Source: Hymenobacter setariae (GTDB taxonomy: Bacteria; Bacteroidota; Bacteroidia; Cytophagales; Hymenobacteraceae). From it: a stretch of 64,000 nt of DNA. A program made the position numbers and the translations under genes. The stretch lies in NCBI RefSeq assembly GCF_007713685.1, contig NZ_VMRJ01000001.1, positions 850,129-914,128 of the forward strand. The letters are read 5' to 3'. Shown here one piece after another: positions 1 to 64,000 of the stretch (its first letter is position 1; every line of letters starts with the position of its first letter). A model generated the notes under the pieces. That model saw only the letters and a list, made by a program, of their open reading frames with translations. It was not told where the DNA came from and did not search any database.

Positions 1-282
1 CGGCAGTTCGCGCTGGGCCAGGGCCGCATAGTACGCCGCCTCGGGCAGCGGGCCGCCCACCGGGCGCAGCGTCCAGCCGGTGCGCTGGTATACCACCTGG
101 CTCAGCCGGGCCACCTGGGGCACTTCCTCGCGGCGCAGCCCTAGGGCTGCCACCCCAGCCGCAAACGCCGGGCACGCCCGACGGTGCAGCAGCGCGTGCT
201 GGCGGTCGAAGAGCATCTTCCAGACCATGCCCGAGGCGGGCGTGGCAGGGTGGTGAGGGTGGGCGAGCAGGTGCAAAGTCAT
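1..282 (-). CDS. phhA: Phenylalanine 4-monooxygenase, N-terminal part (cut by window start)
   Basis: The frame is open from an ATG at 282 to the window edge (94 codons). Its order of features fits the N-terminus of bacterial tetrahydrobiopterin-dependent aromatic amino acid hydroxylases: a WKMLFDRQ segment, then RACPAF, then LSQVVYQRTGW and LRPVGG. The family converts phenylalanine to tyrosine in the cytoplasm with an iron and a pterin cofactor. The iron-binding histidines and glutamate lie beyond the window, so activity cannot be judged. The gene sits just downstream of a leader carrying a small ORF and an intrinsic terminator, which suggests its expression is attenuated. The family call is fairly firm; substrate choice (Phe, Tyr or Trp) is inferred from resemblance. 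Confidence 0.82.
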   Translation of the reverse strand, partial: MTLHLLAHPHHPATPASGMVWKMLFDRQHALLHRRACPAFAAGVAALGLRREEVPQVARLSQVVYQRTGWTLRPVGGPLPEAAYYAALAQRELP

Positions 283-310
283 GGTGCGTCGCGGGGGTGA
301 AAAGGGTAAA

Positions 311-345
311 AAAAAAGCCCGATTCCTGTCGAAGGAATCGGGCTA
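311..345 (-). terminator. Intrinsic terminator in the phhA leader
   Basis: Read on the minus strand, a perfect 12-bp stem (AGCCCGATTCCT pairing with AGGAATCGGGCT, 5-nt loop) is followed at once by a run of about nine T. It lies between the small leader ORF and the phhA start codon, so it would stop transcription before phhA unless another fold forms. Coordinates are good to about one base. Confidence 0.85.
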
Positions 346-478
346 AAGCTTAGTTTGAGGCTAGAAGGGAAACCATTTCTTTATCTCCCTGGTGGCCGGC
401 TATGCCGCACGATTCCGAGGCCCAAATTGGGTCGCTTAATCATTAGGCAATAAATGGTCGAGAAGCCGGTCATGTCGG
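346..478 (-). promoter_or_regulatory. phhA leader RNA, candidate attenuator
   Basis: Between the promoter and the terminator the minus-strand RNA holds a small ORF and several possible helices. One is ACCGGC near the 5' end with GCCGGC at about 391-400. Another is AGGGA with TCCCT around 364-390. The segment at 407-416 reads GGAATCGTGC on the minus strand and can pair 9 of 10 with GCCCGATTCC, the 5' arm of the terminator, so the two pairings exclude each other. I do not recognise it as a known riboswitch class. A stand-alone small RNA is the alternative. Confidence 0.5.
381..473 (-). CDS. Leader small ORF, 30 codons
   Basis: An ATG at 473 opens a 30-codon frame ending with TAA at 381. The peptide contains one Phe (residue 4) and one Tyr (residue 8) and ends in SRPPGR. 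There is no run of aromatic codons as in a classical phenylalanine leader peptide. The predicted transcription start is only a few bases upstream, so the ORF would be nearly leaderless. Codons for Gly-Ile-Val-Arg (residues 20-23) overlap the segment that can pair with the terminator arm, so a ribosome here could influence termination of phhA. It may instead be a chance ORF inside a structured RNA; codon-level conservation would decide. Confidence 0.4.
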   Translation of the reverse strand: MTGFSTIYCLMIKRPNLGLGIVRHSRPPGR

Positions 479-481
479 GGG

Positions 482-511
482 CAAATATACGAGGCTTTAT
501 AAATTGTGCAA
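482..511 (-). promoter_or_regulatory. Promoter of the phhA leader
   Basis: On the minus strand a TTG (511-509) is followed after exactly 19 nt by TATATTTG (489-482), a full match to the Bacteroidota primary-sigma pattern TTG-N19-TAnnTTTG. Transcription would start near 475-478. Confidence 0.75.
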
Positions 512-550
512 CTAGCTCAGCTTTTTTCGCGAAAAAATTTATCAATTATC

Positions 551-1738
551 CTATTTCAGCAATAGCCACTGGTAGGCGGGCCCAAACTCGCGCCGCCAAA
601 ACCACTCGGCGTGCTGGCCGTCAACAGGAGTTTTGAAGGCAATGTGGGTGGAGCTGAGGCCACGCGCCAGCAGGGCGTCGCGCACTTCGGCCATGTGCGG
701 CACCATAGTAGGCCCTTCGGCCGGGCCAGCCACAAAGTAAAACCGGCTTTTGCTAGGCGCCGGGCGCCGCCGCACAAATGCCAGCACCGAGTCTTTCGCA
801 AACCAGAATGCGGGTGAGAAAACCCCTACCCGGCCAAACACCGCCGGGTACTTTACCCCCGCATACAGCGAAATAAGCCCGCCCATGCTAGAACCCATAA
901 TGGCGGTATGGGCTGCATCGGGGCGGGTGCGGTAGTGCTGGTCGATATAGGGCTTGAGGGTGCGCACCAGAAACTCGACGTACTGGCTGCCTTCGCCGCC
1001 TTTTTTGAGGCGCTCATTCACCCAGGGCGAATACTCATCGAGCCGGCGCTCGCCGCCGTTGTCGATGGCTACTACGAGGCAGCCGGTTGGGTCCTGGCCG
1101 CTCTTCTTTAGCTGATTGAGAGTCTCATCAACGGCCCACTCGCCGGCGTAGGCTGTGGCCTCGTCAAATACATTCTGGCCATCGTGCAGGTACAGCACCG
1201 GGTAGCGGTGCCCGGACGTAGCGTAGTCCGGCGGCAGGTAGAGCCAGATGCGCCGCCGACGCCCGCCTAGCTGCGGCAGCCGAAAGGAATCGGCCAGAAT
1301 GCGCACATTAGGCGCGGCGGTATGGGGCTTGGGAGGCACTGCAACGGAGCCACCGGGGCGCTGGTCTTGCCAGGCGGCTACTCGCAAGGTAAGCGTGCGC
1401 GGGCCGGTCCCAAAGTCGGCGCGCCGATTGGGCCGGGGCTGAAAGCTGCTGTCGGCCTCGCCGGTTTGCCACGAGCCGCGCGTGAACTTGAACTCCTGGA
1501 GCCCGCGCACGGCGGCGGGCAGCGTGAGCTGGTACGAGCCATCGGGCTGGGGCCGCAGGGCAAAATCGGGCGCGGCGGGGTTCCACTCATTGAAGGAGCC
1601 CGCTACGTAAATTTTCTGGCCGGCAGCTGGTGCCGGGCCAGGCAGTAGCCGCAGCGTGACCTGGGCATTGGCCAATTGGCTGCCTAGGCTAGCCGCCAAG
1701 CTCGCTGCCAGTAGGCGGCAGTAGCTAAGCGCGTGCAT
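551..1738 (-). CDS. Secreted esterase with N-terminal CBM48-like domain
   Basis: The protein is 395 residues. A signal peptide ends near ANAQ (residue 26). Residues about 28-110 look like a CBM48/AMPK-type glycogen-binding fold (YVAGSFNEWNP, then EFKFTRGSW). The rest is an esterase-D type alpha/beta hydrolase (PF00756 family) with YLHDGQNVFD and the nucleophile elbow GSSMGG (Ser284). The probable catalytic His is in DGQHAEWFW (about 376). Related enzymes act as carbohydrate esterases or on siderophores; the substrate here is unknown. I chose the ATG at 1738 because it directly precedes the signal peptide. The start overlaps the end of the DinB-like gene by 14 nt, suggesting co-transcription. 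Confidence 0.82.
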   Translation of the reverse strand: MHALSYCRLLAASLAASLGSQLANAQVTLRLLPGPAPAAGQKIYVAGSFNEWNPAAPDFALRPQPDGSYQLTLPAAVRGLQEFKFTRGSWQTGEADSSFQPRPNRRADFGTGPRTLTLRVAAWQDQRPGGSVAVPPKPHTAAPNVRILADSFRLPQLGGRRRRIWLYLPPDYATSGHRYPVLYLHDGQNVFDEATAYAGEWAVDETLNQLKKSGQDPTGCLVVAIDNGGERRLDEYSPWVNERLKKGGEGSQYVEFLVRTLKPYIDQHYRTRPDAAHTAIMGSSMGGLISLYAGVKYPAVFGRVGVFSPAFWFAKDSVLAFVRRRPAPSKSRFYFVAGPAEGPTMVPHMAEVRDALLARGLSSTHIAFKTPVDGQHAEWFWRREFGPAYQWLLLK

Positions 1739-2204
1739 AGGTGCCGCGCACAAGTTTTTTTAAAAGCACCAATTGCCCTAGGTGGTAGTGCAGATGTTCT
1801 ACGGCGCCTTGCAGGTTCTTGTAAGCAGAAGCGTAACCTGGCAAGATGGTATCGGGAAGCTTAGCTTCGTCAAAGCTGCGAATCGCCGCCGCTAGCTCCT
1901 GGGCCGACTGGCGGCTATCGGCCAGCAAGGCCTGCCAATCGGCCTCCTTTTCAATCGTTGGGGCATCAAAGCCATTGGCTGGGCCTACCTCAGTGGCCAC
2001 CCCTTGGGCGCGGCGCGCCATTACGCGGTTCCAAAACGTGAGGTGGTGCAGGAGGGTGGCAATGGTATTGGGCGAGGCGGGCGTCTGAGTAATGGCCTCG
2101 CGCCACGTCACATCGTGCAGCGTCGGCAAGATGGCTACTTCCGTCCAGTTATCGCCTTCGTACACCTCGAGCACGTGCTGCGCAATAGCTTCGGTGAGTT
2201 CCAT
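1725..2204 (-). CDS. DinB-like four-helix-bundle protein
   Basis: This 159-residue protein shows the DinB/DUF1572 layout. An N-terminal helix (residues 1-20) is followed by a TLLHHLTFWNRVMARR segment with a metal-ligand-type His, and a C-terminal GAVEHLHYHLGQLVLLKK helix supplies further His residues. The family includes DNA-damage-inducible proteins and thiol transferases such as BstA, but most members have no assigned reaction. The longer frame upstream reads through low-quality sequence, so the ATG at 2204 is taken as the start. It lies 16 nt after the secreted protein gene and overlaps the esterase gene, so the three probably form one transcript. Its role beside an esterase is not clear. 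Confidence 0.75.
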   Translation of the reverse strand: MELTEAIAQHVLEVYEGDNWTEVAILPTLHDVTWREAITQTPASPNTIATLLHHLTFWNRVMARRAQGVATEVGPANGFDAPTIEKEADWQALLADSRQSAQELAAAIRSFDEAKLPDTILPGYASAYKNLQGAVEHLHYHLGQLVLLKKLVRGTYARA

Positions 2205-2220
2205 AACCAGTGGGATTAAA

Positions 2221-2922
2221 CTAGCGGATAACCTCGCCAGCGCCGGCGCCCCGCTCCGATACGTCAATCTTGCGCAACGTGTACGCCGCCCGCACCGAGT
2301 CGACGCCAGGCAATCCATTGACCTCGAAGTTAATACGTGAACCCCGCTTTTGTGGGCCACTTACGAAGTGGCGGTATTCTTCGGCTGACTCGCGCACGAC
2401 GTACAACTCGCCAGGGCTAGGCACCTTGAGGCGGGCGTAGGTGCTGCGGCCGTCGGGCGCGGGGTAGCGCTTTTCACTACTGGCCAGCAGGCTCACGCCC
2501 GTGAGGCGAAAGCGCTCATCGTCGGCGGCCTGGCCAGGTGGCGAGTAGTTACCTAGGCCATCCACAAAGACTTCGCGGCGGGCTACCAGTTCTTCCAGCG
2601 GCGTAGTTTTCAGCAACGGCAGATTTTTCTCCTCCATCAATAGCTGCTGCACCGCCGTGCCGGGGGCAGCCTGTTGGTAAAAAACCAGGACAGGGTCTTT
2701 TATTTTTATCTTACTAATAATGAGCTGTGGCTTGGCCTCTTCCTCGACCACGCGCTTGGCTGCCTCCACGGGCGGCGGCGGGGGCGGCGGCGCTTTTACC
2801 CCAGGTTTACCTTTCACCGGTGCCTTGCCGGGCACGGGCTTCCGGGCTTGGGCAGTTGCCGAGCCTACTGTGGCACCTAGCAGGGCTAAGGCGAGTAAAA
2901 AAGAGTAAAGCGTAAACTTCAT
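2221..2922 (-). CDS. Secreted protein of unknown function, proline-rich linker
   Basis: The protein has 233 residues. An N-terminal signal peptide (MKFTLYSFLLALALLG, cleavage near ATAQ) is followed by a Lys/Pro/Gly-rich linker containing eight consecutive prolines (residues about 45-52). A mixed alpha/beta region then runs to the end. I do not recognise the domain. The ATG at 2922 is chosen because the signal peptide starts there; the frame extends upstream without one. A promoter-like match lies just upstream. It is the first gene of the minus-strand run with the DinB-like and esterase genes, so export to the periplasm or cell surface is likely. No catalytic motif is visible. Confidence 0.65.
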   Translation of the reverse strand: MKFTLYSFLLALALLGATVGSATAQARKPVPGKAPVKGKPGVKAPPPPPPPVEAAKRVVEEEAKPQLIISKIKIKDPVLVFYQQAAPGTAVQQLLMEEKNLPLLKTTPLEELVARREVFVDGLGNYSPPGQAADDERFRLTGVSLLASSEKRYPAPDGRSTYARLKVPSPGELYVVRESAEEYRHFVSGPQKRGSRINFEVNGLPGVDSVRAAYTLRKIDVSERGAGAGEVIR

Positions 2923-2939
2923 AGTAGCGCAGAATCGGT

Positions 2940-2971
2940 CAAAAGTACAAAATTGGCGTGAGTTTGCGCAA
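2940..2971 (-). promoter_or_regulatory. Promoter of the secreted-protein/DinB/esterase run
   Basis: On the minus strand TTG (2971-2969), a 21-nt spacer and TACTTTTG (2947-2940) match the Bacteroidota promoter pattern, with a spacer two bases longer than ideal. Transcription would start near 2934, about 12 nt before the ATG at 2922. Confidence 0.5.
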
Positions 2972-3504
2972 CGAACTGGCTCTTTGCCACCATCCAAAGC
3001 CAAAGCTACTGCCGGAATGGGATGCAGCCCATCACCCACTTAGCTTCTTGGCGCAGCAATGGCTTGCAGCCCTTGCCCGCAGCAGCTACGAGGCACCTAG
3101 CGGCGGCGGATTTTCGAAGCGGCACCCATAAGCAAGTCGAATGCCAGGCTCCGCTTAGCTAGCCTTGGTGCCCAGCCTACTAGCACGCCTAGCACCCTAA
3201 AATTACGCAGCTCGCCCCCTTACGCAGGCCCTTACCAGCTGCTAAACCGTCCTATTGCGAGTATGAATATTTCTGCTGCATGCCGACTAATGCATCATTT
3301 CGGCGCTTGCGTACTTAATTTTGCGGAATCGATTTCGTAAGCTCCTGCGCGTGCCTTCGGGCACGCCAGCTTAGGGAGGCGGAGAAAGCTGTTTTGTGGA
3401 AAAGGAGCCTTTTTCAAAACCTTCTCCCCGCTGCTACCTGTTTACCGCTCCCCTTTCCTTACGGATTATTTTTCCCACTTTTTTCCCCACCCGATTTGTT
3501 GTTT
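2972..3504 (+). promoter_or_regulatory. Intergenic region with susC promoter and leader hairpin
   Basis: No gene was found in these 530 bases. TAATTTTG at 3316-3323 fits the -7 pattern TAnnTTTG on the plus strand, but no TTG lies at the right distance, so activation by a regulator is possible. At 3339-3372 a hairpin closes with AAGCT/AGCTT and GCGTGCC/GGCACGC around a TTCG tetraloop. It would lie in the 5' leader of susC mRNA, about 130 nt before the start codon. The rest shows nothing recognisable. Confidence 0.45.
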
Positions 3505-6500
3505 ATGAAGCAACCCTACCTGGCGAAACTCCGGTTTCTGCTATTCTTATTACTCAGCTTAGCTGGCCCCCTAGGGGCAGCGTGGGCGCAGGCCACTACC
3601 GGCACGGTAACGGGCCGCGTGACGGACACCAAAAACGAAGGCATTCCGGGGGTAACGGTCGTGATTGAAGGCACGCAGCTCGGCAGCAGCACCGACGTGG
3701 ATGGCAACTACACGATTTCCAACGTACCGGCCGGCGGCCGGGTGCTCGTTATCTCTTTCGTTGGCTACACCACCGTACGCCAGCAAATTGCAGTAGGTGA
3801 AGGCAAAACCCTGACGGTGCCCGCTCAGGCACTCAGCGAAAGCGCTACCCAGCTCGGCGAGGCTGTAGTAGTAGGCTACGGCACTCAGCGCCGCCAAGAC
3901 TTGACCGGCGCCGTAGAGCAGATTTCTTCGAAATCCTTCGTGAAAGGCCAAGTAACCAACCCCGAGCAGCTTGTGCAGGGCAAAGTGGCTGGCGTACAGA
4001 TTACGGACGCGGGTGGTGCCCCTGGCGCAGCTACCCAGATTCTGATTCGCGGCGGTTCGTCGCTGTCAGCCTCCAATGCACCGCTCATCATCATCGACGG
4101 TGTGCCGGTTGATAACACGGGCATTTCGGGCGCCACCAACCCGCTGAGCCTCATTAACCCCAATGATATCGAGAGCATTACTGTACTTAAGGATGCCTCT
4201 TCAACGGCTATCTACGGGGTGCGCGCTTCGAACGGTGTTATTCTGGTGACTACTAAGCGTGGCGTAATAGGCGACAAAGTACAGGTAACGGCTTCGACTC
4301 AGCAGTCGGTAGCTACGGTAGCTAAATATTCCAATGTACTGAATGCCGACCAGTTCCGCTCGTTGGTAAATACCTATGGCACCACCGGCCAGCGCGCCGT
4401 GCTGGGCACCGCCAACACCGACTGGCAGCGCGAAATCTACCGCCCCGCCTACTCGGCCGACAACAACGTGAGCGTGAGTGGCGCGGCCGGCAACCTCCCC
4501 TACCGGGCCTCGGTAGGCTACCTCTCGCAGCAGGGCCTGCTGAAGCGCAACGACCTAACCCGCTATACCGGCTCGCTGAGCTTGACGCCTGTGCTTTTCA
4601 AAGGCAGCCTGCGGGTAGCCCTGAACCTGAAGGGCTCGTGGGTAGACAACAACTTCTCGAACCAGGGCGCCGTGGGCGCTGCCACCTCATTTGACCCCAC
4701 CCAGCCTGTGCGCTCTACTGCCTCGCAGTACTCGGTGTTTGGCGGCTACTACGAATCGCTGAACCCCGACGGCAGCCTCAACACGCTGGCCGTGCGCAAC
4801 CCAGTGGCGCTGTACGACCTGCGCCGTGACCGCAGCACCGTGAAGCGCAGCATCGGCAACCTGACGCTCGACTACAAAATTCCATTTGTGCCAGGCCTGA
4901 GCGCCAACGTAAACGTGGGCTATGACGTGCAGCGCGGCCGTGGTACTACCTTCATTCCGGCCAATGCTGCTGACAGCTACGTGCGCAATGGCCAGAATAA
5001 CTTCTACTCGCAAGACCTCAACAACTACCTGCTCGAAGCCTACGGCAAGTATGAGCGCACCCTAGGCCCCGGCCGCCTCGAATTTCTGGCGGGCTATTCG
5101 TACCAGAAGTTTGAGAACCGCTCGTATGTATTCGACGACCGCCGGGCCGATGGCAGCATCTACAACCCGGTAGCCCTGAGCTACAGCGGCCAGAGCACGT
5201 ATTTGAACACCAACGTCCTCATTGGTTTCTATTCGCGCCTTAACTACAACATTGCCGATAAATACCTGTTCACCGGCACGTTCCGTGCCGATGGCACTTC
5301 GCGCTTTGCCCCCGGCCGTCAGTTTGGCTACTTCCCCTCGGGTGCCTTTGCTTGGCGTTTGAAAGGCGAGGAATTCCTGAAAAACTCGTCGGCCATCTCC
5401 GACCTGAAGCTGCGCCTAGGCTACGGCCAAACCGGCCAGCAGGACCTAGGCGGTAGCTACTACCCCTTCCTAGCCAACTTGTCGCTCAGCAACCTGACGG
5501 CGCAGTACCAGCTGGGCAACACCTTCTACCGCACGCTACGCGCTGACCAGTACAACCCCAATATCACGTGGGAAACCACGACGACCTACAACGTGGGCTT
5601 GGACTACGGCTTCCTAGGTGGCCGCCTGTATGGTTCGGTTGACTTCTATAAGCGCGACACCAAAGACCTGCTCAACTTCGTGCAAGTAGCAGCTCTTCAG
5701 GGCCTTTCGAACTATGGCAACTTCAACGTGGGGTCGCTCACCAACAAAGGGGTAGAAATCGTTACTAACCTGGATGTGGTGAAAACCGACAAGCTGAGCA
5801 TCACCGTAAATGCTAACGCTACCTACAACCAGAACCGCATTACGAAGCTCACTAACTCTGACTCGCCCAACGATATTGGCCAGCTGACCGGCGGCATCTC
5901 GGGTGGCGTAGGCAACACGATTCAAGTAAACTCGGTGGGCTACTCGGCCCAGTCGTTCTACGTGTACCAGCAGGCGTATGACACCAACGGCAAGCCCCTC
6001 GAAGGCGTGTACGTAGACCGCAACGGCGACGGTACCATCAACAGCTCGGACCGCTACCGCTACAAGTCGGCCCGCCCTAACTGGATTCTGGGTGGCGGTG
6101 CCAATGCCACGTACAAAGGCTTCAACTTGGCCTTTACGCTGCGTGCCAACCTAGGCAACTACGTGTACAACAACGTGCGCGCCAGCTCTTTCTACGACGC
6201 CAGCACCAACAACTTCCTGGTTAACCGCAACCGCGAAGTATTGAGCTCGGGCTTTACCTCGGCTCAGTACTTCTCCGACTATTTCGTGGAGAATGCTTCG
6301 TTCCTGCGCATGCAGAACGCTACTCTCGGCTACAACTTTGGTGAACTGCTGAAGAAGGGCACGAACTTAGGCTTGTCAGTTGCGGTTCAGAACGTATTCG
6401 TAATCACCAACTACAAGGGCATTGACCCCGAGATTTTCTCGGGCGGCGCCAACCCAACGATTGGCATCGACCAAACGATTTATCCGCGTCCGCGCACGTT

Positions 6501-6528
6501 CACGGTTGGTCTTAACCTCGGCTTTTAA
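3505..6528 (+). CDS. susC: SusC/RagA-family TonB-linked outer-membrane transporter
   Basis: The protein is 1007 residues, a normal length for SusC. A signal peptide ends near WAQA (about 29). A carboxypeptidase-regulatory-like domain follows (about 32-110, GTVTGRVTDTKNEGIPGV). Next comes the plug, with the TonB-contacting VVVGYGTQRRQDLTGAV segment and the family signatures LIIIDGVPV and ITVLKDASSTAIYG. A long beta-barrel ends in LNLGF. It would import oligosaccharides or similar ligands across the outer membrane, using TonB energy and the SusD lid encoded next. The ATG at 3505 starts the signal peptide; 37 codons upstream in the same frame look untranslated. No glycoside hydrolase or sensor gene is adjacent, so the substrate is not defined. 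Confidence 0.95.
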   Translation: MKQPYLAKLRFLLFLLLSLAGPLGAAWAQATTGTVTGRVTDTKNEGIPGVTVVIEGTQLGSSTDVDGNYTISNVPAGGRVLVISFVGYTTVRQQIAVGEGKTLTVPAQALSESATQLGEAVVVGYGTQRRQDLTGAVEQISSKSFVKGQVTNPEQLVQGKVAGVQITDAGGAPGAATQILIRGGSSLSASNAPLIIIDGVPVDNTGISGATNPLSLINPNDIESITVLKDASSTAIYGVRASNGVILVTTKRGVIGDKVQVTASTQQSVATVAKYSNVLNADQFRSLVNTYGTTGQRAVLGTANTDWQREIYRPAYSADNNVSVSGAAGNLPYRASVGYLSQQGLLKRNDLTRYTGSLSLTPVLFKGSLRVALNLKGSWVDNNFSNQGAVGAATSFDPTQPVRSTASQYSVFGGYYESLNPDGSLNTLAVRNPVALYDLRRDRSTVKRSIGNLTLDYKIPFVPGLSANVNVGYDVQRGRGTTFIPANAADSYVRNGQNNFYSQDLNNYLLEAYGKYERTLGPGRLEFLAGYSYQKFENRSYVFDDRRADGSIYNPVALSYSGQSTYLNTNVLIGFYSRLNYNIADKYLFTGTFRADGTSRFAPGRQFGYFPSGAFAWRLKGEEFLKNSSAISDLKLRLGYGQTGQQDLGGSYYPFLANLSLSNLTAQYQLGNTFYRTLRADQYNPNITWETTTTYNVGLDYGFLGGRLYGSVDFYKRDTKDLLNFVQVAALQGLSNYGNFNVGSLTNKGVEIVTNLDVVKTDKLSITVNANATYNQNRITKLTNSDSPNDIGQLTGGISGGVGNTIQVNSVGYSAQSFYVYQQAYDTNGKPLEGVYVDRNGDGTINSSDRYRYKSARPNWILGGGANATYKGFNLAFTLRANLGNYVYNNVRASSFYDASTNNFLVNRNREVLSSGFTSAQYFSDYFVENASFLRMQNATLGYNFGELLKKGTNLGLSVAVQNVFVITNYKGIDPEIFSGGANPTIGIDQTIYPRPRTFTVGLNLGF

Positions 6529-6545
6529 TTTCCCACCCATCGCAT

Positions 6546-8183
6546 ATGCAAACTAAATTCACTCGCACGCTCGGGATGCTGGCGCTGGCCGCTGGGTTAA
6601 CAGCCCTCTCGACAGGCTGCACCAAGGACCTAGACCAAGTGCCCGACTACTCGGCCAACGCCGAGGTAGTATACAGCGACCCCGCCCAGATTCAACAAGT
6701 ACTGGCGCGCCTCTACGCCACTTATGCCGTGAGCGGCCAGCAGGGCCCATCGGGCCAGGCCGATATCTCGGGCATCGACGAAGGCTTCTCGAACTACATC
6801 CGGGTGTACTGGCAGCTGCAGGAAATCACGACCGACGAGGCCGTGCTGGGCTGGAACGATGGCAACCTGCCTTCGATTAACACCATGACTTGGAACGCGG
6901 ACAACGAGTTTGTGCGCGCTACCTACGACCGCATTTACTACCAAATCGGCCTCTGCAACGAGTTCATTCGCCAGACCACCGATGCCAACCTGGCGAGCCG
7001 CGGCATCACGGGCGCCACGGCCACTACCGTGAAGCAGTACCGCTCCGAAGCGCGCTTGCTGCGCGCCATGAGCTACTGGCACATTGTGGACCTCTTCGGG
7101 GGTGGGCCGTTTGCCACCGAAGCCGACGTACTGGGCACCCTGCCGCAATACAAGACCCGGGCCGAAATCTTCGCCTACGTAGAGTCGGAATTGAAAGCCC
7201 TCGACGGCACCGACGCCAGCAATGGCGGCCTGCTGGCGCCTAAGGCGGTGTATGCCCGCGCCGACCAAGCCGTGTGCTGGACGCTGCTCACCAAGTTGTA
7301 CCTGAACGCGCAGGTATACACCGGCACGCCCCGCTACACCGACGCCGTGACCTACGCCAACAAAGTGCTCGCAGCCAATTACCAGCTGTGCACCACGCCT
7401 TCGGCACAGTTCTCAGCCTACCAAAAGCTGTTTTTGGCTGACAACAACACGAGCGAGGCCCGCAACGAAATCATCTTCCCCATTGCCTTCGACGGCACCC
7501 GCACCCGGGGCTACGGTGGTATGACCTACCTCGTGCACGGCGCTGTGGGCGGCACGCTTTCGCCCGCTACCATCGGTATCAATTCGGGCTGGGGTGGCTT
7601 CCGGGCACGCCAGCAGTTTACGGCCCTGCTCACAAACAATACCACTAGCACTTCAGACGCACGTCGCAGCATACTCTACACCTCGGGCCAGCGCCTGAAT
7701 GTGGATACGCTCACGGCTTTCCGCAACGGCTACCTGCTGCCGAAGTATAAGAACGTAACCTCGACGGGCGTGAAGGGCTCGGATGCCGCGGGTGACTTCC
7801 CGGATACCGACTTCCCAATGTTCCGCCTCGCCGACGTGAAGCTCATGTACGCCGAAGCTGTGCTGCGTGGCGGCACAGGCGGCACCGCCGGCACGGCCCT
7901 CGACCAAGTAAACGAAGTGCGTCGCCGCTCGGGCTCGGCTAACCTATCGGCCGTAGCGCTCAATGACATCCTCGACGAGCGCGCTCGCGAGCTGTACTGG
8001 GAAGGCCACCGCCGCACCGACCTCATTCGCTTTGGCCGCTACACTACCGGCTACAACTGGGCGCTGAAAGGCGGCGTGAACAGCGGCCGCGACGTGGATG
8101 CCACCCGCGCCCTGTTCCCAATTCCGAACACGGACATCGTAGCCAACCCCAACCTGCAAGGCAAGCAGAACCCTGGTTACTAA
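6546..8183 (+). CDS. susD: SusD/RagB-family nutrient-binding lipoprotein
   Basis: The protein has 545 residues. The lipobox LSTGC puts the lipidated cysteine at 25. TPR-like helices carry the SusD signatures: EARLLRAMSYWHIVDLFGGG, then a LADVKLMYAEA stretch, and a C-terminal RARELYWEGHRRTDLIRFGRY region ending with LFPIPNTDI. SusD proteins sit on the cell surface as the lid of the SusC barrel and bind the incoming ligand. The gene starts 17 nt after susC, the usual pairing, and is followed by a SusE-like gene. The binding residues cannot be assigned from sequence alone. Confidence 0.95.
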   Translation: MQTKFTRTLGMLALAAGLTALSTGCTKDLDQVPDYSANAEVVYSDPAQIQQVLARLYATYAVSGQQGPSGQADISGIDEGFSNYIRVYWQLQEITTDEAVLGWNDGNLPSINTMTWNADNEFVRATYDRIYYQIGLCNEFIRQTTDANLASRGITGATATTVKQYRSEARLLRAMSYWHIVDLFGGGPFATEADVLGTLPQYKTRAEIFAYVESELKALDGTDASNGGLLAPKAVYARADQAVCWTLLTKLYLNAQVYTGTPRYTDAVTYANKVLAANYQLCTTPSAQFSAYQKLFLADNNTSEARNEIIFPIAFDGTRTRGYGGMTYLVHGAVGGTLSPATIGINSGWGGFRARQQFTALLTNNTTSTSDARRSILYTSGQRLNVDTLTAFRNGYLLPKYKNVTSTGVKGSDAAGDFPDTDFPMFRLADVKLMYAEAVLRGGTGGTAGTALDQVNEVRRRSGSANLSAVALNDILDERARELYWEGHRRTDLIRFGRYTTGYNWALKGGVNSGRDVDATRALFPIPNTDIVANPNLQGKQNPGY

Positions 8184-8291
8184 CGCATTTTTATTTTTTG
8201 AGCGCCGGAATTCTTTGGTATTCTAGAGGGTTTCGGCCTCAAGAAAAATGCGACAGTGCCCCGCTTTTACCCACCCGTATTTTATCGTTCC

Positions 8292-9089
8292 ATGAAAACT
8301 TGGATTACCCAAACGGCGGCCGGCGTGTTGGCTGTTGCCGCCTTCAGCCTGACGGCTTGTAAGAAAGACGAGGTGCAGGCTACTCTCACGCCTACCAACT
8401 CAGTATCGCTGACTGCCTCGACCACCAGTGTGGTGCTGACGCAGGCCAATGCCGCCGCCAACGCCGCCACTTTCACGTTTACGCCGCTCACCTATTCCTG
8501 GGCCAACGTAGACAAGCCCTATAGCCCAGCCACTACCTATACCCTGCAAGTTGCCAAGCAAGGTACCAACTTTGCCAATGTCGTTTCGTCTATCGACCTA
8601 GGTGCGGGCCCGAGCAAGACTTTCACCGTGGGCGACCTCAACACGCCACTGCTGGCCGGTGGCCTACCCGTGGGCACAGCCACACCGCTCGACATTCGGG
8701 TGAAGGCCGTGTACGCAGCCAATGCCCCAATGTACTCCCCTACGCTGCCCCTCACGGCCACCGTGTATTGCGCACAGCCAGCTGCCAACCAGGCTTGGTC
8801 TATCATCGGTGCAGCAGCTAAAGGCTGGAGCACCGATGCGGTGATGACGTATGACTGCGCTCAGAATGCTTTCACGTACACGGGCTCGTTTGCAGCCGAT
8901 GAGTACAAGTTCCGCTACGGCGCAGACTGGAAAGCTAACCTAGGTGATGGCGGCAGCACCGGCGTCCTCAAGCAGGATGGTGGTAACCTCAAAATCACTA
9001 AGGCTGGCACCTATACTATCACGCTGAAGCCGGCTTCGCTGAACAGCGACGGCAAAGTGTCGGATGGTAGCACGTATACCGTTAAGTAG
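8292..9089 (+). CDS. SusE/SusF-like surface glycan-binding lipoprotein
   Basis: The protein has 265 residues. The lipobox SLTAC puts the lipidated cysteine at 23. An N-terminal Ig-like SusE domain (about 30-160) is followed by a carbohydrate-binding C-terminal domain resembling SusE/SusF starch-binding modules (AWSIIGAAAKGW, FKFRYG-type core, LKITKAGTYTI). In the sus system these lipoproteins hold alpha-glucan on the cell surface. Position right after susD and before a terminator supports this role. Starch or a related alpha-glucan as substrate is an inference from the binding-domain type. The ATG at 8292 begins the lipoprotein signal; 12 codons upstream in the same frame are probably not used. 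Confidence 0.8.
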   Translation: MKTWITQTAAGVLAVAAFSLTACKKDEVQATLTPTNSVSLTASTTSVVLTQANAAANAATFTFTPLTYSWANVDKPYSPATTYTLQVAKQGTNFANVVSSIDLGAGPSKTFTVGDLNTPLLAGGLPVGTATPLDIRVKAVYAANAPMYSPTLPLTATVYCAQPAANQAWSIIGAAAKGWSTDAVMTYDCAQNAFTYTGSFAADEYKFRYGADWKANLGDGGSTGVLKQDGGNLKITKAGTYTITLKPASLNSDGKVSDGSTYTVK

Positions 9090-9111
9090 TAGGCGCTACT
9101 ATTTTGCTTTT

Positions 9112-9143
9112 AAAAAAGCCGCTGCTGGTCAGCGGCTTTTTTT
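9112..9143 (+). terminator. Terminator of the sus operon
   Basis: AAAAGCCGCTG and CAGCGGCTTTT form a stem around a 5-nt loop (9125-9129), followed by a T run. It lies 22 nt after the SusE-like stop codon. Confidence 0.85.
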
Positions 9144-9242
9144 ATGACTACTACCCGGCGATTTTCGGCACCAAAATGGCTATTCTCGACGTTGCTTCAC
9201 CTATTATTGCCAGCGCCGATAGACGCACCCTTCCCTACTTCT

Positions 9243-9689
9243 ATGCTTATTAAGCACTCCATTTTCTTGCTATTGCCGTTGCTAGCTGGCTCTTCGCTAG
9301 CCAGCGCCCAGGTAGCCTCCACTATCAAAAAGCCGGCGGCCGCTGGGGCTGCTGCTACTTCGGTCGAGGACCGCGCCAACGCCCTCACTACCAATATGGC
9401 CCAAGCGCTGGGCCTGACGCCCGCGCAGGCAGAAAAGGTCCGCGTTATTAATACCAACTCGGTGCGCAATGTGGAGGCTGCCCGGCAGCGCTTTCGCCAA
9501 GACCCCACCAAGCTGCGTGGTTACATTGAGGACATCGGCCTGGCCCGCCTCGAGCAGTTGAAAGAAGTGCTCACGCCCGCTCAGTTTACCCGCTACCAGC
9601 GCAAGCGCGAAGAGAAAATGGGCATTCCAACTTCACAGGGCGCCCAGGGCACCCCGCCGCCCGGCCTAGGTCGCCCAGATAGTGAATAG
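9243..9689 (+). CDS. Small secreted helical protein, Spy/CpxP-like
   Basis: The protein has 148 residues. A signal peptide (MLIKHSIFLLLPLLAGSSLA, cleavage after SAQ) is followed by helical sequence with LGLTPAQAEKVRVINTN and LKEVLTPAQFTRYQRKREEKM. This spacing of two LTPAQ motifs is typical of the Bacteroidota relatives of Spy/CpxP LTxxQ proteins. Such proteins are periplasmic and thought to buffer envelope stress, but this member has no assigned role. The ATG at 9243 is preferred because it starts the signal peptide. The gene stands alone between the sus terminator and a very long hairpin. A similar protein is encoded at 33285-33779 beside an ECF sigma factor. Confidence 0.65.
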   Translation: MLIKHSIFLLLPLLAGSSLASAQVASTIKKPAAAGAAATSVEDRANALTTNMAQALGLTPAQAEKVRVINTNSVRNVEAARQRFRQDPTKLRGYIEDIGLARLEQLKEVLTPAQFTRYQRKREEKMGIPTSQGAQGTPPPGLGRPDSE

Positions 9690-9690
9690 C

Positions 9691-9768
9691 CCCGTGCTAC
9701 AGCCAAAAAAGAAAAAAGCCCGCGCACAGTTGTGCGCGGGCTTTTTTCTTTTTTGGCTGTAGCACGGG
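9691..9768. terminator. Perfect 37-bp inverted repeat, bidirectional terminator
   Basis: Arms at 9691-9727 and 9732-9768 are exact reverse complements over 37 bases with a 4-base loop. The stem contains a GCCCGCGCAC core flanked by A-rich and T-rich tracts, so it can terminate transcription from both sides. It lies between the convergent secreted-protein and SDR genes. Confidence 0.9.
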
Positions 9769-9789
9769 CCCTAGGGGGCTCTAGCTCAT

Positions 9790-10827
9790 CTACTCGTTGT
9801 TGCGGCGAGCCTCCTGCTTGTTGAGGGTCGTGAGGAAAGAGCGCGTGATAGGCGTTTCACTTTCGTAGCCGCTGCGGCGCTCGTTGGCAGCTGGGCTTTC
9901 GCCGGTGGCGGGCAGGGCGCGGTTTACCCAGGCCAGCACATCGACCGTAGTACCCGGCAGCACGCCGTGGAAACCTGCCAGCAGCTTGGCCGGGAGCGAA
10001 AGGATAATTTCGCCATCACCGCGGCGGGCGGCGTTCCAAATGCGGCGGGCGGCTTGCTCGGCGCTCATCGTGAATCCTGGCAGCGCATCGGCAATGCTAA
10101 ACCAAGCGTACTCTTTCTCGTGCTGACCCTTTATTTCGGCGTGGCCGGGGCTGCCTGTGCGCAGCAAGCCGGGGCACACCGTGGTGACATAGATGCCGTA
10201 CTGATTCAGCTCGGCGCGGAAACCTTCGGATAGCCCGACAAGGGCAAACTTGCTGGCGCTATAGGCTGTGAGGTGTGGAATAGCCACTTTGCCACCTAGG
10301 GAAGAAATATTGATGATGCGCCCCTCACCGCGCTGCTTCATGCCGGGCAGCACGGCTTGCATAGCGTGGAAGGGTGCCCAAAAGTGGGTGTTCATGGCAT
10401 CCTCGAAGTCGCGGGTATCCATGTTTTCGAGCGGGCCACCGATGATAATACCTGCATTGTTGACGAGCACATCAATGGGACCTAGGCGGTTTTCAACTTC
10501 TTCCACGAGCGTGCGCACGTCGTTGGCATCGGTGAGGTCGCGGGAGAGGGCAAGCACGGTGGACTCAGTACCGCCGTAGTCGAGCAGGTCTTGCCGCGCC
10601 CGGGTGAGTTCTTGTTCATCGCGGGCGCAGATGGCTACACGGGCGCCTTCCGACACCGCGCGGCGAGCCAGCACCAGCCCTAGGCCCCGCGACCCTCCCG
10701 TGATGAGCACGGTGCGGCCCGTAAGCTCATACGAGCCCCGGCGATTGCGCCAAACAGTGGTAGCAAGGGCCGCTAGGCCGAATCCGGCGGCCCAGAGCCA
10801 AGAAGTAGTGCGTGGAGTTGGCTTCAT
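9790..10827 (-). CDS. Membrane-anchored short-chain dehydrogenase/reductase
   Basis: The protein has 345 residues. An N-terminal hydrophobic segment (about 8-24, LWAAGFGLAALATTV) precedes a classical SDR Rossmann domain. The cofactor motif is TGGSRGLG (about 44-51), NNAG is present, catalytic Ser lies in INISSLGG, and YSASK supplies Tyr and Lys. The C-terminal 100 residues resemble SDRs that act on lipids or unknown ketones (QAARRIWNAARRGDGE). It should reduce or oxidise a carbonyl with NAD(P)H, probably at the cytoplasmic face of the membrane. The substrate is unknown. The ATG at 10827 includes the hydrophobic anchor; the gene diverges from the M50-TPR gene. Confidence 0.85.
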   Translation of the reverse strand: MKPTPRTTSWLWAAGFGLAALATTVWRNRRGSYELTGRTVLITGGSRGLGLVLARRAVSEGARVAICARDEQELTRARQDLLDYGGTESTVLALSRDLTDANDVRTLVEEVENRLGPIDVLVNNAGIIIGGPLENMDTRDFEDAMNTHFWAPFHAMQAVLPGMKQRGEGRIINISSLGGKVAIPHLTAYSASKFALVGLSEGFRAELNQYGIYVTTVCPGLLRTGSPGHAEIKGQHEKEYAWFSIADALPGFTMSAEQAARRIWNAARRGDGEIILSLPAKLLAGFHGVLPGTTVDVLAWVNRALPATGESPAANERRSGYESETPITRSFLTTLNKQEARRNNE

Positions 10828-10901
10828 GCTATGCTGTATGGCAATTGGCCCGGAAAGGTTGCACAGCACTTGGCAAAAGCGTGAGCATGCCTTAATCTTG
10901 T

Positions 10902-12146
10902 TTGCACTTTTGCGCTTCCTTCTCTCCTATCTCCCTCAGCTTGGAAATCGCTCCCTATATCGCTGCTGTGCTGCTGCTAGTAGTGCTACTTTGGTGTGTA
11001 GTGGGTGTGCTACACGAGGCGGGCCATGCCTGGGCGGCCCTGACGTTGCTGCCAGGCCCCGTCACGGTACACCTCGGCACCTATGGCCAGCCTACCAGAA
11101 ATCTGCGCTTCCAAGTTGGCCGCCTACAAGTATTCGTAGCGTACACCGTGCTGCTGTGGCGCGGCGGCTACTGCGAGCACCAAGCGACTACTGCTGCCTG
11201 GCGCAAGGCGGCCATCATAGTAGCGGGGCCTCTGCTACCGCTTTTGCTGGCGGGAGGTGGCGTGGCAGTCGCTTTTTCTCAGTCTAACTATCCTCTGCGA
11301 GCGCTTGCGTGCTGCCTGCTGGGGTTGGCTACTGTAGGGTTCTTCTTCAACTTGGTGCCACGTACCAGGCCTATCTTATTAGCCGACGGTCGCCGAATCT
11401 TTAATGATGGCCAGCAGCTAGTAAACATCTATCGACTACCCGAGCTAGGCCGGCGCCTGAATGCGCAGCTGCAACAAGCCGAAGCCTGCCGGGTGGCCGG
11501 CAACTATGCCGAAAGCGCTGACCTCTACGTGGCGCTGCTGCCCAAAGTCGTGCCCACGGCTTCTATCCTACAGCACGCTTACTATGTACTGACACATGCG
11601 GGCCGGTACGCCGAAGCCTTACCGGTGAGCATGCAGTACCAAGAAGAATTTGCGGACCAGCTAACTGATGACGACCAATTTACCCATGCGCTTATTCTGT
11701 CGCGCCTAGGCCAGCACGCCGCCGCTATAGATGCCTACACTGCCCTCATCGAGCAGCCGCAGCCCTACGTTAATGCCTATAATAATAGAGGCTATACCCA
11801 CAACTTATTGGGCAATTATGCGCTGGCACTCGCCGATTTTGACCACGCTATTGCCTGTGAGCCTGGACAGGCCTACGCCTACAACAATCGGGGTTTGGCG
11901 CTGCTCAAGCTAGGCCAAGAAGCGGCGGGCCTAGCCGATATCCAGCACGGCCTAGCGCTCGACCCTGCCAATGCGTATGGCTACCGCAACCTAGGCATTT
12001 ACCACCTCGACCGGGGCGAGTATGCAGCGGCACTTCATCATTTTGAACAGGCGCAACAGCTCGACTCTGCTACGCATGAGCTAAGCACATACATGCAAGA
12101 AACCCACCAGCGCTTGGCACAAAGCACTGGTGGGTCACTGCCGTAG
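10902..12146 (+). CDS. M50-like membrane metalloprotease fused to TPR repeats
   Basis: The first 170 residues hold several membrane helices. HEAGH (about 38-42) is a site-2-protease zinc motif, and FFNLVP followed later by ADGRRI resembles the second M50 motif (NxxP...DG). Residues about 190-405 are TPR repeats, including AYNNRGYTHNLLGNY and AYNNRGLALLKLGQE. This suggests a membrane protease or protease-like protein with a protein-binding tail. Proteolytic activity is not certain because the second motif is loose. An in-frame TAA at 10893 and the lack of an ATG before the membrane helices force a non-ATG start: TTG at 10902 or TTG at 10941. It diverges from the SDR gene. Confidence 0.7.
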   Translation: MHFCASFSPISLSLEIAPYIAAVLLLVVLLWCVVGVLHEAGHAWAALTLLPGPVTVHLGTYGQPTRNLRFQVGRLQVFVAYTVLLWRGGYCEHQATTAAWRKAAIIVAGPLLPLLLAGGGVAVAFSQSNYPLRALACCLLGLATVGFFFNLVPRTRPILLADGRRIFNDGQQLVNIYRLPELGRRLNAQLQQAEACRVAGNYAESADLYVALLPKVVPTASILQHAYYVLTHAGRYAEALPVSMQYQEEFADQLTDDDQFTHALILSRLGQHAAAIDAYTALIEQPQPYVNAYNNRGYTHNLLGNYALALADFDHAIACEPGQAYAYNNRGLALLKLGQEAAGLADIQHGLALDPANAYGYRNLGIYHLDRGEYAAALHHFEQAQQLDSATHELSTYMQETHQRLAQSTGGSLP

Positions 12147-12171
12147 CGGACACTTAGCGATGATAGCGGGC

Positions 12172-12885
12172 TTATTTACCCAGCTTTTCTTGGAAGAAAG
12201 CTAGCGTGAGAGCCCAGGCCTCGGCGGCGGCCTCGGCATTGTAGCTGGGGCGTTCGTCGCAGTTGAAGCCGTGGTCGGCGTAAGAAATAACCGTGTTGAT
12301 GTAGGGTTTGCCGGCCGCTTCCACGGCCTCGACCACTTGCGTTATTTGGTCTTTGCTGATGTGCTGGTCGAGCCCACCCCAGTAGAAAAGGTGCGGCGCG
12401 TGCAGGTCAGCGGCTAAGTTGGTGATGGTGTGCGTGCCGCCACCGTAGTATGACACAGCCGCAGCCACGGGCACCACAGCATTAGCCCGGAACGACACCT
12501 GCCCACCTAGGCAAAACCCGATGCTGCCAACTTTATCTTTTTGCACGTCGTCCTGGCTTTGCAGCCAGTCATAGGCGGCCTGAATGTCTTGGTTCAGGCC
12601 TTCCGGCGTGATAGCCTGGTAGTGCGGCATGGCCTGGGTGGCAAATTCGGTGTAGGGAATTTCGAGGCCCGGCTCGGCCGAGCGGTGAAACAGCTCGGGC
12701 GCTACCACCACGTAGCCGGCTTGGGCCAAGCGGTCGGCTACGTTACGAATGTGACCATTCACGCCGAAAGCTTCCTGAAACAGCAGGATGCCGGGTGCTG
12801 GGCCGTTGGCTTGGGGGCGAGCTACGTAGACGTGCATCTGGGTGCCGTCGGCTACGGATAGCACAAGCGAATTAGGAGTACTCAT
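12172..12885 (-). CDS. Dienelactone hydrolase family protein
   Basis: The protein has 237 residues, normal for the family. All expected catalytic positions are visible: Glu38 in LLFQEAFGVN, Cys125 in GFCLGG, Asp173 in GGLDQH and His205 in ADHGF. Classical members open dienelactone to maleylacetate, but most homologues in soil bacteria act on other esters or lactones. No signal peptide is present, so it is cytoplasmic. It converges on the M50-TPR gene with only 25 nt between stop codons, and no aromatic degradation genes are nearby, so the true substrate is open. Confidence 0.9.
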   Translation of the reverse strand: MSTPNSLVLSVADGTQMHVYVARPQANGPAPGILLFQEAFGVNGHIRNVADRLAQAGYVVVAPELFHRSAEPGLEIPYTEFATQAMPHYQAITPEGLNQDIQAAYDWLQSQDDVQKDKVGSIGFCLGGQVSFRANAVVPVAAAVSYYGGGTHTITNLAADLHAPHLFYWGGLDQHISKDQITQVVEAVEAAGKPYINTVISYADHGFNCDERPSYNAEAAAEAWALTLAFFQEKLGK

Positions 12886-13217
12886 GGTTGGCTAGAGAGT
12901 GGAGAAGGAAAGTGCTGCCAGCAACAGGGCTCCTAGGTAGCTTGTTTTTGGTGATGCAAAGAGCAGTTGCGGTTGGCTATGAGTGAGTCGTTGCTGACTT
13001 AGCTACCTAGGGCTTGAAGCGGTCGCCTACCAGACACACTGTAAGCTCATTACTCCTGGTGCTGCATAAGCGAGCCCTGTTTCTTAGTTAGCAATTTTAG
13101 CTAGAGCCTTATAGTCTTCATTAAAAATTCATCATAAATAGGTGCCACTGACAGATTTATAATTTTAAGTTTATTTGGAACATATCTAAACAAGCCGCAT
13201 ATTTGCCCTTGAATTGA
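12886..13217 (+). promoter_or_regulatory. Intergenic region with promoter of the siderophore receptor
   Basis: No gene was seen here. TTTG (13174-13177), a 20-nt spacer and CATATTTG (13198-13205) give a near-consensus Bacteroidota promoter directed at the TonB receptor, with a start near 13211. The preceding stretch (about 13085-13200) is strikingly AT-rich, which would suit binding by an iron regulator, but I could not identify a clear Fur box. Confidence 0.55.
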
Positions 13218-15785
13218 ATGATTCTAAATAAGACTATGCGCCAACACCTACTTCCTTTTCTTCTCTCGAGTAGTCTATTTCCTGCCGTTGCCTTTGCCCA
13301 AACGCCTGCCACGCCGCCACGCCCACACCATGCTCACCGAGGCCGCCTAGGTACCCTGACAGGCCACGTAGTGCTGGCCGACGGCCAGCCTGCCGACCAC
13401 GTATCGGTAATGGTAAAAGGCACGCCCCACGGCACTACTCCCGACGCGGCCGGCAATTTTAGCCTGGAGGCTCCCACGGGCTGGCAGATTATCACGGTAA
13501 CCGGCCTAGGGTACTCGGCGCAGGAAGTTTCGGTAGAAGTGCTGGAGGGCCAAGCTACTGCCGTGCCCACGCTGACTTTAGTGCGGGGCCACCGCCAGCT
13601 CGATGAGGTCAACGTGCTGGGTAACAAAACCCTCAACCAGCGCCCTACTGCGGTAGGCAAAATGCCAGTAGCCCCGCTCGACCTGCCCCAATCAGCCATT
13701 ACGGTTGGGCAGCAGGTACTGGAAGAGCAGCAGGTGCTGCGCATCAGCGATGCGGTGGTGAACACGCCCGGTCTCTACGTGATGGGCAACACCGGCGGCA
13801 CCCAGGAAGAGCTAGCCAGCCGGGGCTTTGCTTACACCAGCAATAACACCTTCAAAAACGGGGTGCGCTACAACAACGCCATCTTCCCCGAAGCCAGCTC
13901 CTTAGAAAGGCTGGAAGTACTGAAGGGCAGCGCGGCCATTTTATACGGCAACGTGGCAGCCGGTGGCGTGCTCAACCTCGTCACCAAAAAGCCCCGCTTT
14001 GAGCGTGGCGGCTCGGTGGGCCTGCGCCTAGGTAGCTTCGGCTTCGTGAAGCCCACCTTTGACGTGTATGGCGCGGTAGGCACCAGCGACAAGGTAGCCT
14101 TCCGCCTAAATGGCACCTACGAGCGCGGCGACAGCTACCGCGACCAAGTGACGGGCAACCGCTTCTACGTCAACCCTTCGCTCCTCTTCCGCCTCACGCC
14201 CAAAACCGACCTAGTGCTGGAAGGTGACTTCTTGCGCGACCGCCGCACGCCCGATTTTGGCATTGGGGCCATCAACTACGAGATTATCGACTCGCGCAGC
14301 CGCTTCCTCAACGTGCCCGGCGCGCTCAACTCGACCCAGCAAATCAGCACCACGGCCACCCTCACCAGCCACCTCAGCGATAGCTGGAGCATCCGGGCCA
14401 TCGGCGGCTTTCAGCGCTACGAAAACGAGCTGAAGAGCGGCGCCCGCCCCACCAACGTAATCAGCACCCCCGGCGCCACCTACGGCAACTGGACTCGCAC
14501 GCTGCAACGCAGCGAAACGTACCAAAACTACTTCCTGGCCGAAGTTGACCTGACCGGGCAGTTCCGCACCGGCGCCATCGGCCACACACTGCTGGTGGGG
14601 GCCGATGCCGACCAGTACCAAGGCAGCACGCTGGCCTACACCAATCCGGCTTCGTCCACCAGCGCTACCACGGCTGTCTCCGCCTATGATGTTATTAATA
14701 TCTTGGACCAGAGCCGGGTACTTACTCAGCCCACCTCGCGCCTCAGCGGCTTTGAGGCGCTGGTAAACAACTCGCTGACCAAGGACAATACCCGCCGCGC
14801 CGGCTTCTACGCCCAGGACCTAGTGAGCCTCGGCGAGAAAGTGAAAGTGCTGGCTGGCCTGCGCTGGAGCTACCAGGAAACTCCCAGCGACGTGTACTAC
14901 TACAGCAATCCGGCCACGCTAACCGCCAAAACGGCCGGCACCTACGTCGAAAACCGCCGCTACGACAACGCCTTTTCGCCGCGCCTCGGGGTGGTGTACC
15001 AGCCCGTGAAGAACTCGGCCGTTTTCGCATCTTACTCTAACTCCTTCACCCCCAACTCGGGCATCGACGTGACGGGGGCGGCGCTGGCGCCTTCGGTTAT
15101 CGACCAGTACGAGGTGGGCATCAAAAACGACCTGTTTAAGGGCGCGCTATCGGCCAATGTCACGCTGTACCGCATCGTGAACAGCAACCAAACCCAGACC
15201 GTGCTGCAATACTTGAGCGGCACCAACACCCCCAACCCCAACTACAACGCCGCCTACCCCAACGCCCAGGAAATGGCCGGCCAAGTCACCAGCAAGGGCG
15301 TAGAGGTCGATGTGCAAAGCAAGCCCTACCTAGGGTGGTCGGTGCTGGCGGGCTACAGCTACAACAACACGGCCTACACCAACAGCAACGTGTATGAGAA
15401 TGGCAGCCGCCTGCGCTACAACCCCGCACACACCGCCAACGCTAGCGTCTTCTACAACTTCAACTCGGCCTTCGACGGTGGCTTTTTGCACGGCCTGTCG
15501 CTAGGGGCAACGGGCTACTACGTGGGCGACCGCCTGGCCGGCCGCAACCCGCGCTTGGTAAACCCCACCACTGGCGCTCCCAATTACACCGATGCTTTCA
15601 AAATCATCGCCCTACCCAACTACTTTCTCTTCGACGCCAACATTGCCTACACCTACCAACGCTTTACGCTGCGCGCCAAAGCTGCCAACCTGCTCGGCAA
15701 GCTGAGCTATAATGTGCACGACGACAACAGCGTGAACCCCATTGCGCCGCGCACCTACGCTGCCACCCTCAGCTTCCGGCTATAG
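13218..15785 (+). CDS. TonB-dependent siderophore receptor
   Basis: The protein is 855 residues. After a signal peptide (cleavage near AFAQT, about 28) comes a carboxypeptidase-like domain (about 42-105, LTGHVVLADGQPADHVSV). The plug domain follows, with the siderophore-receptor pattern LPQSAITVGQQVLEEQQ, then RISDAVVNTPGL, SLERLEVLKGSAAILYG and GGVLNLVTKKP. A 22-strand barrel ends in AATLSFRL. It should import ferric siderophores using TonB/ExbBD. The next gene encodes a PepSY membrane protein, a common partner of such receptors. The start could also be the ATG at 13236, which directly begins the hydrophobic signal. Confidence 0.92.
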   Translation: MILNKTMRQHLLPFLLSSSLFPAVAFAQTPATPPRPHHAHRGRLGTLTGHVVLADGQPADHVSVMVKGTPHGTTPDAAGNFSLEAPTGWQIITVTGLGYSAQEVSVEVLEGQATAVPTLTLVRGHRQLDEVNVLGNKTLNQRPTAVGKMPVAPLDLPQSAITVGQQVLEEQQVLRISDAVVNTPGLYVMGNTGGTQEELASRGFAYTSNNTFKNGVRYNNAIFPEASSLERLEVLKGSAAILYGNVAAGGVLNLVTKKPRFERGGSVGLRLGSFGFVKPTFDVYGAVGTSDKVAFRLNGTYERGDSYRDQVTGNRFYVNPSLLFRLTPKTDLVLEGDFLRDRRTPDFGIGAINYEIIDSRSRFLNVPGALNSTQQISTTATLTSHLSDSWSIRAIGGFQRYENELKSGARPTNVISTPGATYGNWTRTLQRSETYQNYFLAEVDLTGQFRTGAIGHTLLVGADADQYQGSTLAYTNPASSTSATTAVSAYDVINILDQSRVLTQPTSRLSGFEALVNNSLTKDNTRRAGFYAQDLVSLGEKVKVLAGLRWSYQETPSDVYYYSNPATLTAKTAGTYVENRRYDNAFSPRLGVVYQPVKNSAVFASYSNSFTPNSGIDVTGAALAPSVIDQYEVGIKNDLFKGALSANVTLYRIVNSNQTQTVLQYLSGTNTPNPNYNAAYPNAQEMAGQVTSKGVEVDVQSKPYLGWSVLAGYSYNNTAYTNSNVYENGSRLRYNPAHTANASVFYNFNSAFDGGFLHGLSLGATGYYVGDRLAGRNPRLVNPTTGAPNYTDAFKIIALPNYFLFDANIAYTYQRFTLRAKAANLLGKLSYNVHDDNSVNPIAPRTYAATLSFRL

Positions 15786-15843
15786 CAGCGGCAAAAAGAC
15801 TCGCTCTGCCGCTACTTTTCACCTATTAATCGTCAAGTACTTG

Positions 15844-15865
15844 ACCCACCGGCTTGCCGGTGGGT
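15844..15865 (+). terminator. Hairpin between siderophore receptor and PepSY genes
   Basis: ACCCACCGG and CCGGTGGGT pair around a 4-nt loop and are followed by TCTTT. The T tract is short, so it may be a partial terminator that lowers expression of the PepSY gene rather than a full stop. Confidence 0.5.
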
Positions 15866-15890
15866 TCTTTGCTAAAATTATTTATCGGTC

Positions 15891-17156
15891 ATGAAGCTGT
15901 TTTTCCGCCGCATTCACTTGTACCTCGGGCTAGTGTCGGGGCTGTTTTTGGTCGTGGTGTGCCTCACGGGCAGCATCCTAGTTTTTGAAGAAGAGCTAGA
16001 GCATGCGTTTCACCGCGAGCGCTACTTTGTAGATGCCGCTGCTACGCCGCGCCTTTCCTTGGCCCAGCTCACCGCCGCCGTGCGGGCTGCTAAGCCCAAA
16101 GCCAAAATCAACGGCTTCAAAGTTTACGCCGACCCCACCCGCACTGTAGAAGTGAACCTAGGTGGCGCCGGCCGCCCAGGCGGCTCCCAAGGCGAGCCGC
16201 GCGGCGCAGGCAAGAGCGCTAGTGGCCCACAAGAAGGTGCCGGCCCAGGCGCTCGCGGCCGCGAGCGCAGCCAGGCGGGTGGCCCTGCTAATGCCAAGGG
16301 CGGCCCCGGCAAAGGTGACCGAGGCCCCACGCTTTTCCTGAACCCCTACACCGGGGCAGTGCTCGGCGAGTTTAGCAAGCAGCAGTCATTCTTTCACTTC
16401 GTAGAAGAAATTCACCGCGGCCTGGTAGCAGGCCGCGTGGGCAAGCTGGTGATGGGTATTAATTCTATCATATTCGTCTTCATCTTGGGCACCGGGCTGG
16501 TGCTGTGGTGGCCAGCCACGCGCCGCGCCCTCAGTTCGCGCCTGCGCGTAAAATGGGACGCCAGTTGGAAGCGCGTTACTTACGATTGGCACACGGCCCT
16601 AGGGTTTTACAGCTCGCTGTTTCTGCTTGTCATGGCGCTCACGGGTGTAGGTATGGCTTTCGATTGGGTGGGCAAGGGTATCAATACGCTCACGCACTCG
16701 CCCCAGCAGCGGCCCGAGCCACCCACTTCGACGCTGCCCACCGGGCCCGCCCCTGCAGCCTTTGGGGCCGACGCAGCCCTGGCACTAGCCCGCCAGCAGG
16801 CCCCCGCGGCCACCAGCTACACCCTACAAATGCCCAAAGCTCCCGATGGCAGCATCCAAGTAGGCATTTTGCGTCCCGATGCTATCATGGAGCGAGCTAC
16901 TGACGACGTATACCTCGACCAGTACACCGGCCAGGTGCTGCGCCAGCAGGCCTATGCCGAGAAGCCTGTGGGGCAGCGCATTCGGGGGCTGTTCAAGCCC
17001 ATTCATACGGGCGCTATTTTTGGCTGGCCCACCAAGATGCTGGCCTTGGTAGTAGTACTACTGGGCGCCACCTTCCCCGTCACGGGCACCCTCATGTGGT
17101 TAAACCGCACCCGCAAATCACGCAAAAAGAGTACGCCCCACGTGGCGGTAGCCTAG
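15891..17156 (+). CDS. PepSY-associated membrane protein, siderophore-linked
   Basis: The protein has 421 residues with the PepSY_TM layout. An N-terminal helix (about 10-33, HLYLGLVSGLFLVVVCLTGS) is followed by a PepSY segment, a helix with EIHRGLVAGRVGKLVMGI, the WHTALGFYSSLFLLVMALTG helix and a C-terminal helix. Relatives next to siderophore receptors include iron-siderophore reductases of the inner membrane, and the conserved His residues in helices fit haem or iron-linked redox chemistry. This is an inference from context. Residues about 91-145 form a Gly/Pro/Ala/Arg-rich low-complexity insert inside the first PepSY region, which is unusual. It probably shares a transcript with the receptor gene 105 nt upstream. 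Confidence 0.85.
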   Translation: MKLFFRRIHLYLGLVSGLFLVVVCLTGSILVFEEELEHAFHRERYFVDAAATPRLSLAQLTAAVRAAKPKAKINGFKVYADPTRTVEVNLGGAGRPGGSQGEPRGAGKSASGPQEGAGPGARGRERSQAGGPANAKGGPGKGDRGPTLFLNPYTGAVLGEFSKQQSFFHFVEEIHRGLVAGRVGKLVMGINSIIFVFILGTGLVLWWPATRRALSSRLRVKWDASWKRVTYDWHTALGFYSSLFLLVMALTGVGMAFDWVGKGINTLTHSPQQRPEPPTSTLPTGPAPAAFGADAALALARQQAPAATSYTLQMPKAPDGSIQVGILRPDAIMERATDDVYLDQYTGQVLRQQAYAEKPVGQRIRGLFKPIHTGAIFGWPTKMLALVVVLLGATFPVTGTLMWLNRTRKSRKKSTPHVAVA

Positions 17157-17191
17157 CCTCTCCGCCGCCCCAACTCTCTCCTAGGTTAGCC

Positions 17192-17234
17192 AAGCCGCTG
17201 CTCCCGAAGCTGAACGCCACGGGAGCAGCGGCTT
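17192..17234. terminator. Inverted repeat between convergent PepSY and TauE genes
   Basis: AAGCCGCTGCTCCC (17192-17205) and its exact reverse complement (17221-17234) form a 14-bp stem with a 15-nt loop. It lies between convergent genes, so it probably terminates both. Confidence 0.75.
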
Positions 17235-17293
17235 TGTCGTACTGGCCCGCGATGCTAGGGCAATGGCTGCCCTAGGTGCCCCTATCTAGAAGC

Positions 17294-18076
17294 TTAGGCT
17301 TGATACATATCCCAACCTAGCTTCATAATAAACCCGCTGACTACTAACAAGAACAGCACTCGCACGAAGCTCGTGCCGCGCTGTAAGGCCAGGCGGGCGC
17401 CCAGCGCCGAGCCTAGCATGTTGCAGGCTGCCATGGGCAAAGCAATATGATAGAGCACTTGCCCCGTCGAGATAAAATACGCCAGCCCCGCGATGTTGGT
17501 AGCCACGTTCACCACCTTGGCCGAGGCCGAGGCGGCCAGAAAATCGTAGCCAAATAGCCCCACAAAGGCAAACAGCAGTAGGCTGCCCGTACCCGGCCCA
17601 AAAAACCCGTCGTAAAACCCTAAGGCGGCGCCCAGCGCTACACCCGTCAGCAGTTCACGGCTGCCATGCAGCCGCGGCGCGTGCAGGCTGCCAAAGTCTT
17701 TGCGCCAAAAAGTATAAGCTGCCATGAGTACCAGCAAAGCCAGCACCAGCGGCCGCACCAAGTCTTTGTCGAGGCCACTCACGGCGCGGGCACCTAGCAG
17801 GGCAAAGCAGCCCGCTACTACCGCCGCCACGCCTACTGTGCGCCAGCGCATAGGTACCGCACTACTACCCCGTAGGTAGCGCGTCAGGGCGGCGCTCGTG
17901 CCAGCCAAGCTAGCTACTTTGCCGGTACCTAGGATGGTGGGCACTGGCACCTCAGGCAGCAATAGTAGCAGCGCGGGCAACTGAATGAGCCCGCCCCCGC
18001 CCACCATGCCGTCAATCAGGCCCGCCCCAAAGGCAGCCAGGCAGAGCAAAAAGAGAGTGAGAATAGATATGACCAC
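17294..18076 (-). CDS. TauE/SafE family membrane transporter
   Basis: The protein has about 260 residues and eight predicted membrane helices. GAGLIDGMVGGGGLIQLPALLL near the N-terminus and the repeated GFYDGFFGPGTGSLLLF in the second half are the two TauE/SafE half-signatures. The family exports sulfite, sulfoacetate or other organosulfur anions; the substrate cannot be told from sequence. No ATG precedes the first helix in frame. The GTG at 18076 is the most natural start, but the frame stays open to a TTG at 18142. It faces the PepSY gene and lies downstream of a small membrane protein gene. Substrate inference is weak. Confidence 0.85.
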   Translation of the reverse strand: MVISILTLFLLCLAAFGAGLIDGMVGGGGLIQLPALLLLLPEVPVPTILGTGKVASLAGTSAALTRYLRGSSAVPMRWRTVGVAAVVAGCFALLGARAVSGLDKDLVRPLVLALLVLMAAYTFWRKDFGSLHAPRLHGSRELLTGVALGAALGFYDGFFGPGTGSLLLFAFVGLFGYDFLAASASAKVVNVATNIAGLAYFISTGQVLYHIALPMAACNMLGSALGARLALQRGTSFVRVLFLLVVSGFIMKLGWDMYQA

Positions 18077-18203
18077 TATAATGAAGCCAACTGAATGCGT
18101 AAGCAAGTCAGAATAATAAATGCGGCCACGATGTACAGACAAATACGAAGCGGCTTCACAACGCTTCTGCGTGCAAAGCTGGCTTCATTAGGCACTCGCT
18201 TTT

Positions 18204-18467
18204 TCAGCAGAAGCCATAGACCAGTACCCCAGGCGCCCCCAGCACCACCCCTAGCAACACGGATGAATTAATAGCCCAAAGCAATACAAAGCAGCCGATA
18301 CTCACCCACAAGACGTACCGTGCAAAGCTTATTTGCCCAACCTCTTTCAAGGACTGAAAGGCCATAATACCTCCAGCCAGCGGACCAAAAATCAACGAAA
18401 ACCAAAAAAGCGCTACGGGAGAATAAATGCTTACTCCCTCCTCTTCAGTTGACTGATTTATCATCAT
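18204..18467 (-). CDS. Small membrane protein of unknown function
   Basis: The ATG at 18467 opens an 87-codon frame encoding a protein with a short acidic N-terminus and two to three hydrophobic stretches (about 17-37, 48-65 and 68-85). Gly/Pro placement (FGPLAGGIMAF) is typical of small integral membrane proteins. I do not recognise the family. It lies 21 nt downstream of dnaB on the same strand and could be read with it. Hydrophobic pattern and clean start argue for a real gene, but nothing indicates its role. Confidence 0.5.
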   Translation of the reverse strand: MMINQSTEEEGVSIYSPVALFWFSLIFGPLAGGIMAFQSLKEVGQISFARYVLWVSIGCFVLLWAINSSVLLGVVLGAPGVLVYGFC

Positions 18468-18488
18468 GTGTACCGGCTAATAATAGCC

Positions 18489-21164
18489 CTAAAATGGTGG
18501 CTCCTCGCCAAAACTGTTACTCTTAGGAAAGGGCACTGGCGAGGGTGGCGCATCATTCATGCGGCTACCTAGGCGGATAGTTTGCGGCTGACCAAAGCCC
18601 GCATCGCCGCCGGCTGGCCCTTCGTTGTCGAAACTGCTGCCTGGCAGGGCATTGGGCGAGTATGAGGCATCGCCAAAACCACCGGCCCCGCCCCCATCGA
18701 AGCCGTCGAGGTCGGCAAACTTGGTAAAGCGCCCGATGAACTTGAGCTGCACCGTTTCGAGCGAGCCGTTCCGGTGTTTGGCAATGATAACCTCACCCAT
18801 ACCCTGGGTAGGATTACCCATTTCGTCTTCGGTAATCTTGTAGTACTCAGGGCGATACAAGAAGATAACCATGTCTGCGTCCTGCTCGATAGAACCTGAT
18901 TCACGCAGGTCACTTAGCTGGGGCTTCTTGTCGCCGCCCCGCGTCTCTACCGAGCGCGAGAGCTGTGACAGGGCGATAACCGGCACGTTCAGCTCTTTGG
19001 CAATGCCCTTAAGCGCCCGCGAAATACTGGCAATTTCCTGTTCGCGGTTGCCACCCTTGCCCCCATCGTTGCCGCTCATCAGCTGCAAGTAGTCGATGAT
19101 AATGAGCTGGATATCGTGCTGCGACTTGAGGCGCCGGCACTTGGCCCGCAGCTCCCGGATGCTGAGCGCTGGCGTATCGTCGATATAAATCGGGGCGGTA
19201 GAAAGCGACGAAATCTTGTGGTTGAGCTGCGACCATTCGTAGTCGGCCAGATTGCCCTTTTTGATTTTCTCCGAATCCAACTCCGCCTCGGCCGATATCA
19301 GACGGTTGACGAGCTGGAGCGACGACATTTCGAGCGAGAAAATGGCCACCGGTTTTTTGAAATCGACTGCTGCGTTACGCATCGCCGACACTACGAAGGC
19401 CGTGTTGTGCGTCACGGTGCAGTCGGCCAGCAAAAACAGGTGGTTGCCGTCAATTTCGAAGCCGTAGTAGTCGTCTTCCTTGTCGAACTCGACCGAGATG
19501 CCCGTCAGGCGCCAATCGACAGGCGAAACCCAAGGCTGAGCTTTTTTGCGGGCCACGCGCACCGGCACGCGCTCGATGTCGCCGTAAATCCGCACGCGGT
19601 ACACTTCGCTTTCGTAGCCAATTTTGGCGATTGCGGCGCGCTTTGTTTTTAGCGACGTGCGGAAGCCCAGCGAGTCGGCCAGAAACTTGATTTGCCGGGC
19701 CAGCTCTAGGTTCTTCTGCGTAATCTCGTAGCCGTTGCTCACGGGGTCGAGGTGCCCGTCCGAGTCGATGAGGCCAGCCAGCAGCCGCAGGCGGTTGGCA
19801 GTCGAGTTGATGAGGTAGCGCTGCGGAATGTGCTTATTATGCAATACGCTTAGCTGGCGCAGTTCGTCCTGCACCGAGTACTGGGCTAGGCTACCGCCCC
19901 GCCGGCCCCGCGTGATGCCGTAGCTGTTGCAGCGGTCGGCTACCACGCCGGTCGTTACCTGTAGCCCTAGGTCGCCAGCGTACTCATGCAGGTAGTCAAT
20001 AATTTCGGCGTCCTGCCCAGTAATGCGGGAGTTACCTGACGCGCCATCGCCCAGCCACACCCCTAGGAAATACGGGTCGAGCGGCAGCGCTTGTTCGATA
20101 AACTCCACGGCCACTTTATAGCCCTTGTAGTTCGATTGAAACTTGGGACTTTTTTTCAGCCAGTCGCGCACTTCAATGTTAAGCACATCGCCGTGGCGGT
20201 GCGGGCCCTCGTTGCGCGAGCGCTTGAGCGACAGGATGTGACTTTCGTTTACGCGGTAGTCGTCGCTCTTATTTTGGCGCACCCAGTACATATTCTCGCG
20301 GCCGCGGGCCAAACTCAGCACCCGGCGCGGGGTCGAGTCGTCGCCCATCAGCAGGTCGCCTATTTGCACGTCTTCCACGTTGCGCAGCGTGCCATCGAAC
20401 ATGACTACTCGCGTGCCCTTCGCGAGACACTTGCCCATGCCGGGGCGTGCCGCCACAATCACAAGGTCAGATGGCTGCCAGCCGCTCGTGACGCGGTCTA
20501 GGGCCGAGAAACCGGTGGGCACGCCCGTGAGGCCGTCCTTTTGGTGCTTCTTTTCTTCGAGCTCCTTGATGGCTTTCACCATCAAGTCCTGCATCGAGTC
20601 CACGCCCTTGCGCATGTTGTCCTCCGACACCTGGAAGATATTCTTCTCCGTGGAGTCAAGCAGCTCAAATACGTCGGTGGTTTCTTCGTAGGCGTCGCGC
20701 AGAATGTCGGTAGCCGTGCGAATAAGCTCGCGCTTGATAGCCGCTTCCAGAATCACGCGGGCGTGTGCCTCGATGTTGGCGGCCGAGTTGATGTGCATCG
20801 TCAAGCCGGCCACGTAGCCCACACCGCCCGCGGCTTCGAGCTCGCCCATTTCACGCAGTTCCTGCACTACGGTGAGCTGGTCGATGGGCTCCGACTTGTC
20901 GAACAAGTTACTGATGGCCTTGTAGATGCGCTGGTGACCTTCTTTGTAAAAGCTCACCGGCTTCAGAATGTCTACGACCGTCGTGAGCGCATCCTTCTCT
21001 AGCATAAGTGCGCCGAGCACGGCCGCCTCCATTTCGAGGCGCTGCGGGGGCAGCTTGCCGGTGGGCGACGTAGGCACGGGCACGCGAGTGCCGCGCACGC
21101 CTTGGAAGGCGGCAGCGGCGCGGGCCGCAGATTGCTTGAGGCGGTCGTCCATACGGTCGTTCAT
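18489..21164 (-). CDS. dnaB: Replicative DNA helicase DnaB, interrupted by an intein
   Basis: The precursor is 891 residues; the spliced helicase would be 549. The N-terminal DnaB domain (about 40-145) and the RecA-like ATPase domain (about 205 to the end of the core) are complete: GWQPSDLVIVAARPGMGK, then after the intein TAFVVSAMRNA. Later come DYLQLMSG, IALSQLSR and the arginine-finger region KHRNGSLETVQLKF. The helicase unwinds DNA ahead of the replisome. The intein sits between Lys and Thr of the Walker A motif GMGK/T, so the helicase needs protein splicing to bind ATP. The ATG at 21164 is chosen because a promoter ends at 21185, ruling out the upstream TTG at 21215. The C-terminal tail is Gly/Pro-rich. 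Confidence 0.95.
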   Translation of the reverse strand: MNDRMDDRLKQSAARAAAAFQGVRGTRVPVPTSPTGKLPPQRLEMEAAVLGALMLEKDALTTVVDILKPVSFYKEGHQRIYKAISNLFDKSEPIDQLTVVQELREMGELEAAGGVGYVAGLTMHINSAANIEAHARVILEAAIKRELIRTATDILRDAYEETTDVFELLDSTEKNIFQVSEDNMRKGVDSMQDLMVKAIKELEEKKHQKDGLTGVPTGFSALDRVTSGWQPSDLVIVAARPGMGKCLAKGTRVVMFDGTLRNVEDVQIGDLLMGDDSTPRRVLSLARGRENMYWVRQNKSDDYRVNESHILSLKRSRNEGPHRHGDVLNIEVRDWLKKSPKFQSNYKGYKVAVEFIEQALPLDPYFLGVWLGDGASGNSRITGQDAEIIDYLHEYAGDLGLQVTTGVVADRCNSYGITRGRRGGSLAQYSVQDELRQLSVLHNKHIPQRYLINSTANRLRLLAGLIDSDGHLDPVSNGYEITQKNLELARQIKFLADSLGFRTSLKTKRAAIAKIGYESEVYRVRIYGDIERVPVRVARKKAQPWVSPVDWRLTGISVEFDKEDDYYGFEIDGNHLFLLADCTVTHNTAFVVSAMRNAAVDFKKPVAIFSLEMSSLQLVNRLISAEAELDSEKIKKGNLADYEWSQLNHKISSLSTAPIYIDDTPALSIRELRAKCRRLKSQHDIQLIIIDYLQLMSGNDGGKGGNREQEIASISRALKGIAKELNVPVIALSQLSRSVETRGGDKKPQLSDLRESGSIEQDADMVIFLYRPEYYKITEDEMGNPTQGMGEVIIAKHRNGSLETVQLKFIGRFTKFADLDGFDGGGAGGFGDASYSPNALPGSSFDNEGPAGGDAGFGQPQTIRLGSRMNDAPPSPVPFPKSNSFGEEPPF
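19404..20429 (-). mobile_element. Intein with LAGLIDADG homing endonuclease in DnaB P-loop
   Basis: The element is 342 residues, long enough for splicing plus endonuclease domains. It starts with Cys (codon 20429-20427, CLAKGTRVVMFDG, block A) and ends with His-Asn (TVTHN, block G; Asn codon 19406-19404), and Thr is the +1 extein residue. Block B reads RVNESHILSL, with Asn where Thr is usual before x-x-His. Two endonuclease motifs are intact: FLGVWLGDGAS and LAGLIDSDGHLD. Block F is YYGFEIDGNHLFLL. Both Cys1 and the terminal Asn needed for splicing are present. Inteins at this DnaB P-loop site are known in other bacteria. Confidence 0.93.
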
Positions 21165-21184
21165 GGCGGGAGGGAAGCGGGAGG

Positions 21185-21215
21185 CAAAAGATAGAATAGC
21201 AGCGCGGACGCTCAA
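21185..21215 (-). promoter_or_regulatory. dnaB promoter
   Basis: On the minus strand TTG (21215-21213), a 19-nt spacer and TATCTTTTG (21193-21185) give a near match to the Bacteroidota promoter, with one extra T in the -7 box. Transcription would start near 21179, 15 nt before the ATG at 21164, which fixes the translation start. Confidence 0.55.
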
Positions 21216-21437
21216 CGCAAGTAGTCCGCGCTGGCGGGGCCGGGGAGGGCCCGAACTAACAAAACTAACCAGTAAGCGTTCGAAAAGAAAGTGTGAATAA
21301 TCGGTTTCTTTTTAGTATGCAAGCGGCCCTGGGCGACCTAGGGCCACCGGCGCAGCCGTATTTTCGCCTCCTCAACAAGGCGGGCCACCCGGGCATTTTC
21401 GGCCTGGCCCGCGCCTCGCCCCTAGCTACCCCACCAC

Positions 21438-22808
21438 TTGGAAAGTATTCACCTTATTGCCGTTGGCGGCAGCATCATGCACAACTTGGCGCTGGCCCTG
21501 CACCAGCGCGGCGCCCACGTCACGGGCTCCGACGACGAGATTTTTGAGCCAGCCCGCACCCGCCTAGGTAACGCTGGCGTGCTGCCTGCGGCCGAAGGCT
21601 GGTTTCCCGAAAAAATTCACGCGGGGCTGGCGGCCGTCATCGTGGGCATGCACGCTCGGCCCGACAACCCCGAGCTGCTGCGCGCCCAGGAACTGGGGCT
21701 CAAAATCTACTCCTTCCCTGAGTATATCTACGAAGCCAGCAAGGACAAACAGCGCGTGGTTATTGGTGGCTCGCACGGCAAAACGAGCATTACGGCGCTC
21801 ATTCTGCACGTGCTGCGCTACCACAGGCGGCAGTTTGACTACGCCGTGGGTGCGCAGCTAGCGGGCTTCGACTTAATGGTGCAGCTAACCGACGACGCGC
21901 CGATTATCATCATTGAAGGCGACGAATACCTTTCCTCGCCGGTGGATAGACGCCCCAAATTTCACCTCTATCAGCACCACATCGGCGTGATTTCGGGTAT
22001 CAGCTGGGACCACATTAACGTGTTTCCGACCGAGGAAATCTACCGCGAGCAGTTCGAGATTTTTGCTCGCCAAACACCCAAGGCCGGCGTGCTCATCTAC
22101 GACCGCGATGACGAGCAAACCCAGCTCGTGGCCGTGCCGACCAGCCCCGACGTTACCTATGTGGGCTACGGGCCGCATGAGCACGTTATTCGCAACGGCC
22201 AGACATTCTTGCTCACCAAGCGCGACGACGAAGTACCCATCCAAGTGTTTGGCGAGCACAACTTGCGCAACATCTCGGCGGCTAAGGAAGTCTGCAAGCA
22301 ATTGGGCATCAAGGGCAAAGACTTTTACCAAGCCATCACGAGCTTTAAGGGTGCCGCGCGGCGCCTCGAGTTGGTGCAGGCCGGCCCTAGGTCGGTAGTG
22401 TACAAGGATTTTGCCCACGCGCCCAGCAAGCTGCGCGCCACGGCCCAAGCCCTAATAAAACAGTTTCCGGAGCGGCAATTGGTGGCCTGCCTCGAGTTGC
22501 ACACGTTTAGCTCGCTCAACCCAGAGTTTTTGCCCCAATACGCACACTGCTTCGACGCACCCGATGTGGCGGTGGTGTATTTTAATCCCCATGTGCTGGA
22601 GCACAAGCGCCTGCCCCCGCTGGCTCCTGAGGCGGTGGCGGCGGCTTTTCAGCGCCCCGACCTGCGCGTATTCACCGATAGCCAAGCCCTGGCCGCTTTC
22701 CTGCGCACGCAATCGTGGCCCAATACTAATTTGCTGCTCATGACCTCAGGCACCTTTGATGGGCTAGACCTGGCTGGGTTGGCGGCTGAGGTGGTGGGGC
22801 AGCACTAA
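21438..22808 (+). CDS. mpl: Mur ligase family protein, Mpl-type
   Basis: The protein has 456 residues and the three Mur ligase domains. The N-terminal IHLIAVGGSIMHNLAL nucleotide-like fold is followed by the ATP loop GGSHGKTS (110-117). Central IEGDEYLSS and ISWDHINVFP carry ligands for Mg and substrate, and HAPSKLRATAQAL marks the C-terminal domain. Mpl joins UDP-MurNAc to the recycled tripeptide L-Ala-gamma-D-Glu-meso-DAP in peptidoglycan recycling. The start is a TTG: an in-frame TAG lies 15 nt upstream and no ATG precedes the conserved N-terminus. It is divergent from dnaB. MurC is the main alternative; the N-terminal glycine pattern fits Mpl better. Confidence 0.85.
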   Translation: MESIHLIAVGGSIMHNLALALHQRGAHVTGSDDEIFEPARTRLGNAGVLPAAEGWFPEKIHAGLAAVIVGMHARPDNPELLRAQELGLKIYSFPEYIYEASKDKQRVVIGGSHGKTSITALILHVLRYHRRQFDYAVGAQLAGFDLMVQLTDDAPIIIIEGDEYLSSPVDRRPKFHLYQHHIGVISGISWDHINVFPTEEIYREQFEIFARQTPKAGVLIYDRDDEQTQLVAVPTSPDVTYVGYGPHEHVIRNGQTFLLTKRDDEVPIQVFGEHNLRNISAAKEVCKQLGIKGKDFYQAITSFKGAARRLELVQAGPRSVVYKDFAHAPSKLRATAQALIKQFPERQLVACLELHTFSSLNPEFLPQYAHCFDAPDVAVVYFNPHVLEHKRLPPLAPEAVAAAFQRPDLRVFTDSQALAAFLRTQSWPNTNLLLMTSGTFDGLDLAGLAAEVVGQH

Positions 22809-22818
22809 GCAGAACAGT

Positions 22819-22851
22819 ACCTAGGGACATGAATTTTCCATGTCCCTAGGT
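22819..22851 (+). terminator. Hairpin after mpl
   Basis: ACCTAGGGACATG (22819-22831) and its exact reverse complement (22839-22851) pair around a 7-nt loop; downstream sequence has a TTTTT six bases on. Both arms contain a CCTAGG. Probably the mpl terminator. Confidence 0.6.
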
Positions 22852-22919
22852 ATAAGTTTTTACGTAAGTAGCGAACCAGTTCAGCTTATCTAGCTAAATT
22901 GCTCTTTCATCTCCGTTCT

Positions 22920-23384
22920 ATGCATCATATTGCCTACATCAGCCGCGCTGTGCGTCCCCTCACCGACGAGGACTTGCACGAGTTGCTGACGCAGTGCCGC
23001 CGCGACAACGAGCACCATCACATTACAGGCATTCTTTTTTATAGCCATGGCAATATTGCCCAGCTTTTCGAAGGTGAGCCCGAAGTAATAGAGCCCTTAT
23101 TTGCCCGCATTTCGCGCGATGGCCGCCATTCGCACGTGCAGAAGCTCATCGACAAGCCCATAACGGCTCGCAGCTTCGCCGATTGGTCGATGGCCTTTCA
23201 TCCGCTCGAGCCGGTAGCGTTTGAGACATTGCAGGGCTTTTTATTGCCGCACCACGTGCCTGCGCCACCTAGCACGCTCAGCATCGCCGATGCAATGCTT
23301 ATCGACTTGGTGCGGCTAGCTGTTTTTGGTGGTGCCACACCACCACAAGCTCCCGCGCCTACTGCTGGCCTAGACCCAGCCTAG
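22920..23384 (+). CDS. BLUF-domain blue-light sensor protein
   Basis: The protein has 154 residues. Residues 1-95 are a BLUF flavin-binding fold with all the light-switch residues visible: Tyr6 and Ser8 in HHIAYIS, Asn30 in the RRDNEHHHITGILFY segment, Gln48 in IAQLFEG, and Trp89 and Met91 in FADWSMAF. BLUF proteins bind FAD and signal through hydrogen-bond rearrangement between Tyr and Gln. The C-terminal 55 residues are Pro/Ala-rich with one helix and have no output domain. The start is the ATG at 22920; the in-frame TTG at 22899 is unlikely. A PAS histidine kinase begins 64 nt downstream and is the natural partner, by inference. Confidence 0.92.
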   Translation: MHHIAYISRAVRPLTDEDLHELLTQCRRDNEHHHITGILFYSHGNIAQLFEGEPEVIEPLFARISRDGRHSHVQKLIDKPITARSFADWSMAFHPLEPVAFETLQGFLLPHHVPAPPSTLSIADAMLIDLVRLAVFGGATPPQAPAPTAGLDPA

Positions 23385-23448
23385 ACGCTGGCCAGCCCTT
23401 GGAGTGCCCGCCGGGCGCGTCTGGGGGCCGGCTTACCCTACCCTTCTC

Positions 23449-25317
23449 ATGCGCGAGCACTCTGAACAAACAATTCTGCGCCACATGCCAGCTGGCGTGG
23501 CTACGCTACAGGGCCCTGAGCTATGCTATGGCTTTGTAAATGAGGCGATGGAGACCGTACTCGGGGGCCCAGCCCCAGAGGGCACGCCCATTGCCAAGCA
23601 CCCAGGTTTTTTGGCGGCCGACTTGCTCGATGTCATGCAGCGCGTGTACGAGTCGGGGCGGCCGTTTATGGCTAAGGCGTACTGCCTGGCGTTACCCGGC
23701 CCCGACTCTCCCAACCGCTACTACGACCTGACGCTGGAGCCCTTCCGCGAAACCGGCGATGTTATTAGCGGCCTGCTTTTGTTTGCGGTGGATGTCACGG
23801 CCCAGGAGGAGGCGCGCCAGCAGGCCCACCGCCTAGAAGTCGAAACCCGCCGCCTAGACACCCGCCTACGTGTGCTCACCGAAACCGTGCCTCAAATCAC
23901 GTTTACGGTCGATGCCAAAGGACACTACGAATACGTGAGTCCGCAGTGGTACTACTTTACGGGGCAGCCGCCTACGGCGGCAGTGGATGCTATTTGGCCG
24001 CTACTCATTCACCCCGACGACCGGCTCCGGGTGCTTTACCAGTCGGAAGCGGCCCGCGCTGCGGGTACTGGCTGGAGCTACGAGTACCGCTTGCGCCGCC
24101 ACGATGGGCAGTACCGCTGGCTGCTGAGCCGTGCCCTGCCCGAGCAGCTGCACACGCCCGGCGAGCCAGTGTTTTGGCACGGCGCCCTCACCGAAATTCA
24201 CGACCAACGCGAGCTTACCGAAGCCCTACGCCGGGGCGAGGCCGAGTTGCGCTTCTTGGCCGATAGTATTCCGGAGCTCATCTGGACGGCGACCGCCGAG
24301 GGCTTTATTGATTATTACAACCGCCACACCGGCGAGTACACCGGCCTGACCCAGCAGGAGTTAGGCCCCACAGGCTGGGTAAACCTGCTGGCCCCGAGTG
24401 AGCAGGCCGAAGCGGCCCGCCAATGGGTGCACAGCATGGCCACGGGCGAGGCCTTTGAAGGAGTATTTCGGATGCGCCGCCACGACGGGCAGTATCGCTG
24501 GCACATCATTCGGGCGCGGCAGTTGGCCGACGGGCAGGGCTTGCGTTGGTTTGGAGCCTGCACCGATGTCGATGACCAGCATCGCCTACGCGAAGTGCTG
24601 CAAACCCAGTACAACGAGCTTGCCCGCACCAACCACGACTTAGACACCTTCGTGTACACGGCTTCGCACGACCTGCGCCAGCCGCTTATCAACCTGCGCG
24701 GCCTGTTTGAGGAGCTGTCACGCGTGGCCTCGTTCGACGACCCGCAGGCCAACTCTATGCTGCACATGGTGGAGGATGCCCTGGCGCAGCTTGAGCTCAC
24801 TATTCAGGACCTAGCCGCCACCGTGCAAGACCAGCGTGGCTTGTCGGCGCCTGCCGAGCGCCTCGACCTGCGCAGCATTGCCGACGAGATACTGATGGGC
24901 CTGCGCGCACAGTTTGTGCAAGCGGGCGCCACGCTGGAGTTCGACCTCGACGGCGCGCCTACCTTGCACTATGGCCGCGCCAACCTGCGCTCCATCCTCC
25001 ACAACTTGCTCAGCAACGCCCTCAAGTTTGCCCATCCCGAGCGCCCAGCTCACATTCAGGTGCGTAGCTACCTGCACGATGGGCAGCCCGTGCTTTCGGT
25101 GCAAGACAATGGCCTAGGTATGGTCGTGCCCTCGCCGCACAGCCCAGGCTTCCGTCCTTTTACTCGGCAGCATACGCACGTGCCAGGAGCCGGCGTCGGC
25201 ATGTACCTAGTGCAGCGCATCTTAACCAGCCGGGGCGGGCACCTAGAGGTGACTAGCACCCCGGGCGAAGGCACCACCTTTACGGTGCATTGGACCGCCG
25301 CCCAACCCGGCATCTAG
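23449..25317 (+). CDS. PAS-domain sensor histidine kinase
   Basis: The protein has 622 residues and no membrane segment, so it is cytoplasmic. Three PAS domains come first (about 10-125, 140-265 and 275-395), the last two of the PAS_3 type with paired RRHDGQYRW motifs. The dimerisation and phosphoacceptor domain has ASHDLRQPL (His407). The ATPase domain has the N-box NLLSNALKF, the G1 motif QDNGLGM and the G2 motif GAGVGMYL. No receiver domain is attached. It lies 64 nt after the BLUF gene on the same strand; together they may form a light-responsive signalling pair, which is an inference. No response regulator gene is adjacent, so the output partner is elsewhere. Confidence 0.92.
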   Translation: MREHSEQTILRHMPAGVATLQGPELCYGFVNEAMETVLGGPAPEGTPIAKHPGFLAADLLDVMQRVYESGRPFMAKAYCLALPGPDSPNRYYDLTLEPFRETGDVISGLLLFAVDVTAQEEARQQAHRLEVETRRLDTRLRVLTETVPQITFTVDAKGHYEYVSPQWYYFTGQPPTAAVDAIWPLLIHPDDRLRVLYQSEAARAAGTGWSYEYRLRRHDGQYRWLLSRALPEQLHTPGEPVFWHGALTEIHDQRELTEALRRGEAELRFLADSIPELIWTATAEGFIDYYNRHTGEYTGLTQQELGPTGWVNLLAPSEQAEAARQWVHSMATGEAFEGVFRMRRHDGQYRWHIIRARQLADGQGLRWFGACTDVDDQHRLREVLQTQYNELARTNHDLDTFVYTASHDLRQPLINLRGLFEELSRVASFDDPQANSMLHMVEDALAQLELTIQDLAATVQDQRGLSAPAERLDLRSIADEILMGLRAQFVQAGATLEFDLDGAPTLHYGRANLRSILHNLLSNALKFAHPERPAHIQVRSYLHDGQPVLSVQDNGLGMVVPSPHSPGFRPFTRQHTHVPGAGVGMYLVQRILTSRGGHLEVTSTPGEGTTFTVHWTAAQPGI

Positions 25318-25362
25318 CAGCAGCCTCTCCGAGCTAGCTCTTTCGTGCACAATACGCAGTAC

Positions 25363-25388
25363 AAAAGCCCACTAGTTAGTGGGCTTTT
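25363..25388. terminator. Terminator between histidine kinase and lipoprotein genes
   Basis: AAAAGCCCACT (25363-25373) and its reverse complement (25378-25388) form an 11-bp stem with a 4-nt loop. A and T tracts on both sides make it usable in both directions. Confidence 0.8.
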
Positions 25389-25476
25389 GGGGTTTAGGTC
25401 GGCCGCTGTCATTGGCTAGCAGTATGGCGAGGGCGGCGAGCGAAAAGCGAAGCAGCCACTTAGTAGTCGGTTTCAT
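25372..25476 (-). CDS. Putative 34-residue membrane peptide overlapping the lipoprotein gene
   Basis: An ATG at 25476 overlaps the TGA stop of the upstream lipoprotein gene (ATGA), a typical arrangement for coupled translation. The 34-codon frame ends with TAG at 25372, inside the terminator hairpin. The peptide starts with MKPTTKWLLRFSLAALA, a basic start and one hydrophobic stretch, then a polar Pro/Lys-rich tail. It could be a small membrane peptide. No family is known to me, and its length makes chance possible; the stop-start overlap is the main support. Confidence 0.4.
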   Translation of the reverse strand: MKPTTKWLLRFSLAALAILLANDSGRPKPQKPTN

Positions 25477-26054
25477 TTGACGGGGAAAAATGCATTTTCA
25501 TTCAGCACTTGAAAGGCGCAGCTGTTGCCGCCTGAGTTGTCGCCGCATGACGAGCCGATAATGCGGCTGCCCTCAAAATCGAAAAAGCAAGTAGGGCAGC
25601 CATTGCCCGTGAGTACGTAGCGCTCGGCATCGGGCGTCAGCAGCAGCGCCCCGTTGCCGGTGTCGCGCAGGGGTAGTGCCATGGCCCGAAAATGCCCATC
25701 GCGCAAACCCATGCCTACCAGATAATAGGTAGCTTTCTCCTTAGGCGCACTAGGTGAAGGACGCACGAGCACTTTATCGACCACCGTGCCATCGTTAAAC
25801 TCCCGAATGAAGGCGGCCGCGAGCACCGCCTGCCCCATTTTGAAAGTAGGTGGGCCGGACTCGTTTACCTGGGCTATTTGGCGGCTGCGGGCGGCCCGGG
25901 CAGCAGCCTCATCAGTGAGGCGCTGGGCCTCGCGGGTAGGGTCGCTGCGCTCGCGGGTGCGGGTGGCTTCGCACGAGGTGAGCAGCAGCAACCCCGCCAG
26001 CAGGCCCAGCAACCCAATGCCTAGCAGACGAGGTAAAACGCGCATCAATAACAT
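25473..26054 (-). CDS. Lipoprotein of unknown function
   Basis: The protein has 193 residues. A long hydrophobic signal with the lipobox LLTSC (Cys about 28) marks it as a lipoprotein. After a charged helical stretch (about 30-65), the rest is a compact domain with Cys pairs (GCPTCF, SSCGDNSGGNSC) that could form disulfides. I do not recognise the fold. The start may also be the ATG at 26045, three codons later. The upstream region is AT-rich. It shares a strand with the M48 lipoprotein protease gene about 100 nt upstream but is not clearly in the same operon. Confidence 0.7.
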   Translation of the reverse strand: MLLMRVLPRLLGIGLLGLLAGLLLLTSCEATRTRERSDPTREAQRLTDEAAARAARSRQIAQVNESGPPTFKMGQAVLAAAFIREFNDGTVVDKVLVRPSPSAPKEKATYYLVGMGLRDGHFRAMALPLRDTGNGALLLTPDAERYVLTGNGCPTCFFDFEGSRIIGSSCGDNSGGNSCAFQVLNENAFFPVK

Positions 26055-26157
26055 GTTGATATACTAAAAGTTAATAAAATAAAGATGGACAAGTACAACG
26101 AACTAATGATTATGCTTACTATATAATTTTCAATAATTTATCACGCTGCCGGCACAC

Positions 26158-26967
26158 CTATCGCGGCTTATAGTACTTCTGCGCCTCGGGCAGTAAGCGC
26201 TCGATATCGGCAATGCGGGTGGCATCGGCGGGGTGGCTCGACAGGAATTCGGGGGTCGAGTTCTGACTTTGGGCCGCCATACGCTGCCAGAATGGAATGG
26301 CCTGCGCGGGGTTGTAGCCCGCCATGGCCATAAAAATGAGCCCTAGGTGGTCGGCTTCACTTTCCTGGTTGCGGCTAAACTTGAGTAGCAGTACTTGGCT
26401 GCCCAACTGCGTGCCGGTGCCCACGGCGCTGGCAAAAATGCTCTGGGTAGCGGCTGGGTTTTTGGTGAGGGCCGTTGAGATGGCCGAGGTACCCAGCTGC
26501 GCCAGCATCTGGTCGCTCATGCGCTCCGAGCCGTGCTTAGCTACGGCGTGGGCTATTTCGTGGCCCATCACTACAGCTAGGCCGGTTTCATCGCGCGTGA
26601 TGGGCAGAATGCCGGTGTACACGGCTACTTTGCCGCCGGGCATACACCAGGCGTTTACGGTCTTAGGGTCGTCGATAAGGTTAAATTCCCACTGGTAGCC
26701 TGCAAGCTGGTCGCTCTGGCCCTGGTCGCGGAAGTACTTTTCGACGGCTGCCTGGATGCGCTGCCCCACGCGCCGCACCATCGCCACATCGGCCGAGTTA
26801 GTCGACAGTTTCGACGTGGTCAGCGTTTCCTTATACTGCGTCATAGCCAGCGAATTCATTTCGCTGTCTGATACTAGGTTGAGAGTGCGGCGCCCAGTGA
26901 TGGGCACCGTAGTACAACCAGCCAACAGGGCAATACTCGCGGCAACAATAGCTTTTTTGAATAACAT
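26158..26967 (-). CDS. M48-family lipoprotein metalloprotease
   Basis: The protein has 269 residues. The lipobox LLAGC (Cys18) is followed by VPITGRRTLNLVSD, the usual start of LoiP/BepA-like M48 proteins. The zinc site is HEIAH (136-140) plus Glu202 in NQESEAD. GYNPAQAIPFWQRM and FLSSHPADATRI complete the family pattern. Relatives are periplasmic proteases that clear misfolded outer-membrane proteins. Unlike BepA it lacks a C-terminal TPR domain. The ATG at 26967 is chosen because it starts the lipoprotein signal; the frame continues upstream without one. It stands alone and diverges from the FAH gene. Confidence 0.92.
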   Translation of the reverse strand: MLFKKAIVAASIALLAGCTTVPITGRRTLNLVSDSEMNSLAMTQYKETLTTSKLSTNSADVAMVRRVGQRIQAAVEKYFRDQGQSDQLAGYQWEFNLIDDPKTVNAWCMPGGKVAVYTGILPITRDETGLAVVMGHEIAHAVAKHGSERMSDQMLAQLGTSAISTALTKNPAATQSIFASAVGTGTQLGSQVLLLKFSRNQESEADHLGLIFMAMAGYNPAQAIPFWQRMAAQSQNSTPEFLSSHPADATRIADIERLLPEAQKYYKPR

Positions 26968-27233
26968 ACAAGGTCGGGTTTTGGGAAAGAAAGAATAGCG
27001 AACGCCGCGCCGCCTAGGTGGCAGATTTGGGGCCAATGCCGGCAAGATGCGGGTGGTAGCTATACGCAACCAGACGGGGAGAATGTTTACTTTGTGCTTT
27101 GGGTATAAAGCCAGCTTGAGCGAGCGGTTACTACGAAGAAAAGGCCATATCTTGAAAAAAACCAACTCTTCTATATACTATCCAATTTTTTCCTCGTTCT
27201 CTGCCTTCTGCCCCTTCTTCTCCGCCCCGTCTT

Positions 27234-27848
27234 ATGAAAATCATCTGCATCGGCCGCAACTATGCCGACCACATTGCCGAGCTTCAAAACGAAACGCCCA
27301 CCGCGCCTGTCATCTTTCTTAAGCCCGAAACAGCGCTTATTCAGCGCGGCCAGCCCTTCTTCTACCCCGACTTTTCCAAGGATGTGCACTATGAGCTGGA
27401 GCTAGTGCTGCGCATCAGCAAAAACGGCCGCCATATCGAGGAGCAATTTGCCCACACCTACTTCGACGCCATTACCCTAGGTATCGATTTCACGGCCCGC
27501 GACCTGCAAAGCGAATTGAAGAAAAAGGGCTTGCCTTGGGAGCTGGCTAAGGCCTTCGATGGCTCGGCCCCGCTCTCGCCTACCTTCAAGCCCGCCACCG
27601 AGTTCACCAATTTTAGCAACATCAACTTCCGGCTGGAGGTGAATGGCGAGGTGCGCCAGCAGGGCAATTCGGGTCTGATGCTGCATCCATTTGCCAAGAT
27701 TATCAGCTTCGTATCGCGCTACATCACCCTCAAGCAAGGCGACTTACTCTTCACGGGCACGCCCGCCGGCGTGGGCCCTGTGCAGCCCGGCGACCAGCTC
27801 GTAGGCTACCTAGAAGACGAGAAAATACTGAACGTGGCCGTGCGGTAG
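27234..27848 (+). CDS. Fumarylacetoacetate hydrolase-fold protein
   Basis: The protein has 204 residues, the short FAHD1/YcgM type. It begins MKIICIGRNYADHIAEL. The metal ligands are in the ELELV segment and in GIDFTARD. LMLHPFAKIISFVS and GDLLFTGTPAGVGPVQPGD close the active site. FAHD1-type enzymes hydrolyse acylpyruvates or decarboxylate oxaloacetate with Mg; the exact substrate is open. No signal peptide is present, so it is cytoplasmic. It is divergent from the M48 gene and followed, after 107 nt, by the M23 peptidase gene on the same strand. Confidence 0.9.
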   Translation: MKIICIGRNYADHIAELQNETPTAPVIFLKPETALIQRGQPFFYPDFSKDVHYELELVLRISKNGRHIEEQFAHTYFDAITLGIDFTARDLQSELKKKGLPWELAKAFDGSAPLSPTFKPATEFTNFSNINFRLEVNGEVRQQGNSGLMLHPFAKIISFVSRYITLKQGDLLFTGTPAGVGPVQPGDQLVGYLEDEKILNVAVR

Positions 27849-27911
27849 GCAGTGGGCTCGCCCCCTCCCCGCGCCCTAGGTCCCATTACTTAAGCAGGAA
27901 TACGGCAAGCC

Positions 27912-27940
27912 TTGGCCTGCCCTAGAAGTTATTTATTTTG
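27912..27940 (+). promoter_or_regulatory. Promoter of the M23 peptidase gene
   Basis: TTG (27912-27914), an 18-nt spacer and TTATTTTG (27933-27940) approximate the Bacteroidota promoter. The start would be near 27946, which supports the ATG at 27956 over the TTG at 27938. Confidence 0.45.
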
Positions 27941-27955
27941 CTGACTATCAAATTT

Positions 27956-29989
27956 ATGCGCCGGCTTGGGTGGTCGGTTGCAGGCGGGTTGCTATTGCTA
28001 TCTACCGTTAGCCACGGCCAGGACGATGGCAGCGACGACACCACCAGCCACAAAGTGAGCGGCCCCATCAGGCCGGCCACGGCGGCCACAACCGTGGCAG
28101 TGGCGCCGGGCTATTTTTTGCTGCCCATTATGCCGGGCCAGCAGAACTTTCTAGCTGCCAGCATGGGCGAGCTACGGCCCAACCACTTCCACGGCGGGCT
28201 CGACATCAAGACGGCTAGCGTCATCAACAAGCCCGTGTACGCGGCGGCCGATGGCTACATTTCGCGCCTCAAGCAGTCGTCGTTTGGCTACGGCAACGTA
28301 CTCTATATCACGCATCCCAATGGGTTGACGACGGTATACGGCCACCTCAATGAGTTTCTGGACCCGGTGCTGACCGAGCTGCGCCGCCAGCAGTACGAAA
28401 AGCAGACCTATGAACTGGAGCTATTTTTCAAGCCCGGCCAATTTCCGGTGAAGCGCGGCGACATCGTAGCCAAATCGGGCAACACCGGTGGCTCGGCCGG
28501 CCCGCACGTGCACTGGGAAGTGCGCGACGGCCAGGACCGCCAGTTAAATCCCTTGCAGTGGGGCGGCTTTCCAGAGATACAAGACCACCTAGGGCCCATT
28601 TTACAAGCCTTAGCGGTGGAGCCGCTGGCCATCACGGCACGGGTGCGGGGGCAGTTTGAGCGGGCGGTGCTGGTGCCCAAGGCGCAGCCGCTGCCGGGTG
28701 CCAACACGGTGTTTCCGGATACTGTGGCGTGCGTGGGCCAGGTGGGCCTACTGCTGCAAGGCTTCGACCGGTTTGACCAGGCTTGGAACAAGAATGGCAT
28801 CCAGCGCGTGACGGTGCGCGTGAACGGGCAGCCGCACTACCAGCACGTTATTGACGCGGTGCCGTTTCCGAACGGCTCGCGGCAAGTCAATAACTTCGTG
28901 GACTACGCCTACCACATGCAGGCGGGCCGCATGCTGCAAAAGCTGTGGGTAGACGAAGGCAACGACCTGCCATTCTACACCCCGCCCGGCCTAGGCCAAG
29001 GCAAGCTAACGGTGGAGCCTGGCAAGGTGTATACTATTGAGTATGAGCTGGCCGACTCCTACAATAACAAGGCTACGGCGCGGCTGGTGCTGCGCGGCGA
29101 GCCCACCGAAGACTACGCCGCGCTTACCCCAGCCCCGGCCCCTACCCCTACTGCCAAGCCGCTGCTGCGCTACGACATCACGCGCAACCTGCTGCGCGCC
29201 GTGGTAACTAATGCGCCCCTCGACACCGCCGATGTGCCGGCCAACTTAATACTGCGCCGCAGCGGCCGCGAGCTAGCTCTGCGCCCCAGCTACCGCAAGG
29301 GCCGCGAAACTACCTACCTCTACGACCTGCGCGCTGGCCTGCCCGACTCGCTGGTTTTAGGGGAGGTGTCGAAGCGGTTCGACCGGCAAGTGATGATACC
29401 AGCAGGCCAGGAAACCAGCTACACGACGCCGCACCTCAACTTGGTTTTTGGGCCGCAAACGCTGTTTTCGCCGCTTTACCTGAGTACCGCATACCGCCCC
29501 GCTACCGCTGCCGCGCCCGAAACCTGGGTGGTAGGCTCGGCCCTCACGCCACTCTACCTACCGCTGCGGGTTACTCTCAAAACCACTACCCCACCCGCCG
29601 ACCGCGAGCGCACGGCCGTGTACAGCGTCACGGCCAAGGGGGGCCGCGCCTACGTGGGCGGCAAGTGGGACGAAAGCGGCCAGCAGGTGTCGTTCAACAC
29701 CAAGGTTTTTGGTCAATACCGCCTCTACACCGACACCAAGGCACCCGAAGCCCGCCTCCTAGGTAAGCCGGGCGGCCAGCTGCTGTTTCGGGTCGGCGAC
29801 GACTTGTCGGGGCTGGCCTCGTACCGACTTTTCGTGGGCGGGCGCTTCCGACTGCTGCGCTATGAGCACAAGAACAGCACGCTATTTACCGTGGCGAACG
29901 ACCCGAATGCCCCGGCGCTGCACGGCGCCGCCGAGTTGCGCCTGACCGACCAGGCCGGCAACGAGCGGGTTATTCCGCTGGCGTTGTAA
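27956..29989 (+). CDS. Secreted M23/LytM-type peptidase with C-terminal extension
   Basis: The protein has 677 residues. After a signal peptide (cleavage near SHGQ) and a linker, residues about 75-215 form an M23 domain with zinc ligands in NHFHGGLD and HVHWEV, and GLTTVYGHLNEF between them. The remaining 450 residues are beta-rich, with Ig-like stretches (TVRVNGQPHYQHV, VEPGKVYTIEYELADSYNNK). LytM enzymes cut peptidoglycan cross-bridges or control amidases; this long-tail form is common in Bacteroidota and the tail is uncharacterised. Both zinc motifs are intact, so it is probably active. The start is supported by the promoter just upstream. Confidence 0.88.
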   Translation: MRRLGWSVAGGLLLLSTVSHGQDDGSDDTTSHKVSGPIRPATAATTVAVAPGYFLLPIMPGQQNFLAASMGELRPNHFHGGLDIKTASVINKPVYAAADGYISRLKQSSFGYGNVLYITHPNGLTTVYGHLNEFLDPVLTELRRQQYEKQTYELELFFKPGQFPVKRGDIVAKSGNTGGSAGPHVHWEVRDGQDRQLNPLQWGGFPEIQDHLGPILQALAVEPLAITARVRGQFERAVLVPKAQPLPGANTVFPDTVACVGQVGLLLQGFDRFDQAWNKNGIQRVTVRVNGQPHYQHVIDAVPFPNGSRQVNNFVDYAYHMQAGRMLQKLWVDEGNDLPFYTPPGLGQGKLTVEPGKVYTIEYELADSYNNKATARLVLRGEPTEDYAALTPAPAPTPTAKPLLRYDITRNLLRAVVTNAPLDTADVPANLILRRSGRELALRPSYRKGRETTYLYDLRAGLPDSLVLGEVSKRFDRQVMIPAGQETSYTTPHLNLVFGPQTLFSPLYLSTAYRPATAAAPETWVVGSALTPLYLPLRVTLKTTTPPADRERTAVYSVTAKGGRAYVGGKWDESGQQVSFNTKVFGQYRLYTDTKAPEARLLGKPGGQLLFRVGDDLSGLASYRLFVGGRFRLLRYEHKNSTLFTVANDPNAPALHGAAELRLTDQAGNERVIPLAL

Positions 29990-30077
29990 TGTGCTAGCCG
30001 CGCTCCGTCTTTCCGCGGAAAGGTTGGCGCAAGCTTCGCAGTAGACAGCTACAATTCACTTGATTAAAAATCTCCAT

Positions 30078-30527
30078 ATGCTTCCCGAACCCGGCACCCC
30101 CGCCCCCGATTTCACCGCTCCCGACCAGCACGGCAATCCTTTCACGCTGAGCAGCCTGCGTGGCCAGAAGGTAGCCCTCTATTTTTATCCTAAAGACGAC
30201 ACGCCCGGCTGCACTGCCCAGGCCTGCAACCTGCGCGACAATGAAATGCAGCTGGCCGCCCAAGGCATTAAGGTAGTGGGTGTGAGCACCGACGACGCAG
30301 CTTCGCACGGCAAGTTTGCCCAGAAATATGACCTAGGCTTTCCGCTGGTGGCCGATGCCGACAAAGCCATCGTACAGGCCTACGGCGTGTGGCAGGAAAA
30401 GAAAAACTACGGTAAAACCTACTGGGGCACCGTACGCACCACGTTTTTGCTCGACGAAAATGGTGTGATAGCCCGCGTAATCAAGCGCCCCGACACCAAG
30501 GAACACGCCGCGCAATTGCTGAAATAA
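30078..30527 (+). CDS. bcp: Thiol peroxidase, Bcp/PrxQ type
   Basis: The protein has 149 residues, normal for PrxQ. The peroxidatic cysteine is Cys45 in DTPGCTAQACNLRD and the resolving cysteine is Cys50, five residues on, as in atypical 2-Cys PrxQ. FYPKDDTPGC and GTVRTTFLLDENG are conserved family segments. The enzyme reduces hydrogen peroxide and organic hydroperoxides in the cytoplasm using thioredoxin. The ATG at 30078 is preferred over the TTG at 30060. It follows the M23 gene after 88 nt and precedes the VWA protein gene by 38 nt. Confidence 0.95.
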   Translation: MLPEPGTPAPDFTAPDQHGNPFTLSSLRGQKVALYFYPKDDTPGCTAQACNLRDNEMQLAAQGIKVVGVSTDDAASHGKFAQKYDLGFPLVADADKAIVQAYGVWQEKKNYGKTYWGTVRTTFLLDENGVIARVIKRPDTKEHAAQLLK

Positions 30528-30565
30528 TCGGGCCGCTGAGCCAGCTTTTTGCTTACCTTGCGCCT

Positions 30566-32011
30566 ATGCACCTGGCTTTCTGCACCGCGCCGCGCCTTCG
30601 TCCCACCCTATCCTCTCGCGGCTTCTTCTGGTTATTCATCAGCGCCTTGGCGCTGCTATTGTCGGCCTCGGCCGCTCGGGCGCAAAACGCGCCGCCCGAG
30701 CGGCCCAAGGTTACGCGCCTGCTCTTCCTGCTCGATGCGTCGGGCTCGATGATGGCGCCCTGGGAAGGCCAGCCGCGCTGGGAAGTGGCCAAGCGCCTAC
30801 TGGCCAAGATGGCCGACTCACTCAACGCCTACCCCAACCTAGAGCTGGGTTTGCGTGTGTATGGCCACCAAAGCCCCAATTCCGAGCAAAACTGCGAGGA
30901 CTCGCGCCTGGAAGTGCCCTTTGCACCTAAGAACGCCGCCGCCATCAAGGCCAAGCTCAAGACGCTGAAGGCGCAGGGCAACACGCCCATCACGTATTCG
31001 CTGGGGCAGTCGGCCAATGACTTTCCAATTGATAAGACATCGCGCAACGTACTTCTGCTCATCACCGACGGGGTAGAGTCGTGCCAGGGCGACCCGTGCG
31101 CTACGTCGCTGGCCTTGCAGCGCAAGCATATCTTTTTAAAGCCTTTCGTGATTGGTATCGGGGCCCAGAAGGATTTTGGCAAGGCGCTGGACTGCCTAGG
31201 TCGCTACTATAACGCGGCCGAGGTCAAGACCTTCAAAACGGTGCTCAACGACGTAATCGCCCAAACGCTGGCTAAAACGACGGTGGCCGTAAACCTGACC
31301 GACGAGGCCGGCCGCGCCGTGGAGTCGAACGTGAATATGACGTTCATTAACAACGTCACGGGCCAGCCTGAGTACAACTATGTGCACTACCGCGACGCTG
31401 CGGGCAAGGCCGATGAGCTCGCTATTGACGCTTTGCAGAGCTACGATTTGGTTATCAATACGCTGCCGCCCGTGCGTCAAGCCAACCTTGTTATCAAGCC
31501 CGGCAAGGCTAACGTACTGAACTATAAGACACCACAGGGTACGCTAGCTCTGCAAGGGCCTAACCTCAGTCCCAACCCCTACGGGGGGCCGGTGCAGGCG
31601 GTGGTGCGCACGCCAGCGGGCGCTACAGTAGTGGCCCTACCCTTCGGCGCTAAGCAAAAGCTGCTAGCTGGCAACTACGAAGTGGAGCTGCTGACGCTGC
31701 CGCGCACGGTGCAGCGCATCAGCGTGCGGCAGGGAATGACTAGCACCCTCACCTACCCTGCGCCTGGCACCCTCAACATTACCAGCGACTTGAAGGGCCA
31801 TGGCAGCATCTACCAGGTCGATTCGGACGACTCCCAAACCTGGGTAGCTAACCTGCCCGAAACTAGCAGCAAAGTCAACCTAGCCTTGCAGCCGGGCACG
31901 TATCGGCTGGTGTTTCGCACGGCCACTAGCACCGGCAGCAAGTTTACCGATGTGCGCAACTTCACCATCCGCTCGGCTCAGACGACTTCGGTAGCCATTT
32001 TTGGGCGGTAA
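30566..32011 (+). CDS. Secreted von Willebrand factor A domain protein
   Basis: The protein has 481 residues. A signal peptide ends near ARAQ (about 40). A VWA domain (about 48-235) keeps the metal-site motif DASGS (57-61), a Thr in GNTPITYSLGQ and an Asp in LLLITDGVES. The C-terminal 240 residues are repeated beta-rich Ig-like stretches. Such proteins bind other proteins or surfaces through Mg-dependent contacts; the ligand here is unknown. There is a promoter-like TACCTTGC upstream. The next gene, for a sigma factor, starts 197 nt on, so it is probably a separate transcript. Confidence 0.85.
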   Translation: MHLAFCTAPRLRPTLSSRGFFWLFISALALLLSASAARAQNAPPERPKVTRLLFLLDASGSMMAPWEGQPRWEVAKRLLAKMADSLNAYPNLELGLRVYGHQSPNSEQNCEDSRLEVPFAPKNAAAIKAKLKTLKAQGNTPITYSLGQSANDFPIDKTSRNVLLLITDGVESCQGDPCATSLALQRKHIFLKPFVIGIGAQKDFGKALDCLGRYYNAAEVKTFKTVLNDVIAQTLAKTTVAVNLTDEAGRAVESNVNMTFINNVTGQPEYNYVHYRDAAGKADELAIDALQSYDLVINTLPPVRQANLVIKPGKANVLNYKTPQGTLALQGPNLSPNPYGGPVQAVVRTPAGATVVALPFGAKQKLLAGNYEVELLTLPRTVQRISVRQGMTSTLTYPAPGTLNITSDLKGHGSIYQVDSDDSQTWVANLPETSSKVNLALQPGTYRLVFRTATSTGSKFTDVRNFTIRSAQTTSVAIFGR

Positions 32012-32208
32012 TGGGGCCTGCTGCTCAGGAGAATTTCCTGCTTGATGTATTCCTCCCTCTAGTCGAGTGGTTTGCCTGGCTGCTCCCAAAGGATAAAGCG
32101 GCAACAGAAGGACGCCGCTTGCAGCGGACTCGACGCGACCAGTGAGGTAGTACATTAAACCCGGCGCTATTCCCGTCGTCTAACCAGCCCGCTCGCCCCA
32201 CTCCGCGC

Positions 32209-32781
32209 TTGGAAGACCACGAAATCCTCGCCAAATTTCAAGACCCCGCCAGCCGCAATCTGGCGTTTAATCAGCTCGTGCGCAAGTACCAACAGAAGGT
32301 GTACTGGCACGTGCGCAAGATGGTAATTGACCACGCCGATGCCGACGACCTCACGCAAGACGTGTTTGTGAAGGTGTGGAAGCACCTAGGCGACTTTCGG
32401 CAGGATGCCCAGCTTTTCACCTGGATTTACCGCATCGCCACCAACGAATGCCTAAGCTTTTTGCAAAGCAAGCGGCGCAAGTTTTTCCTGCCCCTCAACG
32501 ACGTGGGCGCTGAGCTGGCAGCCAAGCTGGAGGCCGACCCCGCCGTAGCGGGCGACGAAATCGAGCTGAAGCTGCAAAAAGCCATCCTGCGCCTGCCCGA
32601 TAAGCAGCGCCTGGTGTTCAACCTACGCTACTACGACGAAATGCCCTACGAGCAGATGGCCGAGGTCACCGGCACCAGCGTAGGCGCCCTCAAGGCTAGT
32701 TACCATCACGCCGTGCGCAAAATCGAGGACTACGTGACGGCCGCCGACATGCGAGGCTATTCTTCTGATGACGCTAATTAA
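32209..32781 (+). CDS. ECF-type RNA polymerase sigma factor
   Basis: The protein has 190 residues. Region 2 (about 20-90) includes DADDLTQDVFVKVWKHL and FTWIYRIATNECLSFLQSKRR. Region 4 (about 125-175) includes LPDKQRLVFNLRYYDEMPYEQMAEVTGTSVGALKASYHHAVRKI, here given only as its ends in running order. It should direct RNA polymerase to a stress regulon. The start is a TTG at 32209, with no ATG upstream in the frame before the conserved region. Two genes follow closely (33 and 19 nt): a membrane protein that looks like its anti-sigma factor, and a secreted LTxxQ-like protein, a recurring Bacteroidota envelope-stress arrangement. Confidence 0.92.
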   Translation: MEDHEILAKFQDPASRNLAFNQLVRKYQQKVYWHVRKMVIDHADADDLTQDVFVKVWKHLGDFRQDAQLFTWIYRIATNECLSFLQSKRRKFFLPLNDVGAELAAKLEADPAVAGDEIELKLQKAILRLPDKQRLVFNLRYYDEMPYEQMAEVTGTSVGALKASYHHAVRKIEDYVTAADMRGYSSDDAN

Positions 32782-32813
32782 ACCCTAGGTCAGAATTTTC
32801 ATCTTATCCTTAT

Positions 32814-33266
32814 ATGAAACCCTCGTTCCGCCTCGACCAGCACCCGCGCCGCTGGCCCCAGCCGCTGAGCGCGCCGCCGGCGGGCTACTTCGAGCAGCTA
32901 CCCACCCGCGTGATGGCGCAGGTAGCCGCGCCAACTCGCCCTTGGCAGCTAGCCACTTGGCTGCGGCAAGCCCCGGCCTACGTGCGCACCAGCCTGGCTT
33001 CTACGCTGCTGCTGGGCACGTTTGCGGCGTCGCTATGGCTGGGCGCAGGGCCCGCGCGGCAGCCTAGCGTAGCTGCGGGCCTCGACGGCGTGCCGCAGGA
33101 AGAACTCGTGGACTACCTAGCCAGCGAAGCCCACCTCGACCTGACGGACCTGGCCGAACTGCCTGCACGCCCCCTAGGTATTACCCATCACTACCTGCAC
33201 CCCTCGGCCCCCGAGCTAGCCGACGCCCTCGATGCTCAGCCCACCGATGAAGCTGCGTTGCTCTAG
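32814..33266 (+). CDS. Putative anti-sigma factor, single membrane helix
   Basis: The protein has 150 residues. The cytoplasmic N-terminus contains PPAGYFEQLPTRVMAQV, a pattern seen in Bacteroidota proteins encoded after ECF sigma genes. One membrane helix follows (about 61-78, SLASTLLLGTFAASLWLG), then a periplasmic tail. I infer that it holds the upstream sigma factor inactive at the membrane. It lacks the zinc-binding anti-sigma motif HxxxCxxC, so sequence alone does not prove the role. Position between sigma and the secreted protein gene is the main support. Confidence 0.6.
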   Translation: MKPSFRLDQHPRRWPQPLSAPPAGYFEQLPTRVMAQVAAPTRPWQLATWLRQAPAYVRTSLASTLLLGTFAASLWLGAGPARQPSVAAGLDGVPQEELVDYLASEAHLDLTDLAELPARPLGITHHYLHPSAPELADALDAQPTDEAALL

Positions 33267-33284
33267 GTTTCTTAGTTACTGTTT

Positions 33285-33779
33285 ATGAATATACTACGCT
33301 CTTTTCTTTTTGGCTGCTGCTTGCTAGCGCTGGCTGCCCAGCCGGCGCGGGCGCAGGTGCGCCCGCGCGGCGGGCTAAACCAGCCGGCCGGCCGACGCCT
33401 CACGCAGCTCGATAATGCCCGCATTGCCTTCATCACGGCCCGCGTGGTGCTGACCCAAGACCAAGCTCAGCGGTTCTGGCCCATCTACAATGAATTTATT
33501 GGCAAGCGCCGTGACCTCAACCGCTCGGCCCGCCTACTGCGCCGCGATGCCGACAACGCGAGCCTGAGCGACGCGCAGCTGCGCGAAAATTTCAACCAGG
33601 ATTTTGCCATTCGCCAGCAGCAGCTGAATCTGGAAAAAGATTATTTCGAGCGGGTGCAGAAAGTGCTTTCACTGCGCCAGGTAGCCCAGCTCTACCAAGC
33701 CGAGCGAGACTTTACGAAGGAGGTGCTGCGGCGCGTGGGCGGCCCCAACCAAGCCGATGCGCTACCAGAACCTAGGTAG
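33285..33779 (+). CDS. Secreted LTxxQ/Spy-like protein of the sigma cluster
   Basis: The protein has 164 residues. A signal peptide ends near ARAQ (about 24). The rest is helical: ITARVVLTQDQAQRFWPIYNEF, then QLNLEKDYFERVQKVLSLRQVAQLYQAERDF. The LTQDQ start and length fit the periplasmic Spy/CpxP-like proteins that Bacteroidota often encode after an ECF sigma and its anti-sigma. A role in sensing or buffering envelope stress is inferred from that context. It resembles the protein at 9243-9689 in layout. It begins 18 nt after the anti-sigma candidate, so all three are probably one operon. Confidence 0.7.
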   Translation: MNILRSFLFGCCLLALAAQPARAQVRPRGGLNQPAGRRLTQLDNARIAFITARVVLTQDQAQRFWPIYNEFIGKRRDLNRSARLLRRDADNASLSDAQLRENFNQDFAIRQQQLNLEKDYFERVQKVLSLRQVAQLYQAERDFTKEVLRRVGGPNQADALPEPR

Positions 33780-33811
33780 CTCAACCTTTTTAGTTAGCAA
33801 TCAAGTATTTT

Positions 33812-33868
33812 CAGCAAATAAGCGAGGTAGAGCCCCCAGGTATGCGGCGCTACCTCGCTTATTTGCTG
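33812..33868. terminator. Inverted repeat between sigma cluster and aldo/keto reductase
   Basis: Arms at 33812-33830 and 33850-33868 are exact reverse complements over 19 bases with a 19-nt loop. The position between convergent genes suggests a two-way terminator, although T tracts are absent. Confidence 0.65.
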
Positions 33869-33872
33869 CTAC

Positions 33873-34898
33873 CTACACCACCGGCTCACCAAGCATCGGA
33901 AAGCCGCGCTGATGCCAATAGGGATAGATGGGTGGCGTGGCGCTGGCCGCATCGAGCTGCGCCACTTGCGCGGGCGTCAGGTTCCAGCCTACGGCGCCTA
34001 GGTTCTGTCGCAGCTGCTCTTCGTTGCGCGCCCCAATCACGAGGTTGACCACCGTGGGGCGCTGCAATAACCAGTTGAGCGCCACCTGGGCCACGGTTTT
34101 GCCGGTTTCGGCGGCCACCGCATCAAGTGCGTCGATGATGCCAAACAGCAGGTCGTCGGGCACCTTGGGGCCCTGGCTACCGCCCTGCGCCAGGCGACTG
34201 GTTTCTGGGATGGGCTGGCCGCGGCGAATCTTGCCACTGAGCAAGCCCGCCGATAGTGGGCTCCACACGATGGTGCCCACCCCCTGGTCGACACCTAGGG
34301 GCATCAGCTCCCACTCAAATTCACGGTTGGCAAGCGAGTAGTATGCCTGGTGCCCCACGTAGCGTGCCCAGCCATAGCGCTCCGATACCGACAGCGACTT
34401 CATCAGGTGCCAGCCCGAGAAGTTGGAACACGCGATGTAGCGCACCTTGCCGCTCTGGACCAGCGTATCGAGGGTGCGCAGGGTTTCCTCGACCGGTGTG
34501 TGGGTGTCGAAGCCGTGCATGTGGTAAATGTCGATATAATCGGTACCTAGGCGACGTAGCGAGTCTTCACAAGCCTTCACCAAATGCGCCCGCGACGAAC
34601 CGTAATCATTGGGCCCCTCGCCCATCGGAAAGGTCGCCTTGGTGGAGATAAGCACTTCGTGGCGACGGCCCTCTAGGGTCTTGCCTAAGATTTCTTCGGC
34701 CATACCCTGCGAGTAGACGTTGGCCGTATCGAAGAGATTAACGCCCGCCTCCAGGCAAATGTCCACCAGCCGGCGAGCCTCTTCTACCTGGGTGTTACCC
34801 CAGGCCTTAAAGAATTCATTACCACCCCCAAAAGTGGCTGTACCATAGCTTAGCACGGGTATTTTCAGGCCCGAGCGGCCTAGTTGTCTGTATTCCAT
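33873..34898 (-). CDS. Aldo/keto reductase
   Basis: The protein has 341 residues and the TIM-barrel AKR pattern. The catalytic tetrad is visible: Asp57 and Tyr62 in NLFDTANVYS, Lys87 in LISTKATF and His128 in IDIYHMHGFD. NADPH binding is suggested by WSPLSAGLLSGK and the C-terminal IGARNEEQLRQNL. The AKR group that includes YajO/Kv-beta-like proteins is the closest by layout. It reduces aldehydes or ketones in the cytoplasm; the substrate is unknown. The stop codon lies four bases from the shared hairpin with the convergent sigma cluster. The aminotransferase gene is divergent, 90 nt away. Confidence 0.92.
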   Translation of the reverse strand: MEYRQLGRSGLKIPVLSYGTATFGGGNEFFKAWGNTQVEEARRLVDICLEAGVNLFDTANVYSQGMAEEILGKTLEGRRHEVLISTKATFPMGEGPNDYGSSRAHLVKACEDSLRRLGTDYIDIYHMHGFDTHTPVEETLRTLDTLVQSGKVRYIACSNFSGWHLMKSLSVSERYGWARYVGHQAYYSLANREFEWELMPLGVDQGVGTIVWSPLSAGLLSGKIRRGQPIPETSRLAQGGSQGPKVPDDLLFGIIDALDAVAAETGKTVAQVALNWLLQRPTVVNLVIGARNEEQLRQNLGAVGWNLTPAQVAQLDAASATPPIYPYWHQRGFPMLGEPVV

Positions 34899-34988
34899 AG
34901 TTAGTACATAGGCCAGCCCAAGTTATACCGGCCTCTTCCTAACAACCGCCCGCGGCCGCCCTAGGTTGGCGGTACCTTTGTAGGTGTT

Positions 34989-36191
34989 ATGCTAACCCCC
35001 CGCCAGCTTTTTCTCCGCCACCAGGCCCAAACTTCCGGCTTCCCGCTCCTGCTAGAAATCGAGCGGGCCGAAGGTGTGTTCATGTACACGCCCGAAGGCC
35101 GGCCTATCCTTGACCTCATCTCCGGCATCGGCGTCAGCAATGTAGGCCACCGCCACCCTAGGGTGCTCCAAGCCATTCACGACCAGCTCGATAAATACCT
35201 GCACCTGATGGTATACGGCGAGTTGGTGCAGGCCCCACCCGCCCGCCTGGCCCACGCCCTGGCCGCCACCCTGCCCGCTCCCCTCGACACGGTATATTTC
35301 ACCAATTCAGGGGCCGAGGCCATCGAGGGCGCCCTCAAGCTGGCCAAGCGCCACACCGGCCGCACCGGCCTGGTGTCGGCCTACAATTCGTACCACGGCT
35401 CCACCCACGGCGCGCTATCTATTACCGGCTCCGAGGGCTTCAAGAACAGCTACCGTCCGCTGCTGCCCGACGTGACGCACTTGCGCTACAACGAGCTGGC
35501 CGACCTTGCACTGATAACCGAGCACACGGCTGCCGTCATTCTTGAAACCGTGCAGGGCGAGGCCGGCGTGCGGGTGCCCGCTCCCGACTATATAGGCGCT
35601 GTGCGCCAGCGCTGCACCGAAGTTGGTGCCTTACTCATCCTCGACGAAATTCAGTGCGGCTTTGGGCGCACGGGCACGCAGTGGGCCTTCGAGCAGTTCG
35701 GCGTTGTGCCCGACATCTTGGTGTGCGCCAAGGGCATGGGAGGTGGCATGCCCATTGGCGCCTTCATCTCATCGCCCGAAATCATGGTCGGTTTCCAAAC
35801 CAACCCCATCCTGGGGCACTGCACCACGTTTGGTGGGCACCCGGTGAGCTGCGCGGCGGCCCTGGCCACGCTCCAGGTCATTCAGGACGAGAATCTGCTG
35901 GCCGGTGTGGCCGCCAAAGCCGCCCGCATCCGAGCCGGCTTGCAGCACCCGGCCATCCGAGAGGTGCGAAACCAAGGCTTACTAATGGCTGTGGAGTTTG
36001 AATCGTTTGACGTGCTCAAGCCCATTATCGACCAAGCGTTGGCCCACGAAAGCATTCTCACTGACTGGTTTTTGTTCTGCGATAACTCGCTGCGCATCGC
36101 CCCACCGCTCACCATCACCGATGAGGAAATAGACCAAGCCCTAGGTGGTCTATTGCGGGCCATTGAAGCCACTGTCGGCACTACAGAATAA
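34989..36191 (+). CDS. Class III PLP-dependent aminotransferase
   Basis: The protein has 400 residues. VYFTNSGAEAIEGALKLAKR binds the cofactor phosphate, LILDEIQCGFGRTG holds the Asp that contacts the PLP ring, and Lys248 in VCAKGMGGGMP forms the Schiff base. The family includes acetylornithine, ornithine and gamma-aminobutyrate aminotransferases. The ornithine/acetylornithine branch is the nearest by feel, but no arginine genes are adjacent, so I leave the substrate open. A TACCTTTG -7 box lies at 34973-34980, eight bases before the ATG, without a clear TTG upstream. Confidence 0.88.
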   Translation: MLTPRQLFLRHQAQTSGFPLLLEIERAEGVFMYTPEGRPILDLISGIGVSNVGHRHPRVLQAIHDQLDKYLHLMVYGELVQAPPARLAHALAATLPAPLDTVYFTNSGAEAIEGALKLAKRHTGRTGLVSAYNSYHGSTHGALSITGSEGFKNSYRPLLPDVTHLRYNELADLALITEHTAAVILETVQGEAGVRVPAPDYIGAVRQRCTEVGALLILDEIQCGFGRTGTQWAFEQFGVVPDILVCAKGMGGGMPIGAFISSPEIMVGFQTNPILGHCTTFGGHPVSCAAALATLQVIQDENLLAGVAAKAARIRAGLQHPAIREVRNQGLLMAVEFESFDVLKPIIDQALAHESILTDWFLFCDNSLRIAPPLTITDEEIDQALGGLLRAIEATVGTTE

Positions 36192-36200
36192 AAAAGGTAT

Positions 36201-36343
36201 TTCGGATGAGGCGAATTTTGTAAGCAGCAAGTAGTACGGCTGTTTACAACGCGACCATTCGCAAAAAAGGCCGCCTAGTTAGGCGGCCTTTTCTAGTTTA
36301 GTGATGTCAGGAGCAGTGCCCTGCAAAATCCGCCTCATCCGAA
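36201..36343. repeat. Nested inverted repeat with internal terminator
   Basis: Outer arms of 20 bases (36201-36220 and 36324-36343) match 19 of 20 as reverse complements. Inside, AAAAGGCCGCCT (36265-36276) and its reverse complement (36281-36292) form a terminator with a 4-nt loop and T tract. The element lies between the convergent aminotransferase and TerB genes. It could be two independent terminators or a small repeat of the MITE type; I see no target-site duplication. Confidence 0.6.
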
Positions 36344-36367
36344 GAATCCGCGGCTCCGACAGTGGTT

Positions 36368-36814
36368 TTACCTCTGTGGTATGTTGTTGTAGTTCAAGAA
36401 AGAAAGACTTTCTTCTTTGATGCGCTCGCGGGGCATAGCGTCTTTCACCCCTTGCGAGATTTTGCGTACCAGTACGCCCACAATGGCTTTGCGGAAGCCG
36501 AGCTTCTCAGCCATCATAATGCAGAAGTCCATTTCGGTTTCATCCACGATGCCGTCGGCCAGCATCATATCGACCAAGTCGAAAATCTGGTCGAAACGCT
36601 CCGAGTCGTTGGTTGGAATGTCCGAATCGCAGTTGGTCTGACCTAGCACGAGCTTACGCACGTTGGGGGCCGACATGCCGTTTTTTTTGCCAACCGTGAT
36701 GATAAAATTCATCTCACGGTCGTCAATGTGCCCGTCGGCCTTGGCCAGGGAGGCTAGATTACACAAATGGCCTTTAATTTTTTTGGCCTGCTCATTTTCG
36801 AAAAAACCAAACAT
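36368..36814 (-). CDS. TerB-like (tellurite resistance) domain protein
   Basis: The protein has 148 residues. The core (about 15-125) has the TerB pattern of two similar helical halves, each with an acidic loop: LASLAKADGHIDDREMNFI and MMLADGIVDETEMDFCIMM. These loops bind divalent metal in TerB/DjlA relatives. No signal peptide or membrane segment is present, so it is cytoplasmic. The function of stand-alone TerB-like proteins is not settled. The ATG at 36814 is chosen because the 55 codons upstream do not resemble the family. It stands alone, convergent with the aminotransferase gene and divergent from pfkA. Confidence 0.85.
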   Translation of the reverse strand: MFGFFENEQAKKIKGHLCNLASLAKADGHIDDREMNFIITVGKKNGMSAPNVRKLVLGQTNCDSDIPTNDSERFDQIFDLVDMMLADGIVDETEMDFCIMMAEKLGFRKAIVGVLVRKISQGVKDAMPRERIKEESLSFLNYNNIPQR

Positions 36815-37067
36815 AGAGCGGAAGAAAAGAGGTGGGAGAATGTTCGGCCGCGGGCCGGGTGGGAAGTGACCGAAAAATAGGGAGAAAAAGTGTGATAAAC
36901 TAGCGCTTTTCCTATAGGCAATGAGACTAATACGCAAGCGCCATAAAAATGTCCGGCGAAAAACCTCAACCCTACTCAATAACTGCCGCTCACGTACGAC
37001 CTTTGCGAGCTTAACGGCGGCCAGCCCTGGCTAGAGGCCAGCTGGCGCTACTTAAGAAACCGGTTTT

Positions 37068-38039
37068 ATGAAGCGAATTGGAGTTTTCACCAGCGGCGGC
37101 GACGCACCGGGCATGAACGCCTGCGTCCGCGCGGTAGTGCGGGCGGCCGTGTACCACGGGCTGGAAGTATACGGCATCATGCGGGGCTACAGCGGCATGA
37201 TTAAGGGCGAGTTTGTGCGCATGGATTCGGCCTCGGTGGCCAACACCGTGCAGCGCGGCGGCACGATACTAAAGTCGGCCCGCTCCCAAAAATTCATGAC
37301 TAAGGAAGGCCGCCAGCAGGCCTTTGACCAGCTCGTCAACAACGGTATTGAGGGCCTTGTGGCCATCGGGGGCAACGGTACCTTCACGGGCGCTACCATC
37401 TTCGAGCAGGAGTTTGGCATTCCAACCGTAGGCGCACCAGGCACCATCGACAACGACCTCTACGGTACTGACTACACCATCGGCTACGACACGGCCGTGA
37501 ACACGGCCCTAGAGGCCATCGACAAGATTCGGGACACCGCTGACTCGCACGACCGCTGCTTTTTTGTAGAAGTAATGGGTCGCGACTCGGGCTATATCGC
37601 TATTCCGTGCGCCATCGGCGGCGGCGCCGAAATCGTGATGGTGCCCGAAACCGCTATGAGCGTGGAGGCCGTAATTGAGACGCTGCAAAACAGCTACAGC
37701 CGCCACAAAACTTCGTTTATCGTGATAGTGGCCGAGGGCGAGGAAGAAGGCAACGTGCACAACGTGGCCCGCCGCGTAAAAGCCGCCCTACCTCAACTCG
37801 ACACCCGCGTCACCATCGTGGGTCATATTCAGCGCGGGGGCTCGCCCACGGCGGCCGACCGCCTGTTGGCCTCGCAGCTCGGCATCGCGGCCGTAGAAGG
37901 CCTCATGAATGGCATGAAAAACGTGATGGCCGGCATCGTAGACCGCAAGCTCATGTACACGCCCTTTGACGACACTATCCACAAGCGTAAGGTTATCAAC
38001 CAGAGCTTTATGCGCATGGTTGAAATCCTATCAGTGTAG
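37068..38039 (+). CDS. pfkA: 6-phosphofructokinase
   Basis: The protein has 323 residues, the length of ATP-type PfkA. It shows GVFTSGGDAPGMN at the start, PGTIDNDLYGTDYTIG with the catalytic Asp128, EVMGRDSGY and GHIQRGGSPTAADR. The enzyme phosphorylates fructose 6-phosphate in glycolysis. Gly104 marks the ATP-using class; pyrophosphate enzymes carry Asp there. The preceding residue is Asn103 (GGNGT), where E. coli PfkA has Asp103 that helps bind Mg-ATP. The tight-turn motif otherwise holds. The gene is monocistronic, followed by a long hairpin shared with miaA. Confidence 0.95.
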   Translation: MKRIGVFTSGGDAPGMNACVRAVVRAAVYHGLEVYGIMRGYSGMIKGEFVRMDSASVANTVQRGGTILKSARSQKFMTKEGRQQAFDQLVNNGIEGLVAIGGNGTFTGATIFEQEFGIPTVGAPGTIDNDLYGTDYTIGYDTAVNTALEAIDKIRDTADSHDRCFFVEVMGRDSGYIAIPCAIGGGAEIVMVPETAMSVEAVIETLQNSYSRHKTSFIVIVAEGEEEGNVHNVARRVKAALPQLDTRVTIVGHIQRGGSPTAADRLLASQLGIAAVEGLMNGMKNVMAGIVDRKLMYTPFDDTIHKRKVINQSFMRMVEILSV

Positions 38040-38070
38040 CACTGAGCCAGTAAAAGCTAACTACTTTGCG

Positions 38071-38149
38071 GGGAAGCCCCACGCAGCAATCGCACCTGAA
38101 TGAGCCCACCTAGGTCCCATTCAAGTGCGATTGCTGCGTGGGGCTTCCC
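38071..38149. terminator. 32-bp near-perfect inverted repeat between pfkA and miaA
   Basis: Arms at 38071-38102 and 38118-38149 match 31 of 32 as reverse complements, around a 15-nt loop that itself contains CCTAGG. It separates convergent genes and probably terminates both, though no T tract adjoins it. Confidence 0.75.
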
Positions 38150-38168
38150 TCAATCATAAGGTGCTTTC

Positions 38169-39095
38169 TTATTTCAAGTCAACCCACTGATATCCTGCGT
38201 CGCGGCGCAGCCAAGTAAGCTGGCGCTTGGCATAGTGGCGCGTATTGCGCTGAAGTAGGCGCACGGCCTCGGCGTAGTCATAACTGCCATCTAGGTAGCC
38301 AAAAATTTCTTGGTAGCCCACTGTTTGCAGCGCCTGGTGGTGGCGGTAGGACACTAGGCCCTCCACCTCCGCTACCAAGCCGGCCGACAGCATAGCTTCC
38401 ACGCGCTGATTGATGCGGTCGTAGAGCACCTCGCGCTGGCGGTTCAGGGCCACTTTTACTACCCGAAAAGGCCGCGCGGCGGCCGTGGCCGCCGCTGCCA
38501 CCGGGCCCGTGTGGAAGCTGGAAAACGGCCGCCCCGTTCCACGCGTAATTTCGAGGGCGCGCACCACACGCTGGTGGTTTTGCAGGTCTACGCGCTGGTG
38601 GGCTACGGGGTCAGTGGCGGCCAGTTCGGCCACCAAGGCGGGCAGCCCTAGGGTCTGTAGCTCGTGCTGTAGCCCTTGGCGCACGGCGGGGTCCACGGCG
38701 GGCAGTTCGTCGAGCCCATCGGTGAGAGCTTGCAGGTACAGGCCCGAGCCGCCAGTAAGCACCACCACCGGCAGGCACCGAAATAGCTCGCCAAGCACCC
38801 CTAGGGCATCGGCCGCAAAGCGTCCAGCACTATAGTCCTGCGTAATGCTGTGCGAATCAATAAAATGGTGCGGCACACCCTGCATTTCTTCAGCCGTAGG
38901 CTTAGCGGTGCCGATGCTAAGCTCGCGAAAAAATTGGCGTGAGTCGGCCGATAAAATTTCGGTACCCAACTGCTGAGCAAGGGCCACGCTCAGGGCGGTT
39001 TTGCCCACCGCTGTGGGGCCAGCCAAGGCAAGCAGCACAGGGCGCGGGTCGGTAGCCGTGGGGGCCAACTGAGCTAATAAATCGGGGGCAAGCAT
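38169..39095 (-). CDS. miaA: tRNA dimethylallyltransferase
   Basis: The protein has 308 residues. The nucleotide loop is LAGPTAVGKTA (24-34). LSADSRQFFRELSIGTAKP, PHHFIDSH and LTGGSGLYLQAL are conserved family segments that bind tRNA and dimethylallyl diphosphate. TVGYQEIFGYLDG and RHYAKRQLTWLRRD close the protein. The enzyme adds an isopentenyl group to A37 of tRNAs reading UNN codons. The ATG at 39095 is preferred; four more codons upstream begin with TTG. It is convergent with pfkA and follows the glycosyltransferase gene on the same strand with 80 nt between. Confidence 0.96.
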   Translation of the reverse strand: MLAPDLLAQLAPTATDPRPVLLALAGPTAVGKTALSVALAQQLGTEILSADSRQFFRELSIGTAKPTAEEMQGVPHHFIDSHSITQDYSAGRFAADALGVLGELFRCLPVVVLTGGSGLYLQALTDGLDELPAVDPAVRQGLQHELQTLGLPALVAELAATDPVAHQRVDLQNHQRVVRALEITRGTGRPFSSFHTGPVAAAATAAARPFRVVKVALNRQREVLYDRINQRVEAMLSAGLVAEVEGLVSYRHHQALQTVGYQEIFGYLDGSYDYAEAVRLLQRNTRHYAKRQLTWLRRDAGYQWVDLK

Positions 39096-39175
39096 AGGGT
39101 AACACACAAATAGTAACGTGCACAGCCACCTAGGGAGCCCCAGCAGCTGTGCAATACAAAATTCGCACTACGGCA

Positions 39176-40393
39176 TTAGCCGCGCGTCAACAGTGTTTGA
39201 TATAAACCAATCAATGTTTTTTCTTCCTGCTGCCAGTTCCATTCGTGGCGAGCGAGGCGGCAGTTAGCGGCTAGGCGCCGGTGATAGGCGCCGGGCTGCC
39301 CGCCGGGCAGTAGGCGAGCTAGCTCGGCCACCAGCGTGGCGGGGCCCAGGTCGGGCACTAGCGCGGCCACTTCGTGCTGCGCATTGAGGGCGCGATACTC
39401 AGGAAAGTCGATGCACAGCTGCGGCACGCCAGCCTGCACGTAGTCGAAAAACTTGTTGGCCAGCGAATAATAGTAGCTCAGGCCAGTGTTTTCGAGCAGC
39501 ATGATACCTACTGTGGCCTGGGCCGTGAGCTGCCGCAATTCGGCGGGCAGTACATAACCTCGGAATTCAACCTGCCCAGTGGCCAGTAAGCCCAAGCGCT
39601 CGGCGTGCTGCCGCAGCTCGCCCGAACAATCGCCCTCGCCGCAGATAACCAGCCGCGCCGGCACTTGCGGCATGGCGTCGAGCAGCTGAGCCAGGCCACG
39701 GCCTACATTCAGCACTCCTTGGTAAAGAAGCACGGGGGCCTCTTGATAGCGGGTGCTTGGTGCCTGGAGCTGAGCATCTAGAGCCAAAGCGGCGCTTACC
39801 GCTGCTAGAGGTTGCTGCCTGTCACCTAGGGGCGTAGCGCTATTCTCCCACCCCATAGGCACATTGCGCACCACGGCGAAGAAACAGCCTGCATGACGCT
39901 GCTCAAATAAGCGGGCTAGTGAGGGCCCTACTGTGTAGCGCAGCTGGGCGCGAGGCACAATAAAATCTTCGACCCACTGCCAAATACGTTGTATTTGCGG
40001 CCTACCTACCACCTCTGGCACTTCGGTAAAAAGCTCGTGCGCATCGTACACAAACAATTGACTTCCAAACCTAGACCTAGCCCAGATAGGCAGCGCAGCA
40101 TCGAGGTCGGCACAGCCCCACACATCGGCCCGGCGACGCAACAAATACCAGAGCAAACGTATAGTATATTCTAGATAAAATAATTTACCTTTTTGAAACC
40201 AGCCACGCAAGCGGTGCTGCTTATAAGGCTGAACAGTTAGCGCTACAGAACTAGGTCGCTGCCAACCTATTAACTCAACTATATAGCCAGCTTTGGCTAG
40301 GCTACCGCATACCCGCTGCATGCGCTGGTCGTAATTCAGGTCGGTAGTCACGGCAAAAACCAGGCGTGGAGCCGAGGTGAGAGAAGCGACCAC
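39176..40393 (-). CDS. Group 1 (GT4-like) glycosyltransferase
   Basis: The protein has 405 residues with two Rossmann-like halves. The N-terminal half has DLNYDQRMQRVCGSLAKAGYIVELIGW. The C-terminal half has VLLYQGVLNVGRGLAQLLDAM, CGEGDC and GYVLPAELRQL, ending in the donor-binding stretch YYYSLANKFFDYVQAGVP with a conserved Lys. It should transfer a nucleotide-linked sugar to a lipid or glycan, probably at the inner face of the membrane. The start is a GTG at 40393; no ATG is available before the conserved sequence. The first third of the gene (about 40050-40390) is clearly more AT-rich than its neighbours, which hints at transfer or relaxed codon use. No sugar-pathway genes adjoin it. Confidence 0.88.
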   Translation of the reverse strand: MVASLTSAPRLVFAVTTDLNYDQRMQRVCGSLAKAGYIVELIGWQRPSSVALTVQPYKQHRLRGWFQKGKLFYLEYTIRLLWYLLRRRADVWGCADLDAALPIWARSRFGSQLFVYDAHELFTEVPEVVGRPQIQRIWQWVEDFIVPRAQLRYTVGPSLARLFEQRHAGCFFAVVRNVPMGWENSATPLGDRQQPLAAVSAALALDAQLQAPSTRYQEAPVLLYQGVLNVGRGLAQLLDAMPQVPARLVICGEGDCSGELRQHAERLGLLATGQVEFRGYVLPAELRQLTAQATVGIMLLENTGLSYYYSLANKFFDYVQAGVPQLCIDFPEYRALNAQHEVAALVPDLGPATLVAELARLLPGGQPGAYHRRLAANCRLARHEWNWQQEEKTLIGLYQTLLTRG

Positions 40394-40506
40394 AGCGAAC
40401 AGAATACTAAAATTAATTGTGAGAACAGAATTTGTACCCCAAATTTAGGCTTTAGTAAGCTGCTGCGTGCTTAATTAGTAGTTATTATTGATGCCGATAG
40501 GCTATT

Positions 40507-43500
40507 ATGCGAGGTTTCTTAGCTCCCCCTTCCCCTACCTTACCCCCCGCCTCGGCCTTGCTCGACCAGCTCCAGCTGGCTTATATCTTGCTCGACCGTC
40601 AAGGGCTGCTAGTGGAGGTTAATGAGACATTGCTGACCCTAACGGGCTATACGAGAGCTGAAGTACTAGGCCAATCATACCACGAGCTTTTCTCGCCAAT
40701 AAGCTACCGCGAGCAACGGCAGCAGGAGCTGCTACAAGTACTACGCGAGCAGACCGCCGAGCCTTACTACGAGCATGACCTGCTGGGCCGCGATGGGCAG
40801 CTCGTGCACTTGCACTGGCAGCAGCAATTGCTGCGCGACGCCGATGGGCAAGTGACGGGCCTATGGGCCGCTGGCCATCAGCTGAGTACTGTGCGGGACA
40901 TGCCTAGCACTACCAGCCCCGAGGCACCAGCGTACCTGCAGGAGTTTTTTAATGACTCGCATGACCTCATTCTGCACCTAAAGGCCGATAACTCGTTCTT
41001 ATTCATCAATAAGGCGGGCGAGGAAACCCTAGGATACCAGGCCAGCGAACTCACCAGCCGGTCGCTGGCTGACATTGTTCACCCCTATTACCGCGCCAAG
41101 CTGCTGCACCAGTTGCGCCGGCTCTACGAGGGCCAGGCCCTCAACAAGCTTGAAACAGTGCTCATGACGCGCACGGGCCGGCCAGTGCACCTTATTGGCT
41201 CAGTAAGCTGCGTGCGCACCCCGGACCAGCCGCTCAGCGCTCGGGTGGTGCTGCACGACATTACCGACCGCATCAAGGCCGAGCGGCTGCAGAAGGTTTA
41301 TTACAGCATTGCTAACCTTGCCATTTCGGCGCGCGACCTGCCGGCCCTTTACGGTGCTATCCATCGTGAGCTAAGCAAGATACTGGAAACTAACAACCTG
41401 TATATTGCTCTGTGTGACGACCAGCGCACCATTCTACGCTTCGCCTACCACATCGACCAGTATCCGCAGCTCAACTCTGGGGCGTCGCGGCCGTTCTCGT
41501 CGGGCGTGTCAGAATACGTGATTCAGCAGGGGCAGCCGCGCTACTTCAGCCGGGCCGACTTGCTGGCGCTATTGCACGATGGTACCATTACGGCCTTTGG
41601 GCGCCTGCCCGAGGTAATGCTCGTGGCTCCGCTTAGCGTGGGCGAGCGCACCATTGGGGTGCTGGCTGTGCAAGACTACGACCGGGCCGATACTTATGCG
41701 CCTAGTGACCTTGACATTCTGCACTTTATTTCGAGCCAGGTGGCGCTGGCCATCGACCGCAAAAGCCAAGAAGAGCACCTAGCTCGGCAAAATGCTCGCC
41801 TCAACGCTATTTTCGAGAGCGGCACGCACTTGCTATGGAGCGTGACCCGGCGCGGTGACCTCGTGTCGTTCAACCGCAACTACGCCGACAGCTACTTCCG
41901 CCGCAACGGTGTGATGCCCGCACCGGGCATGAACTTGTTTGAGACCGAGCGTATTACGACGGCGCCCGAAACACACGACACTATTTCGACCTACTACAAG
42001 CTGGCGCTCCAGGGCCAGCCGCAGCAGTTCGAAGTGAATACGCCCGACACCCTAGGTAATCCTATTTGGAGCAGCGTTAGCCTCAACCCCATCTACCTGC
42101 CCGACGGGTCGTTTGAGGAAGTATCGGCCCGCGCACAGGATATTACTGAAAGCAAAAACTCGCAGTTGGCCCTAGCTGCGCAGGAGGAGAAATTCCGCTC
42201 AATTTTTGAGTCGTTCCAGGACATTTATTACCGCACCGATGACGAAGGCTTCTTCACTATTGTGAGCCCTTCGGTGCGCGATATCCTAGGCTACGAGCCG
42301 AGCGAGGTGCTGGGCAAATCGGTGCAAGATTTTTATTATCAACCCGAAGAGCCCTTTACACTGCCCAGTGAACTGAAGCGTGGCGGCGAGCTGCGCAACC
42401 GCGAAATTCAGCTACGCCACCAGGATGGACGCCCAGTGACGGTGCTCATCAACTCGCGCATCACGCCGAGTGGCACCGAGGGCATCGCCCGCGACGTAAC
42501 CGAGATTCGCCAGATTCAGGACGACCTGCGCTTGGCTAAGGAAGAAGCCGAGGCCGCGCTGGCCGCCAAAACGCAATTCTTGGCCAACATGAGCCACGAG
42601 TTGCGTACGCCCATGAACGGCATCATCGGCATGATTGACCTGCTGCACCAAACCGGCCTGAGCGCCGAGCAGGCCGATTATGTAGATACTCTGCGCAAAA
42701 GCTCTGATGCGCTGCTCACCATCTTGAACGATATTCTGGATTTGTCAAAAATCCAGGCTGGCAAGCTGCGTCTGCAAGAGGCCCCGCTGGTGTTGCGCGG
42801 GCTGCTCGAGCGGCTGCACTCGCTGTTTGCATACCGCGCCAGCCAGAAGAACCTGCGCTTTACCTACCACATCACCTCGCACACGCCGCCGCTCATCATT
42901 ACTGACGAGATGCGCTTGCTGCAGATTCTGTCGAACTTGGTAGCCAACGCGCTCAAGTTTACGGCTCAAGGCACAGTGAGCGTAGTAGTGTCGTCGGTGG
43001 CGACCGAGGGCGAGTTTCACACGCTGCGCTTTGCGGTGCAGGATTCGGGTATTGGTATTTCGCCCGATGATGCAGTGCGACTCTTTACCAGCTTTACGCA
43101 GCTTGATACGACTCCAAGCAAGGCCTTTGGTGGCACAGGCCTAGGCCTAGCTATTAGCAAAGAACTCGCCGAGCTCCTAGGAGGCGAAATCGGGGTATTC
43201 TCGGGTGTGGGTGAGGGTAGCGTGTTCTGGTTTACCATTCGCTGCCGCGTGGCCACAGCCCCGCTGGTAGCTCCCAGCGACGAGGCCGCGCCGGAGGTTA
43301 AGGTGGAGTTGCCCCTAGCCTTGCAGCTTCCTACTACGGGCCCCACTCCACGCATCCTGCTCGTCGACGACAATGCCATCAACCAGAAAGTGGCCGCTCG
43401 CCTGCTCGACAAGCTAGGCTGCGAGGTCGAAATAGCGAGCGACGGCTACGAAGCTATTGCGCGGGCTACGGCGCTGGATGCCAAGTATCAGCTCATCTTG

Positions 43501-44127
43501 ATGGATATTCAGATGCCTGGCCTTGACGGCGTTGCGGCTACCAGCGAAATAAAAGCGCGCCTAGGTGAGCAGTGCCCGCCCATCATCGCCATGACGGCCT
43601 ATTCGATGCCCGACGATGCAACGCGCTTTGTGCAGGCGGGCCTCGACGACTACCTGGCCAAGCCCGTTAAGCACCAGCAGCTATCGGATATGCTGGCCCG
43701 CTGGCTACCCGAGCCCCCACCGGCTCCCGCCCCCACTAATATCATTGCGGCTACGCCTGCTCCGGTCACGCTCGATACCGAGGTACTCAGCCAACTGCGC
43801 CAGCTTGGAGGCCATGAGTTCACGGCCGACTTGTATAGCGATTTTGAGCAGGAAGCGGGCGATTTGATTAAGCAGGCCGCCGCGTGCATGAGCGCCGCCA
43901 ACTGGGAAGGGTTGCACCCGCTCATGCACCAGCTCAAGGGCACGTCGGCTACCCTAGGGTTGGTAGCACTAGCTGGCCAAGCTCTACGCCTCGAACAACT
44001 GCTGAAAAACTCGACTACAGGGGCCCTACCCATCGAATTTAAACTTTTACAACATTACTTTGCTCAGTTCAAAGCCGTATACCCCGGTGTAGTAACGGCC
44101 CCTGAGCCCCTACAAGCTACGGCTTAA
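40507..44127 (+). CDS. Hybrid histidine kinase, PAS-PAS-GAF-PAS-PAS-HisKA-ATPase-REC-HPt
   Basis: The protein has 1206 residues and no membrane segment. Two PAS domains (about 15-130 and 150-260) are followed by a GAF domain (about 270-420) and two more PAS domains (about 425-550 and 560-670). Then come the phosphoacceptor domain with [12 protein letters not shown] (His697), the ATPase domain ([21 protein letters not shown]), a receiver with LMDIQMPG (Asp1000) and a C-terminal HPt domain with LMHQLKGTS (His1141). All four phosphorelay residues are present, so a full relay in one chain is expected. The signal is unknown. A single-domain receiver gene follows after 67 nt and is a likely output. 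Confidence 0.94.
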
Positions 44128-44194
44128 TACCCGCTTTAACTCTCTCTTATCTAGTCCGTTCTCTCGTTGTTCCACTCGCTACCCGTCTTACGCA

Positions 44195-44581
44195 ATGCCC
44201 GCTGAAAATACCCCTAAAACTATCCTCATTGCCGAGGACAGTTCTGTTATCCTGAACCTGACGCGTAAAATTCTGGAGCAGCAGAAATACAAAATTTTGT
44301 TGGCGAAGAACGGGGGCGACGTGCTACCGCAACTCGAGAAAAACTCGGTAGATGGCATCCTAATGGATATCAACATCCCAGTGAAGGATGGCATGCAGTG
44401 CACCCGTGATATTCGGGCACACGCCGATGAGCGCATTCGGTCGCTGCCAGTTATCGCCATCAGTGGCAACGCTAATGACTACACCATGGCCGACTTTCAG
44501 GCGGCCGGCGTAACAGCCTACCTGCCAAAGCCGCTCAATTTTGACGAGCTGGTACGCATGGTGCGGCAGTACGTAGGCTAA
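44195..44581 (+). CDS. Single-domain response regulator
   Basis: The protein has 128 residues, one receiver domain. The acidic pair is in LIAEDSSV, the phosphoacceptor Asp is in GILMDINIPVKDG (about 57), the Thr/Ser switch is in VIAISGN and Lys in YLPKPLNF. No DNA-binding or enzyme domain is attached, so it acts through protein contact, as CheY or Spo0F do. It follows the hybrid kinase gene by 67 nt on the same strand and probably takes phosphate from its HPt domain; that pairing is inferred from position. Confidence 0.92.
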   Translation: MPAENTPKTILIAEDSSVILNLTRKILEQQKYKILLAKNGGDVLPQLEKNSVDGILMDINIPVKDGMQCTRDIRAHADERIRSLPVIAISGNANDYTMADFQAAGVTAYLPKPLNFDELVRMVRQYVG

Positions 44582-44585
44582 AGCC

Positions 44586-44703
44586 AGTTATGAATTTTGA
44601 GTTATGAGTTTTGAGTTACTTACTGGCTTTGTGCTTCTAGCATCATAAAATTGTTCGGTAAATGCTCACCAACTCATAACTCAAAACTTAAAACTCATAA
44701 CTC
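44586..44703. repeat. AT-rich degenerate repeat of GAGTTATGAGTTTT type
   Basis: The left part (about 44586-44617) contains three tandem variants of AGTTATGAGTTTTG. The right part (about 44671-44703) contains the reverse complement in similar variants, so the two can fold into an imperfect hairpin around about 50 nt. It fills the gap between the receiver and MBL genes and is far more AT-rich than its surroundings. The two arms may act as a weak terminator. Confidence 0.65.
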
Positions 44704-44706
44704 TCC

Positions 44707-45474
44707 TTGATTATCACGTTTCTCGGTACCGGCACTTCTTCGGGCGTGCCGATGATAGGGTGCAACTGCCCGGTGTGCCGCTCGCTCGACCCGCGCGACC
44801 AGCGCTTGCGTGTGGCCGTGCATTTGGCGGTAGAGGGACGTAGCTTGGTCATCGACACGGGTCCTGACTTCCGGCAGCAGATGTTACGCGCTCGCGTGAG
44901 CCATCTCGATGCCGTGCTGTTCACCCACGAGCACAAAGACCACACAGCGGGCCTCGATGATATTCGGGCGTTCAATTTTCGGCAGCAGCAGGAAATGCCC
45001 GTGTATGCCGAGCCGCGGGTGATTAACCAGCTCAAGCAGGAGTTTGCGTACATTTTCGCCGAGCAGAAATACCCTGGGGTGCCGCAAGTGCGCCTCCACC
45101 CCATTGAGGCCGACGACCAGCCATTTGACGTGGCGGGCGTGGCCGTGCAGCCCCTACGAGCCCTGCACTACCGGCTGCCAGTGCTAGGCTTCCGCGTGGG
45201 TAGTTTTGCCTACCTCACCGATGCCAACTTCATTGGCCCCGAAACGATGGAGCAGTTGCGCGGAGCCGATACCATTGTGCTGAATGCTCTGCGCCGCGAG
45301 CCGCATATTTCGCACTTTACCCTCGGGCAAGCCGTTGAGGTTTTAGAAAACCTAGGACCGCGGCGAGCTTACCTCACACATATCAGTCACCAGCTAGGCC
45401 GCCACCGCGAAGTAGAAGCTGAGCTGCCGTCTTGGATTCGGCTGGCGTATGATGGGCTAAAGATTGAGGTGTAA
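44707..45474 (+). CDS. MBL-fold metal-dependent hydrolase, PhnP-like
   Basis: The protein has 255 residues. It starts IITFLGTGTSSGVPMIGCNCPVC, typical of the PhnP/RNase Z-related group, with two Cys that can bind a structural metal. The metal site is THEHKDHTAG, with further ligands in LTDANF and LTHISHQLG. PhnP hydrolyses cyclic phosphates; many relatives are unassigned, so I give no reaction. The start is a TTG at 44707: an in-frame TAA lies nine bases upstream and the conserved motif begins at once. It is followed by a small membrane protein gene and the NFACT gene. Confidence 0.88.
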   Translation: MIITFLGTGTSSGVPMIGCNCPVCRSLDPRDQRLRVAVHLAVEGRSLVIDTGPDFRQQMLRARVSHLDAVLFTHEHKDHTAGLDDIRAFNFRQQQEMPVYAEPRVINQLKQEFAYIFAEQKYPGVPQVRLHPIEADDQPFDVAGVAVQPLRALHYRLPVLGFRVGSFAYLTDANFIGPETMEQLRGADTIVLNALRREPHISHFTLGQAVEVLENLGPRRAYLTHISHQLGRHREVEAELPSWIRLAYDGLKIEV

Positions 45475-45505
45475 TATCCTACGCCTTAGACGGTAGTCCT
45501 ACGGT

Positions 45506-45982
45506 ATGCACTTACTGGTCTGCTTACGCCGGCAGTATAGCTCTCCGCTACCGCCTACGGTGTTGCAGCGGCGGCACACGGTTCCGCCACGCCCAACAGG
45601 CCTATTTTGGGGGCTAGGCATTCGCTACCTGCCCTGCTGGGATGAGGTAGCACCTGCTAATCACTCTTTTCGGGGCCGGATGCGCTGGGGTCGCTCCAGT
45701 GGCGTTGTCGTGCGAGGGCGCTGGCAGGAAGCCCCTACCAGCCCACCCTTGGCTGGTACGGTTGTGCAACTAACTATCCATTCTACTTTAATGGAGTTAC
45801 TGACCAGCCTCTGTTTCCTGGTTATCGCTGCTAGAGGCATGGGGCTATCGCGCTCGGCCGATATATTGGTACTCCTGCTATTACCAGGCGTTATGGCTTT
45901 GTTTTGGACTGGCCTTTTTTGGCTGGAGATTCGCTGCGCTGAACGCTATTTTAAACAGGCACTTTTGCTGACCAAAATGTAA
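45506..45982 (+). CDS. Membrane protein of unknown function
   Basis: The ATG at 45506 opens a 158-codon frame. The N-terminal 85 residues are basic and Pro/Arg-rich. Two hydrophobic stretches follow (about 93-112 and 121-142) with a short charged tail. I do not recognise the family. GC content is lower than in the neighbours. It lies 31 nt after the MBL gene and 23 nt before the NFACT gene on the same strand, so it may be co-transcribed. Its low complexity and lack of known motifs leave some doubt whether it is a real gene. Confidence 0.5.
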   Translation: MHLLVCLRRQYSSPLPPTVLQRRHTVPPRPTGLFWGLGIRYLPCWDEVAPANHSFRGRMRWGRSSGVVVRGRWQEAPTSPPLAGTVVQLTIHSTLMELLTSLCFLVIAARGMGLSRSADILVLLLLPGVMALFWTGLFWLEIRCAERYFKQALLLTKM

Positions 45983-46005
45983 GTTAGGCCTGTCCTCTTC
46001 TCAAC

Positions 46006-47577
46006 ATGCACACCAACTATTATTTCCTGCGTCAGCTAGCTCCGGCTCTCACCAAGCAGCTACACGGCTACCGTGTGGCCAGCTGCTTTTCACAGGAAAA
46101 GGACGAATTGGTAGTAGGCTTACTGAGCAATACGGGCACTGAATTTTGGCTAAAAGCACAATTGGGGGCTGCCTTCCCGGCCCTGGCCTTACCCGAAACC
46201 TTCCAGCGCGCGCGCCAAAACTCGGTAGACCTACTGCCCGAGCTGCTGAGCTGCACGGTGGCCGAGGTCACGGCCTGGCCCCAGGACCGGGTGCTGCAAT
46301 TCACATTTGCGGAAGACGGTGCTACGCTTGTCTTCAAACTATATGGGCCGCGTCCGAACGCTATTTTTCGGCCCGCTTCGGGTGCGCCGGCCCAGCTGTT
46401 TCACCAGCGCTATACCGCCGATGCCGACTTGCAGCCGGCCGCCACAGCCGACCTTCCGCCTATCGGCGCCACCGGTAAGCTACCGCCCGCGCTGGCCGAC
46501 CTGCCGGCCCGCTTTCTTCGCGAGCAGCGCGGCTATGACCCTGCCCCACCCGAAACCAAGCAGCGCTTAGCCCAAGAATTACTTGCCGAACTAGAGCAAC
46601 CGGCGCATTACTACCTCATCCAGCTGGATGGGCGCACCCGGCTTAGCCTCGTGCCCCTAGGTACCCTGCTGCAAACGCTACCAGGCGATGACCCCATTGG
46701 GGCGCTACGGCGGTTTGTGCCGCTGGCGCTGGGCCGCCGGGCGCTCGAAACCGAACGCCGCCAGCTGCGCCAATTGCTCGAGCGCCGGGCCGATGAGGCC
46801 AGTACCAGCGCGCACCTGGCACGGCAGCGCTTACATGCGCTGGCTCATGAGGCTGGCTATCGCCACCGGGCTGACTTGCTGATGGCTCACCTGCACGAAA
46901 TTCAGCCTGGCGCTACGCAGCTTGAGGTTATTGACTTCTACACCAACGAGCCAGTGGTACTTAAGCTCAAGCCCCTCGAAAAGCCGCAGCGTACCGCCGA
47001 AAACCTTTACCGAAAAGCCAAAAACCAGCAAATAGAGGAGCGCCAACTTAGCGAGCGCATTACCCGGCGCGAAGCTGAAGCCCTGCAAATGCTGGAGCTG
47101 CTGGAAGAGCTCGATACACAGCCTACGCTGCACGAATTGCGCAGCCTGCGCGCTTGGCGCAAGCAGCACGGCCTAGACCCGGCTACGGCGGTCAAGGCAA
47201 GCACTGAGCTACCTTTTAAAATATTCGAAGACCATGGCTTCACCATCCTAGTGGGGCGCAACGCGGCCAACAACGACTTGCTAACTCAGAAGTACGCGCA
47301 CAAAGACGACCTCTGGCTGCACGCTAAAGATGTTACGGGCTCGCACGTGGTTATTCGGCACCGGGCTGGGCACACGGTGCCTGAGCCCGTGGTAGAGCGC
47401 GCCGCCCAGCTAGCGGGCTGGTATTCGCGCCGCCAGCACGACTCGCTGTGCCCCGTAACGGTGACGCCTAAGAAGTTTGTGCGCAAGCCCAAGGGCGCAC
47501 TGCCAGGGCAGGTAGTGGTAGAGCGTGAGCGCGTGGTGTTGGTGGTGCCCGCCAATCCCTTTGAGCAGGCTGCCTAG
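46006..47577 (+). CDS. rqcH: NFACT family protein, RqcH-like
   Basis: The protein has 523 residues. The N-terminal NFACT-N domain starts HTNYYFLRQLAPAL. A helix-hairpin and coiled-coil region lies about 235-390 (many Arg/Glu/Leu repeats, ENLYRKAKNQQ). The C-terminal NFACT-R domain holds DLWLHAKDVTGSHVVIRHRAGH and VRKPKGALPGQV. RqcH binds stalled 50S subunits and recruits tRNA-Ala to add alanine tails that mark nascent chains for decay. Older annotations call these fibronectin-binding proteins. The usual domain order is complete, although the protein is slightly shorter than in Firmicutes. It lies just upstream of a terminator and convergent with the tRNA-Leu gene. Confidence 0.88.
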   Translation: MHTNYYFLRQLAPALTKQLHGYRVASCFSQEKDELVVGLLSNTGTEFWLKAQLGAAFPALALPETFQRARQNSVDLLPELLSCTVAEVTAWPQDRVLQFTFAEDGATLVFKLYGPRPNAIFRPASGAPAQLFHQRYTADADLQPAATADLPPIGATGKLPPALADLPARFLREQRGYDPAPPETKQRLAQELLAELEQPAHYYLIQLDGRTRLSLVPLGTLLQTLPGDDPIGALRRFVPLALGRRALETERRQLRQLLERRADEASTSAHLARQRLHALAHEAGYRHRADLLMAHLHEIQPGATQLEVIDFYTNEPVVLKLKPLEKPQRTAENLYRKAKNQQIEERQLSERITRREAEALQMLELLEELDTQPTLHELRSLRAWRKQHGLDPATAVKASTELPFKIFEDHGFTILVGRNAANNDLLTQKYAHKDDLWLHAKDVTGSHVVIRHRAGHTVPEPVVERAAQLAGWYSRRQHDSLCPVTVTPKKFVRKPKGALPGQVVVERERVVLVVPANPFEQAA

Positions 47578-47630
47578 GTAGCCGCTCGGCTCGCTCCTAT
47601 CAGCCAAGCGAGTAGAAAGCTGTAATACCA

Positions 47631-47658
47631 AAAAAGCCCGCTTTGCAGCGGGCTTTTT
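47631..47658. terminator. Terminator between NFACT and tRNA-Leu
   Basis: AAAAAGCCCGCT (47631-47642) and its exact reverse complement (47647-47658) enclose a 4-nt loop, with T tracts on both strands. It can terminate both the NFACT gene and the convergent tRNA-Leu. Confidence 0.9.
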
Positions 47659-47667
47659 GTTTTTGCG

Positions 47668-47749
47668 TGCGCGCGGGGAGATTCGAACTCCCACACCCGA
47701 AGGCACCACCCCCTCAAGATGGCGTGTCTACCAGTTTCACCACGTGCGC
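47668..47749 (-). tRNA. tRNA-Leu (anticodon GAG)
   Basis: The 82-nt minus-strand sequence folds as a class II tRNA. The D arm contains AACTGGTAGA. The anticodon stem CCATC/GGTGG holds loop TTGAGGG with anticodon GAG, which reads CUC and CUU. A long variable arm (TGCC-TTCG-GGTG) and the T arm GGGAG-TTCGAAT-CTCCC follow, with discriminator A. The acceptor stem has one A5-C68 mismatch; the other six pairs are intact. The CCA end is not encoded. Confidence 0.92.
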
Positions 47750-47811
47750 AAAAGGCAATCGGCAACTTGGGCGGCTTATTGGCCGGCTTCGCTGAGGTGG
47801 CAAAGCGGGTG

Positions 47812-47843
47812 CAAATGTACGCGCCCAATTTGCTTCTACGCAA
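47812..47843 (-). promoter_or_regulatory. tRNA-Leu promoter
   Basis: On the minus strand TTG (47843-47841), a 21-nt spacer and TACATTTG (47819-47812) match the Bacteroidota pattern. The transcript would start near 47806, leaving a leader of about 57 nt before the mature tRNA. Confidence 0.55.
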
Positions 47844-47963
47844 CACTGGACCAAAAAATGCCTGAAAAATTAAGCTCTTCAATTGTCCTTCATGAAGCCT
47901 GTGAGTTCTTTGGCAAGGTCTTAGCTCAGCTTTGCCTACTCATCTTTTTTTCAATTTTCGCTC

Positions 47964-48416
47964 ATGGCTGCTACCAAACAATCCTTTTTTGGTCGCTTTG
48001 CTGAAAAAACCACGCAGTACTCGGGCTCCACGGCCGTATTTGTAAGCGCGGTGGGCCTCGTGCTGCTGTGGGCTGCAACGGGCCCCTTTTTTCAGTATTC
48101 CGAAACCTGGCAATTGGTTATCAACACGAGCACTACCATCATCACCTTCTTGATGGTATTCCTCATTCAGCGGGCCCAAAACAAAGACTCGCTCGTGCTG
48201 CATCTCAAGCTCAATGAGCTGCTGGCTGCTACCAAAGGAGCCAGCAACCGCTTGATTAATGCCCAGGACTTCTCAGAGGAGGAAATCAAGCTTATTCACC
48301 AGTTCTACTGCCTGCTGGCCGAAAAAGCCAAGGAGGATAACGACCTAGGCGAAACCCATTCGGTAGAAGAAGCCGAGGATAACCACCACGAGAAGCTGGC
48401 GGCCCACCGCGAGTAG
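47964..48416 (+). CDS. Low-affinity iron permease family membrane protein
   Basis: The protein has 150 residues. FFGRFAEKTTQYSGSTAVFVSAVGLVLLW and a second helix (about 49-68) with INTSTTIITFLMVFLIQRAQNKDSLVLHLKLNELL fit the low-affinity iron permease family (PF04120), given here as its segments in order. Despite the family name, iron transport by bacterial members has not been clearly shown. The C-terminal half is acidic and helical. It starts at the ATG 47964, about 215 nt after the tRNA gene, which is divergent. It ends at a 22-bp hairpin shared with the lysine-rich protein gene. Confidence 0.85.
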   Translation: MAATKQSFFGRFAEKTTQYSGSTAVFVSAVGLVLLWAATGPFFQYSETWQLVINTSTTIITFLMVFLIQRAQNKDSLVLHLKLNELLAATKGASNRLINAQDFSEEEIKLIHQFYCLLAEKAKEDNDLGETHSVEEAEDNHHEKLAAHRE

Positions 48417-48440
48417 TGGCAAGCATCGCTTAGCCAGTGG

Positions 48441-48488
48441 CCAAAGGAAAGGGGCCCGGTCAGTATTGACCGGGCCCCTTTCCTTTGG
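48441..48488. terminator. Perfect 22-bp inverted repeat, two-way terminator
   Basis: Arms at 48441-48462 and 48467-48488 are exact reverse complements with a 4-nt loop. It lies between the convergent permease-family and lysine-rich protein genes. Confidence 0.8.
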
Positions 48489-48506
48489 GCTTGTACTTGT
48501 GCAAGA

Positions 48507-49055
48507 CTAGCGGCGGTGGCGCTTGGCTTTGGTCTTGGTAACCTTCTTAGCGGCCGTATGATGCGTAGTGGCCTTTTTAGTTTTTGTCTTAGTCTTATGC
48601 GCAACTACCTTCTTGGTGGTGCGGTGCGCAGTGGCTTTAATGGCCTTGGTGTGGCGAGCGGTTTTGCTGCTACGCTTGGTGGCTTTGGCCTTGGTAGCGG
48701 TGCTGTGGTGGCGGGTGCTGCGCGCGCGGCTGTAGTGGCGCAGCGCCGTGTGGCGCTCGGCGTGCGTGACGACGGCTACGTCTTCGGGACGAACTTCGGC
48801 AGCTTCGGCATCGTGGGTAACAGCATCTAGTTCGGGGGCAGCAGTGCTTTCCAGCTCGGCCGACGAGGCCATCACCTTCGTCATTTCAGCCATTTTCTTG
48901 CGGCGGATGGGCATCAGAAAGTCGCGCTCGGCCCGCTCACGGATACTCAGTTTTTCCTCGCCGGGCAGTTTGGTTACGGCCGGGGCTTTATCGGCTTGGG
49001 CCATAGCGGCTGAAGCGCTCAGCAGCAGGGCACAAAGGGCAATTAACTTCCGCAT
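48507..49055 (-). CDS. Secreted protein with histone-H1-like lysine-rich tail
   Basis: The protein has 182 residues. A signal peptide (MRKLIALCALLLSASAAMAQ) is followed by a mildly acidic stretch (about 20-90). The C-terminal 90 residues are almost entirely Lys, Ala, Thr, His and Arg in an AKKxTKTKAK style, like eukaryotic H1 tails and bacterial Hc1/AlgP-type proteins. Those bind DNA in the cytoplasm, so a signal peptide in front is unusual; binding to anionic surface polymers or extracellular DNA is possible. No function is assigned. The start at 49055 is supported by the signal peptide and a strong promoter upstream. Confidence 0.65.
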   Translation of the reverse strand: MRKLIALCALLLSASAAMAQADKAPAVTKLPGEEKLSIRERAERDFLMPIRRKKMAEMTKVMASSAELESTAAPELDAVTHDAEAAEVRPEDVAVVTHAERHTALRHYSRARSTRHHSTATKAKATKRSSKTARHTKAIKATAHRTTKKVVAHKTKTKTKKATTHHTAAKKVTKTKAKRHRR

Positions 49056-49084
49056 CAATAACTTAATGAGTTGTTTAGGAAAAA

Positions 49085-49115
49085 CAAAAATAAGCCGTTG
49101 ACCCTGACCTACCAA
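49085..49115 (-). promoter_or_regulatory. Promoter of the lysine-rich secreted protein gene
   Basis: On the minus strand TTG (49115-49113), a 20-nt spacer and TATTTTTG (49092-49085) match the Bacteroidota promoter. The start would be near 49079, with a leader of about 24 nt. Confidence 0.7.
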
Positions 49116-49239
49116 GGCTGTGGCACCTCTAGCAACGGTCTTTTTTCAACCGCTGCTCGCGCTGGCGACTGCCAACTAGCGCTGTATCAGAGGCTCTAAC
49201 GCCGGGTACCGCAAGCAGTGCTTGAAGCCGGGATTTATC

Positions 49240-52200
49240 CTATTTTGTGGCTTCGGCAATGTGCAGGCGCTGCCCCGCCGACTGCGCCCCAAACTCGGGT
49301 GCGTACAGGCACTGCACCTGGCTAAGGCCGCCCGAGAAGTCGCCAGCCTGGCTGGCCCGCAGTCGGTATTCGAATACGTGCGTGCCCCGCGGCACCACCC
49401 CTAGGAAGAAATTGGTGGCTGCGTCGCGGGGGCTCTCGTAGTACCCTAGGCCGTTTTGGTACCGGTAACCGCTGAGCTGATTGAGAGGCTCGAGGCCAGC
49501 AGCGCGCTGGTCTTTGAGGTGCACGTATTCGAGGGCGCGGTCGGTGCGTAGTACGAGGCGCACCACCAACGCATCGCCTACGCGCAGCGGCGTGGCCGCC
49601 GTGAGGGGCTCAAGCTGCGGACCGCTAGCGGTGCGAGTTTCGCGGTAAAGCTGGCGCTCCAGGCTGAGCGGCGTGGTGGCGGGCGTCACCTTGTCGAGGT
49701 CCTCAAAGTACTGCCAGTAGAGCGCGCCCCAGGCCACTCCCGGGCTGGGCTTGGTCAGGGTAACCTTACCTAGGGCGGGCTTTACTTCAGCGGCAGGCCA
49801 GGTAGTTTTGAGGTAGCCAGTACCCGCCTGGGCGGGGGCCGCCGGGGCAGGCTGGCCGCCCACGGTGGCTTGCAGCGTGGGCGCGGTGGCCGTCCAGTCG
49901 GTGCCGCGCAGCAGCAGGGCATAGCAAGCGTCGGCGGTGGCGCGAGTGCTTTCCCAATGCTGAGTTTGCTTTTGGGTAAGCAGCCAGAGCTTCATCTCCT
50001 CTACCGACTTCTGGTCATTCTTGATTTCATCAAAAGCCTCGATGAGCGTGGCTTGGGTTTCGGTGGGGGCCTCGCGCCAGTAGTAGCCGCCGCGCACGTC
50101 TTTCCAATACATGCCTAGGTCGGGCGAGTGCAGGGCATTTTCGGTGAGCGCACGCAGAATGGCTTGGGTTGCCGGGGCAGCTTTGTTTTCGCGGTGCAGC
50201 GTCAAGGCTAGCTGGGCTTGCAAGTAGCGCGATTGGGCGGGCCAGTAGGTAGCGGCCTGGCCGCGGTAGTAGGTATAGGCCGCCTGAGCAGTCGCGGCCG
50301 GGGCGGGCTGGGTCCAGAAGCTGCGGGCATACAGCGCCTGCACCGCCAGGTCGCCTAGGTGGTCGGCGGCGAGCTTCACCCCCTTTTGCTGCCGCAGCTC
50401 GGCGTAGTCGCGGGCAGTAGCGCCATCGAGGTAGCGCAGCGCATTTTGTAGCAGCGGGCTGGCTACGTCGTTTTGGCTAGCATCAAAGGCACCTAGCTTC
50501 TTGAGCTTGCCGAAGCCCGCCACGATGAGCTGGGTGATGTAGCGGTCGGCCGGCATCTTCTCAAACCATGGAAACGAGCCATCGGGCAGTTGCATGGCTT
50601 GCAGCTTGGCCAGGGCGCGAGTGGTTTCGGCTTGCAGGCGCGGCTCGTCGAAAAGGGTACCTAGGCGGGCCAGGCGCTCGGTTTCGGTCTGGGCATCGCG
50701 CACCCAGGGGGTTTCTTGCAGCAGCAGATTTTTGAGGTCCTGGTTTTGGGCAAGCTTGCTGCTAAGCTGCTCGCGCTGCGTCGCAGTGCCGCTCTGGGCT
50801 TGGCGCTGCCACTCGGCCAACATGGTTTTGAAGCGCGGGTTAGCCTTCAGGATTTGGGCCGCCAATAGGTTAGCGTAGAGGCGGCTGAATACCTGCTCGG
50901 AGCACTCGTAGGGGTACTCCATGAGGTAAGGCAGGCTTTGCACGGCGTACCAGGCGGGGTTGGCGGTCAGCTCCAGCGTGAGGGAGTAGTTGCGCCGGGT
51001 GGAGCTGCTGGTGCTAGTGAGCTTCTTCAGCTCGAAGGTGCGGGTGCCAGGGCCCACGATGGGCAGCGGCAGGCTTTCGGTAATAAGGATTTTGTTGGGC
51101 AATACGGGCAGGGTATTTTCCTCGCCGTCGGAGTAGATGGCACTTGGCGCTGCTTGCTTTTTAGTACGCTTGCCTTTCGCGTCTTCTCCCCCGGCTTGAG
51201 CTACGACTCGGTAGGTCACGGCTGTGGGCGCAAAGTCGGCGGGTAGACTCAATTGCCACCCTAGGGCCACGCTTTGGTGAGCGGCGGCCGTTACGGATTG
51301 CTGAGCGTTGCCTTTTAGCAGCTGGCTGGTGAGGTCTTGCCCGGTAGCGGCATCGAGCAAGAACAACTGGGCCGTGCCGCTGAGAGTGCGGTCGGTGAGA
51401 TTGGAGAACTTGGCGGGGAAGGTAAACGTGTCGCCGGGCCGCAGGAAGCGCGGCGCGTTGGGCGTAATCTGGATTTCCTTCTGCGTCACAAGCTGACGCG
51501 CCAGCTGGCCAGTATGCAACTGCTTGTCGTGGGCCAGGGCCAGCAGTTGCCAGCGCGTCACGGCCTCGGGCATCTGAAATTCGAGCACTACATCGCCGGT
51601 TGCGTCGGTGTGCAGGGCGGGCTGCCACAGGGCCGTTTCGCGGAAGTCGGTGCGGGTGGCCACAGTGGCAAGGTCAGGACCTTGCTGATTTTCTTGCTTG
51701 CTATGCGCAGTTTGGCTCGACCTTACTTCACTGTCTTTTGCTACAACAGGAGGAGTAAATTTTACTGTATCTACCTTGGGAGGGGCAGGCGCCGCCGCGG
51801 CCATGCTACGCATCGCATTGGCAGGAGCCGAGTCTGCTTGCGGTGCAAGCCCACCTCTTACAGTACGAGTAAGCATTACCCTGCGCTTACCTCGGCTATA
51901 AACAATTCTCTCTCTTATTTCAACGGTCTCTGCTAGATGCTGTTGCCAATCATTTAACTCTGGATAATTGACGATTTCTAGGTCTGAATCAGCGTCCGTA
52001 GTACCGTCCAAAGACTCCGAATTCACGCCCTCAAAATTCCCTTGCCATCCAAACCGCGCTGGATAGTATTCTCCACTAAAATCCAGCTCCTCAAAGCTGT
52101 GCTTGCGGAATACATCTAGGCTCTGGTCATAAAGTGTGGCTAGCAACTCGGCCTCAGCGGGGCGGCCGTTGGCTTGCCGAATGGTCACACGCCAGGTTTC

Positions 52201-55200
52201 CTTCTGGCCAGGCTGGAGCCGGTCGCGGAAGGTGGCGATGCTGAGGCGCAGTGGCTGGGGCTCCTCGACCACCTGCACGGTAGCATCGTGGCGGTAGAGG
52301 CGGCCGTCGCGCACTTGCGTGGTGTGGATGTGCAGCGGACCTAGAGCAGTGGCCAAGCCACTTTCTACTTCGAGGCGGCGCTGCTCGCCGGCCTTCAGGG
52401 TCAGCCACTCTTGTCGCAGGAGCTGGCCGCCGCGCTCTACTTCGAGCAAGATGCGGGCGTCGGCCTCGCGGCTGCCTAGCAGCACGAGGGTGCGCCCACC
52501 GGGGGCCACCGTATCAGCGGGCACCGCAAACCAGTCGGGCGTGGCGTAGGGCACGGTGCTGGCCTGGGTATCATAGAGCACAAAGTCGAGGCGGGCATGG
52601 GCGGCCGTGTCGGGCGCTGCGGCCTGGGCTTCGAGGCGGTAGCGGCCGGTGGGCACGCCCGCCAGCAGGGCGCCTAGGTCGAGCGTGGCGCTAGTTTTAG
52701 TGTCGAAGGGCAGCGTCTTGACTAGCTCGGCGGGCGCCTCGTTGTCCGGGGTTTCGGGGGCGGGGCCGGGCACGCCAGGCGGGTTGGGGCGGTAGCGGCG
52801 AGCCAGCAGGCGCAGGGTGCCGGTGGCGGGCAGCGGCTCGCCGGTGGCGTTGGTGCCGAGCAGCGTGACAGCCGGCAGGTGCTGCCGGTCGATAAGTTCG
52901 GGGCCGGCGAGCTGCAAGCTGAGCGGATTGCGGCCAATGACCACGTTGCGGGTGCCGGTGCGGGTTTCGCCGGCGGCATCGGTCACATCGGCGGTTATTT
53001 CGAACAGGTAGCCTGGCTCCCAGCGGCGGCCCGACTTGGTAGCGGGCAGCGGCGGCGTGAAGGTGAGCACGAAGCGCCCCTCAGCATCGGTAGTGGTAGT
53101 GCCATGGGCAATTTCCTGGCTGCTACGCCCCCCACTGGGTGGGTAGATGCGGCGCCCACGGGAACCGCCGTACTCGGTAAATAGCGGCCATAGCTCGCGG
53201 CGCGTGATGCGGTATTTCACGGTAGCCCCATCGGTGGCCTGCCCGGCGTAGGCGCGCGCACGGCCGTTCAGGGTCAGCTGCTGGCCAAGCTGCGGGCGGC
53301 CGGGGACCGAGTCGAGCGTTACCAGGAAGGTAGGCCGCTTATAGTCTTCTACCGAAAAGCCCAGGCTGCCATTATCCGTTTGCAGGGTCATCTCGCCGTT
53401 GAGCAAGCCCGCTGGTAGCACCAGCGAGCCGTTAAACGAACCGTATTCCGAGGTGGTAAAGGTCAGCGTTTGGGCGGTTTGGCCATTTACATCCACGAGG
53501 CGCACGCTCACGGGCTGGCCAGCTAAGAGGCTGTTTTTGGCACCTAGGGTCTCGGTCAGGATGCCTTTGAAATAAAGCGTTTGGCCCGGGCGGTAGATGG
53601 CGCGGTCGGTGAAGAGGAAGGTGCGGCGCTGCGCTTGCGTGGCAGTAGGGCTGCCAGGATAATAGCCATTGAGCGGCGTTAGCAATGTATCGCGGCCCAG
53701 CCACGAGCGCACGTTGCGCAGTTGCTCGCGCCCTAGGTTGTCGGTGGCTGGGTTGGGGCCCGGTAGCTCTACCTCGCCAGTGGCACCGGTGGCCCGCACG
53801 TCGCCCAGGCGGTGGTCGTCGCGCTGCTTGGCACGATTGTACACGTTGAAGCTGGCCTGGCTTTTCACCCCAGCCAGCGGTGCCCCGGTAGCCCGGTCGA
53901 GCAGTAGCAGCGAGGTGGCGCCGCTGGCCGCGGGGCGGTGCACGAGGCTAAGTTGGCTAGCGCCTAGCAGGGCATAGGCCGTCACGGTACCACCTCGCGC
54001 CGAGCTTGCAGCTGGGTCAGTCGAAAGAACAGCTTTATTGCTGAGCAAAACGAGGTAATATCCGGCTGGCAGCGCCGCACCAGCCGCCACCGACTTGTGC
54101 TCTTTGTAGTCGAGCGGGTGCGCGGGCAGCGGTAGCGGCCAGGTAGCGGCCGGCGCTGCCTTCAAGGCCCGGGCAAAGCGTTTGGCCAGCGGCCGGTCTT
54201 GCGGGTCATAACCAGCACCCTGCTCCCACTCTTTCGAGGTGATGCGATACGCCCAAGCGCGCAGCTCGGTCACGTTGCGAGCCGTAACATTGAGGCGCCA
54301 GGGCTGGCCAGGCACCACAATATCGGTGGCCGTGAAGGAGACCTCGGGCTGCTCCAGCTGGGCGCGTAAGGTCCGCGCCCGTGCCGCGCCGCGCGACTTG
54401 GGAAACCGGGCTTCGGCCTGGCGCGCCAGGGCCACGGCCGCTACGGGGTTGGCTTCGCGCTGGGCCTCGGCCTGGCGGGCCATGAACTCTGTACTGATAG
54501 GAAGCGCTTTGTAGGCGTCGGCCAAGCGGGCCAGGGCGGGCTCATATTGGTCACCTAGGTCGGTGTCCTGCGTCAGGCCGTGCAGGTAGTCGAGGCGCTG
54601 CAAGTCCACATCGGCCAGCGCGGCTAGGTTATCGGCACCTAGGCGGGCCGTGGTGAAGCGCTGCAACAAGCGAAGCACGTGCAGCTGGCCATTGAGCGAG
54701 TCGGCGGCCGGGGCATCGAGCTTGAGCGCCGCAAACTCCTGGGCGCTGCCGAATAGCTTGGGGTCGGTGGGCTCGAACTGCTGCTCGGGCCGGGTGATGT
54801 AAAGCTCCTGGTCTTGCAGGCCCGCGATGGCGCGCTGGGCCAGCAGGTCGTAGAGCGTGGGGCGCCGCTGGCGGCCTTCGGCATCACCACCGGTGGCGAG
54901 GTCACCTAGGGCGGCCAGGGTAGTTTTTAACTGGCGCTGGGGCTCATCTTCTACCGACTGGTAGTAGTGCCGCACAATGGCCGCGCCGAGGCGGCTGGCA
55001 TCCCAGGTGGCGAGGCTAGTGCCACCATCGGCCGCGCCGGGTGTGGCTTGGTCGGCGCTGGGCGCGGCGCCCGGGGTGCGCTCGTAGAGCTGGTAGCGGT
55101 GCTCGTTATAGTAGTTGGCATACAGCCCCGCCAGCAGTGAATGTAGAATGGGCCGGGCCGGAAATTGCGCTGTTTTTAGGTCGGCTTCGAGCAGGGCAAT

Positions 55201-55476
55201 GGCCTTCTCGTCGGCGTCGTTCTCTTTATTATTGAGCAGCCTGATTTTGTAGAGCAGCGCCCGCACGTAAGCCGGGGCGTTGTTTTCGCGCTTGGCCTGC
55301 TGATATATTTTTTCGACCAGCGGGGCGGCGGTGGCCGTCTGGTCTTTTTTGAGCAGGGCATCAATTTTCTTCCACTGCGCGGGCAGCGGTGGGTTAGGGC
55401 CGGGCGCGGCCGAATCGGCCAGAAAAGCAGTCATTAACAGCGAGCCAACTAGGCCAAGCAGCAGTAAGTAGCGCAT
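49240..55476 (-). CDS. Alpha-2-macroglobulin-like protein with thioester motif
   Basis: The protein has 2078 residues. A signal peptide or anchor (about 1-22) is followed by helical, TPR-like sequence to about 370, then macroglobulin domains. MG2-type RTFLFTDRAIYRPGQTLYFKG lies near 620-650. The bait and anchor region is followed by the A2M segment with ETALWQPALHTDATGDVVLEFQMPE, and the thioester domain has YPYECSEQ (Cys1525). The CxEQ thioester is intact, so covalent trapping of proteases is plausible. Bacterial A2Ms guard the periplasm or surface. A PBP1C gene is the usual neighbour but is absent; instead mreD lies upstream. The section at about 51690-52130 is much more AT-rich than the rest. 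Confidence 0.88.
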   Translation of the reverse strand: MRYLLLLGLVGSLLMTAFLADSAAPGPNPPLPAQWKKIDALLKKDQTATAAPLVEKIYQQAKRENNAPAYVRALLYKIRLLNNKENDADEKAIALLEADLKTAQFPARPILHSLLAGLYANYYNEHRYQLYERTPGAAPSADQATPGAADGGTSLATWDASRLGAAIVRHYYQSVEDEPQRQLKTTLAALGDLATGGDAEGRQRRPTLYDLLAQRAIAGLQDQELYITRPEQQFEPTDPKLFGSAQEFAALKLDAPAADSLNGQLHVLRLLQRFTTARLGADNLAALADVDLQRLDYLHGLTQDTDLGDQYEPALARLADAYKALPISTEFMARQAEAQREANPVAAVALARQAEARFPKSRGAARARTLRAQLEQPEVSFTATDIVVPGQPWRLNVTARNVTELRAWAYRITSKEWEQGAGYDPQDRPLAKRFARALKAAPAATWPLPLPAHPLDYKEHKSVAAGAALPAGYYLVLLSNKAVLSTDPAASSARGGTVTAYALLGASQLSLVHRPAASGATSLLLLDRATGAPLAGVKSQASFNVYNRAKQRDDHRLGDVRATGATGEVELPGPNPATDNLGREQLRNVRSWLGRDTLLTPLNGYYPGSPTATQAQRRTFLFTDRAIYRPGQTLYFKGILTETLGAKNSLLAGQPVSVRLVDVNGQTAQTLTFTTSEYGSFNGSLVLPAGLLNGEMTLQTDNGSLGFSVEDYKRPTFLVTLDSVPGRPQLGQQLTLNGRARAYAGQATDGATVKYRITRRELWPLFTEYGGSRGRRIYPPSGGRSSQEIAHGTTTTDAEGRFVLTFTPPLPATKSGRRWEPGYLFEITADVTDAAGETRTGTRNVVIGRNPLSLQLAGPELIDRQHLPAVTLLGTNATGEPLPATGTLRLLARRYRPNPPGVPGPAPETPDNEAPAELVKTLPFDTKTSATLDLGALLAGVPTGRYRLEAQAAAPDTAAHARLDFVLYDTQASTVPYATPDWFAVPADTVAPGGRTLVLLGSREADARILLEVERGGQLLRQEWLTLKAGEQRRLEVESGLATALGPLHIHTTQVRDGRLYRHDATVQVVEEPQPLRLSIATFRDRLQPGQKETWRVTIRQANGRPAEAELLATLYDQSLDVFRKHSFEELDFSGEYYPARFGWQGNFEGVNSESLDGTTDADSDLEIVNYPELNDWQQHLAETVEIRERIVYSRGKRRVMLTRTVRGGLAPQADSAPANAMRSMAAAAPAPPKVDTVKFTPPVVAKDSEVRSSQTAHSKQENQQGPDLATVATRTDFRETALWQPALHTDATGDVVLEFQMPEAVTRWQLLALAHDKQLHTGQLARQLVTQKEIQITPNAPRFLRPGDTFTFPAKFSNLTDRTLSGTAQLFLLDAATGQDLTSQLLKGNAQQSVTAAAHQSVALGWQLSLPADFAPTAVTYRVVAQAGGEDAKGKRTKKQAAPSAIYSDGEENTLPVLPNKILITESLPLPIVGPGTRTFELKKLTSTSSSTRRNYSLTLELTANPAWYAVQSLPYLMEYPYECSEQVFSRLYANLLAAQILKANPRFKTMLAEWQRQAQSGTATQREQLSSKLAQNQDLKNLLLQETPWVRDAQTETERLARLGTLFDEPRLQAETTRALAKLQAMQLPDGSFPWFEKMPADRYITQLIVAGFGKLKKLGAFDASQNDVASPLLQNALRYLDGATARDYAELRQQKGVKLAADHLGDLAVQALYARSFWTQPAPAATAQAAYTYYRGQAATYWPAQSRYLQAQLALTLHRENKAAPATQAILRALTENALHSPDLGMYWKDVRGGYYWREAPTETQATLIEAFDEIKNDQKSVEEMKLWLLTQKQTQHWESTRATADACYALLLRGTDWTATAPTLQATVGGQPAPAAPAQAGTGYLKTTWPAAEVKPALGKVTLTKPSPGVAWGALYWQYFEDLDKVTPATTPLSLERQLYRETRTASGPQLEPLTAATPLRVGDALVVRLVLRTDRALEYVHLKDQRAAGLEPLNQLSGYRYQNGLGYYESPRDAATNFFLGVVPRGTHVFEYRLRASQAGDFSGGLSQVQCLYAPEFGAQSAGQRLHIAEATK

Positions 55477-55533
55477 GGGAAACACAACAGTGATACCCCA
55501 AAGATGCCAGAACCGCGCCAAGTGCACATTTAG

Positions 55534-55581
55534 CAAGGAGCAATGCGCAGACTACTTAGTCAGTCTGTCAATTGCTCCTTG
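55534..55581 (-). terminator. Hairpin downstream of mreD
   Basis: CAAGGAGCAAT (55534-55544) and its exact reverse complement (55571-55581) enclose CAGACT/AGTCTG, giving a two-part hairpin four bases after the mreD stop. There is no T run, so it could either terminate or protect the mre mRNA end. Confidence 0.55.
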
Positions 55582-55584
55582 AAC

Positions 55585-56118
55585 CTACCCCCTCCCCCGC
55601 CGCACCGGGAAGAATAACAACTGCACTATCAGCATAACTACGCTGGTGTATAAGATGCTCACACCCACCCGCCCTAGGGTGACGAGCGGGTGCTGCAAGG
55701 AACCCAGCTCGAGGAAGAAAAAGGCTAAGTGATGCACCGTCACGAGCAGCGAGAGGTACACCAAAAACCACTGCCAGCCCATCTGGTGCACGTTCACAGT
55801 GTCCTGGGCATCGTAGCCATCGCGCGGGGTGAGCAGGCGCAGCACCCACGGCCGTAGGTAGGCCAGCAGCACGGCCGCGGCGGCGTGCAGCCCGCCCGTA
55901 TCGTGCGCAATATCAACAGCAAAGCCCATGCAAAAACCTAGCAGCAGCTGCAAGGCAATGGGCGTATTGATGGGCAAGAACAACAGAAACCCTAGGTAGA
56001 AGAAATTCCAGCCCAGGCCAAACAGTACCACGCTGCTGTTGTCGAACAACAGCACGTAGAGGCCTACATAGAGGGCGAAGCGCAGTAGCTGTCCGCCGAT
56101 GGTTGCGACGATGCTCAT
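55585..56118 (-). CDS. mreD: Rod shape-determining protein MreD
   Basis: The protein has 177 residues and five or six membrane helices, including FLLFLPINTPIALQLLLGFCMGFAVDI and GLHAAAAVLLAYLRP (segments given in order). These fit MreD, the inner-membrane partner of MreC in the elongasome that guides lateral cell-wall growth. The start overlaps the end of mreC by four bases (ATGA), so translation is probably coupled. Downstream genes for PBP2 and RodA, often found in this operon, are missing here; an A2M gene follows instead. The sequence is divergent, as is usual for MreD, and the call rests strongly on position. Confidence 0.88.
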   Translation of the reverse strand: MSIVATIGGQLLRFALYVGLYVLLFDNSSVVLFGLGWNFFYLGFLLFLPINTPIALQLLLGFCMGFAVDIAHDTGGLHAAAAVLLAYLRPWVLRLLTPRDGYDAQDTVNVHQMGWQWFLVYLSLLVTVHHLAFFFLELGSLQHPLVTLGRVGVSILYTSVVMLIVQLLFFPVRRGRG

Positions 56119-57143
56119 GGCTTTTTGGCTTTAGCGGCTTGGGCCTGGGCCGCCTTCACGGGGGCCGGCAGCTCGCCGGTATGCTGCTCTAAGGAATCGC
56201 GCTCGGCGCGGGGCGGCGTGGGCACCACGTACACGTAGGTGAGGCGGCTAAAATCGACCCCTAGGCGCAGCGTTACGGTCGAAAAATTCTTATTGGGCTC
56301 GGTCGTGAACGACTCAATAGTGCCGATAAATACGCCGGCTGGAAACACCGAGTTATAGCCCGAGGTCACCACCGAATCGCCCTTCACGAGCTTGTTTTGG
56401 CGCGGAATGTAGTCGAGCATGGCGTGCGAGTAGTCAGTACCCTCCGGCCAGCTCACGCTGCCAATGGTGCCATCGCGCTTGATTTGGGCCGCCACTTGCA
56501 GCTTGGAGTGCAGCACCGAGGCCACGCGGGCGTAGTGCGCGCTCACGGCTTGCACTTTGCCTACCACCCCCGCCGCACTGATAACGCCGCGGTCGGGCTG
56601 CACACCATCGGCACTGCCTACGTTCAGGGTCAAGTAGTTATCTACGTCGCGCAGCGAGTTATTAATCACGCGCGCTGGCACTAGCGGCAGGGTGGCCTGC
56701 TTGCTGCCACCTAGAAGCAGCGTGTCGGGCCGTAGCGAGTTTTGAGCTTTCAGCTTGGCATTTTGCGCGAGCAGGCCCTGGCCCTGCGCCGTCAATACCT
56801 GTGGGGTAGCGGGGTGCAGGTGGCGGTACACGATGCGGCCCAGCGTGTCGCGGCCCACGGGCAGCGAGTCGGCTTCGCGGTGCGCAAAATCGGGGGGGAA
56901 GAGCTGGCGGCGCAGCTGGGCATTGTCAGCTTGCAGCTGCTTATTCAGCTCATCGAGCCGGAAGTAGTCAGTGACCTGAGTGCGGCGAGCCAGCAGCACG
57001 CCCATATAGGCATTGGCCGAGTTGAAAAACGCGGCCCGCTGGTACGAGCTGTTGGTCAAGAAGAAGTACAAGCTCACCACCTCCAGCAGCACAAAGAGCA
57101 TAACTCCTTGGTAGCGCAGCAAAAAAGCAATGAGATTACGCAT
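56115..57143 (-). CDS. mreC: Rod shape-determining protein MreC
   Basis: The protein has 342 residues. One N-terminal membrane helix (about 8-28) is followed by a coiled coil (about 60-110, RLDELNKQLQADNAQLRRQL). The beta-barrel periplasmic domain has ARVINNSLRDVDNYLTLNVGSADGV, AAGVVGKVQAVSAHYARVASVLH and VTSGYNSVFPAGVFIGTI, given in order. MreC forms filaments in the periplasm and activates PBP2. A Lys/Ala/Pro-rich tail ends the protein. It lies 109 nt downstream of mreB, with a large hairpin between, and overlaps mreD by four bases. Confidence 0.94.
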   Translation of the reverse strand: MRNLIAFLLRYQGVMLFVLLEVVSLYFFLTNSSYQRAAFFNSANAYMGVLLARRTQVTDYFRLDELNKQLQADNAQLRRQLFPPDFAHREADSLPVGRDTLGRIVYRHLHPATPQVLTAQGQGLLAQNAKLKAQNSLRPDTLLLGGSKQATLPLVPARVINNSLRDVDNYLTLNVGSADGVQPDRGVISAAGVVGKVQAVSAHYARVASVLHSKLQVAAQIKRDGTIGSVSWPEGTDYSHAMLDYIPRQNKLVKGDSVVTSGYNSVFPAGVFIGTIESFTTEPNKNFSTVTLRLGVDFSRLTYVYVVPTPPRAERDSLEQHTGELPAPVKAAQAQAAKAKKP

Positions 57144-57151
57144 AAACAGTT

Positions 57152-57242
57152 GTCATGTTGACGAAGGAAGCATCTTGGTAGGCTAGGGTTAGTTTTTAGC
57201 ACTAACGCCAGCCTGCCAAGATGCTTCCTTCGTCAGCATGAC
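57152..57242. repeat. 33-bp inverted repeat inside the mre operon
   Basis: Arms at 57152-57184 and 57210-57242 match 31 of 33 as reverse complements, around a 25-nt segment with a small GTTAG/CTAAC hairpin. It lies between mreB and mreC, both on the minus strand. The GTCATG..GACGAAGGAAGC style of the arms resembles dispersed palindromic repeats of this lineage as I remember them. It may cut or stabilise the mRNA and so set the mreB to mreC ratio. Confidence 0.7.
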
Positions 57243-57252
57243 GAATAAGAAA

Positions 57253-58278
57253 TTAGGTGAGTAGCACGCCCCGGAAGGCCACGATATCCTTGATGGCCTT
57301 GCCGGTGCCGCGCACCACAGCCCGCAGCGGGTCTTCGGCAATGTGGATGGGCAGCTTAGTCTTGGCGGCCAAGCGCTTGTCGAGGCCGCGCAGCAAGGCG
57401 CCGCCACCCGTCAGATGAATGCCGTTCTCGTAGATATCGGCCGACAGCTCGGGCGGACTGATTTCCAAGGCTTTCAGCACAGCTTCCTCGATTTTAGCCA
57501 CCGACTTGTCGAGCGCAATGGCGATTTCGGAAGACGTTACTTTAATCACCTTCGGGATGCCCGTCATCAGGTCACGGCCGCGCACCTCGTAGTCGGGGGG
57601 CGTTTGGTCGAGCTCGGTGAGAGCTGCGCCCACTTCGATTTTGATACGCTCGGCCGAGCGCTCGCCGATGAGCAGGTTATGCTGGCGGCGCATGTAGTCG
57701 AGAATGTCCTGGTTGAATACGTCGCCGGCCGTCTTGATAGATTGGTCGCAGACGATACCCGACAGGGCGATAACGGCGATTTCAGTGGTACCACCTCCGA
57801 TGTCGATTATCATCGAGCCCACGGGCTGCTCCACGTCGATGCCGATGCCGATGGCGGCGGCCATGGGCTCCTGTATCATCCACACCTCCTTGGCCCCGGC
57901 GTGCTCGGCCGAGTCGCGCACAGCGCGCTTCTCTACCTCTGTGATGCCGCTCGGAATGCAGATAACCATGCGGTGCGAGGGTTGAAACAGGCGCGTGCGA
58001 GTGTCGATGAGTTTGATAAGACCCTTTATCATCTCCTCCGCGGCGTGGAAGTCGGCAATAACGCCGTCTTTCAAAGGCCGGATGGTCTTGATGTTATCGT
58101 GGGTCTTTTCGTGCATCTGCTGGGCTTTGCTGCCCACGGCGATGACTTTATTAGTAGTGCGGTCTTTGGCAATGATGCTAGGCTCATCCACCACGATTTT
58201 ATCGTTGTGAATGATGAGCGTATTGGCCGTGCCCAGGTCAATGGCGATGTCGCTGGTCAGGAAGTTGAAGAAGCCCAT
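57253..58278 (-). CDS. mreB: Rod shape-determining protein MreB, actin-like
   Basis: The protein has 341 residues. DIAIDLGTANTLI is the phosphate-1 loop, IDIGGGTTEIAVIALSG the phosphate-2 loop, and HLTGGGALLRGLDKRL the adenosine motif. MVICIPSGITEVEKRAVRDSAEHAGA is the connecting segment. MreB polymerises under the membrane and directs the wall-synthesis machinery along the cell width. Its presence with mreC and mreD suggests a rod-shaped cell. The gene starts 77 nt downstream of purH on the same strand and has its own -7 box (58317-58324). Confidence 0.97.
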   Translation of the reverse strand: MGFFNFLTSDIAIDLGTANTLIIHNDKIVVDEPSIIAKDRTTNKVIAVGSKAQQMHEKTHDNIKTIRPLKDGVIADFHAAEEMIKGLIKLIDTRTRLFQPSHRMVICIPSGITEVEKRAVRDSAEHAGAKEVWMIQEPMAAAIGIGIDVEQPVGSMIIDIGGGTTEIAVIALSGIVCDQSIKTAGDVFNQDILDYMRRQHNLLIGERSAERIKIEVGAALTELDQTPPDYEVRGRDLMTGIPKVIKVTSSEIAIALDKSVAKIEEAVLKALEISPPELSADIYENGIHLTGGGALLRGLDKRLAAKTKLPIHIAEDPLRAVVRGTGKAIKDIVAFRGVLLT

Positions 58279-58316
58279 TATAGAAAAGGCGGCGAGAAGC
58301 AGAGGAAATGAATAGA

Positions 58317-58324
58317 CAAAGGTA
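58317..58324 (-). promoter_or_regulatory. Putative mreB -7 box
   Basis: TACCTTTG on the minus strand fits TAnnTTTG; the start would be near 58311, 33 nt before mreB. The nearest TTG upstream is 25 nt away, too far for the usual spacer, so this is a partial match. Confidence 0.4.
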
Positions 58325-58355
58325 CGGCCGAAACGGCCGCCCTAACGTCCAACTT

Positions 58356-59879
58356 TTAGTGCTTAAAGTGCCGCACCCCGGTCAGCACCATTGCCAGCCC
58401 TAGGCGGTCGCAAGCATCGATGCTGTCTTGGTCCTTAATGGAGCCGCCGGGCTGCACCACGGCGCGCACGCCAGCGGCCGCCGCAATCTCGACGCAGTCG
58501 GGGAAAGGGAAGAAGGCGTCGGAGGCCATTACGGCCCCTTTCAGGTCGAAGCCGAAGCTGCCAGCCTTCTCAATGGCTTGGCGCAGGGCATCGACGCGCG
58601 AGGTTTGGCCCACACCCGAAGCCAGCAACTGGCCAGCGCGCGCCAGCACAATGGTGTTGCTCTTGGTGTGCTTGCAGATTTTAAGGGCGAACTCCAGCGC
58701 CTCGGTCTCGTCGTCGGTCGGGGCCGACTTGGTTACGGTGCGGAAGTCCTGGGCCGACTCGGTTTGCAGGTCGGCATCTTGCTCGATAACGCCGTTAAGC
58801 AAGGTCTTAATCTGCTTTTTGGGGAAGTCCACCGGCTTTTGGCGCAGCAAAATGCGGTTCTTCTTGCTTTGCAGCAGTGGCTGCGCATCGGCGGCGAAGC
58901 TAGGCGCGATGAGCACCTCAAAGAACAGCTTGTTCAGCTCTTCGGCGGTGGCTAGGTCTACTTCCTTGTTCACGATGATGACACCGCCGAAAGCCGATAC
59001 TGGGTCGCAGGCTAGGGCATTAACGTAGGCCGTGTGCAGGGTTTCGGCCTGGGCTACGCCGCAGGCGTTGGTGTGCTTGAGGATAGCCACGGCGGGTGGG
59101 CCTTCGGCAAACTCGCGCATGAGCTGCACGGCGGCATCTACGTCTACCAGGTTGTTGTAGCTCAGTTGCTTGCCGTGCAACTGGTCGAATAGAGCGCTTA
59201 GGTCGCCGTGGAAGGCCCCGCTCTGGTGCGGGTTCTCGCCGTAGCGCAGCACGGTGCTGGGGCCTTGGCTGCCACCTTCGAGGCTGGTACCCTGGCTCAC
59301 GTATTTGAAAATCTCGGTATCGTAGTGGCTAGTAGCGGCGAAGGCCGCAGCGGCATACTGGCGGCGGTCTTCTAGGGTGGGGCTACCGTTGGTTTTTTCG
59401 AGCAGCTCGGTTACGGCCTCGTACTGGTCGCGCGAGCTTACTACCAGCACGTCGCGGTAGTTTTTGGCGGCGGCGCGCAGCAGCGCAATGCCGCCGATAT
59501 CAATTTTTTCAATCACGTCGGCCTCAGGCGCGCCGCTGGCCACGGTTTCTTCAAACGGGTACAAGTCAACCACGACTAGGTCGATGGGCGGAATGCCATG
59601 TTGCTGCGCCTGGGCCAAGTCGCCGGGCTCGTGGCGGCGGTGCAGGATGCCGCCGAATACCTTAGGGTGCAACGTCTTGACGCGGCCGCCAAATACTTCA
59701 GGAAAGCCAGTAAGGTCTTCCACGGCCGTGACTTCGGCGCCTTGCTCTTCTAAAAACTTTTGGGTACCGCCAGTGGAGTACAGCTGCACACCGAGGCGGC
59801 GCAGCGTGGCTACCAGCGGGGCCAGCCGGTCTTTGTGGTACACTGAAAGCAGGGCGGCGCGAATGGGTTGGTCGGACAT
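58356..59879 (-). CDS. purH: Bifunctional AICAR transformylase / IMP cyclohydrolase
   Basis: The protein has 507 residues, the normal PurH length. The N-terminal MGS-like cyclohydrolase domain (about 1-195) has LYSTGGTQKFLEEQG, GRVKTLHPKVFGGIL and EKIDIGGIALLRAAAKN. The transformylase domain has LRYGENPHQSGAF, AAVAILKHTNACGVA-type and GQTSRVDAL segments; Lys-His-Thr-Asn-Ala-Cys-Gly at about 270 is the catalytic stretch. PurH performs the last two steps of de novo purine synthesis in the cytoplasm. The order purH-mreB is common in Bacteroidota. A TTG-N20-TACCTTCG promoter precedes it. Confidence 0.97.
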   Translation of the reverse strand: MSDQPIRAALLSVYHKDRLAPLVATLRRLGVQLYSTGGTQKFLEEQGAEVTAVEDLTGFPEVFGGRVKTLHPKVFGGILHRRHEPGDLAQAQQHGIPPIDLVVVDLYPFEETVASGAPEADVIEKIDIGGIALLRAAAKNYRDVLVVSSRDQYEAVTELLEKTNGSPTLEDRRQYAAAAFAATSHYDTEIFKYVSQGTSLEGGSQGPSTVLRYGENPHQSGAFHGDLSALFDQLHGKQLSYNNLVDVDAAVQLMREFAEGPPAVAILKHTNACGVAQAETLHTAYVNALACDPVSAFGGVIIVNKEVDLATAEELNKLFFEVLIAPSFAADAQPLLQSKKNRILLRQKPVDFPKKQIKTLLNGVIEQDADLQTESAQDFRTVTKSAPTDDETEALEFALKICKHTKSNTIVLARAGQLLASGVGQTSRVDALRQAIEKAGSFGFDLKGAVMASDAFFPFPDCVEIAAAAGVRAVVQPGGSIKDQDSIDACDRLGLAMVLTGVRHFKH

Positions 59880-59966
59880 ATAAAACGGGGAGCAGTGAAG
59901 CGCAAAAAATGGAGAAACCGCGGGCGGTGGCCGGGCTAGGCCGGTGCAGTGAGCGGTTTGATGCCG

Positions 59967-59997
59967 CGAAGGTACACCCGCTAGCAGGCGTCCCCAA
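59967..59997 (-). promoter_or_regulatory. purH promoter
   Basis: On the minus strand TTG (59997-59995), a 20-nt spacer and TACCTTCG (59974-59967) fit the Bacteroidota promoter with one mismatch. The start would be near 59961, with an 80-nt leader. Confidence 0.5.
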
Positions 59998-60116
59998 GCT
60001 GCCCGCCGGCCTCCTAGCGCTCCGCATTTAGTACACTAGAGGTAACTCGCAGGGCCCTTTTACAGTTAAGATTAGTTCATACGGCACTCATTTTGACCGA
60101 CTCGCGCTCTTATTTT

Positions 60117-61352
60117 ATGCTAAAGGACTTACCATCGGCTGTTACCGCCCAGTCGCTGTCGCCCTTACTTCCGCTTGGCGTGGCGTGCGCCAGCTGTCCG
60201 CCTACCCCAGCCCTGGCCGTGACTACGGCCGCTCGCTTGGCCCCGCACCTATTGGCCCGCGCCGCTGACACCGACCAAGTGGGTGGCTTTCCGACTCAGG
60301 AATTTGCTTGGCTGCGCGAGGCCGGGCTACTCACGGCCGCGCTGCCTACTGCCCTAGGTGGCATGGGCCTAGGCGAGCCTACCGCTGCGCTGGCGCTGCT
60401 GCAAGTACTCTACCACGTGGGCCGTGGCAACCTAGCCGTAGGGCGCTTGTTTGAGGGCCACGTCAATGCCTTGCTGCTAATACAGCGCTTTGGCACACCG
60501 GCCCAAATAACTCGGTTTGCGGCCGATGCCCGCGCAGGCCACGTGTTTGGGGTTTGGAACACCGAGAACCCGGCCCGCGGCGTGCGGCTGGAGTTTCTGG
60601 CCGATGGGCGCTACCGCCTGCACGGTGCCAAAACGTTTGCCTCGGGGTCAGGCCATATCACGCGGCCGCTGCTCACGGGCGCGCTGCCCGGCAACCACGG
60701 CTGGCAAATGCTGGTGCTGCCTGCTGACGAACAGCGGCCCGCGCTAGACCGCAGCTTTTGGCGGCCCCTAGGCATGCGGGCCACCGCTAGCTTTATCGCC
60801 GACTTCGAGCGCCTCGAAATCGAAAATGACTGCCTACTAGGCAAGCCCAATGACTACTACAAACAGCCGTGGTTTGGGGGCGGCGCGGTGCGCTTTGCAG
60901 CGGTGCAGCTAGGTGGCGCCGCGGCGGTGCTCGACGAAACCCGACGCTTTTTGCGCAGCCTAGGCCGCACCGACGACCCCTACCAGCGCCAGCGCCTGGG
61001 CGAGATGCTGACCATGCACGAAGCCGGCCAAGGCTGGCTACGCGGCGCCGCAAGCCGCGTGCCGCTGCCGGTGCAAGCCAGTGATGTTCCTGCCCCAGCC
61101 GCCATTAGCGCGGCCTTGGCCTACGCCAACCTCATGCGCACCGCTACCGAAGAAATCTGCCTCCGCACCTTGCAGCTGGCCGAGCGCTCGGTGGGCGCGC
61201 GGGGCCTGCTGCAGCCTGAGCCCTTCGAGCGCCTGCACCGTGACCTCACACACTACTTGCGCCAGCCCGCCCCCGACGCCATTCTGGCCGAGGCAGGCCG
61301 CTTTGCACTTGACTCAGACAAGCCCAGCTTTGAGCTGTGGCAACCGCTGTAG
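60117..61352 (+). CDS. Acyl-CoA dehydrogenase-like flavoprotein
   Basis: The protein has 411 residues. An N-terminal helical domain (LREAGLLTAALPTALGGMGLG) leads to a middle domain with FGVWNTE and LHGAKTFASGSGH, then a helical C-terminal domain. These fit the acyl-CoA dehydrogenase fold with FAD. The usual FAD segment TxxG in the middle domain is altered, and the C-terminal catalytic Glu is hard to place, so it may act on an unusual or non-CoA substrate, for example as a hydroxylase-type relative. The ATG at 60117 is preferred to the TTG at 60093. A deacetylase and a methyltransferase follow on the same strand; together they look like one operon. Confidence 0.82.
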   Translation: MLKDLPSAVTAQSLSPLLPLGVACASCPPTPALAVTTAARLAPHLLARAADTDQVGGFPTQEFAWLREAGLLTAALPTALGGMGLGEPTAALALLQVLYHVGRGNLAVGRLFEGHVNALLLIQRFGTPAQITRFAADARAGHVFGVWNTENPARGVRLEFLADGRYRLHGAKTFASGSGHITRPLLTGALPGNHGWQMLVLPADEQRPALDRSFWRPLGMRATASFIADFERLEIENDCLLGKPNDYYKQPWFGGGAVRFAAVQLGGAAAVLDETRRFLRSLGRTDDPYQRQRLGEMLTMHEAGQGWLRGAASRVPLPVQASDVPAPAAISAALAYANLMRTATEEICLRTLQLAERSVGARGLLQPEPFERLHRDLTHYLRQPAPDAILAEAGRFALDSDKPSFELWQPL

Positions 61353-61403
61353 ATTGAGTTTTGTAGTTCGAGCCACCTTCTTTTCGCCTCTACGCAGCAT
61401 CCC

Positions 61404-62159
61404 TTGTCTTCTCCCGATTCTCCCTTTCTCGCCTACCCCAGGCGGCCCGCCGACTTTGCTGCGACCCTAGGTTCCACCGTCATCGTCATTCCGCACCCCG
61501 ATGATGAGGCGCTGGGCTGCGGCGGCCTATTGGCACTTTTACGCCAGGCTGGCCAGCCCGTAGCAGCCGTGCTCACCAGCGATGGCAGCCAGTCGCACCC
61601 GCACTCCCAAGATTTTTCGGCTGTGGCCCGGCGCGAGCTGCGCTACGCCGAGCTGCGCCACGCCCTGAGCGTGCTCGGGGTAGACGAGCGCGATGACAAT
61701 GTGCGCTACCTGCATTTGCTCGACGGCTCACTGCCCACCGAGGGCCAGCCCGGCTTTGCGGAAGCGGCGGCGCAGCTCGCCGATTTTCTGCGCGAAAAGC
61801 AGCCCGACACCGTGCTGGTGCCCTGGCGCCGCGACCCCCACCCCGACCACCGCGCCACCAGCCAGCTTACGGCCGCGGCGCTGGTACAATTGCCGCAGCC
61901 CCCGCGCCGCGTCGAATACGTGGTGTGGGCCTGGGAGCGCGCCGCTCCCGAAGACCTACCTAGGGCAGAGGAAGCCGTGGGCTTTCAGCTCGACATTGCG
62001 CCCGTACTAAACCAAAAGCAGCGCGCCATCCGGGCACACCGCTCGCAGTTGGCGCCGGGCATCATCACCGACGACCCCAGCGGCTTTCTGCTGTCCGAAT
62101 CTATGCTCGCGCATTTTGCCCAGCCTACCGAAGTCTTTCTAGAAGCTCCCACCTTATGA
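61404..62159 (+). CDS. PIG-L family deacetylase
   Basis: The protein has 251 residues. The zinc and catalytic motif PHPDDE (30-35) is followed by GCGGLLALL, and the third His is in DPHPDHRAT. This is the LmbE/PIG-L fold, whose members remove N-acetyl groups from GlcNAc-containing compounds such as mycothiol and bacillithiol precursors or glycolipids. The start is a TTG at 61404: the frame is continuous with the upstream stop codon and offers no ATG before the conserved motif. It begins 51 nt after the dehydrogenase gene and overlaps the methyltransferase gene by four bases (ATGA). The acceptor is unknown; bacillithiol is possible but GC context and motif spacing do not single it out. Confidence 0.9.
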   Translation: MSSPDSPFLAYPRRPADFAATLGSTVIVIPHPDDEALGCGGLLALLRQAGQPVAAVLTSDGSQSHPHSQDFSAVARRELRYAELRHALSVLGVDERDDNVRYLHLLDGSLPTEGQPGFAEAAAQLADFLREKQPDTVLVPWRRDPHPDHRATSQLTAAALVQLPQPPRRVEYVVWAWERAAPEDLPRAEEAVGFQLDIAPVLNQKQRAIRAHRSQLAPGIITDDPSGFLLSESMLAHFAQPTEVFLEAPTL

Positions 62160-62752
62160 ACGAAAACCAACCCAATACCCTCGCGCCCGATTACTTCGAC
62201 GACGTGTACCGGGCTAATACCGACCCCTGGCAGTTTGCGAGCAGCCCCTACGAGCGTGAAAAGTACGCGGCGACCTTAGCTGCCTTGCCCCGCCCCCACT
62301 ACAATCGGGCGTTTGAGATTGGCGGCTCTATTGGGGTACTCACGGCCCAGCTGGCCCCGCTGTGCGACTACCTGCTGAGTGTAGATGTAAGCGAGGCAGC
62401 CCTGGCCCAAGCCAAGCAGCGCTGCGCAAGCTTGCCGCAGGTGGAGGTCAAGAAGATGCAGGTGCCCAACGAATTTCCAGAAGGCGAGTTTGACCTGATA
62501 CTAGTGTCGGAAGTGGGCTACTACCTCTCGCCGGCCGACTTGGCCCGCGCCGCCGACCAAATGCTGGCGGCCCTGCCAACTGGTGGCCAGCTTCTGCTAG
62601 TGCATTGGACCCCCGTTGTGCCCGATTATCCCCAGACCGGCGATGAAGTGCACGAATTTTTCTTAGCCAAAGCCCAGCCAGATGGCCCGCTACGCCACCT
62701 CACGGGCCAGCGGCACGACAAGTACCGGCTCGATTTGCTAGAGAAAAACTAG
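62156..62752 (+). CDS. NodS-like SAM-dependent methyltransferase
   Basis: The protein has 198 residues. The N-terminus contains DYFDDVYRANTDPWQFASSPYEREKY, given here as its ends, which matches the start of NodS and related small methyltransferases. The SAM-binding motif is FEIGGSIGVLT, with VDVSEAALAQAKQRC and a GEFDLILVSEVGYYL post-motif. NodS N-methylates the deacetylated sugar of Nod factors. Its translation is coupled to that of the PIG-L deacetylase by a four-base overlap. The pair suggests deacetylation followed by N-methylation of one amino sugar, which is an inference from known NodB/NodS logic. Confidence 0.88.
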   Translation: MNENQPNTLAPDYFDDVYRANTDPWQFASSPYEREKYAATLAALPRPHYNRAFEIGGSIGVLTAQLAPLCDYLLSVDVSEAALAQAKQRCASLPQVEVKKMQVPNEFPEGEFDLILVSEVGYYLSPADLARAADQMLAALPTGGQLLLVHWTPVVPDYPQTGDEVHEFFLAKAQPDGPLRHLTGQRHDKYRLDLLEKN

Positions 62753-62780
62753 CCTAGATTTCTACGATTGCCACAAGTAA

Positions 62781-62833
62781 AAAGGCTCATGGGTTGGGCA
62801 GCGCACGGTGCGCTGCCCAACCCATGAGCCTTT
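62781..62833. terminator. Perfect 25-bp inverted repeat, two-way terminator
   Basis: Arms at 62781-62805 and 62809-62833 are exact reverse complements with a 3-nt loop. It lies between the convergent methyltransferase and glycosyltransferase genes, with A and T tracts on its two sides. Confidence 0.88.
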
Positions 62834-62877
62834 CCTATTCTATTCCGCGTTAGCGGCGGCCGAGCTATCAGCCAGCG

Positions 62878-64000
62878 CTAGCAATAGTTCTCTCCTTGGC
62901 GCACGGCCTGGCGCAACCAAGCCAAAGCTTCGCTGAGCGGCACGCGGGTATCGTAAGGCTGCTCTAGTATGGCGCTGGCGCGGGTGCCCAGCACCCATTC
63001 CCAAAACGCTCCGAATGACTGGGCGGCATGCAGCCTATCATACATATCTCCGGCCTGCACGCGCAGCATCAGGGCCCATTCGCGGAAGCCTGCGGGCGTG
63101 GGTTGGCTGCGCTGCTGCCAGTAGGCACGCAGCTCGCGACGAGCCTGCCATAAGGCGGCGAGCTGGCGCGGACACTCTACCTCAGGCTCACGCTGCTCTT
63201 GGGCATTGGCAGCCCACTCACGCAGCTGCCACGACAGCCCCACCTCTACGCGGCCTTGTTGGCGGGCCGAGGTGCTCACGCGCACCCTAGGGCTGTGGCG
63301 CACGGGCAGGTCGTGGCGGCACAGGGCGCGCCACAAGGCTTCGTCTTCGAGGTAGCGCACCACGGGCAGGCCGCCTACTTGGCGGTAAGCCGCTACGGTA
63401 AGCGCCAGGCTGGCGCCAAAATGCTGGTGGTGGCGGGGCCAAGGGTCATGCTGGCAGGGGTCGAGCAGGCACTCTAGCTGGTTGCGCAGCAAGTGGTAAG
63501 TAGCATCGCGAAGCTGGGTGCGGCGCACGGCCAGCGCGTCGCTCACCAAGGGCTCGCTACACGGGTTTATGGCTACTAGCTCTTCGGGCTCAGGGTCGTC
63601 GGGGCGGGTGAGGATGCGCCCACCTACGGCCGCGGCACCGGCCGCTACTTCGGCCTGGCAGGCGGCGAGCCAGTCGGGTGCTACCAGAGTATCGGCATCG
63701 GTGCTGAGAATGAGGCCATTGGGGCCGGCAGTCAGCTCTAAGCGCTGGGCGGCGGCATCCATAAGCAGGCGGCGCGCTTGGCCTACGTGGGCTAGCTCGC
63801 CGGGCAGTTGGAGTTCGGCCACGTGCAGCGCCAAGCCGGGGTAGCAATACGCCAGCTGGCGCACCACGGCGGCGGTGTGGTCTTGGCAGTTGTTGGCCAG
63901 CACGATTATCTCTAGGCACCCTAGGGACAGGGGCGTGCCGTCGAGCGCAGTTTGGGTAGCCAGCGCAGCCAGGGTAGCGGGTAGGTGATGCGCCTCATCC
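62878..64000 (-). CDS. Family 2 glycosyltransferase (N-terminus beyond window)
   Basis: At least 374 codons are open, and the frame runs off the window end. IVLANNCQDHT near 63900 and ILSTDADTLVAPDW hold the nucleotide-sugar and DxD-type metal site. VGGRILTRPDD and GGLPVVRYLEDEALW carry the acceptor-side acidic pair ED. This is the GT2 pattern. A GTG at 63903 could start a shorter protein, but in-frame upstream codons encode PATLAALATQT, the usual GT2 start, so the gene extends further. It converges on the dehydrogenase/deacetylase/methyltransferase operon and probably belongs to the same pathway. Sugar donor and acceptor are unknown. Confidence 0.85.
   Translation of the reverse strand, partial: DEAHHLPATLAALATQTALDGTPLSLGCLEIIVLANNCQDHTAAVVRQLAYCYPGLALHVAELQLPGELAHVGQARRLLMDAAAQRLELTAGPNGLILSTDADTLVAPDWLAACQAEVAAGAAAVGGRILTRPDDPEPEELVAINPCSEPLVSDALAVRRTQLRDATYHLLRNQLECLLDPCQHDPWPRHHQHFGASLALTVAAYRQVGGLPVVRYLEDEALWRALCRHDLPVRHSPRVRVSTSARQQGRVEVGLSWQLREWAANAQEQREPEVECPRQLAALWQARRELRAYWQQRSQPTPAGFREWALMLRVQAGDMYDRLHAAQSFGAFWEWVLGTRASAILEQPYDTRVPLSEALAWLRQAVRQGENYC

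Follow-up and report, generated by a model that had tools for sequence, protein, structure and literature searches.

The start of a gene for a phenylalanine hydroxylase-like (PheH-like) protein lies at one end of a 64,000-nucleotide stretch of Hymenobacter setariae DNA, here called the window. It is preceded by a short open frame and a terminator, and the question is whether these elements form a switch and, if so, to which signal the switch would respond. An earlier note on the window had described a promoter box, a nearly leaderless ORF of 30 codons and a terminator followed by a T tract, and had proposed that a segment within the ORF pairs with the 5' arm of the terminator, in the manner of an attenuator or riboswitch. 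The described elements are indeed present in the window and recur across Hymenobacter. All parts of the leader, as well as the PheH-like gene, are located on the minus strand (Table 1).

Table 1. Elements of the leader and of the PheH-like gene within the window
Element	Position	Strand	Details
Promoter, Bacteroidota type	482..511	-	TTG 511-509, 19 nt, TATATTTG 489-482; read from sequence
ORF1, leader peptide, nearly leaderless	381..473	-	ATG 8 nt past box; 30 codons, MTGFSTIYCLMIKRPNLGLGIVRHSRPPGR
P0/S, predicted anti-antiterminator	396..469	-	Fold; 469-464/401-396, 449-446/406-403, 443-438/414-409
P1, hairpin within ORF1	421..431	-	Fold; 431-428/424-421; directly 5' of strand A
Strand A, antiterminator 5' strand	407..416	-	GGAATCGTGC
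P2, hairpin spanning ORF1 stop and ORF2 start	366..390	-	Fold; 390-383/373-366
ORF2, second tiny ORF	350..376	-	MVSLLASN; sequence
Intrinsic terminator	308..344	-	5' arm (A') 344-333, 3' arm 327-316, T tract 315-308
PheH-like gene start	1..282	-	ATG at 282; remainder outside window (L007 5425-6282)

Organization of the leader

The combination of TTG and TATATTTG, taken as a putative promoter of the Bacteroidota type, was not reported by a sigma-70 scan of the window. Strand A (416-407, GGAATCGTGC) is able to pair at 9 of 10 positions with the segment 343-334 (GCCCGATTCC) of the terminator 5' arm. When the sequence upstream was shuffled 100 times by mononucleotides, no shuffle equalled this complement. 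The pairing pointed out by the earlier note is real. In the predicted fold, strand A is held within P0/S. The fold of the whole leader is unusually stable (z -3.1, equalled by 2 of 200 shuffles), and the terminator (344-316) has 12 perfect pairs, followed by 8 T. At the gathering threshold, no Rfam match was found in the window or in the corresponding loci of seven relatives. The 11 matches with E values up to 10 in the window are of unrelated kinds, and no amino-acid leader, such as the Phe, Trp and His leaders of Rfam, is found among them.

The PheH-like gene is 285 codons long in total, and its ATG is separated from the end of the T tract by 25 nt, a distance which leaves no space for another promoter of the Bacteroidota type.

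Distribution of the leader

The gene product was matched in 119 of 120 Hymenobacter genomes, and the loci of 110 of them were examined, leaving out the nine lowest-scoring. L126 (no assignable start), L040 (contig end), L059 and L086 (start misplaced) were excluded from the terminator scan, and a hairpin followed by a T tract was picked, with no score threshold, in 105 of the 106 usable loci, on the wrong stem in L067 and L075; the locus without a pick, L139, contains no run of four T. ORF1 was found in 103 of these 105 loci, with a box of the TATATTTG kind 4-8 nt before its ATG, the box being a condition of the scan; in L080 and L092 it was missed by the regular expression and is visible by eye. 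In 100 of the 105 loci, at most 40 nt separate the end of the T tract from the start codon. The unit has a promoter and a terminator of its own, as would an independent small RNA or a gene for a small protein that ends at position 308, the PheH-like gene then being transcribed in some other way; the short distance to the start codon, without room for a second promoter of this kind, makes such a reading very improbable.

In 81 of these 105 loci, the best complement to the terminator 5' arm beat all but at most 5 of 100 shuffles (16 of 16 in clade 1, which includes the window, 16 of 35 in clade 2 and 49 of 54 in clade 3), and 79 of these 81 complements are located 58-81 nt before the terminator stem.

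In the multiple alignment A1, 57 of 58 dereplicated leaders were included (L067 was left out); 45 of these were used for alignment A2 and for the covariance model R1. At an E value of 0.01, R1 matches 119 of 120 Hymenobacter genomes, a figure that describes spread and not an independent discovery, since the model was trained on sequences from the same genomes. The genome without a match, G108, has its gene at a contig end, and G094 shows a weak R1 match and no gene match. In an order-wide draw of 291 genomes, strong matches outside the genus were limited to three genomes, all from the sister genus g5 (E values between 3e-10 and 8e-9). A g4 genome, G303, has a weak match of 27 bits directly upstream of a PheH-like gene, credited only because of this position. 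The pattern observed in the window is confirmed, and it extends far past the window, throughout the genus.

A second R1 match within the window (28045-28118, E 4e-5) falls inside an open frame of 683 codons and was taken as a chance match; R1 matches under about 40 bits, that of G303 included, accordingly prove little alone. Matches of 31-40 bits from the same genus (L164-L171, for example L164 1664-1828), several of them adjoining recQ, are probably ordinary terminators, since some had earlier been matched by the terminator part of the leader alone. Just one Hymenobacter genome contains a second strong match (G004:C87, L163 3368-3504). It was considered as a different gene under the same leader and rejected, as it appears by eye to be a decayed duplicate of the leader with a truncated PheH-like start. 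This duplicate is located upstream of an AraC-like regulator gene.

Pairing and covariation of the competing helices

The earlier note had called for an alignment of related leaders in order to reveal covariation, and this is seen in the A:A', terminator, P1 and P0/S helices. Over the 57 leaders of A1, paired cells amount to 78.3% for A:A', 87.4% for the terminator and 78.7% for P1. Cells with two-sided changes number 31, 24 and 32, respectively, compared with 14.3, 9.6 and 16.8 in shuffled alignments, and for A:A' none of 500 shuffles reached the observed value. Counted by base pair instead of by cell, such changes do not exceed those of the shuffles for A:A' (the observed number is reached by 207 of 500) or for P1 (139 of 500), and the covariation score of the terminator rises from 0.103 to 0.126 when slid by one column.

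As such shuffles ignore kinship, a test was added, in which duplexes formed with the leader's own partner strand are compared with those formed with partners from other clades. Own partners performed better for P0/S (-17.8 vs -13.9 kcal/mol), A:A' (-17.3 vs -14.6), P1 (-9.1 vs -6.8) and the terminator (-20.8 vs -18.2), in each case with none of 2000 permutations as good, and a pair of negative-control segments gave no significant difference. For A:A' in clade 2, the own partner is no better than strangers (-13.2 vs -14.5). The same test was used in place of RNAalifold within clades, which returned almost no P0 and no P0 consensus.

Single sequences illustrate the same relation. Nine leaders carry CCCGCTTCC in the 5' arm, and strand A is GGTAGCGGGC in three of them and a variant by one or two letters in four. 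Among the 38 leaders with GCCCGACTCC in the 5' arm, 11 have the perfect partner GGAGTCGGGC as strand A, and 10 of these 11 have an A.C mismatch inside their own terminator. Sequestration of strand A is modestly above that obtained with shuffled 5' parts (0.72 vs 0.57, 0.62 vs 0.48 and 0.66 vs 0.53 for clades 1, 2 and 3; 49 of 97 leaders tested).

Antiterminator and terminator are thus mutually exclusive and both covary, with the exception of the antiterminator of clade 2. The attenuator logic put forward by the earlier note gains support from the covariation of the competing helices and from conservation in the genus and in sister genera.

Coding properties of ORF1 and ORF2

ORF1 ranges between 27 and 34 codons. 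From its start codon to strand A, A1 contains 108 gap runs, every one of them 3 or 6 nt long, and gaps of 1 and 4 nt appear past strand A, which indicates that the reading frame is preserved as far as A and that the tails differ from clade to clade. Over codons 5-13 of the 58 dereplicated leaders, stops make up 15.7% and 6.3% of the two alternative frames; the ORF1 frame is free of stops owing to the way it was selected. The ratio pN/pS is 0.75 in frame and 0.92 and 0.90 off frame, suggesting that the peptide is hardly constrained. Concerning the codon-level conservation of the ORF that the earlier note had proposed to look for, it is the frame that is kept, and hardly the peptide. The leader therefore has a short 5' frame which is kept open, as expected for a ribosome-mediated leader-peptide attenuator.

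The residues encoded by codons 5-13 include Cys in 67, Phe in 57, Tyr in 23 and Trp in none of 103 leaders, and none of them is universal. A classical Phe or Tyr leader was dropped for the window copy, which has no run of either residue, in agreement with the earlier note. Cys was also considered as a control residue, being enriched 16-fold in codons 8-13 over the background of the gene product; it was rejected because 36 leaders have no Cys and the TGC codon also serves the pairing of P0/S. Control codons for the regulated amino acid are thus absent from the stall zone of the window copy and present in that of its paralogue (see below), and the window leader, which seems to work like a ribosome-mediated attenuator, was not filed as an amino-acid-specific one.

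Two other readings were weighed against these data. An RNA switch bound by a ligand or a protein, with no sensing by the ribosome, would agree with helices that covary and a peptide that is hardly constrained; we consider it quite unlikely, as no Rfam family matches, ORF1 is open where the other frames are rich in stops, gaps ahead of A always comprise complete codons and the leaders of the paralogue are rich in Tyr. The riboswitch named by the earlier note is likewise disfavoured, with no Rfam match and an open ORF1 pointing to the ribosome as sensor. An arrest peptide of the TnaC type, sensing a free amino acid within the exit tunnel, would provide a logic usable by a catabolic gene, and the motif RPxxGxG(L) recurs in many of the leader peptides. 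This motif is, however, encoded by P1 and A, so that RNA pairing explains its residues, and the C-terminal parts vary from clade to clade; little credence can be given to this possibility.

An ORF2, with an ATG near the stop of ORF1 and a stop before the terminator, is found in 85 of 103 leaders; a stop before the terminator is also encountered in 51% of cases when reading from an arbitrary position within this span. The ORF2 stop is located 8-10 nt before the stem in 62 of the 85 (TGA 45, TAA 21 and TAG 19 over all of them). In relatives ORF2 is often rich in Leu (MLLLL, MKPELL).

Tyrosine-rich leaders of the canonical paralogue

A second PheH-like copy is present in 40 of 120 Hymenobacter genomes. 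In order to compare leaders, the most Tyr-rich ORF starting with ATG within 330 nt upstream was taken for each gene: this rule yields 4-11 Tyr codons for canonical phhA copies and 1-2 for copies of the window type. Canonical phhA leaders proved to be Tyr-rich in 29 of 29 loci read, from four genera (for example YYYYY and RYYAYAYYAP). They include all 22 second copies read among the 40 two-copy Hymenobacter genomes (for example RYYYAATYYAP). In the sister genera g2-g5, 12 genomes were searched with an intact PheH and 8 hold one or two copies; 7 of 7 of these copies with an intact iron motif have Tyr-rich leaders, among which are NYYYYRP, AYYYYYRD, YSYYSYYYR, FYYYYPT and YYYYYPT. Three further intact copies, from g5 (L191-L193), have a leader of the window type with one Tyr. 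The opinion expressed in the earlier note, that the leader does not look classical, holds for the window copy and fails for its kin.

In Hymenobacter canonical copies, Tyr residues are located at about codons 7-14 and are followed by P1, a candidate A strand and the terminator. The antiterminator of these leaders was placed partly by eye; pairing of the 5' arm with ORF1 exceeds a probability of 0.3 in just 6 of 27, and of 6 leaders tried, 2 have an ungapped complement better than those of the shuffles. These candidate Tyr attenuators stand before canonical phhA at L176 6830-6980 (G041), L163, L204-L223, L194-L197 and L199-L201. One of the canonical copies with a Tyr-rich leader, L205 (G081), has an in-frame stop within the gene.

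In a maximum likelihood tree of 63 proteins (quick search, root unknown), the 28 genes with Tyr leaders, from four genera, fall on one side of a branch with an SH-aLRT of 99, and the 35 other proteins on the opposite side. That the window-type leader lost its Tyr codons, rather than never having had them, is the simpler reading, since the architecture makes sense with Tyr codons. Alternatively, the leader could be a relic, or a fixed partial terminator, allowing low constant transcription and no longer switching. The absence of Tyr codons and of any replacement control residue, as well as the weak constraint on ORF1 in frame (pN/pS 0.75), are in line with this reading, which we judge unlikely: the competing helices still covary genus-wide, and a fixed terminator would have no need of A, of P0 or of an open ORF1.

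Proposed mechanism and simulated ribosome

The best explanation of the leader, and in our opinion a probable one, is a three-state, ribosome-mediated transcription attenuator. From the parts observed, their conservation and covariation, and the Tyr-rich leaders of the paralogue, we infer the start site, the translation of ORF1 in cells, the switching and the signal as follows. RNA polymerase would start just before ORF1. With no ribosome present, the ORF1 RNA would fold into P0/S and P1, holding A, so that the terminator forms and the gene is mostly off. A ribosome slowed at about codons 5-13 would cover the 5' strands of P0 and S and free A, which could then pair with the terminator 5' arm and let the polymerase read into the gene. 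A ribosome sitting on A while the terminator is being made would again permit the terminator to form.

In canonical phhA, where the slow zone is filled with Tyr, the gene would very likely be switched on when charged tRNA-Tyr is low, which fits a hydroxylase that makes tyrosine. The window copy has no Tyr codons in this zone, and its clade and relatives share no conserved residue there; its input would accordingly be the general speed of translation or some unrecognised one; a general slowing of translation is our best guess.

The action of the ribosome was simulated on 54 leaders, at the stage before the 3' arm is made. In the absence of a ribosome, A:A' has a probability of 0.41; this rises to 0.51-0.64 when the A site stands 18-60 nt upstream of A and drops to 0 when the ribosome is on A. 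With the ribosome 24-30 nt beyond A the values, 0.46 and 0.39, are like those without a ribosome. Together with the permutations on P0/S, these values predict an anti-antiterminator that a stalled ribosome is able to open. At full-length equilibrium the terminator keeps the higher mean probability at all ribosome positions, even with a stalled ribosome, the probability of A:A' being at most about 0.2 over all leaders. Because of this result, and of the simulation past A, a kinetic race must be assumed.

Comparison with known systems

Leader-peptide attenuators are found at the enteric trp, his and pheA operons. The window leader resembles the enteric attenuators (see also PMC1183508) in its short 5' ORF, in the mutual exclusion of anti-antiterminator, antiterminator and terminator, and in a stall zone before the switch strand. 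It differs from them in that the window copy has no run of control codons, ORF1 is almost leaderless and extends past strand A, a second tiny ORF is found in most leaders of the window type, and no Rfam family matches at the gathering score. With the canonical phhA leader it shares an ORF close behind the promoter box, where this was read, and a terminator just before the gene, and with the Hymenobacter canonical copies also a control zone just before P1; it has neither their 4-11 Tyr codons nor their intact iron triad. The Salmonella mgtCBR leader (PMC3641672) similarly has two short ORFs, transcription attenuation and at least one input beyond the charging of one tRNA; its genes and structure are different, and its inputs (ATP and proline) are shown experimentally.

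Within the same phylum, leader-peptide attenuation before amino acid operons of Flavobacterium psychrophilum is inferred, as it is here, and not proven, according to the available text of PMC9723704; those cases are biosynthesis operons, and that text does not mention a hydroxylase. Small ORFs within long 5' UTRs are described for Bacteroides thetaiotaomicron (PMC7366714). In Shewanella, phhAB is reported to be under TyrR. Phenylalanine, phhA and words beginning with Bacteroid- are not mentioned in the available portion of PMC2965389. In the open PMC literature (subscription papers being outside this scope), no paper was found on attenuation with a leader peptide in Hymenobacter, on phenylalanine 4-monooxygenase in Hymenobacter, or on leader-peptide attenuation by tyrosine codons.

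The PheH-like protein and its genomic context

The product of the window gene matches Pfam Biopterin_H (8e-15, residues 19-192) and a PheH from the PDB (4e-20, alignment over residues 18-184), and its nearest named relatives are Hymenobacter records. At the positions of the iron ligands in the PheH alignment, it has S, R and E, both His being replaced, by Ser and Arg. In an alignment of 109 proteins, neither His is found in 17 of 17 proteins of clade 1. Clade 2 shows H-H-E in 36 of 36, and clade 3 H-H-Q in 51 and H-H-E in 5. In these 51 of the 56 clade 3 proteins, for example at L118 (HGVFGH ... VQFG), it is the Glu ligand that is replaced, by Gln; one g4 paralogue has Q and Q at the iron positions.

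Pterin-carbinolamine dehydratase (PF01329), the partner in pterin recycling, has no match in the genome of the window, and the same holds for 12 of 17 clade 1 genomes vs 8 of 103 others (p = 5e-8). The window gene, therefore, has the Biopterin_H domain of a phenylalanine 4-hydroxylase, and lacks the site of two His and one Glu as well as a match to the pterin partner. Yet five close pairs from clade 1 have dN/dS values between 0.12 and 0.17. Taken together, the clade 1 protein is probably a working protein, though not a working iron hydroxylase. The name phhA, used in the earlier note, is right as to family and misleading here, two of three iron ligands being lost. Overall, the interpretation given in that note is partly supported: the attenuator reading appears well supported by comparison, and the gene name is to be treated with caution.

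An attenuator architecture of the Tyr type, without Tyr codons, is therefore kept before a protein without the iron site of a hydroxylase. Tentatively, a tyrosine attenuator might have shed its control codons, retained the RNA switch and come to sense how fast translation runs in general, now driving an iron-less protein with a hydroxylase fold and another job, perhaps that of a regulator which binds aromatic amino acids. The two copies make up a natural pair, in which a similar attenuator occurs with control codons on an ordinary hydroxylase and without them on an altered paralogue, so that codon-free sensing of translation by a leader ORF could be tested by swapping a dozen codons. The comparison also carries a warning that genes which, like that of the window, may be annotated as phhA do not necessarily encode hydroxylases.

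No match to tyrA (PF02153) was obtained in 7 genomes, each of which holds a pair of phhA-like copies, and matches in G096 (two copies) and G006 (one copy) are weak. The tyrA match is thus absent or weak in 8 of 40 two-copy genomes vs 1 of 80 others (p = 6e-4). These losses fit a tyrosine-making role for the copy with the Tyr leader, and point to a Tyr-controlled phenylalanine hydroxylase in Bacteroidota. The one exception, and the complement beating shuffles in just 16 of 35 clade 2 loci, reduce our confidence in the attenuator reading.

As to gene neighbours, Pfam matches next to the clade 2 gene L177 include DAHP synthase, the alpha subunit of tryptophan synthase and a PALP enzyme, and one or more similar ORFs were recognized by eye near L163, L176 and L180 (clade 3). 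Beside the clade 2 gene of G006 (L179) and those of the window's clade, an esterase-like gene takes their place.
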